Shown here piece by piece: positions 1 to 35,378 of a DNA stretch of 35,378 nucleotides; position 1 is the stretch's first letter, and each line of letters begins with the position of its first letter. The stretch is from Clostridia bacterium. GTDB lineage: Bacteria > Bacillota > Clostridia > Christensenellales > Borkfalkiaceae. The notes under the pieces were generated by a model. It did no database searches. It was not told the origin of the DNA and saw only the letters and a list, made by a program, of their open reading frames with translations. Position numbers and translations under genes: made by a program. The DNA is taken from positions 1-35,378 of the forward strand of contig JAFVQM010000017.1 of assembly GCA_017504795.1 (NCBI GenBank), given 5' to 3'.

Positions 1-1
1 G

Positions 2-892
2 CACACCGCAATGCTACTTGGTACGGCAAAGGCGTTAAAAGCGATTGAGAAAACGCTTGATTGTAGAGTTTTATTGATTTTTCAGCCCAGCGAAGAAGGT
101 GTTCGTAGCGGAGCGCAAGAATTAGTTCGTGGCGGGCTTATGAAAGAAGTTGACGTAATAGTTGGGCTTCATATAGAAAACTGGTTAAACGTAGGTACGG
201 TTGGCGTATGCGAAGGTAGTTCTATGGCATCAAGTAGAAACTTTAAGGTAAGTTTTTACGGGGCTACGGCGCACGCTTCACTTCCCCAGTCGGGAGTGGA
301 CGCTTTAAGTGGTATAATAAAGACGTATAACGATATACATTTATCGCTAAGCCGTGAAGTTAGCCCGTTTGAAAATTACGTATTTTCGGTTGGAAAACTC
401 GAAGGTGGTACAACCCAAAACGTTATTGCCGACTACGCTTATATGTTGGGAACTATTAGAACGTTCAATATGTCGCTAGACGAATTTATCGTAAAACGCC
501 TTAGTGAAATTGCCGAAAACACGGCAAGAGAAATGGGCGCAAAAGCGGTGGTTGAAACTTCGCTTCAAGCAAGCGTTTTATACAATAACCCCTATCTATC
601 GAGTTTAGCGCTTAAATCGGCGGAAAAAATAGTTTCGCAAAGTGGAATAGTTAAAATGAACAAAAAACTAAGTTCCGAAGACTTTTCAAATTACCTTACC
701 GAAAAACCGGGCGTGTTTATTCGCTTAGGCACTAAGAACGAGAAAAAGGGGATAGTAACCCTTCCGCACAACAACGATTTCACGCTTGATGAAGACGCGC
801 TAGAAATAGGCACTGACGTTTGCGTGCAATTCGTATTAGATAACCAAGGCGGTATTGACGCTAATAAGATTAAAGAGAGTATAAAACTATGA
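2..892 (+). CDS. M20-family amidohydrolase, C-terminal part (5' truncated)
   Basis: The reading frame is open from base 2 (H-T-A-M-L-L-G), which matches the second metal-binding stretch of M20D amidohydrolases, so roughly the first 100 residues lie outside the window. Visible features are the PSEEG motif with the catalytic/metal Glu pair, a GLHI segment, the dimerisation domain with ATAHASLPQSG, the SSEDFS segment, and a late LPHNNDF motif with a metal-site His. The family cleaves N-acyl amino acids (hippurate, N-acetyl amino acids, indole-acetyl amino acids) in the cytoplasm; which substrate cannot be read here. It ends in an ATGA overlap with the next gene, so the two are translationally coupled in one catabolic operon. 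Family assignment is firm; substrate is open. Confidence 0.9.
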   Translation, partial: HTAMLLGTAKALKAIEKTLDCRVLLIFQPSEEGVRSGAQELVRGGLMKEVDVIVGLHIENWLNVGTVGVCEGSSMASSRNFKVSFYGATAHASLPQSGVDALSGIIKTYNDIHLSLSREVSPFENYVFSVGKLEGGTTQNVIADYAYMLGTIRTFNMSLDEFIVKRLSEIAENTAREMGAKAVVETSLQASVLYNNPYLSSLALKSAEKIVSQSGIVKMNKKLSSEDFSNYLTEKPGVFIRLGTKNEKKGIVTLPHNNDFTLDEDALEIGTDVCVQFVLDNQGGIDANKIKESIKL

Positions 893-1809
893 TAAAAACT
901 GAAATTTACGAGCAAGTTATATTTGAAACCATAAAGCGCGGTGCAACCGAAATTTCAAAGGACGTAAAGTTGGCTTTTGAAAGGGCTATTGAAAAGGAAA
1001 CTAAACAAGACGCTAAAAAGGGTTTAATTGCTACGCTTAAAAGTATGGAGATGTCTAAAATTCGCGAAAATCCCTTATGCGTTGACACGGGTTGGCCGAT
1101 ATTCTATTTCAAAGTGGGCAACGAGTGCGAACTTGAAGGTGGTTTTATGGAACTTGAAAACGCCACGCGTAGAGCGGTTGCTAAGGCAACTGAAAAAGGT
1201 TATATTCGCGCCACTATGAAACACCCCTTAACGGGATACGACCCCGGCAATAACGTTGGCGAAAATATTCCAAACTTTACATACAAGTTCGTCGACGGTA
1301 AAGATATTGAAATCATCTACGTTGCAAAGGGTGGCGGTAGCGAGTGCTTTGGTGGAACAAGGCACAAAGTTATAGCGTACGCCGACGGGGTTGAAGGCAT
1401 TAAAAAATTTGTGGTAGATTGTTTCGTTGCGTCTACAAGAGCGGGGGCTATATGTCCGCCGTCCGTACTCGGCGTAGGTATAGGTGGAACGGCTAACGTT
1501 GCCGCCAACCTTGCAAAAGAGGCGGCGTGTTTGAGAACGGTGGGTTCGTCACACCCCGAAAAAGCCTTTAACGATATAGAAAAAGAACTCTATAAGGCGC
1601 TTAACGGCTTAGGAATAGGTATAATGGGTGCAGGTGGCGACACTTCCGTTTTAGCAGTTAACGTTGAGTACGCCTACACTCATATTGCAGGCATTTGCGT
1701 TGCAACTAGCAGTAACTGTATGGTTGCAAGGCGCGCAAGTACGCTTATAAAAGACGGCGGTGAAGTAATTTTACAAGAAAGTCCAACTTGGTTTGACAAT
1801 AGGAGTTAA
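889..1809 (+). CDS. Class I fumarase / L-tartrate dehydratase-type hydro-lyase, alpha subunit
   Basis: 306 residues, the N-terminal domain of the oxygen-sensitive [4Fe-4S] class I fumarase family (TtdA/FumA-alpha), slightly longer than the usual 280. Cluster cysteines are visible as C64 in PLCVDTG, C189 in CPPSVLGVGIGG and C277 in NCMVARR. KGGGSE (about 147-152) is the family's substrate loop; the residue after it is Cys rather than the usual Asn-Met. The gene starts in an ATGA overlap with the amidohydrolase and is followed two bases after its stop by the beta subunit. The family includes fumarase, L-tartrate dehydratase and related dicarboxylate hydratases. Because it sits among an amidohydrolase and an esterase instead of TCA genes, a catabolic dicarboxylate substrate other than fumarate is plausible (inference). 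Confidence 0.88.
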   Translation: MIKTEIYEQVIFETIKRGATEISKDVKLAFERAIEKETKQDAKKGLIATLKSMEMSKIRENPLCVDTGWPIFYFKVGNECELEGGFMELENATRRAVAKATEKGYIRATMKHPLTGYDPGNNVGENIPNFTYKFVDGKDIEIIYVAKGGGSECFGGTRHKVIAYADGVEGIKKFVVDCFVASTRAGAICPPSVLGVGIGGTANVAANLAKEAACLRTVGSSHPEKAFNDIEKELYKALNGLGIGIMGAGGDTSVLAVNVEYAYTHIAGICVATSSNCMVARRASTLIKDGGEVILQESPTWFDNRS

Positions 1810-1811
1810 TT

Positions 1812-2444
1812 ATGGCAGAATATCATTTAGTAGCACCCTTAAAAGATAGTGACGTTGAAAAACTCAATATCGGTGACGTAGTTTATATTAGCGGTGAGGC
1901 GTTTACCTGCCGTTCAAGACTACAAAAGTATATATTTGACGAAAAAAACGTTCTTCCCGTATCAATAAAAGATAGAAACGTTCTTATTCATAACGGACCT
2001 ATCGTAGTAAAAGAAAACGGCAAGTGGAAATTAGTTTCGTTTATGCCAACGTCGTCGATAAGGTTTGAAAAGTGGGGAGCAAAGAGCGTTGACGAATGGA
2101 ACTTAAAGATGATAGTGGGGAAAACCACTATGGGCAAAAAGACTATGGAGATGATGAAAGAGAAAAAGTGCGTGCACGTGTCGCCACAGTCGGTTAGTCC
2201 TAATTTGTGGATAGACTCAATTGAAGTTCAAGACGTATACTTGTACGACGAACTTGGAAGAATTGAGGCGTGTTGGTTTTTCCGCCTTGACGATATCGGC
2301 CCGTTTATCGTTGATATTGATACCAAAGGCAATAATTATTTTGACGCGCTTGAACAAGAAGTTTTGAAAAAGCGTGACGAAGTGTTAAAAAGTATAGGGG
2401 TAGACCCCGATTTTGAATATACCGAACTTTATAGGGAGAGATAA
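1812..2444 (+). CDS. Class I fumarase / L-tartrate dehydratase-type hydro-lyase, beta subunit
   Basis: 210 residues, matching the C-terminal (swivelling) domain family of two-subunit class I fumarases and tartrate dehydratases (TtdB-like). The HNGPIV stretch (about 55-60), the MPTSSIRFE segment and the LGRIEACWFF...GPFIVDIDTKG region correspond to the conserved core that closes over the Fe-S active site of the alpha chain. A good site TAGGAG precedes the ATG. It lies two bases after the alpha-subunit stop and two before the esterase start region, so the subunits are made together. Its length exceeds that of typical beta subunits (about 185) by some 20 residues, mostly in the middle. It should be inactive without the alpha subunit. 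Confidence 0.86.
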   Translation: MAEYHLVAPLKDSDVEKLNIGDVVYISGEAFTCRSRLQKYIFDEKNVLPVSIKDRNVLIHNGPIVVKENGKWKLVSFMPTSSIRFEKWGAKSVDEWNLKMIVGKTTMGKKTMEMMKEKKCVHVSPQSVSPNLWIDSIEVQDVYLYDELGRIEACWFFRLDDIGPFIVDIDTKGNNYFDALEQEVLKKRDEVLKSIGVDPDFEYTELYRER

Positions 2445-2446
2445 TT

Positions 2447-3394
2447 ATGAGTTATATTAGTGAAAAGGAAGAAAATTTGAAAAAGAGGGTAATTCCTCAA
2501 ACTAAAAAACCAGACTTTGAAGAGTTTTGGGAAAAGCAGGTTAATTTTTTGCGTAGCGTTCCTATAAAGTACACCAAAACCAAAATGAAAACCCCTTGGG
2601 ATAAGTATTTAACCTTTTACGACGTTACTTTTACCACTCACGACGATACCATTGTAAACGCCTATTTTTCACACCCAAAGGATATGAAAGGAAAACTTCC
2701 TTGCGTAGTTAGATACGGCGGTGGCGGTTCAAGTAGAACTTTCTATACCGAAATGCCACTACTTGGCGTTTGTTGTTTCTCAATGGACAACCGTTCGCAA
2801 GGCGGTATAACCTTTGATAAGGCTAACTACGAGCACGGCGACGATTTTAGGGGCGCACTTATGACGCACAATCTCTTAGATAAAGAAACTTTCTATATGA
2901 GAAATCTTTATCTAGACGCTATTAGAGCCGTTGACGTTGTTTCGCTTTTTGAAGAAGTTGACACTAGTAAAATCGTAACGTTTGGCGAGAGCCAAGGCGG
3001 TGCGCTTTCAATCGTTTCGGCTGCGCTTTCAAAAAAGGTGTTAAAAACCTATCCGTCGGTTACGAGTTACGCTTGTATTCCGCAAAGAGTTGAGGCGGGC
3101 TCCGGTGTATTTGGCGCGGTTAAAAATTACCTTACTCGCCACACCCACGAAGTAGACCAAGCGTTTGACACTTTAAGTTACTTTGATATAAATAATATGG
3201 TATCACTTCTTAAAGTGCCGTCGCTATTCTGCCTTGGTATGATAGACCCCATTTGTATTCCCGACTTTGTTTATTCTGCCTATACTCATGCGGGCGGGGA
3301 TAAAAGGATTGAGTTTATGCCGTTTACGGGGCATTCTACTTCTTTTGAAGCGTGGACTAAAATTAGATATGAACTTGCAGATTTAGACAAGTAA
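2447..3394 (+). CDS. Alpha/beta-hydrolase, acetyl xylan esterase (CE7/AXE1)-like
   Basis: 315 residues with the typical length and order of CE7 acetyl esterases / cephalosporin-C deacetylases. The nucleophile elbow is GESQGG with Ser182; the charge-relay Asp is probably D267 in GMIDPIC and the His H296 in FTGHS. The usual CE7 RGQ motif is altered to NRSQGG (115-120), so substrate choice may differ from classical xylan esterases. There is no signal peptide, so it acts in the cytoplasm on imported acetylated sugars or small esters. An AGGGAGAG site precedes the ATG. It is the last gene of the operon and is followed directly by a terminator. Confidence 0.85.
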   Translation: MSYISEKEENLKKRVIPQTKKPDFEEFWEKQVNFLRSVPIKYTKTKMKTPWDKYLTFYDVTFTTHDDTIVNAYFSHPKDMKGKLPCVVRYGGGGSSRTFYTEMPLLGVCCFSMDNRSQGGITFDKANYEHGDDFRGALMTHNLLDKETFYMRNLYLDAIRAVDVVSLFEEVDTSKIVTFGESQGGALSIVSAALSKKVLKTYPSVTSYACIPQRVEAGSGVFGAVKNYLTRHTHEVDQAFDTLSYFDINNMVSLLKVPSLFCLGMIDPICIPDFVYSAYTHAGGDKRIEFMPFTGHSTSFEAWTKIRYELADLDK

Positions 3395-3397
3395 AAT

Positions 3398-3422
3398 AAA
3401 ACCTCCGTTAAGGAGGTTTTTT
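3398..3422 (+). terminator. Rho-independent terminator of the amidohydrolase-esterase operon
   Basis: An AACCTCC / GGAGGTT stem with a five-base loop followed by a T-run starts four bases after the esterase stop. Confidence 0.9.
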
Positions 3423-3426
3423 CTTC

Positions 3427-3455
3427 TTTACAAAAAAGTTTTTTGCATATATAAT
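3427..3455 (+). promoter_or_regulatory. Sigma-A-type promoter of the GH2 gene, placed for a leaderless transcript
   Basis: -35 TTTACA (3427-3432), a 17-bp spacer and a perfect -10 TATAAT (3450-3455). The expected start point, about 7 bases downstream, falls at or one base before the ATG at 3463. No Shine-Dalgarno sequence lies between. Confidence 0.72.
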
Positions 3456-3462
3456 ATTAGTT

Positions 3463-5190
3463 ATGATATTTGAAGTTGAATTTGAAAAGAATAGCAATTT
3501 ACCCCTTTCAGAATACCCACGCCCACAGTTTAAGCGCCAAAGTTATTTGTGCCTTAACGGGTTTTGGGATTATAAAATTGAAAGAAACGGCGGTAGCGTG
3601 TCGCAAGGGAAAATAAACGTTCCGTACTCGCCCGAAAGCGATTTGTCAGGCGTACTATACCAAGTAAAGGGTGGGGACGTTTTGACTTACGAGAGAACGT
3701 TCACTCTTCCTAGCGATTTTAACAAGGGCGTTGTTTTACTAAACTTCGGCGCGTGTGACCAAGAAACTACCGTTTATATAAACGGCGAAAAAGTAGGCGA
3801 AAACTACGGCGGATATCTTCCGTTTACCTTTGATATAACGGCATACTTAAAAAGTGGCGAAAACACCCTTAAAGTTGTAGTTTTAGACGATGCCGATAGC
3901 GATATCTACGGTAGGGGCAAGCAAACGTACAAGCGCGGTGGTATTTGGTACACGGCAACTAGCGGTATTTGGCAAACGGTTTTTTTAGAAAGCGTTCCTA
4001 AAAACTATATACGTTCAATAAAATTAACGCCAAATTACGACGAAAAAACCCTTAAAGTTTCCGCAGACACGGTAGGTAGCGGTGAAATTAAAGTTGAAGT
4101 AATGGACGGAGATGCCGTGATATCAACCGCGGTTGGCGTAAACGAAGTTACGCTTGACGTATCACTTTGCAAAGAGTGGAACTTAAACTCCCCCGAACTT
4201 TACAAAGTTTTCGTATCTTATTGTGACGATAGGGTTGAAAGTTATTTTGGGCTTAGAAAATTTTCTATAATAGAAAAAGGCGGTTACAAACTTTTCGCCC
4301 TTAATAATAAGCCTATATTTAACAACGGGCTACTCGACCAAGGCTACTACCACAAGGGCTTTTACACGCCCGAAAGTAACAAGCGTATGTACGACGACGT
4401 TTTGACGGCTAAAACCCTTGGCTACAATATGCTTAGAAAACACATTAAAGTAGAGCCGTTACTTTGGTATTATTACTGTGACGTTTTGGGCGTTCTAGTA
4501 TGGCAAGATATGATAAACGGTGGTGCTAAATACAAAAGCCACCGCATAATGCTTGCTCCGTTTATAAACCTTCATCTTAACGACAAAAATTATAAGTCAA
4601 TGGGAAGAAGTGAAAAATCGCGCGAGCAATACTACAAGGAAGCGTACGGGCTACAAGACTTATTATATAACGTGGTATCCCTTTGCGTTTACACTCCCTT
4701 TAACGAAGCGTGGGGGCAGTTTGACGCGGTTAAGGTAACTAGCGATTTAAGAAAAAGAGATAACACAAGGCTTTACGACCATGCTAGCGGTTGGCAGGAT
4801 ATGGGCGCAGGCGATTTTCAAAGTAGGCATATCTATTTTAGAAAGGCGCGCATGAAAAACGACGGAAAGCGAATTCTAGCCCTTACTGAGTTCGGCGGAT
4901 ACAGTTTACAAGTTAAAGGTCACGTATTTTCAAACAAAAAGTTTGGCTACAAGTTTTTCAAAACGCAAAGAGATTTAGAAACTGCATACAAAAACTTATA
5001 TGAAAACGAGATTATTCCGCTTATTAAAAACCAAGGGTTATGCGCCACGGTGTACACAGAACTTACTGACGTTGAAGACGAAGTTAACGGCATTTTAACC
5101 TTTGATAGAGCGCTTAAACTAAATAGAGAATTTCTTGTGGAAATAAATGGTAAAATTTACGAAAGTTTCGATGAAAAGTTCAATAAATAA
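3463..5190 (+). CDS. Glycoside hydrolase family 2 (beta-galactosidase/beta-glucuronidase superfamily)
   Basis: 575 residues in the normal GH2 order: N-terminal jelly-roll sugar-binding domain (about 1-178, with GGYLPFTFDIT and SGIWQTVFLE), immunoglobulin-like domain (about 180-265), TIM barrel (about 270-575). The acid/base is E415 in FNEAWG and the nucleophile E476 in TEFGG, so the enzyme should be active. There is no signal peptide, so it works in the cytoplasm on imported oligosaccharides. It is shorter than LacZ and lacks the C-terminal domains, resembling compact GH2 enzymes of gut Clostridia. The exact sugar cannot be told. It is a single-gene unit between two terminators. No ribosome binding site precedes the ATG and no nearby alternative Met exists, in line with a leaderless mRNA. 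Confidence 0.9.
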   Translation: MIFEVEFEKNSNLPLSEYPRPQFKRQSYLCLNGFWDYKIERNGGSVSQGKINVPYSPESDLSGVLYQVKGGDVLTYERTFTLPSDFNKGVVLLNFGACDQETTVYINGEKVGENYGGYLPFTFDITAYLKSGENTLKVVVLDDADSDIYGRGKQTYKRGGIWYTATSGIWQTVFLESVPKNYIRSIKLTPNYDEKTLKVSADTVGSGEIKVEVMDGDAVISTAVGVNEVTLDVSLCKEWNLNSPELYKVFVSYCDDRVESYFGLRKFSIIEKGGYKLFALNNKPIFNNGLLDQGYYHKGFYTPESNKRMYDDVLTAKTLGYNMLRKHIKVEPLLWYYYCDVLGVLVWQDMINGGAKYKSHRIMLAPFINLHLNDKNYKSMGRSEKSREQYYKEAYGLQDLLYNVVSLCVYTPFNEAWGQFDAVKVTSDLRKRDNTRLYDHASGWQDMGAGDFQSRHIYFRKARMKNDGKRILALTEFGGYSLQVKGHVFSNKKFGYKFFKTQRDLETAYKNLYENEIIPLIKNQGLCATVYTELTDVEDEVNGILTFDRALKLNREFLVEINGKIYESFDEKFNK

Positions 5191-5192
5191 CG

Positions 5193-5230
5193 ATTAGCGC
5201 GGGCAAGTTGCCCGCGCTAATTTATTTTTT
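5193..5230 (+). terminator. Rho-independent terminator of the GH2 gene
   Basis: A 12-bp perfect GC-rich stem (ATTAGCGCGGGC with its complement), five-base loop and T-rich tail, three bases after the stop codon. Confidence 0.93.
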
Positions 5231-5262
5231 CGACAAAATTTTAATAAAATGCCTTAAATTTA

Positions 5263-5291
5263 TTGACAATACCGCCTAGCGTTTATATAAT
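5263..5291 (+). promoter_or_regulatory. Consensus promoter of the XRE-cupin regulator
   Basis: A perfect TTGACA (5263-5268), 17-bp spacer and perfect TATAAT (5286-5291). The predicted transcript start is near 5298, inside the first palindrome described next. A promoter this strong on a regulator gene usually needs repression. Confidence 0.85.
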
Positions 5292-5295
5292 ATGC

Positions 5296-5336
5296 TTGTT
5301 TAGTTTTGCTAAACAAAAAGTTTACAGTATATAAAC
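5296..5336 (+). promoter_or_regulatory. Two candidate operators in the leader of the XRE-cupin gene
   Basis: Two copies of GTTTA-N7-TAAAC lie at 5298-5314 and 5320-5336, 22 bp apart, i.e. about two helical turns. The first is extended to 8-bp arms (TTGTTTAG / CTAAACAA, 5296-5316). They overlap and follow the predicted start point, the right position for autorepression by the encoded XRE protein. Binding is inferred. Confidence 0.5.
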
Positions 5337-5347
5337 GGTGTAAAAAA

Positions 5348-5881
5348 ATGATAATAGGCGATAAAATTAAAGAGTTAAGGCTACAATGCGATTTAACGCA
5401 GGAAGAACTCGCTAATAGATGCGAACTGTCAAAGGGCTACATTTCGCAACTTGAAAACGATTTGACTAGCCCGTCGATAGCAACGCTTATAGACATACTT
5501 TCGGCGCTAGGCACTTCGCTTAAAGATTTTTTTAGTGAAGAAGTTGAAGAAAAGATAGTTTTTTCCGAGCAAGACTTTATCGAGAAAAAGACCGAGCAGA
5601 TGACGCTTAACTGGTTAGTTCCCAACGCTCAAAAAAACAGTATGGAGCCGGTGCTTATAGAACTTAACAAAAACTGCGCCACGGAAGAAGACGTTCCGCA
5701 CGAAGGCGAAGAGTTCGGGTTCGTGCTAGAAGGCGAGATAGTTATTCATTTAGGCAAGAAAAAATACCTTTGCAAAAAAGGCGAAAGTTTTTATTTTAAT
5801 TCGGGTAAATCCCACTACATTATAAATACCAAAGAAAAAACGGCGAAGTTTTTATGGATTTCGTCCCCACCAACTTTTTAA
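5348..5881 (+). CDS. XRE-family regulator with C-terminal cupin domain (PuuR-like)
   Basis: 177 residues: an N-terminal helix-turn-helix (about 3-57, LTQEELANRCELSKGYISQLE) and a C-terminal cupin barrel (about 105-170, with EGEEFGFVLEGEI and SFYFNSGKSHYI). This is the architecture of PuuR-type regulators that often control polyamine uptake or breakdown; the cupin is thought to sense a small molecule. The open frame extends upstream to a TTG at 5306, but the family's N-terminus (MIIGDKIKELR) fits the ATG at 5348, and the extension overlaps the operators. No strong ribosome site is seen (CGGTG). Its position directly before potABCD with no terminator between suggests it regulates, and is co-transcribed with, the transporter (inference). 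Confidence 0.88.
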   Translation: MIIGDKIKELRLQCDLTQEELANRCELSKGYISQLENDLTSPSIATLIDILSALGTSLKDFFSEEVEEKIVFSEQDFIEKKTEQMTLNWLVPNAQKNSMEPVLIELNKNCATEEDVPHEGEEFGFVLEGEIVIHLGKKKYLCKKGESFYFNSGKSHYIINTKEKTAKFLWISSPPTF

Positions 5882-5883
5882 GA

Positions 5884-6022
5884 GGCTTAATCTTAATAAG
5901 CCACCGATTAGTGAACTTGAAACACGGCGTAATACAAGTCTTTTACCCTTGTAAAGATGTATACTCTTAACTTCGGGTACAAGCCGTGTCTTACTTGCGT
6001 TTGAAGTCCCCTTTACAATCGG
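5884..6022 (+). promoter_or_regulatory. Possible structured leader RNA between the regulator and potA
   Basis: The 200-bp gap has no gene but many nested complementary arms: GGCTTA/TAAGCC (5884-5889/5898-5903 area), CCGATT (5904-5909) with AATCGG (6017-6022), ACACGGC (5922-5928) with GCCGTGT (5983-5989), and ACTT (5993-5996) with AAGT (6004-6007). Inside, TACAAG/CTTGTA (5933-5938/5948-5953) and TTTTAC/GTAAAG (5941-5946/5951-5956) are mutually exclusive. None ends in a T-run. I do not recognise a known riboswitch class. The potA ribosome site AAGGAG is at 6068-6073, downstream of the fold. Arms are seen directly; a regulatory role is a guess. Confidence 0.35.
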
Positions 6023-6081
6023 CGTTTATTTAGATTTCGCCTCGGTTAATTACGAATAAAACTCTTTAAGGAGATACGATT

Positions 6082-7584
6082 ATGGCTAAGCAAAAAATTA
6101 TTGAACTTAACGGCGTATATAAAGAATACGACGGAACTTTGGCGGTTGAAAACGTTAACCTTTACGTTAGAAAGGGCGAGTTTATCACCTTTTTAGGACC
6201 ATCTGGTTGCGGTAAAACTACCACGCTTAGAATGATAGCGGGCTTTGAACTTCCAACCGCAGGCCAAATTTTGCTTAACGGTAAAGATATAACTCATCTT
6301 CCACCGCACAAGCGCCCCGTAAACACGGTGTTTCAACGCTACGCGTTGTTCCCTCACCTTAACGTCTATGAAAACATAGCGTACGGCTTAAAACTTAAAA
6401 AGTTAAAAGTAACTTATGAAGATACGCTAGGCAACCAAATCGAGCGCATTGAAAACTACACCAAAGAAGAGATTGACGAAAAGGTTAAAAAAGCGCTTAA
6501 AATGGTTGACCTTGAAGATTTTGAAAAGCGTAGCGTAACTACGTTATCCGGTGGTCAACAACAGCGTATCGCAATAGCGCGCGCTATCGTTAACGAGCCT
6601 GAAATTTTACTTCTTGACGAACCGCTCGGCGCACTCGACCTTAAAATGAGAAAGGATATGCAACTCGAACTTAAAGAGATGCACAAAAAACTCGGCATAA
6701 CCTTTATCTACGTAACGCACGACCAAGAAGAAGCGCTTACTATGAGTGATACCGTTGTCGTTATGAAAGACGGTAAAATTCAGCAAATAGGCACTCCGCA
6801 AGACATCTATAACGAGCCTATCAACTCTTTCGTTGCAGACTTTATCGGCGAAAGTAACATATTTAGCGGAACTATGGTTGGCGAAAAGAAAGTTAGGTTT
6901 ATAAACAAGGTTTTCGACTGTGTTGACGATTTTGAAAAGAACGAAAAGGTAGACGTTGTAGTTCGCCCCGAAGACGTTAAAATTGTAAAAGAAGAAAAGG
7001 GTATGGTGGGGGGAGTTATATCTTCTTGCATATTCAAAGGCGTTCACTATCAAATGACTATGATGGTAGGAAGGTCGGAAGTGGTTATTCAGTCCACAAA
7101 AGGCTACGACGTTGGCGAAAAAGTATTTATCCAAATTGCCCCGCAAGATATTCATATAATGAAAAAGGAATTCGTTTCCAACGTGTACGACGGGTACATC
7201 ACCAAAAACAACACCGTATGCTTTGCCGACGGTGAGTTCGCGTGTGACGTTACGCAGTTATACGAAGGTTCATCGCTTGACGAAGATGGCTATCTATTAT
7301 TAAAATCTGGCGAGAAAATCGACCTATCGGGCGTTGACGTTAAAGTTGAAGTTGGGCTTAAAGACATTGAAATTATCGATAACGACGAGGACGGTAACGC
7401 CTGCGGTTCAATAATTTCTATCGTGTATAAAGGCGACCACTATCAAGTAATAATCAGAACTGACGAAGATGAAGAAGACTTCGTTTGCGATACCGAATAC
7501 ACTTGGAACGAACAAGATAGAGTATCGGTTAGAATTCCCAAAGAAAAAATTAGGCTTACCTTAAAACAGGAGGCTAAAAGATGA
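6082..7584 (+). CDS. potA: Spermidine/putrescine ABC transporter, ATP-binding protein PotA-like, extended C-terminus
   Basis: 500 residues, against about 350-380 for usual PotA. ATPase motifs are intact: Walker A GPSGCGKT (39-46), Q-loop Q85, signature LSGGQQQR (155-162), Walker B LLLDEP (176-181), H-loop H213. A 25-residue charged insert (about 108-132) lies between Q-loop and signature. After the ATPase domain comes a TOBE-type region (about 290-355) and then a second one (about 390-495), with parallel motifs such as CIFKGVHYQ and IVYKGDHYQ, so the regulatory domain looks duplicated. It powers import with PotB/PotC and ends in an ATGA overlap with potB. Polyamine specificity rests on the operon and on the binding protein's similarity to PotD. 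Confidence 0.9.
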   Translation: MAKQKIIELNGVYKEYDGTLAVENVNLYVRKGEFITFLGPSGCGKTTTLRMIAGFELPTAGQILLNGKDITHLPPHKRPVNTVFQRYALFPHLNVYENIAYGLKLKKLKVTYEDTLGNQIERIENYTKEEIDEKVKKALKMVDLEDFEKRSVTTLSGGQQQRIAIARAIVNEPEILLLDEPLGALDLKMRKDMQLELKEMHKKLGITFIYVTHDQEEALTMSDTVVVMKDGKIQQIGTPQDIYNEPINSFVADFIGESNIFSGTMVGEKKVRFINKVFDCVDDFEKNEKVDVVVRPEDVKIVKEEKGMVGGVISSCIFKGVHYQMTMMVGRSEVVIQSTKGYDVGEKVFIQIAPQDIHIMKKEFVSNVYDGYITKNNTVCFADGEFACDVTQLYEGSSLDEDGYLLLKSGEKIDLSGVDVKVEVGLKDIEIIDNDEDGNACGSIISIVYKGDHYQVIIRTDEDEEDFVCDTEYTWNEQDRVSVRIPKEKIRLTLKQEAKR

Positions 7585-8444
7585 AAGGCGCAAAAATTAT
7601 TAAAAAAGAGCCTTTTATAACGGATAATAAAGGCGGTGGCTTGTTAAAGTTCAAGCGTAGCCAACTTTGTATTCCGTACGGGCTGTTTTTATCGGTTTTC
7701 GTAATATTTCCGTTACTTTTAATTATCTATTACGCGTTTACTTCTAAAACGGGCACGTTTAGTTTAAGCAACTTTACCGCGTTTTTTACCGAGCCCACTA
7801 ACATAAGCACGCTAATTATAAGCATATTCGTAAGTTTTATAGTAACGGTTATATGCTTGCTAATAAGTTACCCCGTAGCCTATATTTTATCAAGGCTAAA
7901 AAACTCAAACCTTGCTTTCGTGCTACTACTTTTATTTATTCTTCCAACTTGGCTAAACTTCGTTCTTCGCGCTATGGCTATGAAAGAATTATTATCCTTT
8001 ATAGGTATACCCCTAGGTAGCACGGCAAGTATTATCGGTTTAGTTTACGACTTTATGCCGTTTATGATAATGCCACTTTACTCAACGCTTATTAAAATGG
8101 ACAAGAGTTTTGAAGAAGCCGCGTCAGACCTTGGCGCAAGCAAAGTAAAAGTGTTTACGTCAGTTACCTTACCCCTTTCAAAACCTGGTATTATAAGTGG
8201 CGTTACTATGGTATTTTTACCCGTTATGAGTTGCTACGTTATAACCGATACGTTTAGCGGTAGCACGGGGTTTTCGCTCATAGGTAAACTTATCGCTAAG
8301 TGTTTCCTTGGCGAGAACGGAGCGCCTATCCAAATCAACGAAGGCGCTGCTATTTCCCTTATAATGCTCGTTATAATGGTAGTTACTATGCTTTTAACGG
8401 GCGGATTTAAGAATTCCGAAAATGCAAGGGGGACTAACTTATGA
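7581..8444 (+). CDS. potB: Spermidine/putrescine ABC transporter permease PotB-like
   Basis: 287 residues with six hydrophobic segments (about 31-52, 74-100, 109-130, 143-166, 205-228, 258-280). The cytoplasmic EAA loop that docks on the ATPase is visible as EEAASDLGAS followed by LPLSKPGI. The ATG overlaps the potA stop (ATGA), with AGGAGG just upstream. The N-terminal 25 residues are a basic cytoplasmic tail, somewhat longer than usual. Together with PotC it forms the membrane channel of the importer. Its stop again overlaps the potC start. Confidence 0.9.
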   Translation: MKGAKIIKKEPFITDNKGGGLLKFKRSQLCIPYGLFLSVFVIFPLLLIIYYAFTSKTGTFSLSNFTAFFTEPTNISTLIISIFVSFIVTVICLLISYPVAYILSRLKNSNLAFVLLLLFILPTWLNFVLRAMAMKELLSFIGIPLGSTASIIGLVYDFMPFMIMPLYSTLIKMDKSFEEAASDLGASKVKVFTSVTLPLSKPGIISGVTMVFLPVMSCYVITDTFSGSTGFSLIGKLIAKCFLGENGAPIQINEGAAISLIMLVIMVVTMLLTGGFKNSENARGTNL

Positions 8445-9235
8445 TGAAAAAATTATTGTCGATAGGCTACGTTATTTTAGTTCTTGCATTTATCTATATT
8501 CCTATATTTTTACTCATTATATACAGTTTTAACGAAGGTAAAAACATAGGCGTGTGGGAAGGTTTTTCTTTTAGGTGGTACGAGAGATTAGATACCGTTA
8601 AAGACGTGGTTGTAAACACCGTTTTACTAGCAGTTATTTCAGCGACTATTGCAACTATTTTAGGAACTCTCGGCGCTATCGGTATGTTTTATAGCAAGGG
8701 AAAGTTCGGCAAATACGTAAACGTAGGCTCGCAAATACCCGTTGTTAACTCGGAAGTAGTTACGGGTTGCGCACTCGTTATGCTTTTAATGCTTTTAGGT
8801 AGTTCAAATAGGTCGATATTCGGCTTATACGTTGGGCATATAGTACTTACTGCGCCGTTTGTGGTTTTATCGGTTATTCCTAAATTAAAACAAATGGATT
8901 CAAGTTTATACGAAGCGGCGTTAGATTTAGGCGATACCCCTTTCCAAGCGCTTTGGAAGGTGGTTATCCCGCAAATTCTCCCAGGCGTGTTTACGGGGTT
9001 TATGCTTGCAATAACCTTATCGCTTGACGACTATATTATTACGGCAACCCTATCTCCGCTCGGCTTTGATACTATTAGTACTGCGGTTTACAAGTCAATA
9101 GCGCTAACTACGGCTCAGGCAAGTAAAAACGTTCCCGTATATAGAGCGTTAACGACTATTATTTTCATTATAACGGTAGTTATCGTTATAGTTATGAACT
9201 TAAAGTCTAACAAAAAGGAAAATTCTAGAAAATAA
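8441..9235 (+). CDS. potC: Spermidine/putrescine ABC transporter permease PotC-like
   Basis: 264 residues, six membrane spans beginning with IGYVILVLAFIYIPIFLLII, and the EAA loop YEAALDLGDTP...IPQILPG. ATGATG gives two adjacent possible starts; the first overlaps the potB stop. It is the second permease half of the importer and is followed ten bases later by the binding-protein gene, which has its own AAGGAGA site. In some Clostridia PotC and PotD are fused; here they are separate genes. Confidence 0.9.
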   Translation: MMKKLLSIGYVILVLAFIYIPIFLLIIYSFNEGKNIGVWEGFSFRWYERLDTVKDVVVNTVLLAVISATIATILGTLGAIGMFYSKGKFGKYVNVGSQIPVVNSEVVTGCALVMLLMLLGSSNRSIFGLYVGHIVLTAPFVVLSVIPKLKQMDSSLYEAALDLGDTPFQALWKVVIPQILPGVFTGFMLAITLSLDDYIITATLSPLGFDTISTAVYKSIALTTAQASKNVPVYRALTTIIFIITVVIVIVMNLKSNKKENSRK

Positions 9236-9245
9236 GGAGAACGAA

Positions 9246-10709
9246 GTGAAGAAATTACTCATTGTATTTTTATCTTTAATATTAGCGTCGTTTACCTTAA
9301 CTAAGCCCGAAAACCAAGTTCTAGCAAAAGATAATAACACGCTAGTAATATACAGTTGGGAAGACTATTTAGATTTAGGCTACGAAGAAGAAGATTTAGA
9401 AGATTTATCCGACTCGTTGCTTGACCGTTTTACAAGCGACGAACTCTTAATGGGTTTAACCGATATTTTTGAAGAAGAATACGGCGTTACGGTTGAGTAT
9501 AGAACGTTTGCTACCAACGAAGAAATGTATAACGAACTCATAAACAACCCAAGTGGCCCAGACCTTATTTGCCCTTCTGAGTATATGATAATGCGCATGA
9601 AAGACGAAGGGCTTATCAAACCGTACACAACCCCTGAAAGTTGGCAAAACTACGGTTCGCCGTATATAAAGTCTGAGTTTTCAAGGCTAGGGCTTACTAG
9701 TGGCGAAGATAAAGTTTACGCAACCGGCTATATGTGGGGAACGATGGGCTACATTTATAATACCGCAAACACTTTGCCCGAAGAACTTAAAAACTGGGAC
9801 TCGATTTTGAGCGATAAGTTCAATCAAAAAGTAACCATTAAAGATAGTATTAGAGATACCTACATCTTAGCAGTAGGCGCGGTTTACGAAGAAGAACTTA
9901 AAAATTTAGATAAAAACGCGCCCGATTACTCGCAAAAAATTGCCGAAATTTTCAACCGCACCGACGATGAAACCCTTAAAAAAGTAGAAGACTTTCTTAA
10001 AACTGCAAAGCAAAGGCTTTACGGGTTTGAAGTAGATAGCGGTAAAACCGATATGATAACGGGTAAAATCGAAGTTAACTTTGCTTGGAGTGGCGATGCA
10101 GTTTACACTATCGACGAGGCAGAACTAGCAGGCTTAGAGTTTGGCTACGTCGTTCCCGAAGAGGGCAGTAACGTTTGGTTTGACGGTTGGGTTATGCCAA
10201 ACGGCGCAAACGAGAGTTTAGCAACTAAGTTTATAAACTTCGTTTCCGAGCTGAATAACGTTATAAGAAATATGGAATATATCGGCTACACTAGTTGTAT
10301 GGCGCAACAAGAAGTGTTTGACTATATTTTAGAAAACGAAGAAGAAGGCGAAGAGCAAATCGATTTAGGCTATTTCTTCAAAGGCGCTAATTATAGTGGT
10401 AGCGACTATAAAGTTACCGTTGCTAGCAAGTACGGTAGGCTTGCAACTCAGTACCCCGATTTTGAAACCATTAAGCGCTGTACCGTTATGGCTAATTTTA
10501 GTGGTGAAACCCTAGATAAAATCAACGATATGTGGAATAGGGTAAAATTTATAACCTTCCCCGTATGGATAATTTGGACGATAGTCGGCGTAGTTTTCTT
10601 AGGCTTATTAGCCTTCGTTTTAGTAAAGTTCAAAGATAGAATTTTCGTAAACGTAAAAAATAGAAAGAAGTGGCGGGTAGTGAAGAAGGAAGAACTCAAA
10701 AATTTTTAA
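9246..10709 (+). CDS. potD: Polyamine ABC transporter substrate-binding protein PotD-like with C-terminal membrane anchor
   Basis: 487 residues, GTG start eight bases after AAGGAG. The N-terminus is a signal peptide (KKLLIVFLSLILASFTL) with no lipobox Cys; instead a hydrophobic span at about 434-455 (WIIWTIVGVVFLGLLAFVL) followed by a basic tail anchors the protein at its C-terminus, leaving the solute-binding lobe outside. The bacterial solute-binding fold is marked by VIYSWEDYLD near the start and by FAWSGDAVY and FDGWVMP in the second lobe. A strongly acidic insert (about 40-65, rich in E, D and S) is unusual for PotD and lies before the first lobe. Spermidine or putrescine is the expected ligand from family and operon; binding residues were not verified. 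Confidence 0.86.
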   Translation: MKKLLIVFLSLILASFTLTKPENQVLAKDNNTLVIYSWEDYLDLGYEEEDLEDLSDSLLDRFTSDELLMGLTDIFEEEYGVTVEYRTFATNEEMYNELINNPSGPDLICPSEYMIMRMKDEGLIKPYTTPESWQNYGSPYIKSEFSRLGLTSGEDKVYATGYMWGTMGYIYNTANTLPEELKNWDSILSDKFNQKVTIKDSIRDTYILAVGAVYEEELKNLDKNAPDYSQKIAEIFNRTDDETLKKVEDFLKTAKQRLYGFEVDSGKTDMITGKIEVNFAWSGDAVYTIDEAELAGLEFGYVVPEEGSNVWFDGWVMPNGANESLATKFINFVSELNNVIRNMEYIGYTSCMAQQEVFDYILENEEEGEEQIDLGYFFKGANYSGSDYKVTVASKYGRLATQYPDFETIKRCTVMANFSGETLDKINDMWNRVKFITFPVWIIWTIVGVVFLGLLAFVLVKFKDRIFVNVKNRKKWRVVKKEELKNF

Positions 10710-11062
10710 TCCGTTATAAACGGCGCGAGTACTGCGTTTCTGCCGTCGCCGTGTGTCTGCAATGACCAAAAAGGTCTATTGCAACCACCCGTCTAGGCGA
10801 GCCTTGTCTTGCTTGTTTCTAACGTCTTAAAATATCGCTTGGTATAAGTTTGGGTTTTACGACCATCACAACCAAAAAGGTTAATCTCGTCGGTAAAAAA
10901 TCTTGTGCCTCGTCTAACTCGCTTCTAACGTCTTAAAACAAGTTAGTATAGGCTATATTTAACTTGCAACTAACGACTTAAAATACGGGTTGGCATAAGT
11001 TTAGCGTTTAGCCTAACTTGTAACTAAGCCCTTAAACCAAGTTGTAATAAAATTACAAAATT
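10710..11062 (+). other. Gene-free region after potD with hairpins and a degenerate repeat
   Basis: About 350 bp without a credible gene. The first part holds compact hairpins: CCGTT-ATA-AACGG (10711-10723) and TGCAATGACC-AAAAA-GGTC(T)ATTGCA (10758-10783), and a second ACC-AAAAA-GGT loop near 10870-10881. The second part holds the repeat listed next. A further perfect hairpin TTGTAAT-AAA-ATTACAA is at 11042-11058. No terminator directly follows potD; the first strong one is at 11063-11091, so the region is probably transcribed as a long 3' tail or as a separate small RNA. Confidence 0.55.
10811..11040 (+). repeat. Four copies of a degenerate CTAACGTCTTAAAA-type repeat
   Basis: Identical 16-mers TTCTAACGTCTTAAAA lie at 10817-10832 and 10923-10938. 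Related copies are AACTAACGACTTAAAA (10968-10983) and AACTAAGCCCTTAAAC (11022-11037). Each is preceded by a CTTG/CTCG-type word (for example AACTTGC or AACTTGT), and after copies 1 and 3 comes a second shared block GGTATAAGTTT / GGCATAAGTTT. Spacing is 106, 45 and 54 bp, so it is not a regular CRISPR array. Function unknown. Confidence 0.6.
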
Positions 11063-11091
11063 AAAAGCGTAGTAAAACTACGCTTTTTTTT
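11063..11091. terminator. Bidirectional terminator between potD region and XRE gene
   Basis: A perfect 10-bp stem AAAAGCGTAG / CTACGCTTTT, loop TAAAA, with eight T on the plus strand and an AT-rich tail on the minus strand. It can end both the pot transcript and the convergent XRE gene. Confidence 0.9.
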
Positions 11092-11113
11092 ATATATAAA
11101 ATAACAACCACTT

Positions 11114-11320
11114 TTAATTTTCAAGACAAAGAATATAATCTGCCGACAATTCAAATTCAGTTGCTAACCTTATAACATATTCTGTGCTTGGTAAACTTTT
11201 ACCGAGTTCCCATAATGAAACGGTATCTTGTGAAACAAATAATTTTTCGCCAAATTGAGATTGAGACAAACCAAGTTCTATGCGAATATCTTTTATGCGT
11301 TGTGATATTTTTTTATACAT
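11114..11320 (-). CDS. Small XRE-family HTH repressor
   Basis: 68 residues, almost entirely one helix-turn-helix domain (ISQRIKDIRIELGLSQSQFGEKLFVSQDTVSLWE), the size of Cro/CI-type repressors of mobile elements. An upstream in-frame ATG at 11332 would add four residues, but the second ATG (11320) has a GGAAG site and matches the family start, so I prefer it. It is divergent from the BspA lipoprotein, and the space between holds three palindromes matching the binding-site style of such proteins. It probably represses the lipoprotein gene and perhaps itself. A Trp-Glu-x-Gly-Lys at the end of helix 4 is typical of the family. Confidence 0.85.
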   Translation of the reverse strand: MYKKISQRIKDIRIELGLSQSQFGEKLFVSQDTVSLWELGKSLPSTEYVIRLATEFELSADYILCLEN

Positions 11321-11342
11321 GTTTTCTTCCATAACTTAATAA

Positions 11343-11420
11343 TACGAAAAATATTCGTATTTTTCTTGACATACGAGAAAGTCTCGTGTATAATTTGTAA
11401 TAATACGAGAATTATTCGTA
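11343..11420. promoter_or_regulatory. Three matching operators, TACGA-N7-TCGTA
   Basis: Copies lie at 11343-11359 (TACGA/TCGTA; extended to AATACGAA/TTCGTATT), 11372-11388 (TACGA/TCGTG) and 11404-11420 (TACGA/TCGTA), start-to-start 29 and 32 bp. The middle one fills exactly the 17-bp spacer between -35 and -10 of the lipoprotein promoter; the third sits over the predicted transcript start. The XRE gene next door is the obvious binder (inference). Confidence 0.8.
11366..11394 (+). promoter_or_regulatory. Consensus promoter of the BspA-type lipoprotein gene
   Basis: A perfect TTGACA (11366-11371), 17-bp spacer and perfect TATAAT (11389-11394). The predicted start is near 11401 and the leader about 43 bases with AAGGAGG before the ATG. 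No comparably good promoter is seen for the divergent XRE gene; a TATTAT near 11336-11341 is the best, with a poor -35. Confidence 0.88.
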
Positions 11421-11443
11421 ATATGTAATTTAAGGAGGTATTT

Positions 11444-13666
11444 ATGACAAAAATATGGCTTAAAAATTTGATAGTCGTAACGATTATTTCAATCTTAGCG
11501 TTTTGTATAGGTGCTTGTGGAGATAATTCCGACGATTCTAATACCAATGATAATCAAACTCCTTCTACCATATCGGTAGAAAGTGTTGAACTCAATATCA
11601 ATTCGGTCAATTTAACTATTGGTGGAACGAAAACTTTAACTGCTACTATAAAGCCGAGTGATGCAAGCGATAAGAGTGTAACTTGGGAAAGTAGTAATAC
11701 TGGGGTTGCAACTGTGTCTAACGGAATTATTACTGCCGTAGCACTTGGAGAAAGCGTTATTAAAGTTAAAACTGTTGACGGTAATTTTGTCGCAGAGTGT
11801 AACGTAACTGTGTACGATGCATCAAATCCTGACGGTGCTCTTGAAAACGAAGTATTTACTTTCTTTAACGGAAAAATTACCGGGTTAACAGAATATGGTA
11901 AAACCCTTTCTGAGATAACTATTACTAAAAGTATTTCAGAGATTTCGGCAGATGCTTTTAATGGTAGCCAACTTTTAACAAAAATAAACGTTAGCGAAGA
12001 GAACCAAAATTATAAGTCTGTTGAAGGTAATTTATATAGTTTTGACTTAAAGACGTTATATAAATTTGTAGATAGAAGTTCAACGGAAGTTATATTGCCA
12101 CAAACTACCGAAGTAATTGAAAAAAATGCATTTTATGGAAATAGTTATTTTACTAAAATTTCTATACCAGAAAGCGTTATTGAAATTAAAGAAAAGGCGT
12201 TTTTCGGTTGCAAGCAAATTGAAGAGGTAATTTACGATTCTTCAAAAGAGGTTTCTATTGGTGCTAGCGCGTTTGCAGGTTGTTCTCAACTTAAAAATAT
12301 CGTTATGCCAAGTAACGCTACTTATGGCGTATCCGTATTTAGTGGTTGCCCTATAATAAATGCAACTATCGGTGTTAGCGGTGTAAAAAACGTAGAAAAA
12401 AATTATTTGAAAAACATTACCATTATAGGCGAGGGTGATTTAGTAGGTGGTGCGTTTGCAAATTGCGGTTTACTTGAATCTGTTCAATTTGAAAAAGGCG
12501 TAACTTCTATTGGTAACAGTGCTTTTAGTGGTTGCGAATCACTTAAAACGATAACTCTTCCTGAAACCCTTCTCTCTATCGGCGAAAGAGCGTTTTATAA
12601 GTGTGAACAAATACAAAATGTGAACTTCAACGGTCTAATTGACGACTGGGTGGAAATTGAATTTTTAGACTATACTTCTAATCCTACCTATTTTTCAAAA
12701 GATTTATACGTTTCTAATACTTTATTAAGTGACGTTGTATTAACTGAGGCTACTAAAATTTCGTACAATGCATTTGTTAATTGTAAGTCTATAAAGAGTG
12801 TAACTTTACCTAATACCGTAGTTGAAATTGAGGGTGGAGCGTTCAAAGAATGCACTTCACTTAGCACGGTAGTTTTATCTAACGCGCTTAGCAAAATCGG
12901 TTATTATGCATTTGCTAATTGTACGAGTTTAAAGCAAATTGAGTTGCCGTCTTCTTTAACCGAATTAAAAGACGGTGCGTTTGAAAACTGCACTTCACTT
13001 ATGAAAGTTAATTCTCTTGGCACGATAGATAATTGGGCACAAATAGAGTTTGGTAATTATTCTTCAAACCCGATATATTATGCAAAAAATCTATATATAA
13101 ATGACGTACTTGTAACTGATGCGGTATTAACGTCAGCAACAAAAATATCTAGTTATGCGTTCTATAATTGCGATTCAGTTACGTCAATAGTAATACCTAA
13201 TAGCGTAACGAGTATAGGTGAGGGTGCGTTTGAAAACTGTACTTCGCTTGCTACTATTACTTTGGGCGACCAAATTACTTATATAGGTGTAAATGCATTT
13301 GAAAATACTGCTTACTCTAATACTTCTGCTAAATGGATAGATGGTGTATTGTATATTGATAATTATTTAATTGGTGTACTTCAGGATCAAGAGAAAGTTA
13401 TAGTTAAAAAAGAAGTAAAATACGTAGCAGTATCTGCTTTTGCAAGTTTATCGTCAAAAACAAAAATATTATTTAACGGCGTTGAAAGTGAGTTTGATGC
13501 AATTGTTATAGACCAAGATAATAATGTATTAAGCAAAGCCTACATATATTTTTATAGCGAGCAAGAACCACAGTTAAACGAAGGTAAAACTGCGTACGTG
13601 GGCAACTACTGGCGTTACGTTGAAGACGTTGCTACCGTTTGGTTTTATGAAGTTCCAGAAGAATAA
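11444..13666 (+). CDS. Surface lipoprotein with BIG2 domain and BspA-type leucine-rich repeats
   Basis: 740 residues. A lipoprotein signal peptide ends at the lipobox CIGAC (Cys25), followed by a Ser/Asp/Asn-rich linker, one BIG2 immunoglobulin-like domain (about 46-124, SVNLTIGGTKTLTATIKPSDA...VTWESSN), then BspA-type LRR_5 repeats (about 125-660) with the signature IPxSVxxIxxxAFxxCxxL, e.g. AFYNCDSVTSIVIPNS. A block beginning W-V/A-x-I-E-F and running to TKIS-x-AF occurs twice (about 405-455 and 530-580), a clear internal duplication. Such proteins are exposed on the cell surface and may bind host or bacterial partners; the ligand is unknown. Strong AAGGAGG site; single gene under the triple-operator promoter. 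Its base composition is more AT-rich than that of neighbouring housekeeping genes. Confidence 0.9.
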   Translation: MTKIWLKNLIVVTIISILAFCIGACGDNSDDSNTNDNQTPSTISVESVELNINSVNLTIGGTKTLTATIKPSDASDKSVTWESSNTGVATVSNGIITAVALGESVIKVKTVDGNFVAECNVTVYDASNPDGALENEVFTFFNGKITGLTEYGKTLSEITITKSISEISADAFNGSQLLTKINVSEENQNYKSVEGNLYSFDLKTLYKFVDRSSTEVILPQTTEVIEKNAFYGNSYFTKISIPESVIEIKEKAFFGCKQIEEVIYDSSKEVSIGASAFAGCSQLKNIVMPSNATYGVSVFSGCPIINATIGVSGVKNVEKNYLKNITIIGEGDLVGGAFANCGLLESVQFEKGVTSIGNSAFSGCESLKTITLPETLLSIGERAFYKCEQIQNVNFNGLIDDWVEIEFLDYTSNPTYFSKDLYVSNTLLSDVVLTEATKISYNAFVNCKSIKSVTLPNTVVEIEGGAFKECTSLSTVVLSNALSKIGYYAFANCTSLKQIELPSSLTELKDGAFENCTSLMKVNSLGTIDNWAQIEFGNYSSNPIYYAKNLYINDVLVTDAVLTSATKISSYAFYNCDSVTSIVIPNSVTSIGEGAFENCTSLATITLGDQITYIGVNAFENTAYSNTSAKWIDGVLYIDNYLIGVLQDQEKVIVKKEVKYVAVSAFASLSSKTKILFNGVESEFDAIVIDQDNNVLSKAYIYFYSEQEPQLNEGKTAYVGNYWRYVEDVATVWFYEVPEE

Positions 13667-13677
13667 AATTTAACAAC

Positions 13678-13711
13678 AAAAATACGGCGAATAATTCGCC
13701 GTATTTTTTTA
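13678..13711 (+). terminator. Terminator of the BspA lipoprotein gene
   Basis: A perfect 11-bp stem AATACGGCGAA / TTCGCCGTATT with a three-base loop and seven T. Confidence 0.92.
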
Positions 13712-13713
13712 GT

Positions 13714-13740
13714 AAAAAACCTCTCGTAAAAAGAGGTTTT
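13714..13740 (-). terminator. Terminator of the maf-mreB-like-ppa operon
   Basis: Stem AAAACCTCT / AGAGGTTTT with a seven-base loop; on the minus strand it is followed by a run of T, right after the ppa stop. Confidence 0.85.
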
Positions 13741-13743
13741 ATC

Positions 13744-14274
13744 TTACTTATTAAACGTAGAGTTGTATTTTTCGATGTTTTCGCGGATGGTTTTCATTGC
13801 CGTTTCGTGCGAGCCAACTTCTAAAACGTGTACTTGCTTGTTTTCTAACGTTTTGTAAACGGATAAGAAGTGTTTAAGTTCGTCAATGATATGTACGGGG
13901 AGTTCCCAAATATCTTTGTAACCGTTGTATTGCGGGTCGCCAAACGGAATTGCAATTATTTTTTCGTCACGCTCTTCGTTGTCTTCCATAAAAACAACGC
14001 CGATAGGGTAGCAACGAACTAGGCTCATTTTTTCTATCGGTTGCGAGCATAATACGAAAACGTCTAACGGGTCACCGTCACCAGATAACGTTCTTGGGAT
14101 AAATCCGTAGTTCATAGGGTAGTGGGTACTAGTAAACAAAACCCTATCAAGTATTATAAGCCCCGTTTCTTTATCGAGTTCGTATTTGTTTTTCGAACCC
14201 TTTTCAATCTCAATGCAAGCAACGAAATCTTTGGGGGTAATTCTTTCTGCGCTAATGTCTTTCCAAATATTCAT
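13744..14274 (-). CDS. ppa: Inorganic pyrophosphatase, family I
   Basis: 176 residues, the typical bacterial family I length. The signature DGDPLDVFV with its metal-binding aspartates is intact, and KYELDKETG and THYPMNYGFIP are the other active-site stretches. It hydrolyses pyrophosphate released by biosynthesis in the cytoplasm. An in-frame TTG 18 bases further upstream (14292) is less likely because it lies before the AAGGAG site that serves the ATG at 14274. Third gene on the minus strand after maf and the MreB-like gene; the 60-bp gap before it is almost wholly filled by a 54-bp repeat that recurs near deoC. Confidence 0.95.
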   Translation of the reverse strand: MNIWKDISAERITPKDFVACIEIEKGSKNKYELDKETGLIILDRVLFTSTHYPMNYGFIPRTLSGDGDPLDVFVLCSQPIEKMSLVRCYPIGVVFMEDNEERDEKIIAIPFGDPQYNGYKDIWELPVHIIDELKHFLSVYKTLENKQVHVLEVGSHETAMKTIRENIEKYNSTFNK

Positions 14275-14283
14275 ATCTATCTC

Positions 14284-14337
14284 CTTAGGCAAGTCAATAT
14301 TATCTAAACCTTGATTTTGACTTGCTAATTTTTATTT
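14284..14337 (-). repeat. 54-bp dispersed repeat, copy 1 (upstream of ppa)
   Basis: The reverse complement of this stretch matches 29556-29609 at 52 of 54 positions by eye. It runs from the stop codon of the MreB-like gene to the ppa ribosome site and contains an inverted pair GCAAGTCAA ... TTGACTTGC. Confidence 0.85.
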
Positions 14338-15334
14338 ATACTTTGAGTTTGAGTTTTTCTAAAAGTTCGCTGTTTTCAACGAGTTTGCCACCGCCTATAA
14401 TGGACGCGATTTCCCACTCGTTGCCCCTTTCAACTTTAATGTCGAGCGCGCTAGATATATAGTCGCATATACCGTAAATACCAGCGCCACCGCCCGTTAA
14501 TTTTATTCCGCTACTTGACAGTTTATTAAGGGTTTCGCTTTGTAGCGAAGAAAGTATTACGTTCACGATTTTTAATATCTTATCGATAAACTCTTTAACG
14601 GGTTTATAAATTTCATTTGCGGAAATTTGGGTTACGCGTTGCTTTCCAGAAAGCGTATCCTTTCCGCTTATAACTATCTTGGTCTCATCGTCTTCATCAA
14701 GGCTTGCGAGTTTAGTTTTAAGAGTTTCAGCGGAACTTAACGATATTAAAAGGTTATGCTCTTTATCAAGATGCGAAACTATCATTTTATTAAGGTCGTT
14801 ACCGCCAAGTTCAGCGGAAACGCCCGATATAACGCCTGCTTTTGTAAGAACGCAAACGGTTGTTTGACCACCGCCGAAATCAATTATTGATGAAGGCGTG
14901 TCAAAAGAAAGTTCTTCCCCCGCACCTAAAACTGCAAGTAGTGGTGCTTCGGCGTAACAAACGTTAAAAAGTTTTGCGCCTATAAGCGAGTTTTCAAACT
15001 TTTTAATCGTTTCACGATTGCAACCAAGCCCAACCGATAGCAACGCGTCTTGCACGAGTTCAAACGGCTTTTTTATCTTCTTAACAAAGTGCGAAAGTAG
15101 GGCTACAAGCGCCTTATTGTCCGTTATTTCGGCACTAGATACGGGAAAAATTATCTCCACGTTTTCAGGCGTTTGACCGATTAAAGCGTACGCGTCTTCC
15201 CCGCAGGCAAAGGGGGTTTTGTAGTTTTTGTTTTTTATCGCAATACAAGTGGGCTCACACAAAACCACGTCAGCCTTCGATTTGTAAATTTTGGTATATG
15301 AAGTTCCTATATCAATTGCAATTTTGGGTTTCAT
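14336..15334 (-). CDS. MreB-like actin-family protein
   Basis: 332 residues with MreB-type layout: phosphate-1 loop IDIGTSYTKIY (about 7-17), EPTCIAI, a GQTPENVEIIFPVSSAEITD segment matching MreB's conserved IGRTP...P...GVI region, phosphate-2 IIDFGGGQTTVCV (about 150-162), adenosine motif LTGGGAGIYGI (about 284-294). Divergence from canonical MreB is considerable, for example ID-FGGGQ for VDIGGGT, so it may be a paralogue with its own role in cell shape instead of the main MreB. It overlaps the maf stop by ATGA, echoing the maf-mreB neighbourhood of Bacillota, but no mreC or mreD follows. It would bind ATP and polymerise at the inner membrane face. Confidence 0.82.
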   Translation of the reverse strand: MKPKIAIDIGTSYTKIYKSKADVVLCEPTCIAIKNKNYKTPFACGEDAYALIGQTPENVEIIFPVSSAEITDNKALVALLSHFVKKIKKPFELVQDALLSVGLGCNRETIKKFENSLIGAKLFNVCYAEAPLLAVLGAGEELSFDTPSSIIDFGGGQTTVCVLTKAGVISGVSAELGGNDLNKMIVSHLDKEHNLLISLSSAETLKTKLASLDEDDETKIVISGKDTLSGKQRVTQISANEIYKPVKEFIDKILKIVNVILSSLQSETLNKLSSSGIKLTGGGAGIYGICDYISSALDIKVERGNEWEIASIIGGGKLVENSELLEKLKLKV

Positions 15335-15879
15335 ATAAACTCCGATAAAACTTTTTTTACGGCTTTTACAGGCAAGCCTACGACGTTTTCTTTGTCGCCT
15401 ACTATTTCTTTAACTAAAAAGTCCCCGTCCTGTATCCCGTACGCACCTGCTTTGTCAAGCGGACTTCCCGTTTTTACGTAATCTAATATAACGCTATTAG
15501 AAAGTTTGTTGAAAGTAACCTTAGTAACTTCGTGGCTGGTTATCGTTTTATCCATAGAAACGACGGAATACCCCGTTATTACTTCGTGGGTTTTACCCGA
15601 TAGTTTTTGTAGCATACAAACCGCGTCACTTTCGTTTTTAGGTTTACCTAGAATTTCGCTACCTAAAACGACTACCGTGTCCGCCCCTAAAACTACGCCA
15701 CCTTCTATATCAAATACCGCCTTTGCCTTGTTGTATGCTAAATATTCTACGTAGGCGCTTGGCGATAAGCCGAAGTTTTTAGGCTCTTCAAACTTAGAAG
15801 GAATAACGATAAAATCTATATTTTCGCGCAAAAGAAGTTCTTTGCGCCTTGGTGAGTTGCTTGCAAGTATTATTTTCAC
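15331..15879 (-). CDS. maf: Maf family nucleoside triphosphate pyrophosphatase
   Basis: 182 residues, full length. Family motifs are ASNSPRRKELL near the N-terminus, GADTVV (about 66-71), GKPKNESDA, and the C-terminal KAGAYGIQD plus GLPV. Maf proteins hydrolyse non-canonical or modified nucleotides (dTTP/UTP or methylated NTPs) to monophosphates and help restrain septum formation. It starts with GTG at 15879; no ribosome site precedes it and the promoter puts the transcript start at about this base. It heads the maf, MreB-like, ppa operon. Confidence 0.93.
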   Translation of the reverse strand: MKIILASNSPRRKELLLRENIDFIVIPSKFEEPKNFGLSPSAYVEYLAYNKAKAVFDIEGGVVLGADTVVVLGSEILGKPKNESDAVCMLQKLSGKTHEVITGYSVVSMDKTITSHEVTKVTFNKLSNSVILDYVKTGSPLDKAGAYGIQDGDFLVKEIVGDKENVVGLPVKAVKKVLSEFI

Positions 15880-15885
15880 TTTTTA

Positions 15886-15914
15886 ATTATACTCTTATAT
15901 TAAAAATTTGTAAA
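15886..15914 (-). promoter_or_regulatory. Promoter of the maf operon, placed for a leaderless transcript
   Basis: On the minus strand: TTTACA (15914-15909), 17-bp spacer, perfect TATAAT (15891-15886). Seven bases beyond the -10 lies the GTG start codon at 15879. Confidence 0.7.
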
Positions 15915-15951
15915 GTAAAAAAAGTTGCCATCAAAAAATGCAAAAATTCTA

Positions 15952-15980
15952 TTGACTATCGTAATTTTTCGTTATAAAAT
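15952..15980 (+). promoter_or_regulatory. Promoter of the ferredoxin-superoxide reductase operon
   Basis: TTGACT (15952-15957), 17-bp spacer, TAAAAT (15975-15980). The short leader contains AAGGAG (15994-15999). Confidence 0.75.
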
Positions 15981-16009
15981 AGAATAAATAACTAAGGAGA
16001 ACTGCTTTT

Positions 16010-16207
16010 ATGAAAGAAAATTATATGGTTTGTAATTGTAAACAGGTAAGTTATAACGACATTGAGTCGGCACTTCACACGCTCGACCGTTTTGAAGACG
16101 TTTTGAGTGCTTTCCAAGCAATTCAAAAAATAACGCATTGTTCAACGGGTTGTGGTGGTTGCCACGATAAAGTTATTGAAATTATTTCCGACTTAATGCA
16201 CGGTTAA
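16010..16207 (+). CDS. BFD-type [2Fe-2S] ferredoxin-like protein
   Basis: 65 residues with the cysteine pattern of bacterioferritin-associated ferredoxin-like (2Fe-2S) domains: C8 and C10 (CNC), then C48 and C51 (CGGC), with an extra C44. The family carries one [2Fe-2S] cluster and passes electrons. It is the first gene of a two-gene operon with desulfoferrodoxin, nine bases upstream of it, so it may help reduce that enzyme or take part in iron handling under oxidative stress (inference). AAGGAG lies ten bases before the ATG; Met6 is a possible but less well placed start. Confidence 0.85.
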   Translation: MKENYMVCNCKQVSYNDIESALHTLDRFEDVLSAFQAIQKITHCSTGCGGCHDKVIEIISDLMHG

Positions 16208-16216
16208 GGAGAAGTT

Positions 16217-16585
16217 ATGAAGTTTTATAAATGTAATCATTGTGGTAAAATTATAACTGAAATTAACGAAACTTTCGTTCCCGTAATTTGTTGCGGTGAA
16301 AAAATGAGCGAAATTATCGCTGGTACGGTTGAAGCGTCTCGCGAAAAGCATATTCCCGTATACCAAGTTGTAGGTAACGTGGTTAACGTAGCGGTAGGCT
16401 CGGTTGAACACCCTATGCTTGCTGAACACTATATCGAGTGGATTGTTTTAGAAACTGAAAGCGGTTACGCGGTAAAATACTTAAAGCCAGGCGTAGCGCC
16501 CGCGGTAGAATTTTCAATATTAGACGGAGAAAAAATAGTAGGCGTTTACGCGTACTGCAATCTTCACGGGCTTTGGAAGGCTTAA
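16217..16585 (+). CDS. dfx: Desulfoferrodoxin (2Fe superoxide reductase)
   Basis: 122 residues. An N-terminal desulforedoxin domain has the four rubredoxin-like iron ligands C6, C9, C25 and C26. The C-terminal superoxide reductase domain has its Fe(His4Cys) ligands: H45, H65 (EHPM), H71 (EHYIEWI), C114 and H117 (YCNLHG). The conserved Lys before H45 (EKH) is present too. The enzyme reduces superoxide to hydrogen peroxide in the cytoplasm of anaerobes without making oxygen. AAGGAGA precedes the ATG; co-transcribed with the BFD-type ferredoxin and closed by a strong terminator. Confidence 0.95.
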   Translation: MKFYKCNHCGKIITEINETFVPVICCGEKMSEIIAGTVEASREKHIPVYQVVGNVVNVAVGSVEHPMLAEHYIEWIVLETESGYAVKYLKPGVAPAVEFSILDGEKIVGVYAYCNLHGLWKA

Positions 16586-16592
16586 AAAAATT

Positions 16593-16625
16593 AAAGCGTA
16601 GCAAAAATTGCTACGCTTTTTCGTT
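16593..16625 (+). terminator. Terminator of the ferredoxin-desulfoferrodoxin operon
   Basis: A perfect 12-bp stem AAAGCGTAGCAA / TTGCTACGCTTT with an AAA loop and T-run. The arm core GCGTAG resembles that of the terminator at 11063. Confidence 0.93.
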
Positions 16626-16640
16626 TTCAAAACCAAAAAG

Positions 16641-16669
16641 TTGTCAAAACTGAAAAATAGTGGTAAAAT
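16641..16669 (+). promoter_or_regulatory. Promoter of the M29 aminopeptidase gene
   Basis: TTGTCA (16641-16646), 17-bp spacer, TAAAAT (16664-16669). Confidence 0.7.
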
Positions 16670-16696
16670 ACCATAAAAACATAAAAGGTGGCTATT

Positions 16697-17812
16697 ATGA
16701 CAGACGTTAGAGTTAAAAAACTTGCAAAGGGCTTAATAAACTATTCTTGCGAACTTAAAAAAGGTGAGAAGTGTTTAATTGAAACTTTTGATATTGATAA
16801 CGACTTAACTAAGGAACTCGTTAAAGCGGTTTTAGAAGTCGGCGCGTATCCCTTCGTTTGGATAAGGGATAACCAAGTAAACCGTTTAATATTAAACGGT
16901 ATGAGTGAAGAACTTTCTCACCTAATGGCAGATTACGACGGGTACTTAATGAAAGAGATGGACGCGTACGTTGGCGTTCGCGGTGGCAATAACGCCTATG
17001 AACTTAGTGACGTCGACGGAGAAAAACGCAAAATCTACAACAATATCTATTCTAAAAAAGTTCATCACGAACTTAGAGTTAACGGCACTAAGTGGGTAAT
17101 TTTAAGATATCCTGACCCGGGTATGGCTCAACTTGCAGGCATGTCTACCGAAGCGTTTGAAGACTTTTTCTTTGACGTTTGCACCCTAGATTATTCTAAA
17201 ATGGATAGGGCGATGGACGCGCTTGAAAGTTTAATCGCCAAAACCGATAAAGTTCGTCTCGTTGCAAACGGCACGGATTTAACCTTTTCTATAAAAGGGC
17301 TACCTGGAATTAAGTGTTCGGGCAAAAGAAATATTCCCGACGGTGAGATTTTCACCGCGCCCGTAAAAGATAGCGTAGAAGGCGTTATTACCTTTAACGC
17401 GCCGTCAATTAAAGACGGGCTTAAATTTGAAAATATTTGCTTGACTTTTGAAAAGGGTAAAATCGTAAAGGCAACGTCTAACTACACCGAAAAACTCAAC
17501 GAGATTTTAGATATAGACGAGGGCGCAAGATACGTTGGCGAATTCTCGTTTGGCGTTAACCCGTTTATAAACGACGCGATAGGCGATATCTTGTTCGACG
17601 AGAAAATCGCAGGCTCAATTCACTTCACCCCCGGTTCTTGCTACGAAGAGTGCGATAACGGAAACGAATCGGCACTACATTGGGATATGGTGCTTATTAT
17701 GAGTGAAAAGTACGGCGGTGGCGAAATTTATTTTGACGACGTGCTTATTAGAAAAGACGGTATTTTCGTTTTAGACGAACTTAAATGCTTAAATCCTTGT
17801 AATTTGAAATAA
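16697..17812 (+). CDS. M29-family aminopeptidase (AmpS/aminopeptidase T type)
   Basis: 371 residues, family length. It follows the M29 layout of thermophilic metallo-aminopeptidases: an N-terminal domain with LKKGEKCLIET, then metal-site stretches NIPDGEIF (Glu), ARYVGEFSFG (Glu), GSIHFTPG (His) and SALHWDMV (His, Asp). These enzymes release N-terminal amino acids from peptides in the cytoplasm using two divalent metals. A GTG nine bases upstream is in frame, but AAAGGTGG is a ribosome site six bases before the ATG at 16697, and the GTG lies inside it. Single-gene unit with its own promoter; no clear terminator before the gapA promoter. Confidence 0.9.
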   Translation: MTDVRVKKLAKGLINYSCELKKGEKCLIETFDIDNDLTKELVKAVLEVGAYPFVWIRDNQVNRLILNGMSEELSHLMADYDGYLMKEMDAYVGVRGGNNAYELSDVDGEKRKIYNNIYSKKVHHELRVNGTKWVILRYPDPGMAQLAGMSTEAFEDFFFDVCTLDYSKMDRAMDALESLIAKTDKVRLVANGTDLTFSIKGLPGIKCSGKRNIPDGEIFTAPVKDSVEGVITFNAPSIKDGLKFENICLTFEKGKIVKATSNYTEKLNEILDIDEGARYVGEFSFGVNPFINDAIGDILFDEKIAGSIHFTPGSCYEECDNGNESALHWDMVLIMSEKYGGGEIYFDDVLIRKDGIFVLDELKCLNPCNLK

Positions 17813-17827
17813 ATAGCCTTAAATTAT

Positions 17828-17856
17828 TTGACTTAATATCAAAAAGTGGATATAAT
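17828..17856 (+). promoter_or_regulatory. Strong promoter of gapA
   Basis: TTGACT (17828-17833), 17-bp spacer, perfect TATAAT (17851-17856). The roughly 80-base leader carries a hairpin CTTTGGT-AAA-ACCAAAG (17870-17886) close to the 5' end, which could stabilise the mRNA, and a GGAGG ribosome site. Confidence 0.85.
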
Positions 17857-17941
17857 ATCGTATGGTAGGCTTTGGTAAAACCAAAGTTTCAAACTAAATT
17901 GTTAAAAATTTAACGTAAAGTTAATTATGGAGGACAAAATT

Positions 17942-18961
17942 ATGTCAAATGTAAAAGTTGCAATTAACGGTTTTGGTCGTATCGGTCGTTTAGCGTTCAG
18001 ACAAATGTTTGATGCTGACGGTTACGAAGTAGTTGCTATCAACGACCTTACCAGCCCCAAGATGCTCGCTCATCTTCTTAAATACGACACTATGCAAGGT
18101 AACTATCTTGCAAAAGGTCACACCGTAGAAGCTACTGATAATTCTATTATCGTTGACGGTAAAGAAATCATCATCTACGCAAAAGCAAACGCTGCTGAAC
18201 TCCCCTGGGGTGAAATCGGTGTTGACGTAGTTTTAGAATGTACCGGTTTCTACACTTCTAAGGAAAAGGCTATGGCTCACGTTACCGCTGGTGCTAAAAA
18301 AGTCGTTATTTCTGCTCCCGCAGGCAACGACCTTCCCACTATCGTTTACAACGTTAACCACAAAACCTTAACTGCTGACGATAAAGTTATTTCGGCTGCA
18401 TCTTGCACCACTAACTGTCTTGCTCCTATGGCTAAGGCGCTTAACGATTACGCTCCTATCCAATCGGGTATTATGACTACCGTTCACGCTTACACTGGTG
18501 ACCAAATGATTCTTGACGGTCCTCAAAGAAAGGGTGACCTTCGTCGTTCAAGAGCAGGCGCTATGAACATCGTTCCTAACTCTACCGGCGCTGCTAAGGC
18601 TATCGGTCTTGTTATCCCTGAACTCAACGGTAAACTTATCGGTGCTGCACAACGTGTTCCTACCGCTACCGGTTCTACCACTATTTTAATCGCCGTAGTT
18701 AAAGGTAAAGATATCACCAAAGAAGGTATCAACGCTGCTATGAAGGCACAAGCAACTGAATCTTTCGGTTACAATACCGACGAAATCGTATCTTCTGACG
18801 TTATCGGTATGAAGTTCGGTTCGCTCTTCGATGCTACTCAAACTATGGTTTCTAAGATTGACGACGATACTTACCAAGTACAAGTTGTTTCTTGGTATGA
18901 CAACGAAAATTCTTACACTTCTCAAATGGTAAGAACTATCAAATACTTCGCTGAAATCTAA
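17942..18961 (+). CDS. gapA: Glyceraldehyde-3-phosphate dehydrogenase
   Basis: 339 residues. The NAD-binding domain begins NGFGRIGR (10-16 area) with D35 after VAIN suggesting NAD preference; the catalytic Cys155 is in SAASCTTNC and the assisting His182 in TTVHAYT. It catalyses the oxidation and phosphorylation of glyceraldehyde 3-phosphate in glycolysis. An in-frame ATG at 17927 is rejected because it overlaps the GGAGGA ribosome site. Codon choice differs from neighbours: GGT, CGT, GCT and AAC/TAC/ATC-type codons prevail, as expected of a very highly expressed gene. Own promoter and terminator. Confidence 0.97.
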
Positions 18962-18970
18962 TCATAATTT

Positions 18971-19004
18971 ATGCCGACGGGTTTTGTCCGTCGGCATTTT
19001 TTTA
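18971..19004 (+). terminator. Terminator of gapA
   Basis: A perfect 10-bp stem ATGCCGACGG / CCGTCGGCAT, seven-base loop and a run of T. Confidence 0.94.
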
Positions 19005-19022
19005 TGCCATTTGTGCATACTA

Positions 19023-19051
19023 TTGACAATTTTTAACTTGTAAGTTAAAAT
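19023..19051 (+). promoter_or_regulatory. Promoter of the InlB-repeat lipoprotein gene
   Basis: A perfect TTGACA (19023-19028), 17-bp spacer, TAAAAT (19046-19051). The spacer contains AACTT-GT-AAGTT. No strong ribosome site is present before the ATG at 19074. Confidence 0.75.
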
Positions 19052-19073
19052 ATTGTGTAGTGGTATATAAGAA

Positions 19074-21401
19074 ATGAAAAAACTTTTACTCATTATTGCA
19101 GTTATATGTATGGCGGTGTTTTTTTCCGCTTGTGGCGACACTTCTGAACCTGCGCCCACTAGGGTAGCGGTTACGCTAGACCTAAACGGTGGCGAGATTG
19201 AAGGTGGCGTTTCTCATACTGCAAGCATCGGTGAAAATTTAATACTTAATATCCCAACAAAATACGGGTTTGACTTCGTTGGTTGGTCGCACGAAGGGGA
19301 AATCGTATCACTTTCGCCTTTTACTATTGAAAAGTACTCTGTAACTTTGAAGGCGGAATGGTCTGTTACCCCGTGCACTGTAACGCTTGATTTATGCGGT
19401 GGTACAATGCAAAATGGCGAAAGTCAAACTTACGTTGTTAAAGTTGGCGATACCGTGCAAATCCCCACTCCTTATAGGGTTGGTTACGAATTTAGCGGTT
19501 GGTTATACAACAGTGGTGCTATTTCGTTTGCTCCGTTCACTATCGAGCACGTTTACGATATGACGATAAAGGCTAAATGGATAGCAAAAACGTACGACGT
19601 TACCGTAGATTTTAACGGTGGTACGGCAAAAATAGGCGGAGAAGATAAAACTTCGCACCAACTTACTCAAACGTTTGGCTCGGTTATAGATTTCCCGCAC
19701 CCTAAAAAGGTCGGTTACGATTTCGTGGGCTACACTATAAACGGCGAGCCTTTAAGCGGAACTACTTGGAGCGCTGACGTTGATAATCCCGTAGTCGTTG
19801 CGGTTTGGTCGCCTATAAAGGTGGGGTACAATTTCGTTGCAAGCGGAGTTACGTTGCCTTACGAAAGCGGTGTTATTAACTACGGCGAGTCAACGAGTGA
19901 CATTAAAGCAATAGTTCCCGTCAAAAAAGGCTATAACTTTTTAGGTTGGAAGGTAAACGGCGAGTTTATAGGCGATACGTTTGAGTATTTGCCAACTTCA
20001 ACGTCAAAAGTAACCTTAGTTGCCGAGTTTGCTCCGAAAACGTATACTGTTACTCTCAACTTGGGCGCTGGCACGCTGGTTGGCGACACGCAAATAACGT
20101 TAACTTACGGCAACGAACATACTCTTCCGATACCTACTGCTCCGTCTGGCAGAGAGTTTTTGGGTTGGAAGATAAACGATGAGTTTATTTCCACGCCTAG
20201 CGGATATTGCGTTTACAATTACGATTATAGTGGAGAAATCGTTGCCGAGTACACCGATATTCAGTATTTAATATTTATCCATATAGACGGAAGTATCGAA
20301 AAAGTTGAAATTTTAGGCGAGGGCGAACTTACTGACGAGAGTATTCCAACGCCTAAGGGTTTGGTCGGTCACAGTATCAAGTGGGAACTTCCTAACGAAG
20401 ATATTTTAGCAATTACTGAAACTACTGAGATTTCCGCGGTAATTGATTACGTTTGCAGTTACGTTGTAAACTTCAAAAACGGCGGTAGAGAATTATTTTC
20501 TAAAATATATAAATACAACGAAGTGATAACGCTACCCACTGCCGAGCATCAAAGCGTGGCAAGGGAGGGATATACCTTCCTTGGGTGGTCCTTTTCGCAA
20601 AACGATAAAGAAAATTACTTTAACGGCGAGTATAAGTGGACGTTTACTTCAACTATAAATTTATACGCCGTTTATCAGGCTAACGACTATACTGTTACGT
20701 ACGATTATTCGAATATCGCGTTAGAAAGCGTTCTATATAACGGCGAAGAGCCTGCCGTTAATCGCCAAACGGTAACTTTTGGCAGTGCGTATACGCTATA
20801 CACCTTAAAGGTGGCGGACGATTTGGTTACGGTTTCTTGGACGTATAACGGCGAAGAAGTAAACTCTTCAACTTGGAATATTGCAAGTGACGTAACGCTA
20901 GTTGCAAAGCCCGTATCGTATAAAAACGTATCAATCAGCGTTAACGTAGATATAAACGGTGGAACGGGTAGCCCTTACGGTACGGTAATTTTGGGAAAAC
21001 CATTAAGTCAGTTAACGGTAGCACCTAAACCGCCTACGGACTATAAACTTTCGGGGTATAAGTACCGCGGTAAAGTGTACGCCCTAACGGATATTTGGGA
21101 CGTGTTAGATTACGACGGCGAGCCCCTTATCGCTCAATATCAAGAAATAGAGCCAACCATTACCGTTAATATTGACCTTAACGGTGGAACGGGAACGGTT
21201 CGCGCGAAAATTCAAGTAGGCAGTAAGTTGACTACGATTTCGCCAAAACCAACCGCTGCAAACGGCTATAAACTTACGGGCTTTATCTACAACGGTAAGT
21301 TCTACGCTATGAACGACGTGTGGGACGTATTAGATTACGACGGTTCGTATTTAATAGCCCAGTACGAAGAAGACACGAACGACTGGGGTCCATTAGTATA
21401 A
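19074..21401 (+). CDS. Surface lipoprotein of tandem InlB B-type (Flg_new) repeats
   Basis: 775 residues. A lipoprotein signal peptide ends at FFSAC (Cys20); nearly all the rest is a series of about ten beta-grasp InlB B/Listeria-Bacteroides repeats of 65-80 residues, each with the hallmarks V-x-x-D-x-N-G-G, a middle Y-x-F-x-G-W and a closing hydrophobic strand (A-x-W/Y). The last two copies (about 620-690 and 692-765) share the rare ending W-D-V-L-D-Y-D-G and are a recent-looking duplication. One repeat near 395-450 has lost most hallmarks. There is no LPXTG, so it is held by lipid only. Likely extracellular adhesion or scaffold; ligand unknown. Single-gene unit. Confidence 0.9.
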   Translation: MKKLLLIIAVICMAVFFSACGDTSEPAPTRVAVTLDLNGGEIEGGVSHTASIGENLILNIPTKYGFDFVGWSHEGEIVSLSPFTIEKYSVTLKAEWSVTPCTVTLDLCGGTMQNGESQTYVVKVGDTVQIPTPYRVGYEFSGWLYNSGAISFAPFTIEHVYDMTIKAKWIAKTYDVTVDFNGGTAKIGGEDKTSHQLTQTFGSVIDFPHPKKVGYDFVGYTINGEPLSGTTWSADVDNPVVVAVWSPIKVGYNFVASGVTLPYESGVINYGESTSDIKAIVPVKKGYNFLGWKVNGEFIGDTFEYLPTSTSKVTLVAEFAPKTYTVTLNLGAGTLVGDTQITLTYGNEHTLPIPTAPSGREFLGWKINDEFISTPSGYCVYNYDYSGEIVAEYTDIQYLIFIHIDGSIEKVEILGEGELTDESIPTPKGLVGHSIKWELPNEDILAITETTEISAVIDYVCSYVVNFKNGGRELFSKIYKYNEVITLPTAEHQSVAREGYTFLGWSFSQNDKENYFNGEYKWTFTSTINLYAVYQANDYTVTYDYSNIALESVLYNGEEPAVNRQTVTFGSAYTLYTLKVADDLVTVSWTYNGEEVNSSTWNIASDVTLVAKPVSYKNVSISVNVDINGGTGSPYGTVILGKPLSQLTVAPKPPTDYKLSGYKYRGKVYALTDIWDVLDYDGEPLIAQYQEIEPTITVNIDLNGGTGTVRAKIQVGSKLTTISPKPTAANGYKLTGFIYNGKFYAMNDVWDVLDYDGSYLIAQYEEDTNDWGPLV

Positions 21402-21403
21402 AA

Positions 21404-21443
21404 ATTAAAGCGCCGTATCTACAAAATACGACGCTTTTTAATT
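21404..21443 (+). terminator. Terminator of the InlB-repeat lipoprotein gene
   Basis: A long, slightly imperfect stem: AAATTAAAGCG and CGTAT pair with ATACG and CGCTTTTTAATTT around a CTACAAA loop, with one C/A mismatch, ending in a T-rich tail. Confidence 0.75.
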
Positions 21444-21491
21444 TGTGTTTTTTGGAAAAAAGGTTTACAATATATAAATAGGAGTAAAATT

Positions 21492-22622
21492 ATGGTAAAA
21501 GTAGATATAATTTCAGGATTTTTAGGAGCAGGCAAAACTACGCTTATTAAAAAACTATTTTCGTCGGCTTTCAAGGGCGAAAAAGTAGCCCTTATCGAAA
21601 ACGAGTTTGGCGAAATCGGTATTGACGGTGCTTTTTTGAAAGATACGGGCGTTAATATCAAAGAGATAAATTCGGGGTGCATTTGCTGTTCACTTTCAGG
21701 CAATTTTAAGGACGCGCTTAAAGAACTTATTTCTACCTACGATTTAGATAGAATTATAATCGAGCCGTCGGGCGTGGGTAAACTTTCAGAAGTTATATCC
21801 GCGGTAGAAGGTGTAGACGGCGTTAAAGTAAACGTTTTATGCACGGTGGTTGACGGGAATAAAATTAAACTTTACCACAAAAATTTCGGGGAGTTTTATA
21901 TTGACCAAATTATAAACGCCAACTCGATAGTTTTGTCGAAAACGGAAGGCTTTTCCGAGCAAAAACTCATTGAAACGTGCGAGTATATTAAAAACTATAA
22001 CCCAACCGCTACTATAATTACCACCCCCGTTAAAGAACTTGACGGTGGCGTGTTACTTGAAAACCTTGAAGACGGGGAAGCGCTTATGGCTTTTGTTATA
22101 AACGCGCTTAAAAAAGACCCCGCAAATCACCACCATCATCATCACGAACATCACGACCACGATTGTCACTGTGAACACGAGCACGAGCACCACGACCACG
22201 ATTGCCACTGTGAACACGACCACGAGCATCACGACCACGATTGCCATTGTGAACACGACCACGAGCACCACGACCACGATTGTCATTGCGAACACGACCA
22301 CGAACACCACGACCACGACTGTCACTGCGGTTGCCACCATCACCACGATGCCGACGAGATATTTGATAGTTTCTATATGCAAAGCCCTATTAAATATACA
22401 AAGAGTGAACTTGAATTAAAACTTCAAAGTTTAGATAGTGATTTATTCGGCGAAGTTTTACGCGCTAAGGGTATTGTGAGCGGTACGGGCGGTTGGTTTG
22501 AGTTTGACTACGTTCCGGGTGTAGTTGAAGTTCGCGAAGGCTCGCCAAACGCTTGCGGTAAAATTTGCGTGATAGGTACTCATCTTGACAAAGACAAGTT
22601 AAAGGAGTTGTTTAATAACTAA
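21492..22622 (+). CDS. G3E-family (CobW/ZNG1-type) metallochaperone GTPase with a His/Cys tandem-repeat insert
   Basis: 376 residues. Walker A GFLGAGKT (9-16), switch-type ENEFGEIGIDG (36-46), the metal-binding CICC (63-66) that marks the ZNG1/COG0523 branch, Walker B IIIEPSGVG (about 90-98), and a C-terminal CobW_C domain (about 300-376). Between the domains (about 211-290) lies a remarkable insert of six His followed by five copies of E-H-H-D-H-D-C-H-C with E-H-D-H linkers. These bind soft or borderline metals such as zinc, nickel or cobalt; COG0523 proteins deliver metals, especially zinc, to client enzymes with GTP hydrolysis. AGGAG precedes the ATG. The next gene starts one base after the stop, so the two form one operon. 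No Zur box is obvious upstream. Confidence 0.93.
   Translation: MVKVDIISGFLGAGKTTLIKKLFSSAFKGEKVALIENEFGEIGIDGAFLKDTGVNIKEINSGCICCSLSGNFKDALKELISTYDLDRIIIEPSGVGKLSEVISAVEGVDGVKVNVLCTVVDGNKIKLYHKNFGEFYIDQIINANSIVLSKTEGFSEQKLIETCEYIKNYNPTATIITTPVKELDGGVLLENLEDGEALMAFVINALKKDPANHHHHHHEHHDHDCHCEHEHEHHDHDCHCEHDHEHHDHDCHCEHDHEHHDHDCHCEHDHEHHDHDCHCGCHHHHDADEIFDSFYMQSPIKYTKSELELKLQSLDSDLFGEVLRAKGIVSGTGGWFEFDYVPGVVEVREGSPNACGKICVIGTHLDKDKLKELFNN
22146..22328 (+). repeat. 39-bp tandem repeat coding the His/Cys metal-binding insert
   Basis: Four full 13-codon units and a fifth partial one. Units differ almost only at third codon positions (CAC/CAT, TGT/TGC, GAT/GAC, GAG/GAA); the one replacement is Glu for Asp in the first linker. 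Confidence 0.92.
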
Positions 22623-22623
22623 A

Positions 22624-23547
22624 ATGGGCATACCCGTAATTGTAATAAAAGGTATATTTGAAAGCGGTAAAAGTTACTTTATAAAAGATTCGCTTATCCG
22701 TGGAGATTTCGGCGACTTAGGAAAGGTTTTAATCTTGTCGCAAGAAGAAGGGTTAGAAGAGTTTGACGAAGAGTTTTTATCTACTTACAACGCTAGTTTT
22801 GAATACCTTGATAAAGACGAGTGGGACGGAAAAGCGATAAACGACGTGGTTAGAAAGCACAAACCCCAAGTTATATTTTTAGAGTGTAACGAAATGTGGG
22901 GAGATAACGTATATTTTCCTAACTATTTTGACGTTCAGCAGGTTATAACTATAATAGACGGCTCGTCGTTTAATATCTACTTTCAGTCAATGCGCCAACT
23001 CTTTTTCGATATGATAAAGGAAAGCGAACTCGTTATAATAAATAGGTGCGAGCCAAATGCCGAAACTTCTAAAATTAAAAAGGCTATAAAGGTAATGAAT
23101 AGCGGTTTAGAAATTATTGCGCTTGATAAACAGGGCAATCAAATTAGGCTTGCAAGCGATTTACCTTACGACGTTAGCGGTCAAGAAATAGTTATAAAAC
23201 TCAACGAGTTTGGCGACTTTTACGTAGATAGTTTTGAAAGCCCTGATAGATATCAAAACAAAATAGTTAAGTTTGAGTGTATGGTGCTTTTTGACGATAG
23301 CCTTCCACCCAGAACTTTCGTTGCGGGGCGTGGAGCACTAACTTGTTGTGTAGACGATATCCAAACGATAGGTCACCTATGCTCGTACACCGATAAGGAT
23401 AAAATAAATAATCGAAGTTGGATACTGTTAACCGCAAGGGTTCATTATATGGACTTTCACGGCGAAACCCGTATACTTTTAGAGTATATAAACAGCATAG
23501 AACTGCCTATGCCAGCCCCAGAACAACAACTAGTCAATATGAAATAA
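22624..23547 (+). CDS. G3E-like P-loop protein fused to a DUF1980/TIGR03943-like C-terminal domain
   Basis: 307 residues. The N-terminal part (about 1-185) resembles a CobW-type GTPase: P-loop GIFESGKS (10-17), a Walker-B-like VIFLECNEMW, and VIINRCEPN where the guanine-specificity motif should be. CICC and the metal-binding insert are absent, so it is a divergent paralogue of its neighbour. The C-terminal part (about 210-300) contains ALTCCVDDIQTIGHLC and a Trp-containing strand pattern like the conserved TCC-x-AD-x-x-x-x-G core of the DUF1980/TIGR03943 (YcgQ-type) domain, which in Bacilli is encoded beside zinc-regulated CobW genes. This suggests a role in zinc or other metal supply with the upstream gene. 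Family recall from motifs only; function inferred. Confidence 0.75.
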   Translation: MGIPVIVIKGIFESGKSYFIKDSLIRGDFGDLGKVLILSQEEGLEEFDEEFLSTYNASFEYLDKDEWDGKAINDVVRKHKPQVIFLECNEMWGDNVYFPNYFDVQQVITIIDGSSFNIYFQSMRQLFFDMIKESELVIINRCEPNAETSKIKKAIKVMNSGLEIIALDKQGNQIRLASDLPYDVSGQEIVIKLNEFGDFYVDSFESPDRYQNKIVKFECMVLFDDSLPPRTFVAGRGALTCCVDDIQTIGHLCSYTDKDKINNRSWILLTARVHYMDFHGETRILLEYINSIELPMPAPEQQLVNMK

Positions 23548-23551
23548 AAAT

Positions 23552-23584
23552 AACCCCTTTGCCGAGTGGCAAAGGGGTTTTTAA
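23552..23584. terminator. Bidirectional terminator between metal operon and tkt
   Basis: A perfect 12-bp stem AACCCCTTTGCC / GGCAAAGGGGTT with loop GAGT; T-runs on the plus side and A/T-rich on the other, located between two convergent genes. Confidence 0.92.
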
Positions 23585-23594
23585 GTTGTTAAAA

Positions 23595-25565
23595 TTATTT
23601 AATAATTTCTTTTGCAGCGTTTGCAACGTTTTCAGCGGTAAAGCCGTAGTGGTTAAAGAGTTGTTTAGCAGGGCCTGATAAACCGTATTCGTCAACGCCA
23701 ATAATCTTACCGTCTAAACCAGCGTACTTAAACCAAGGCATAGTAGCGCCTGCTTCTACGCACACTCTTGCGCGAACGCTTGACGGGATAACGCTTTCTT
23801 TATATTTTTGAGATTGCATTTCGAAAAGTTCCATACAAGGCATCGAGATAACTCTCGCGTCAATACCGTCAGCCTTTAAGAGTTCTTTTGCGTTCATACA
23901 GCACTCAACTTCCGAACCCGATGCTATAAGTAATACGTCGGGAACTTTCTTGTCGCTGTCACTTAACACGTAAGCGCCTTTAAGTGCCGATTTACCCGTG
24001 CCTTCGTAACTCTTTAAGGTTTGGCGTGAAAGAACTAAACTTACAGGGCCTTCGCCGGTGAGTGCTACTTCGTAGCCGGCAGCGGTTTCTCTACCGTCAC
24101 AAGGTCTAAATACTTTCATATTAGGCATAGAGCGGAGTGCGGTTAAGTGTTCGATAGGTTGGTGGGTAGGTCCGTCTTCACCAACGCCGATAGAGTCGTG
24201 CGTTAAGATATAAGTTACGTTAAGGTTCATAAGCGCGGATAAGCGCATTGCGTTCTTCATATAATCGCTGAACACGAAGAAAGTCGAGCAGTACGGTAAG
24301 AAACCACCGTGGCAAGCAAGACCGTTACAAATAGCGCTCATAGCGTGTTCTCTAATACCAAAGTGAAGGTTTCTACCAGCGCGGTTTTCGGGCGAGTAGT
24401 CGCCAGCCGTTTTCATATTAGATTTGGTAGACGGGTTAAGGTCAGCCGAGCCACCGAAAAGCATAGGAATTTGCGGAGCAAGTTTGTTGATAACCGTACC
24501 GCTAGTACCACGGGTAGCATCGTCTTTTTCAAACTTATAAACTTCGTCCCAATCAATTTCGGGGAGATTACCGTTCATACGAGCGATAAATTCGTTTGCA
24601 AGTTCAGGATATTTTTCGCTGTATTCTTTGAACATCTTCTTCCAAGCGCGTTCTACTTTTTTACCGCGGTTAATAGCCTTTTTGGTGTGAGCGTAAACTT
24701 CGCTTGCAACTTCGAACGGAGCGTAAGGATAGTCGAGATTTTTTCTAAGAATTTCAACGCCTTCTGCACCTAAGGGTGCGCCGTGAGATGCGGCAGAGCC
24801 TTCTTTGTTAGAACCGTAGCCGATTTTGGTGTAGCATACGATAAGCGACGGTTTTTCTTTTTCGGCTTTTGCCTTTTTAATCGCCTTATTGATGGCTTTT
24901 ATATCGTTACCGTCTTTAACTTCAATGATTTGCCAGCCTTGTGCTTGGTGGCGCTTTTTAACGTCTTCACTGAACGTGAGCGAAGTGTCGCCTTCAATGG
25001 TAATGTTATTGCAGTCGTATAAAACGATAAGTTTGCCGAGTTTGAGCGAGCCTGCTAAGGAGGCTGCTTCATACTCAATACCTTCCATTAAGCAACCGTC
25101 ACCACAAAGGGCGTAGGTGTAGTGGTCTACTACGGGGAAACCTTCCTTATTGTAAATAGATGCAAGGTGGGTTTCAGCAATAGCCATACCAACTGCGTTT
25201 GCAATACCTTGACCTAAGGGGCCGGTTGAAACTTCAACCCCGTCGGTATGATTGTACTCTGGGTGACCAGGGGTCTTTGATGCGAATTGACGGAAGTTTT
25301 TAATATCTTCAATCGAGAGTTTGTATCCGTATAAGTGAAGTAAAGAGTAGTTAAGCATTGAGCCGTGACCTGCCGATAAAATAAATCTATCGCGGTTAAA
25401 GAACTTTTTACTGCTTGACGGGTTAAAGGTTAAAAAGTTTTGCCATAACGAGTAGGCAATAGGAGCGGCACCCAAACAAATGCCGGGGTGACCGGAGTTT
25501 GACTTTTCAATCGCGTCTGCCGATAAGAGGCGTATGGTGTTGACGGTTAAATTGCTATTTTCCAT
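23595..25565 (-). CDS. tkt: Transketolase
   Basis: 656 residues, full-length single-chain transketolase. The thiamine diphosphate motif begins GDGCLMEG and ends YDCNN (about 155-187); the catalytic Glu region is FGIREHAM (about 408-415); [16 protein letters not shown] is the conserved second active-site loop. It moves two-carbon units in the non-oxidative pentose phosphate pathway. AAGGAG precedes the ATG. Monocistronic, reading toward the shared terminator. The leader carries a palindrome TCTACTT-A-AAGTAGA (25589-25603), and an extended -10 TGCTAAAAT lies further upstream near 25625. Confidence 0.96.
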
Positions 25566-25588
25566 TAAAATTCTCCTTTTAATTTTAG

Positions 25589-25603
25589 TCTACTTAAAGT
25601 AGA
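25589..25603. promoter_or_regulatory. Palindrome in the tkt leader
   Basis: TCTACTT-A-AAGTAGA, seven-base arms around one base, lying between the putative extended -10 and the tkt ribosome site. It could be a repressor operator; no regulator is identified. Confidence 0.35.
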
Positions 25604-25740
25604 ACTTGGTTTCCATTACATTTTAGCACACTTTTTCAATTAAATAAAGCATAAACGCTAAAATACTCGTAAATTTTGTGAAAATACTATTAGAATTTTA
25701 TGAAAATGTTAAGCAACACGCGTAGGTTTTGATAAAACGC

Positions 25741-25769
25741 TTTACTTTTCGAATAAATATAAGTATAAT
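25741..25769 (+). promoter_or_regulatory. Promoter of proS
   Basis: TTTACT (25741-25746), 17-bp spacer, perfect TATAAT (25764-25769). It lies inside the upstream extension of the open frame, which supports the start at 25804. Confidence 0.75.
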
Positions 25770-25803
25770 ATTTATAATCACTACTTTAATTTCAGGAGAC
25801 GTT

Positions 25804-27234
25804 ATGGCAAACGAAAAAAAGTTCGTTAAAGAGATAGCAGATATAAACGAAGATTTCCCCAGATGGTATACCGACGTTGTGTTAAAGACTGAACTCGTTG
25901 ACTACGGCCCCGTTAAAGGCACTATGGTAATTCGCCCTTACGGTTACGCTATATGGGAAAATATTCAAAAGGAACTTGATAAAAGGTTTAAGAAAACGGG
26001 CGTTAAAAACGCGTATTTTCCGCTTTTAATTCCGCAAAGTTATCTTATGAAAGAGGCTGAACACGTTGAAGGTTTTGCGCCCGAAGTAGCAACGGTTACT
26101 CACGCTGGCGGTCAACAACTTCAAGAGCCACTCGTTATCCGCCCAACTAGTGAAACTATTATTTGTAATATGTACGCTAAGTGGATGGAAAGTTATCGCG
26201 ACCTTCCTATTTTAATGAACCAGTGGTGTAACGTTATGAGATGGGAAAAGACTACCCGTCCGTTTTTAAGAACTAGCGAGTTTTTATGGCAAGAAGGCCA
26301 CACCGTTCACGCTAGCGCAGAAGAGGCGGAAGTTGAAACTCAAACTATGCTTGGCGTTTACAAAGAATTTGCCGAAAACTGCTTGGCAATCCCTGTAATT
26401 ACGGGTAGAAAAACCGATAAGGAAAAGTTTGCAGGCGCAGTTGCTACCTACGGTATGGAAGCAATGATGCTTGACGGTAAGAGTTTACAAGCAGGTACTT
26501 CTCACTACTTAGGTCAAAACTTTGCAAAAGCCTTTGATATGAAGTTTTTGGATAAAGACGGGGAACTCAAATACGGCTACTCTACTTCGTGGGGCGTATC
26601 AACTCGTTTAATAGGCGCGCTCATTATGGCGCACGGCGACCAAAGGGGTTTAGTAATTCCGCCCGTGGTTGCGCCTATCCAAGTAATAATTATACCCGTG
26701 TGTATGCATAAAGACGGCGTACTTGAAAACGCTCAAAAATTATGTGACGCGTTAGAGAGCGCAGGTATCCGCGCGGAAGTTGACAAGCGTGACGCGACGC
26801 CCGGTTGGAAGTTCAACGAGTGGGAGATGAAAGGCGTTCCCGTAAGAATTGAAGTAGGTCCGCGCGATATTGAAAACGGCAAGATGGTTGCAATGCGTCG
26901 TGATACCTTAGAAAAGAAAGAGTTTGAACTTTTCAACGCTGACCAAGTTAAATATCTTTTAGCAACCGTTCAAAGAGAAATGCTTGAAAAATCTCGCGCT
27001 CGCCGTGATAGTAAAATCGTATACGCCGAAGACTTAGCGGGTATACTTTCCGCCGTTGAAGGCAAAAATTTCGTAAAAGCGCCTTGGTGCGGTTGCCGTG
27101 AGTGTGAAGAAAAGATTAAAGAGCAAACTCAGGCAACTTCGAGAGTTATTGCAGAAGATAGCGCCGAGGGTAAAACTTGCGCCGTTTGTGGTAAAAAGGC
27201 TGAAAAAATCGTTTACTATGCAAGGGCGTACTAA
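25804..27234 (+). CDS. proS: Prolyl-tRNA synthetase, archaeal/eukaryotic-type (ProS type 3)
   Basis: 476 residues. This is the compact class IIa form without the bacterial INS editing domain: FPRWYTDVVLKTELVDYGPVKG start, motif 2 RWEKTTRPFLRTSEFLWQEGH, motif 3 region with SWGVSTRLIGA, an anticodon-binding domain (about 285-385) and a C-terminal zinc-like domain with CGCREC and CAVCG. It charges tRNA-Pro in the cytoplasm. The open frame extends 25 codons upstream, but AGGAG six bases before the ATG at 25804 and a promoter inside the extension fix the start. Confidence 0.95.
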   Translation: MANEKKFVKEIADINEDFPRWYTDVVLKTELVDYGPVKGTMVIRPYGYAIWENIQKELDKRFKKTGVKNAYFPLLIPQSYLMKEAEHVEGFAPEVATVTHAGGQQLQEPLVIRPTSETIICNMYAKWMESYRDLPILMNQWCNVMRWEKTTRPFLRTSEFLWQEGHTVHASAEEAEVETQTMLGVYKEFAENCLAIPVITGRKTDKEKFAGAVATYGMEAMMLDGKSLQAGTSHYLGQNFAKAFDMKFLDKDGELKYGYSTSWGVSTRLIGALIMAHGDQRGLVIPPVVAPIQVIIIPVCMHKDGVLENAQKLCDALESAGIRAEVDKRDATPGWKFNEWEMKGVPVRIEVGPRDIENGKMVAMRRDTLEKKEFELFNADQVKYLLATVQREMLEKSRARRDSKIVYAEDLAGILSAVEGKNFVKAPWCGCRECEEKIKEQTQATSRVIAEDSAEGKTCAVCGKKAEKIVYYARAY

Positions 27235-27248
27235 AATAGGAGTTTTGT

Positions 27249-28049
27249 ATGAACTTTAATTTACTTGCTATCGCCACTAGCGAAATGCTTGAACAAATGA
27301 TGCTTTACGTTGAAAGTCCGTTGTTTGAGATATATTCGATTATATCTAGTGCTATATTTTGGCTTGTAGGTCATATATTTTTATCAATAGCCATATATCA
27401 TATGACGAAAAAGCAGGGCTATAAAAAACTTTGGCTATCGTTTATACCGCTAGTTAACCTTATTCCGCTTGGAAAGTTAGTTGGCAAAACCACCGTTTGG
27501 GGTATGAAGATTAAAAACGTTGGTTTTTGGGCGTGTATAACTACTGCGGTTTCGTTCGTTTCTAATATTATACTTAATATCGGCTACTACGTTTACTTGT
27601 TCGAATACGCTTTCAACGTTACCGTTGAAGTAACTAACGAATTTTTGTATCTTTGGATGATACAAGGCAATATTTTTTGGGAAGCGTTTAATCTAATCAG
27701 CCTAGCGTTCGACTTAGCGTACATTTTCTTCTACGTAAGTTTAGTTTTCTTAGTATTTAGGTTATACTGTCCGCAACGTTCTTTCTTATTCTCGATACTT
27801 TCGGTATTTATCGATCCGCTATTCGGCATATTCTTATTCGTTTGCAGAAAGAACCCAAAACACGTAATAGTAAGAGTTCAACCACCGCAAGGCGGTTACT
27901 ATGGTGGCGGTTATTACGGCGCGCCTAGAAATTATAACGAAAACGCTAAAAATACTAATCAAAAACCCGAAAATCCCTTCCCTGAATTTGACGGGGAGAG
28001 TAACGATAGTAATAAAAATTCTAACACGGATGACGATTTTTTTAACTGA
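27249..28049 (+). CDS. Multi-span membrane protein of unknown function
   Basis: 266 residues. I do not recognise the family. Four hydrophobic regions are seen (about 32-52, 90-115, 135-160 and 160-200), including a YKKLWLSFIPLVNLIPLGKL segment reminiscent of small channel-like or DUF-type membrane proteins. The C-terminal 65 residues are soluble: a Gly/Tyr stretch (GGYYGGGYYG) then an Asn/Asp/Glu/Lys-rich, probably disordered tail. TAGGAG precedes the ATG. It lies 14 bases after proS and two bases before mnmE, so it belongs to their transcript, but its role is not deducible from that. Confidence 0.8.
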   Translation: MNFNLLAIATSEMLEQMMLYVESPLFEIYSIISSAIFWLVGHIFLSIAIYHMTKKQGYKKLWLSFIPLVNLIPLGKLVGKTTVWGMKIKNVGFWACITTAVSFVSNIILNIGYYVYLFEYAFNVTVEVTNEFLYLWMIQGNIFWEAFNLISLAFDLAYIFFYVSLVFLVFRLYCPQRSFLFSILSVFIDPLFGIFLFVCRKNPKHVIVRVQPPQGGYYGGGYYGAPRNYNENAKNTNQKPENPFPEFDGESNDSNKNSNTDDDFFN

Positions 28050-28051
28050 GT

Positions 28052-29389
28052 ATGAGTGAAATTATATCGGCAATAGGAACGGCAAACGGCGTAGGCGGTG
28101 TTGCCATTATAAGAGTTAGCGGTAAAGGTAGCCTTGAACTTTTAGAAAAGATGTTCCGCCCTATAAAAAAAGGGGTTACGGTTAAAAACTTCGAGCCGTA
28201 TAAACTCTACGTTGGCGAGATTGACTGTGGCGAATTTACCGATTTCGGTATGGCGGTTTATTTCAAAGCGCCGAACAGTTACACGGGCGAAGATATGGTT
28301 GAAATTCACTCGCACGGTGGGTTAGAGATACAACGTGGCGTGTTAAAAACGACTTTTAAGCACGGCGCAGTTCCTGCAACCAAGGGCGAGTTTACTAAGC
28401 GCGCGTTCCTAAACGGCAAACTGTCGCTTTCTTCCGCCGAAGGTTTAATCGATATGATAAACGGCGAGAGCGTAGCGTCGGTAAAAGCAGGCTACGGGCT
28501 ATACCGTGAAAAACTACTTAAAGAAATTGAAGAAATTCAAGATAAACTAACGTACGCCTTAGCGGAAATCGGGGCGGACGTTGATTATCCCGAAGAAGAT
28601 TTAGAAGACCTAGCGCTTGACACTTTACTTAAAACGCTAGAAGAAACGCTTGTGAAAGTAAACGCTTTAATAGGCGGATACGACAAAGGTAGTAAAATCA
28701 AAAACGGCGTAAAGGTTGCGATAGTTGGAAAGCCTAATACAGGCAAATCGTCGCTACTTAACGCGTTACTTAACTATGAAAAGGCTATCGTTTCGTCGGT
28801 AGAAGGCACCACGCGTGACGTGGTTGAGGGCTCTATTGATATAAACGGCGTACACTTTGATTTTTTCGATACGGCTGGAATTAGAACGTCTTGTGACGAG
28901 ATTGAAAAAATGGGTATCGAGCGTTCTGAAAAAATTCTCAAAAGTGCGGACGTGTGCGTTGTCGTGTTTGACGGGGCTAGCCCCTTAACCGAGCAAGACA
29001 AGGAAATTTACGATAGGGTAAAAGACTTAAATCACGTAAAAGTTTACAATAAAAACGACCTTGGGCGTGACGGGGTAGGTGGAGTTTCTATCTCGGCAAA
29101 AACGGGTGACGGTATTGATAAACTAAAAGCCCTTTTATACGAGAAAGCGTTCGGCTCTGGTATTGATAGAAACGCCGAACTCATCACCGAAGAAAGGCAC
29201 TTAAAAGCGCTTGAAAAAGCAAGAGATTACGTTCACGCATCTATCACGGGCATTGAAGATTTAGTTCCCCTAGATATCGTTGCGGAAGACGTTAAGTCGG
29301 TGTGGGACGCGCTTGGTGAAATCACCGGCAAAACTGCAACCGAAGAGATTATTGACGAGATTTTTTCTAAATTTTGCGTTGGCAAGTAA
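28052..29389 (+). CDS. mnmE: tRNA modification GTPase MnmE (TrmE)
   Basis: 445 residues. N-terminal folate-binding domain (about 1-118, with SYTGEDMVEIHSHGG), helical domain, and an inserted G domain: G1 GKPNTGKS (226-233), G2 EGTTRD (251-256), G3 DTAG (273-276), G4 NKND. The protein ends FCVGK with the catalytic Cys442, the normal C-terminus. With MnmG it makes 5-carboxymethylaminomethyl-uridine at wobble position 34 of certain tRNAs. It has no ribosome site of its own and starts two bases after the preceding stop, implying coupling. Its last codons and stop lie inside an inverted repeat described separately. Confidence 0.96.
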   Translation: MSEIISAIGTANGVGGVAIIRVSGKGSLELLEKMFRPIKKGVTVKNFEPYKLYVGEIDCGEFTDFGMAVYFKAPNSYTGEDMVEIHSHGGLEIQRGVLKTTFKHGAVPATKGEFTKRAFLNGKLSLSSAEGLIDMINGESVASVKAGYGLYREKLLKEIEEIQDKLTYALAEIGADVDYPEEDLEDLALDTLLKTLEETLVKVNALIGGYDKGSKIKNGVKVAIVGKPNTGKSSLLNALLNYEKAIVSSVEGTTRDVVEGSIDINGVHFDFFDTAGIRTSCDEIEKMGIERSEKILKSADVCVVVFDGASPLTEQDKEIYDRVKDLNHVKVYNKNDLGRDGVGGVSISAKTGDGIDKLKALLYEKAFGSGIDRNAELITEERHLKALEKARDYVHASITGIEDLVPLDIVAEDVKSVWDALGEITGKTATEEIIDEIFSKFCVGK

Positions 29390-29605
29390 ATATTATCCAA
29401 ACCTTGCCTTAAAGCACGTATATTTAAGCATCTTACGTCAAATACTCACTCGTTGTATGTCTAATACAACTTCACTCGTCTTTGCCAAAATCTACTCAAA
29501 TCTACGCGCTTTAAGTTGTGAACAATTTTGAATTAGAAAAGTCAAAGACCAATACAAATAAAAATTAGCAAGTCAAAATCAAGGTTTGGATAATATTGAC
29601 TTGCC
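29381..29605. mobile_element. Possible small inverted-repeat element between mnmE and deoC
   Basis: 26-bp inverted repeats at 29381-29406 and 29580-29605 agree at 25 of 26 positions and bound 225 bp with no gene. The left arm covers the last two codons and stop of mnmE. Inside are hairpins, e.g. GTTGTAT-GTCTA-ATACAAC (29452-29470). No transposase is encoded, so a MITE or palindromic repeat is possible; no target duplication was found at the ends. Confidence 0.45.
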
Positions 29606-29609
29606 CAAG
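29556..29609 (+). repeat. 54-bp dispersed repeat, copy 2 (upstream of deoC)
   Basis: Matches the reverse complement of 14284-14337 at 52 of 54 positions. It includes the right 26-bp arm of the element above and ends six bases before the deoC ATG. Internal inverted pair GCAAGTCAA / TTGACTTGC. Confidence 0.85.
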
Positions 29610-29614
29610 TAATC

Positions 29615-30256
29615 ATGGAAATAAATAGGTACATAGACCATACTGCACTCAAATCGTTTTGCACGGATAGCGATATTGAAAAACTGTGCTATGAGGCGGT
29701 TAAATACAATTTTAAGTCGGTTTGCGTTAATCCAGCGGACGTTGAACTTTGTTCAAAATTACTGTCGGGCACGGGCGTTAAGGTGTGCACCGTGATAGGC
29801 TTTCCGCTAGGCAAAAACACTACCGCCGTTAAGATTTACGAAGCGATAAACGCGATAAACAACGGCGCAGCCGAACTCGATATGGTAATAAACGTTGGAA
29901 AACTTAAAGAAGGTAGCGTAGATTACGTTAAAAGCGAAATCGAAAAGGTAATTTCTATTAGCAAAGGAAACGTTGTAAAAGTTATTATTGAAAGCGGACT
30001 ACTAACTGATGAAGAAATTGCTTTGGCAACTAAAATCGTTTGTGATGCAGGGGCTGACTTTGTTAAAACTTGCACGGGCTTTACGGGTGGCGTTGCAACG
30101 GAAAACGCGGTTAAAATTATGAAAGAAAATTTGAGTGGCAAAACTCAAATAAAAGCGTCGGGCGGAATTAAAACGTTTGATGATGCTGTTAAGTTTATCA
30201 ACCTTGGCGCAAGTAGGATAGGAACGTCGTCTGGCGTTGAAATTATGAAAAAATAA
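29615..30256 (+). CDS. deoC: Deoxyribose-phosphate aldolase
   Basis: 213 residues, full length. The Schiff-base lysine is K151 in FVKTCTGF, assisted by K180 in IKASGGI and D89 in LDMVINVG. It splits 2-deoxyribose 5-phosphate to glyceraldehyde 3-phosphate and acetaldehyde in deoxynucleoside breakdown. No ribosome site is visible before the ATG (the repeat element occupies the upstream sequence) and no internal start fits the family better. It stands alone, without other deo genes. Confidence 0.95.
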   Translation: MEINRYIDHTALKSFCTDSDIEKLCYEAVKYNFKSVCVNPADVELCSKLLSGTGVKVCTVIGFPLGKNTTAVKIYEAINAINNGAAELDMVINVGKLKEGSVDYVKSEIEKVISISKGNVVKVIIESGLLTDEEIALATKIVCDAGADFVKTCTGFTGGVATENAVKIMKENLSGKTQIKASGGIKTFDDAVKFINLGASRIGTSSGVEIMKK

Positions 30257-30271
30257 AGGCGTTTCGCCTTT
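30255..30271 (+). terminator. Weak hairpin after deoC
   Basis: AAAGGCG-TTT-CGCCTTT directly overlaps the deoC stop region; it lacks a T-run beyond the stem, so termination would be partial and read-through into the tRNA is possible. Confidence 0.45.
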
Positions 30272-30277
30272 GTATAA

Positions 30278-30360
30278 GCGGATATGGCGGAACTGGCAGA
30301 CGCGCAGGACTTAGAATCCTGTGGGAGACCGTGCAGGTTCGATTCCTGTTATCCGCACCA
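30278..30360 (+). tRNA. tRNA-Leu (anticodon UAG)
   Basis: Acceptor stem GCGGATA (30278-30284) pairs with TATCCGC near the 3' end; the anticodon arm CAGGA-CTTAGAA-TCCTG gives anticodon TAG, reading CUA; a long variable arm and T-loop TTCGATT follow; CCA is encoded. The long variable arm is as expected for tRNA-Leu. The genes to its right look accessory, and tRNA-Leu genes are frequent integration sites. Confidence 0.96.
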
Positions 30361-30366
30361 AACAAG

Positions 30367-30411
30367 AATAAAACGAACCTTGATGAAAAGTCAAAGTTCG
30401 TTTTATTTTTT
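30367..30411 (+). terminator. Terminator of tRNA-Leu
   Basis: A 12-bp stem AATAAAACGAAC / GTTCGTTTTATT, extended by TTGA/TCAA after one mismatch, and a T-run. Confidence 0.9.
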
Positions 30412-30466
30412 ACAAGAGATTATTTCGGCTTAATTGTTAAGTTAAAATAATCAAAAATTCAATGAT

Positions 30467-30493
30467 AAAAGCCGAAGTTAATCTTCGGCTTTT
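30467..30493 (-). terminator. Terminator of the three-gene operon
   Basis: An 11-bp stem AAAAGCCGAAG / CTTCGGCTTTT with a five-base loop, nine bases beyond the last stop of the minus-strand operon. Confidence 0.88.
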
Positions 30494-30501
30494 GCTTATC
30501 C

Positions 30502-30972
30502 TTATATGGAACAAAATTGTTCATCTTTATGTTCATTTCCGTCTTTATCTTGCCAAGTTAGTTCAACCTTAAATTTACGAGCAGAACCCATATGCACTAT
30601 AAGAACTTCATCAAAGCCATTTTGCGGTTCCAATTCTTCAAATGGCATTTTATCATTTATTAGCATAACACAATACTCATTTGAAATTTGAGCAGAAATA
30701 TTATATGCGGTTGTATTGCCTGCGTTATAAATTTTCAAACGATAACTATTTTTTCCAACATTTATAGCCCTTGCCTTTATAACAGACGACGATGCTTCCG
30801 TTTTTTCTTTTTCAATTTTTTCTAATTCGTATTCTTTTATTTTAGTGTCTAATTCATTGATTTTGTTTTGTAATTTTTGGGCTTTTGACGATTGAATAAT
30901 AGAGATTACTGCTATAATAACTGAAACGCCCGATAAAATTAGCCCACCCCAATTTTGTAAAAATTCTACCAT
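30502..30972 (-). CDS. Membrane-anchored coiled-coil protein of unknown function
   Basis: 156 residues, no recognised family. One N-terminal transmembrane span (about 9-27, GGLILSGVSVIIAVISIIQ), a charged coiled coil (about 28-60, rich in K/E/L with NKINELDTKIKEYELEK), then a beta-rich domain (about 64-156) with YRLKIYNAGNTTAYNI, reminiscent of an immunoglobulin-like fold. The orientation, with a short N-terminus and a basic-poor flank, cannot be settled. AAGGAG lies six bases before the ATG and eight bases separate it from the zinc-ribbon gene. Last gene of the operon. TM-plus-coiled-coil partners are common in bacterial defence operons, which is suggestive only. Confidence 0.75.
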   Translation of the reverse strand: MVEFLQNWGGLILSGVSVIIAVISIIQSSKAQKLQNKINELDTKIKEYELEKIEKEKTEASSSVIKARAINVGKNSYRLKIYNAGNTTAYNISAQISNEYCVMLINDKMPFEELEPQNGFDEVLIVHMGSARKFKVELTWQDKDGNEHKDEQFCSI

Positions 30973-30980
30973 ACAACTCC

Positions 30981-31253
30981 TTACTTAATTTTACGTAACA
31001 TTTTCTTGATTTCTTTGTCAAGTTGCTTTGTTATATCGTCCGTAATTTGCTCAACTTCATTATCAATTCTCTCTTGATTTTCATTCAAAAGTTCTTCTTT
31101 TGTAAAAATTCTACGACAGTCAGAGCATTGAACACGATTTGTTTCAAGACCATCTTTAAGTTCTTCCATAGGAACGTCCAAAGAAGAAAATTGGTCGTTA
31201 CCGCAAATAGGACATATAAGATTTATTTTTTTCTCTATGTTATTTAATTTCAT
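30981..31253 (-). CDS. Small zinc-ribbon protein with a helical tail
   Basis: 90 residues. Two CxxC knuckles, CPICG (about 14-18) and CSDC (about 43-46), enclose a short loop, a zinc-ribbon layout similar to small proteins seen beside phage or defence genes. The C-terminal half is a highly charged helix (ELLNENQERIDNEVEQI...LDKEIKKMLRKIK). It could bind nucleic acid or bridge the other two proteins; nothing in the sequence decides. Start preceded by AAGGCGG. It sits 12 bases after the effector-like gene. Confidence 0.78.
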   Translation of the reverse strand: MKLNNIEKKINLICPICGNDQFSSLDVPMEELKDGLETNRVQCSDCRRIFTKEELLNENQERIDNEVEQITDDITKQLDKEIKKMLRKIK

Positions 31254-31265
31254 AATAAACCGCCT

Positions 31266-32276
31266 TTATTTAATAGTCGCTTTTATACGTTTTATTAACT
31301 TGGATTTCAAGTCGTCCAAACCGTTATACATTACAGTTGACTTTTGTGCAACATCAAAGTGTAAAGGATTTGTTGCTTTTTCACGCTCATCATAAAGGTG
31401 TATAACTTCTTTCCCTAATGCGTGTGCATATCCTGCTTCGTAATACGCCCCGTCGCAACGCAAGCTTAAATCTACAACGACAAATTTAGAAAGTTGAATT
31501 TGATGAAAAATCTCAGGCATAATCCAATTATTTGTTTGGTGCTCCGTCATATCGCAAGGGGTAAAACCACATTCGCTAATAGCATTTTGAATTGCTTGAA
31601 TACGGTCTTGATTATCGGCAAATTTTATTGCAATAAATGCTTGCTTACTATTTTCTTTTTCTTTTGCTTTTTGGAATTTTTCTATTGCATATTCGGTAAG
31701 AACAAAGAAAAGTTTATTATCGTAAGCGTGAACTTGCTTGAAATAACCTTTGCTAAAAAGTTGCGTGCGCATAAAGTTTTCACTTTGATTAAATGCACCT
31801 TTTCCGAAATGTTTTGGGATAAATAGTAAATAACTTAAATCATACTCAAAGAATTGAAACTCTTGACCGTAATATTGCTGTTTACTTAAGAAATAATTGA
31901 TAACATAGTCGTTTATTTCTGAAATATTTTTAGGATACCATTCTTCAATCATTTCATAGCTAATATACTTGCAGATTTGATTTGTAAAAGAATCTCCGAT
32001 TTCCTTGCATTTGTTAATATCCCCAAAGAAATATGTAATAGGGGTTTCTTTTAGCATTGTTTCGTGATGATATAAATAAGTGGCAATCTTAAACGAAAGG
32101 GTTTCGTTTTCGTTAATGTCGGACGGAGTAATTAAAACATATCTATAATTATCAACACAAAACAATAACGGGCAATCAAAAATAATAGCACTACCATACA
32201 TTTCAAATTTATCATTTGAAAACACGGGGTCGGATTTATACGCTGTCGAATTTATTCTGCGAAAATTATTGCTCAT
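31266..32276 (-). CDS. Protein with C-terminal TIR/nucleoside 2-deoxyribosyltransferase-like domain, putative effector
   Basis: 336 residues. The C-terminal 130 residues have the pattern of the nucleoside 2-deoxyribosyltransferase/TIR-like fold: a first strand AFIAIKFAD, then GFTPCD, IMPEIFHQIQLSKFVVVDLS, YYEAGYAHALGKEVIHLY with the likely catalytic Glu in YYEAGYAH, and a final PLHFDV segment. Relatives degrade nucleotides or NAD-type molecules, and several serve as abortive effectors in anti-phage systems. The N-terminal 200 residues are unassigned; LTEYAIEKFQKAKEKENSKQ just before the fold is like the end of a winged-helix region. An upstream ATG at 32315 is rejected: the promoter -10 lies within that extension and AGGAG sits seven bases before the ATG at 32276. 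First gene of the operon. Confidence 0.78.
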   Translation of the reverse strand: MSNNFRRINSTAYKSDPVFSNDKFEMYGSAIIFDCPLLFCVDNYRYVLITPSDINENETLSFKIATYLYHHETMLKETPITYFFGDINKCKEIGDSFTNQICKYISYEMIEEWYPKNISEINDYVINYFLSKQQYYGQEFQFFEYDLSYLLFIPKHFGKGAFNQSENFMRTQLFSKGYFKQVHAYDNKLFFVLTEYAIEKFQKAKEKENSKQAFIAIKFADNQDRIQAIQNAISECGFTPCDMTEHQTNNWIMPEIFHQIQLSKFVVVDLSLRCDGAYYEAGYAHALGKEVIHLYDEREKATNPLHFDVAQKSTVMYNGLDDLKSKLIKRIKATIK

Positions 32277-32303
32277 TTGTTTACTCCTAATTTGATTATT
32301 GAT

Positions 32304-32332
32304 ATTATACAACATTTAGGGTTAAAAGTCAA
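32304..32332 (-). promoter_or_regulatory. Promoter of the three-gene operon
   Basis: On the minus strand: TTGACT (32332-32327), 17-bp spacer, perfect TATAAT (32309-32304); transcript start near 32297, followed by AGGAG and the ATG at 32276. It shows that these genes are expressed independently of the restriction genes upstream. Confidence 0.82.
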
Positions 32333-32393
32333 GTTGGCTATACCACATCTTGTGTTTATTGCGATAAATTTTGCACAATATATCGCAGAATAT

Positions 32394-32423
32394 AAAAAGC
32401 CGAGAAATGAATCTCGGCTTTTT
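32394..32423 (-). terminator. Terminator of the type III restriction-modification operon
   Basis: A perfect 12-bp stem AAAAAGCCGAGA / TCTCGGCTTTTT with a six-base loop, just after the res stop. The stem resembles that at 30467. Confidence 0.92.
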
Positions 32424-32425
32424 GC

Positions 32426-34624
32426 TTACTTAAATACTTCGCTTAAAATTTTCCAATCGTCAGAGTGTATATCTTCGTTGTAATTGTCGGTGCAGATACA
32501 AAGTTCTTCGCTTTGTTTATCGAAGCGGACGAAACCGCCTTTAAGCCCGTATTTTGTGAGATACGCTTTCAAAACGTCAAACTTCTTCGGTGAGAAAATA
32601 TCAATGTCTTCGCTTGCACCCGTTTTATCAAAACCGCCTTTTGTTTCGATAATCCAAACTTCGCTTTTTACCGATACGATATAGTCGGGATAGAAAAGTT
32701 TTTGACGGTTAGCGTTATCAAGATAAACGATAGAAAAATATTCATCGCCTTTATCGCCGTTTTTGTATATCCAATCAACAGCGGAACAACTTTCGCAGAA
32801 TTTTTCAAACTTCTTTTCGGACGAAGAACGTGGCTCGGCAGACATTAAATATTCGCCATAAACGTTCTTTTCGCTGATAGTTTGCACTTTACTTTGTAGA
32901 TCGTATGTAAACAACGTTGATTGTGGAATAGTAAAAGACTTTTCAGATACCATATCAAGCGTAAGGGATAATTGACTTAATTGCACCGCCATTGCTTCAC
33001 GACATATACGGCGCAAATAGTCGAAATTGTTGATTACAAAAGCATATAATTCTCTCGGCGCAAGTGCAACTACCTTTTCACGATAGTTAAACTTTTCGCC
33101 AAATAGTTTACCGATAATGGTGTTCATATAATTATACGGTATACCAATTTCCAAACCGATACGACCTACACGGTTATGATATTCACGTCCGTGTGTAGTG
33201 GTAGAAATAGGCTCGGTAATTTTTATAGCGTTTAACTTGTCCTTTTCAGAAAGTTCCGCAAAAACGACTACGCTACCTGAAAGGGTGTATCTTACAATAT
33301 TTTCAGAAAATTCAAATCCTTTACTTTCTAAACGAGTTTTATTTTCTTTCTTATTCCCCGTGAGCGCAAATTCTTTTTTAATATACTGTGCAATAGCAGT
33401 CAACGCTTTGCGCGGATCACGTAAATCCGTAATCATAGTACGTTGCTGTTTAGTAAGCGTAAACGTTTTGTATTCGTTTTTCAAAAACAAAGTTTTTGCT
33501 TCTAACGCCGACTTGCCAAGACTTGCTTTTACGCCCTGCGTGAACTTGCCGTCAAAGGTGTAAAGATAGCAACTGTCAAGCAAATCGTTTTCATAGTGTT
33601 TTGCTTCGGGCATACGGCGAATACGACCAATCGTTTGAACTTCAAACGTTTCGTCCATATTTTCACGCAGTTTTACAAGGATATGTGCACGTGGACAATC
33701 CCAACCCGTTGCAACGGCTTGTTTCATAATAACGGCAACGCTTTCGGCGTTATTGTTTGAAATTCCGTCAACGTTTTCGTGCCTACCCGAAAGCCATATA
33801 GCAAGCGTTTCCGCTTCCGTCGTAACGCCTTTACTTTCAAACCATTTTTCAACAGTTTCGCAAAGTGCGTCGGAATTATTCGGCAATTGCACTACAATTA
33901 AGGGGTTAATATCAAGTTCACGTTGCAAGAAAAGGGAGCGCAATTCTTGTTGCTTTGCATACGCCTTTTCTAAAAGATAATGCGTTTGATTTTCCGTTTC
34001 AATTACTTGTGGGAAGTTTTCGTTGATTACAAGCAATTTTTTAATAAGACCTTCTGCAATAACGTCTTCTTCGCTAACTTCAATAAGTTTTGCCGTTTTA
34101 GTTACAATGGGCGTAGCCGAACAGCGTATAATTTTATCCGTTTTGAAAAGTTGGATAATCGCATCAGATCTTTCCGTAAAGTTTTGGTGGCTTTCGTCAA
34201 TGATAATCTTAAAAATAATGCCATTATTAAAAGCCTTGTCTATCCACTCTAAAAAGTTGGTGCGTTCGCTATCTTTTAATGCGTTGTTTCCTTTTTTAGT
34301 GAGTTTTTCCCAATTTATAAAACAACAGTCGTTTTCACTAAAACCGCTTGTCATAACGTCTGCAAGAAGTTTCGTTTGCGCATTGTGGATATATTTATCC
34401 ATTTTTGCCTTGCTTTGTTCTTCCAAGTTGCCCTTGCCAGGTGTAAGCCAAACAAAAACCGTTTTAGCGTGTCCTTTTATGTATTCGTCCATAAAATGTG
34501 TAAGAATAATAGTTTTGCCACTTCCCGTAGGACTTTTGAGGACAATTTCACGGCAAGGCTCGTCCATACTTTCTAATAGACTTTTTATAGCATTTAATTG
34601 AAAGTTTGCTAAATTTATCGTCAT
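32426..34624 (-). CDS. res: Type III restriction enzyme, Res (helicase-nuclease) subunit
   Basis: 732 residues. An SF2 helicase/translocase: motif I SPTGSGKT (31-38), motif II DESH (143-146), motif III SAT (169-171), motif VI QTIGRIRRMP (330-339). The C-terminal PD-(D/E)xK nuclease site is seen as PD (646-647), then E660-T-K662. The subunit works with Mod: the complex binds an asymmetric site, travels or slides on DNA using ATP, and cuts when two unmethylated sites meet. It is shorter than EcoP1I Res (about 970) but has all key motifs, so appears intact. It starts four bases after the mod stop. Confidence 0.9.
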   Translation of the reverse strand: MTINLANFQLNAIKSLLESMDEPCREIVLKSPTGSGKTIILTHFMDEYIKGHAKTVFVWLTPGKGNLEEQSKAKMDKYIHNAQTKLLADVMTSGFSENDCCFINWEKLTKKGNNALKDSERTNFLEWIDKAFNNGIIFKIIIDESHQNFTERSDAIIQLFKTDKIIRCSATPIVTKTAKLIEVSEEDVIAEGLIKKLLVINENFPQVIETENQTHYLLEKAYAKQQELRSLFLQRELDINPLIVVQLPNNSDALCETVEKWFESKGVTTEAETLAIWLSGRHENVDGISNNNAESVAVIMKQAVATGWDCPRAHILVKLRENMDETFEVQTIGRIRRMPEAKHYENDLLDSCYLYTFDGKFTQGVKASLGKSALEAKTLFLKNEYKTFTLTKQQRTMITDLRDPRKALTAIAQYIKKEFALTGNKKENKTRLESKGFEFSENIVRYTLSGSVVVFAELSEKDKLNAIKITEPISTTTHGREYHNRVGRIGLEIGIPYNYMNTIIGKLFGEKFNYREKVVALAPRELYAFVINNFDYLRRICREAMAVQLSQLSLTLDMVSEKSFTIPQSTLFTYDLQSKVQTISEKNVYGEYLMSAEPRSSSEKKFEKFCESCSAVDWIYKNGDKGDEYFSIVYLDNANRQKLFYPDYIVSVKSEVWIIETKGGFDKTGASEDIDIFSPKKFDVLKAYLTKYGLKGGFVRFDKQSEELCICTDNYNEDIHSDDWKILSEVFK

Positions 34625-34628
34625 TTGC

Positions 34629-35378
34629 TTAACTCTCCAAATCCCTATAATAGTAATCGGGAATAACGTTTATCGTGATACCGTTTTTCTTAAAAATCTT
34701 TTCTTGCGTTTCACTTGGCAAAACGTCGTGACCTAAATATATCGTTTTGCAAGTTTCGGGAATAGCGTTTGCAAAGCCGTCAAGTTCTTCTTCGGTTAGC
34801 AAGATTGCAATTTCATTGTTGCCGTTAAAATTGATAGCGTTTTCAAGTTCCACGAGTTCTTTCACGTGCTTCAAAAGTTCGTCGGCATATTCATAATAGA
34901 GTTTATCCGAAATAGGCACAAAATCGACCTTGAAATATTTAAGGCTTGCTCTATAATCTTCTTTATCAATTACACGCTTAATTCGTTCGTAAGTAACTTC
35001 ACGACAGATATTATTTTCATTGTTCGTGCAAAGGATAAATTTACGCTGTCCGCCGTCTTCCGCATTGAGTTTCATAACGGCGTGTCCCGTAGTTCCACTA
35101 CCTGCAAAAAAGTCGAGAATTGTGGAATATTTAACGTTGTTAATATCACAAAGTTGTTGTATCAAATCAACAGGTTTAGGATAACTAAAAGTTGTAATTC
35201 CTAATTCGTCTAATTCTTTTTTTCCTTCTTCTGAAACCACTTTTATTATAGAATACAATTTTGCTCTTGCGCCTTCTACGGGTAGATATTCACATATAAC
35301 GTGCATACCATTCCGTTCTTCAAGGAAATATTCGCCTTTTGCAAGTTTTTCGTCAACTTGTTGCTTTTTCTTTTCACC
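34629..35378 (-). CDS. mod: Type III DNA methyltransferase, Mod subunit, C-terminal part (cut by window edge)
   Basis: The frame is open to the right edge and adds 24 codons upstream of the first internal Met, giving 249 visible codons. The AdoMet-binding motif I DFFAGSGTTGHAVM is preceded by YPKPVDLIQQL (motif X-like), the order of beta-class N6-adenine methyltransferases of type III systems; the DPPY catalytic motif must lie outside the window. The rest is a C-terminal dimerisation/Res-contact region. Mod recognises the target site and methylates one strand. It precedes res by four bases, as usual. The recognition sequence cannot be predicted. Confidence 0.88.
   Translation of the reverse strand, partial: GEKKKQQVDEKLAKGEYFLEERNGMHVICEYLPVEGARAKLYSIIKVVSEEGKKELDELGITTFSYPKPVDLIQQLCDINNVKYSTILDFFAGSGTTGHAVMKLNAEDGGQRKFILCTNNENNICREVTYERIKRVIDKEDYRASLKYFKVDFVPISDKLYYEYADELLKHVKELVELENAINFNGNNEIAILLTEEELDGFANAIPETCKTIYLGHDVLPSETQEKIFKKNGITINVIPDYYYRDLES

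Follow-up and report, generated by a model that had tools for sequence, protein, structure and literature searches.

Between a tRNA-Leu gene and type III restriction-modification (R-M) genes in a Clostridia bacterium of the family Borkfalkiaceae (assembly GCA_017504795.1, contig JAFVQM010000017.1) lie three closely spaced genes, raising the question of whether they constitute one dedicated anti-phage system or a local assembly of separate parts. The original prediction, made from the letters of the 35,378-nucleotide stretch (hereafter the window), favoured the former. Here we examine the layout of the trio, the families to which its products belong, and the company that their relatives keep in other genomes.

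Results

Layout of the trio and its flanks

The trio spans 32276-30502 on the minus strand (Table 1), and its open reading frames (31266-32315, 30981-31253 and 30502-30972) are all intact, with intergenic gaps of 12 bases and, between genes 2 and 3, 8 bases. A gene 1 start at 32315 (349 aa) falls within the promoter; because of this, and because an AGGAG stands 7 bases before the ATG at 32276, that ATG (336 aa) was taken as the likely start. The promoter matches the consensus at 11 of 12 positions; when the 150-base intergenic stretch was simulated 5000 times with a first-order Markov model, 25 runs reached that score. A wider scan returned 9 promoter-like sites against a shuffle mean of 10.4; since this count is not above shuffles, only the best site, TTGACT-17-TATAAT, stands out. 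Folding gave z scores against shuffles of -4.8 for the hairpin 3' of the trio (30455-30505) and -5.6 for that 3' of res (32385-32430). The T-run of the trio hairpin on the minus strand is short (TTTTATC), and in the pattern scan this hairpin came up for the plus strand alone. Both hairpins fit a trio transcribed apart from res. The operon structure originally proposed, with its own promoter, tight spacing and terminator, is thus upheld at sequence level, with the start codon of gene 1 moved.

The assignment of the adjoining genes to a type III R-M system also holds. Res carries a ResIII helicase domain (PF04851, 67.6 bits; cut-off 22.5) and Mod, cut by the contig end, an N6/N4 methylase domain (PF01555, 40.2 bits; cut-off 26.7). 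Gene 1 sits outside this R-M operon, under its own promoter.

Table 1 Features of the trio and its flanks (positions in the window)
Feature	Position	Strand	Description and basis
Gene 1	31266..32276	-	336 aa; NDT/DNPH1-like (DrHyd) C-terminal domain; start from RBS and promoter position
Gene 2	30981..31253	-	90 aa; two-knuckle zinc ribbon, ECs_2282 family (NF047912); first gene of conserved pair
Gene 3	30502..30972	-	156 aa; membrane segment at the N terminus, stretch resembling a coiled coil, soluble C-terminal domain; related to phrog_6723; second gene of pair
Trio promoter, TTGACT-17-TATAAT	32304..32332	-	Pattern scan and Markov simulation
Terminator-like hairpin 3' of trio, near-symmetric	30466..30494	-	Pattern scan and fold against shuffles
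Hairpin and T-run 3' of res, between R-M genes and trio	32394..32424	-	Sequence and fold against shuffles
Res, type III restriction subunit	32426..34624	-	PF04851, 1.6e-18
Mod, type III modification subunit, C-terminal part	34629..35378	-	Frame open to contig end
tRNA-Leu (TAG)	30278..30360	+	Borders the accessory stretch; outside the operon

Gene 1 belongs to the NDT/DNPH1-type family

The C-terminal domain of gene 1, with its YYEAGYAH motif, had been described as NDT/TIR-like, a label of which the first half stands and the second does not. Gene 1 alone matches PF05014 (Nuc_deoxyrib_tr) at 22.9 bits (E 1e-4), under the curated cut-off of 28.8, and 71 of the 74 aligned members of its family match it at E up to 0.01. 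A PDB search with the single protein gave no match; the family profile found Rcl/DNPH1 as the best match among solved structures (5.5e-4), with YYEAGYA aligned over the YELGRA motif. Pfam yielded no TIR match for gene 1 at E up to 1 and a TIR_2 match in 1 of the 74 members, and gene 1 does not resemble the TIR-type protein found at one NDT locus; the PADLOC TIR effector profile matched gene 1 only at E 0.0031. Judged by these comparisons, gene 1 is a member of the NDT/DNPH1-type family and not a TIR protein.

The likeness to PF05014 and DNPH1/Rcl lies in the motif around the active-site glutamate. The Glu of the (Y/M)E(L/A)G(Y/R)A helix motif is catalytic in NDT/DNPH1-type enzymes. In gene 1 the corresponding residue is Glu280, aligned to the catalytic-type Glu of DNPH1 and kept, like Tyr278, Gly282 and Tyr283, in 74/74 family members; H306, F307 and D308 are each kept in 73/74. 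Compared with PF05014/DNPH1 enzymes, family members are about twice as long, having an N-terminal ribbon/helical region (ribbon-bearing in many relatives, without CxxC pairs in gene 1), and possess a C-terminal HFDxxQ motif. They also carry Phe where ordinary enzymes of this type seem to have the Tyr near strand 1 that contacts the Glu: Phe214 is present in 74/74 members, and Tyr takes its place in all five comparison proteins (five of the seven PF05014 matches outside the genome studied; four above cut-off), an equivalence drawn from a low-confidence global alignment. Passages of PMC11204291, a source also for the role of the motif Glu in NDT/DNPH1-type enzymes, give Phe or Ala as usual at that place in NADase TIR domains and Tyr in deoxy-specific enzymes. 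Passages of PMC9503650 place PF05014/DNPH1 in the DrHyd superfamily of the TIR-DrHyd-SLOG clade and describe DrHyd domains serving as NADase effectors.

Gene 1 could alternatively be a DNPH1-like nucleotide-sanitising enzyme rather than a killer, removing modified (d)NMPs, for example in the turnover of hypermodified phage DNA or from the host pool. DNPH1/Rcl are its closest solved relatives, and in two related genomes a copy lies beside a dGTPase-like gene, as read from translations. However, Phe214 is invariant where NDT/DNPH1 proteins, on the low-confidence alignment, have Tyr, and the family is patchy (20 of 200 genomes of the order), unlike a general housekeeping enzyme; we consider such a role unlikely.

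As a putative stand-alone NDT-like effector, gene 1 has a parallel in way of working in Retron-Eco1 (Ec86); this system has an NDT-like effector and, according to passages of PMC12405507, defends by NAD+ hydrolysis. Membership of the Ec86 type was rejected: the family profile has no detectable similarity to the BL21 effector (hhalign probability 0.1%), and the five window genes scanned gave no reverse transcriptase match.

Genes 2 and 3 match a mobile two-gene pair

Gene 2 scores 58.5 bits against NF047912 (curated cut-off 37), and its four ribbon cysteines (C14, C17, C43 and C46; CPIC...CSDC) are invariant in a six-sequence alignment, confirming the two-knuckle zinc ribbon that had been recognised by eye. 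The single membrane span ascribed to gene 3 is likewise borne out (residues 8-26, mean hydropathy 2.34), and a coiled coil and beta domain are predicted from reading its sequence; in 5 of the 10 homologues measured the hydrophobic segment is weak (maximum 1.44-1.57). The gene 3 profile found nothing significant in the PDB. Homology of gene 3 to membrane proteins near NDT genes in three loci was considered and rejected in the absence of significant similarity. One of these proteins has a short N-G-x-x-x-A-x-N match only (E 0.042).

In 11 distinct settings a zinc-ribbon gene directly precedes a gene 3 homologue, at gaps of -4 to +22 bases, so that members of the ECs_2282 family and their neighbours reproduce the pair, order and spacing of genes 2 and 3. 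Three of the E. coli records listed also give the pair site the name DUF8453. A literature search for the ECs_2282 and DUF8453 names found no paper; the family is named, and no characterisation was found. Carriers include E. coli filamentous prophages, conjugative plasmids and the ICE R997, where the pair lies between McrC/restriction endonuclease genes and mobH; a plasmid copy is near HamA and DUF262 genes. Purifying selection acts on the pair, dN being far lower than dS (0.062/1.004 and 0.037/0.366, for instance); two plasmid copies are broken. The gene 3 profile was matched in 4 of 291 genomes of the class and the zinc-ribbon profile in 9 of 398 of the phylum, the genome studied included in both; the other eight ribbon matches are weak (E 1e-4 to 9e-4). 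Inspection of two weak-match loci (L131 and L134) showed that neither is a pair, and the short stretches surrounding L135 and L138, which encode proteins of similar size, hold no gene 3 match. Relatives of gene 3, like those of gene 1, were absent from 50,697 phage records at the limits used, and a single-protein scan of viral contigs found no relative. On the strength of these comparisons, genes 2 and 3 form a two-gene cassette in its own right, carried by mobile elements.

Such a cassette might be a toxin-antitoxin or maintenance module, with gene 3 as membrane toxin and the zinc ribbon as antitoxin. This would suit two small, mostly overlapping genes on conjugative plasmids, an ICE and prophages, as would the weak similarity of gene 2 to an MqsA-type family (E 0.0057), but two loci have a gene 3 homologue without a detectable zinc-ribbon gene, and the zinc-ribbon copies of E. 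coli EC5502 are annotated as frameshifted beside an intact gene 3, if this is not a sequencing error. We hold a toxin-antitoxin role to be improbable.

The trio looks like two modules joined locally

Loci of gene 1 relatives were drawn in two samples, of 87 and (by HMM) 11 loci, which share two and together comprise 96 distinct other loci. A zinc-ribbon or membrane gene was found in the surrounding stretches of 0/87 and 0/11, and in 9 of the 11 settings of the pair the surrounding stretch lacks an NDT-family gene. In one setting (L116) a coiled-coil membrane-type gene and the gene of an AbiJ_NTD5-NDT protein come after the pair, less than 1 kb away; the AbiJ_NTD5-NDT protein has a C-terminal domain related to the gene 1 family (hhalign E 1e-11) and differs in its N-terminal domain (AbiJ_NTD5) and in its length of 248 aa. 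PADLOC 2.0.0 matched the trio to no single system: gene 3 had no match, and genes 1 and 2 had weak matches to different models.

A dedicated three-gene system, in which the zinc ribbon senses, the NDT enzyme kills and the membrane protein anchors the complex, would explain the common promoter and tight spacing and could claim L116 as a second locus. The lack of co-occurrence in both directions, which the original prediction had itself named as counter-evidence, argues against it, and the one conserved system originally envisaged, to which we now assign a low probability, is not supported. The trio looks instead like two defence-type modules joined locally, because relatives of gene 1 occur in restriction operons as well and genes 2 and 3 are a separate mobile pair; restriction or abortive-infection genes are recurrent neighbours of relatives of either module.

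Gene 1 relatives in restriction operons

In 7 of the 87 loci the NDT gene is placed in the order mod-NDT-res, within a type III R-M operon, and in two of these mod and NDT overlap by 4 bases; sequence comparison thus puts the family inside R-M operons in some genomes. HsdR lies directly upstream in three loci and an HsdM-like gene in another, MmeI- or Eco57I-type enzymes are nearby in three and AlwI in one, and DndB and AbiH occur in one locus each. ResIII was found in 9/78 among operonic neighbours versus 3/78 among far genes of the same loci, a modest R-M enrichment measured against an unclean control, as the far genes include those of R-M islands. The original prediction had named housekeeping neighbours elsewhere as evidence against itself, and from reading translations these apparently surround 6 of the 11 copies in the second sample (5 of the 9 new ones), a partial departure from the defence setting. 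That gene 1 regulates R-M enzymes or is a subunit of them (e.g. in restriction control) rather than an effector, as its position between mod and res and the overlaps might suggest, is very unlikely given the invariance of its active-site-type residues and relatives found with type I, IIG, III or Dnd genes or with no R-M gene nearby, which points to no single enzyme partner.

Discussion

The explanation that we prefer, and to which we give an even chance, is a locally assembled operon in which an infection-triggered gene 1 effector and a membrane exclusion pair stand beside type III R-M. The trio would have been put together in an accessory, defence-type stretch next to the tRNA-Leu gene. Gene 1 would act as an abortive-type effector, its N-terminal region serving as sensor and Glu280 cleaving the N-glycosidic bond of NAD+ or a (d)nucleotide, so as to stop the cell when restriction fails. 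The pair may act at the inner membrane face, where the anchored coiled-coil protein would carry the zinc-ribbon protein and the latter contact incoming nucleic acid or a partner, the outcome being superinfection exclusion or competition between plasmids and phages. According to passages of PMC6813254, some accessory genes of inoviruses exclude other phages (2 of 10 tested). Sharing one promoter, effector and pair would be co-expressed and would form a double layer alongside type III restriction.

A bolder version, which we regard as a long shot, holds that the pair is an undescribed two-gene exclusion system, mobile and common to filamentous phages, conjugative plasmids and ICEs, which draws NDT-type NAD+/nucleotide hydrolases to the membrane, the present locus and L116 being independent captures. 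If true, this would amount to a membrane-tethered, R-M-linked NADase defence.

The analysis separates two testable things that the first reading had merged, the NDT protein and the gene pair. Ribbon-plus-NDT proteins between mod and res, on which no paper appeared among the literature matches listed, would link type III restriction to nucleotide-based cell arrest. The pair, carried by conjugative plasmids and E. coli filamentous prophages and kept under purifying selection with no role found, could readily be tested for exclusion of phages and plasmids.

Three genes adjoining a type III R-M system

The original prediction was correct in its observation of the three genes (the trio): these are intact open reading frames in tandem, separated by 12 and 8 bases, preceded by their own promoter and followed by a hairpin. 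The promoter (TTGACT-17-TATAAT) matches at 11/12 positions, a score reached in 25/5000 simulations matched for length and neighbour composition. The hairpin 3' of the trio is strong (z -4.8, fold against shuffles), and a second one with a T-run follows res, the gene upstream of the trio (z -5.6); given the promoter and both hairpins, the trio looks like a transcription unit of its own, adjoining the type III R-M system. Gene 1 is taken to start at an in-frame ATG at 32276 (AGGAG 7 bases ahead; 336 aa), since the longer start falls within the promoter, in the spacer separating its -35 and -10 boxes.

Features of the window around the trio
Feature	Position	Strand	Remark
Gene 3 (N-terminally anchored, coiled-coil-like)	30502-30972	-	intact ORF
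Gene 2 (ECs_2282-type zinc ribbon, NF047912)	30981-31253	-	intact ORF
Gene 1 (NDT/DNPH1-type)	31266-32315	-	intact ORF; longest start 32315
Res, type III restriction	32426-34624	-	
Mod, C-terminal part			frame runs open to contig end
tRNA-Leu gene	30278-30360		just past end of trio

Among nine genomes of the genus searched, including its own, the deoC-tRNA-Leu neighbourhood is common to four others over most of its length. In two (G026 and G074), a core-reading gene block (PHP-type, transporter, lgt-type and response regulator genes, on to nusG and ribosomal proteins, labels read from translations) starts 1.2 to 1.8 kb past the tRNA gene, with one or two other genes in between; in G054 different genes lie there, and the G008 contig stops 0.9 kb past the tRNA. 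This pattern fits the window stretch beside tRNA-Leu being an accessory region.

The gene 1 family

Relatives of gene 1 were collected from a genome scan (149 stretches, 101 relatives, the best 80 of 101 used) and a viral-contig scan (107 stretches, 7 relatives), and the ORF was recovered in 87/87 loci. The family alignment comprises the window protein plus 73/76 relatives with a length of 280 aa or more (L066, L071 and L076 removed by hand; 11/87 too short); its members match Pfam Nuc_deoxyrib_tr (PF05014) in 71/74, DUF4062 in 19/74 and TIR_2 in 1/74 cases. Against solved structures the profile's best match is Rcl/DNPH1 (E 5.5e-4), with YYEAGYA placed over the YELGRA motif. The N-terminal half matches two MAT1 sequences (8e-4, 9e-4), taken as chance. 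Its further match over residues 95-192, to a predicted transcriptional regulator (0.0024), suggests that the middle part may be helical or winged-helix. Two CxxC pairs lie within the first 100 residues in 38/74 members, one in 15 and none in 21, the nearest relatives of the window protein (L019-L024, L099) being without them.

Glu280, Tyr278, Gly282, Tyr283, Phe214 and Ile260 are each present in 74/74 aligned proteins, H306, F307 and D308 each in 73/74, Gln311 in 67/74 and Glu255 in 65/74. The motif containing Glu280 aligns with that of five PF05014-matching proteins (E 1.8e-4, probability 48%), all five of which carry a near-start Tyr where the gene 1 family seems to have Phe214, an equivalence drawn from low-confidence global alignments, one of which (L173) pairs Phe214 with Tyr. 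PMC11204291 reports Phe or Ala as the usual residue of NADase TIR domains at this Tyr position, and high specificity for 2'-deoxy substrates in NDT and DNPH1, which have Tyr. On this contrast between Phe214 and Tyr, we lean towards cleavage of NAD+ or a ribonucleotide by gene 1.

Genomic settings of gene 1 relatives

In 7/87 loci type III mod and res flank the NDT gene, all three on one strand (L026, L030, L045, L059, L060, L064, L074); the NDT gene stands alone between them in L026, L059 and L074, and the mod end overlaps the NDT start by 4 bases in L064 and L074. A further locus (L082), which starts at the contig end, has res downstream. HsdR is directly upstream in three loci (L076, L086, L094), MmeI- or Eco57I-type enzymes in three (L029, L054, L104) and AlwI in one (L052); DndB (L019) and AbiH (L023) occur in one locus each.

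Operonic neighbours (78 of 88, after dropping ten that were under 90 aa, in L042/L066/L071, or an NDT paralogue) were compared with 78 genes drawn from 353 at least five places away. Among the Pfam families listed (25 of 81 near, 25 of 65 far), ResIII occurs 9 times near versus 3 far and N6_N4_Mtase 6 times versus none, the far set also holding DNA_methylase twice and N6_Mtase, MethyltransfD12 and McrBC once each. The near PADLOC matches listed (25 of 241) are headed by methyltransferase models (type II in 6, type III in 5), with REase_III in 4, type I restriction enzymes in 3 and type IIG ones likewise in 3; no model exceeds 2 among the far matches listed (25 of 142). The R-M excess is modest.

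In a further profile search, 20/200 genomes of the order, the window's own among them, contained the family. For the best 11 of the 19 other loci (9/11 new, L198 and L199 being the L042 and L050 contigs), the NDT gene adjoins type I R-M genes in L207, recombinase, ParA/ParB or integrase genes in L201, L203 and L208, and sits in an ATPase/helicase group in L198. In the other six (L199, L200, L202, L204, L205, L206; five of them among the nine new loci) it lies among genes whose translations read as housekeeping, and the family is thus often, not always, defence-linked. By the same reading, NDT-family and dGTPase-like genes are divergent beside dnaG- and rpoD-like genes in L205 (475-2582) and L206 (5035-7151); this arrangement, seen in two genomes, speaks against the family having a mobile defence role only.

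Several individual settings were also recorded. In five of the seven mod-NDT-res loci (L026, L030, L045, L059, L060) a 215-aa-type gene lies upstream of mod, accompanied in four by a large helicase, and these may form one larger defence system. Translations indicate a TIR-type protein directly 3' of the NDT-family gene in L014 (8390-10200; = L032); the island also contains type I R-M-like, DUF262-type and methylase genes. On Leptospira plasmid p4 (L108:1982-6794) the order is SEFIR-domain, NDT-family and methyltransferase gene. Other N-terminally anchored proteins with a soluble part, lacking detectable homology, lie near NDT-family genes (L041:1640-2533, L198:3259-4155, L015:6083-6979).

Genes 2 and 3 travel as a mobile pair

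Gene 2 scores 58.5 bits for the ECs_2282 family (cut-off 37), and gene 3 matches phrog_6723 (1.1e-21) and 89/72,556 plasmid records, 82/89 typed conjugative. A small ribbon gene lies directly ahead of gene 3 in all of the first five plasmids examined for gene 3 (gene 3 of L111 is a fragment). Across all loci compared, 11 distinct settings have the pair in this order: the window; a Paenisporosarcina plasmid near HamA and DUF262 genes (L106); Serratia (L107); Enterobacter kobei, near genes annotated S-4TM effector and TIR (L110); Pantoea (L112); E. coli filamentous prophages with matching viral contigs (L117, L126, L128 and copies); E. coli plasmids (L142/L144); pMOL30 (L143); R997 (L140); L116; and L121. 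Not counted were L124 (too near a contig end), L119 (stretch stops at the ribbon gene) and L127 (ribbon genes annotated as frameshifted). In L123 and L145 gene 3 is present with no detectable ribbon gene; in L141 stop codons interrupt a gene 3 relative, and the search for a ribbon gene gave no match.

R997 is an SXT/R391 ICE with R-M genes in its hotspot 5, as PMC5561048 describes; on it the pair is flanked by a McrC/restriction endonuclease group and by mobH, a site taken to be hotspot 5. Among 5,426 E. coli genomes, the Serratia-like allele occurs in 28 and the plasmid allele in 104 (in 79 covering 80% or more of the query), with 74/120 places of the latter on plasmids. The E. coli EC5502 genome has 16 places that match the pair, and the 25 kb examined on its chromosome (L127) contain tandem filamentous-prophage copies with many annotated frameshifts, possibly an assembly effect.

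For both genes dN is far below dS (gene 3: 0.062 and 1.004 for L107 versus L117, 0.037 and 0.366 for L107 versus L110; gene 2: 0.070 and 0.417 for L107 versus L110), dS being saturated in many other sequence pairs compared. The window gene 3 has a clear membrane segment, weaker in 5/10 homologues, and the positive residues after it suggest that the soluble part faces inward.

Probably two separable modules rather than one system

The reading of the trio as a single anti-phage system is not supported. The pair was found at none of the other gene 1 loci (0/87 and 0/11; 96 in all without the two repeats) in the stretch searched, up to 8 kb each side and less at contig ends, 75/87 loci having a gene on both sides. 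Conversely, no NDT-family gene lies near the pair in the stretch examined in 9/11 settings. Besides the window, the exception is L116 (1428-3721), with the order integrase-like, ribbon, gene 3, a coiled-coil membrane-type protein, and a protein that combines AbiJ_NTD5 with a gene 1-related C-terminal domain (hhalign E 1e-11). With an NDT near the pair in 2/11 settings, there are too few to separate recruitment from chance in defence-rich islands. What remains is two separable modules, gene 1 with its R-M link and genes 2 and 3 as a mobile pair.

Proposed roles

NDT and DNPH1 are members of DrHyd. TIR, DrHyd and SLOG are placed in one clade, with DrHyd NADase effectors named, in PMC9503650. The nearest working parallel to gene 1 is Retron-Eco1, for which PMC12405507 describes an NDT-like effector and NAD+ hydrolysis; the gene 1 family profile has no detectable relationship to that effector. 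No paper on NDT genes within R-M operons was among the matches listed, and a literature search by the names of genes 2 and 3 found none.

Judging by its family and active-site residues, gene 1 is most likely an effector that would cleave an N-glycosidic bond upon infection, a trigger that, like the substrate, we infer; it would serve as a backstop to restriction. Genes 2 and 3 would act as a membrane-associated exclusion cassette, a reading based on genomic context and on the precedent in PMC6813254, where 2 of the 10 proteins tested from inoviruses restricted infection by other phages.
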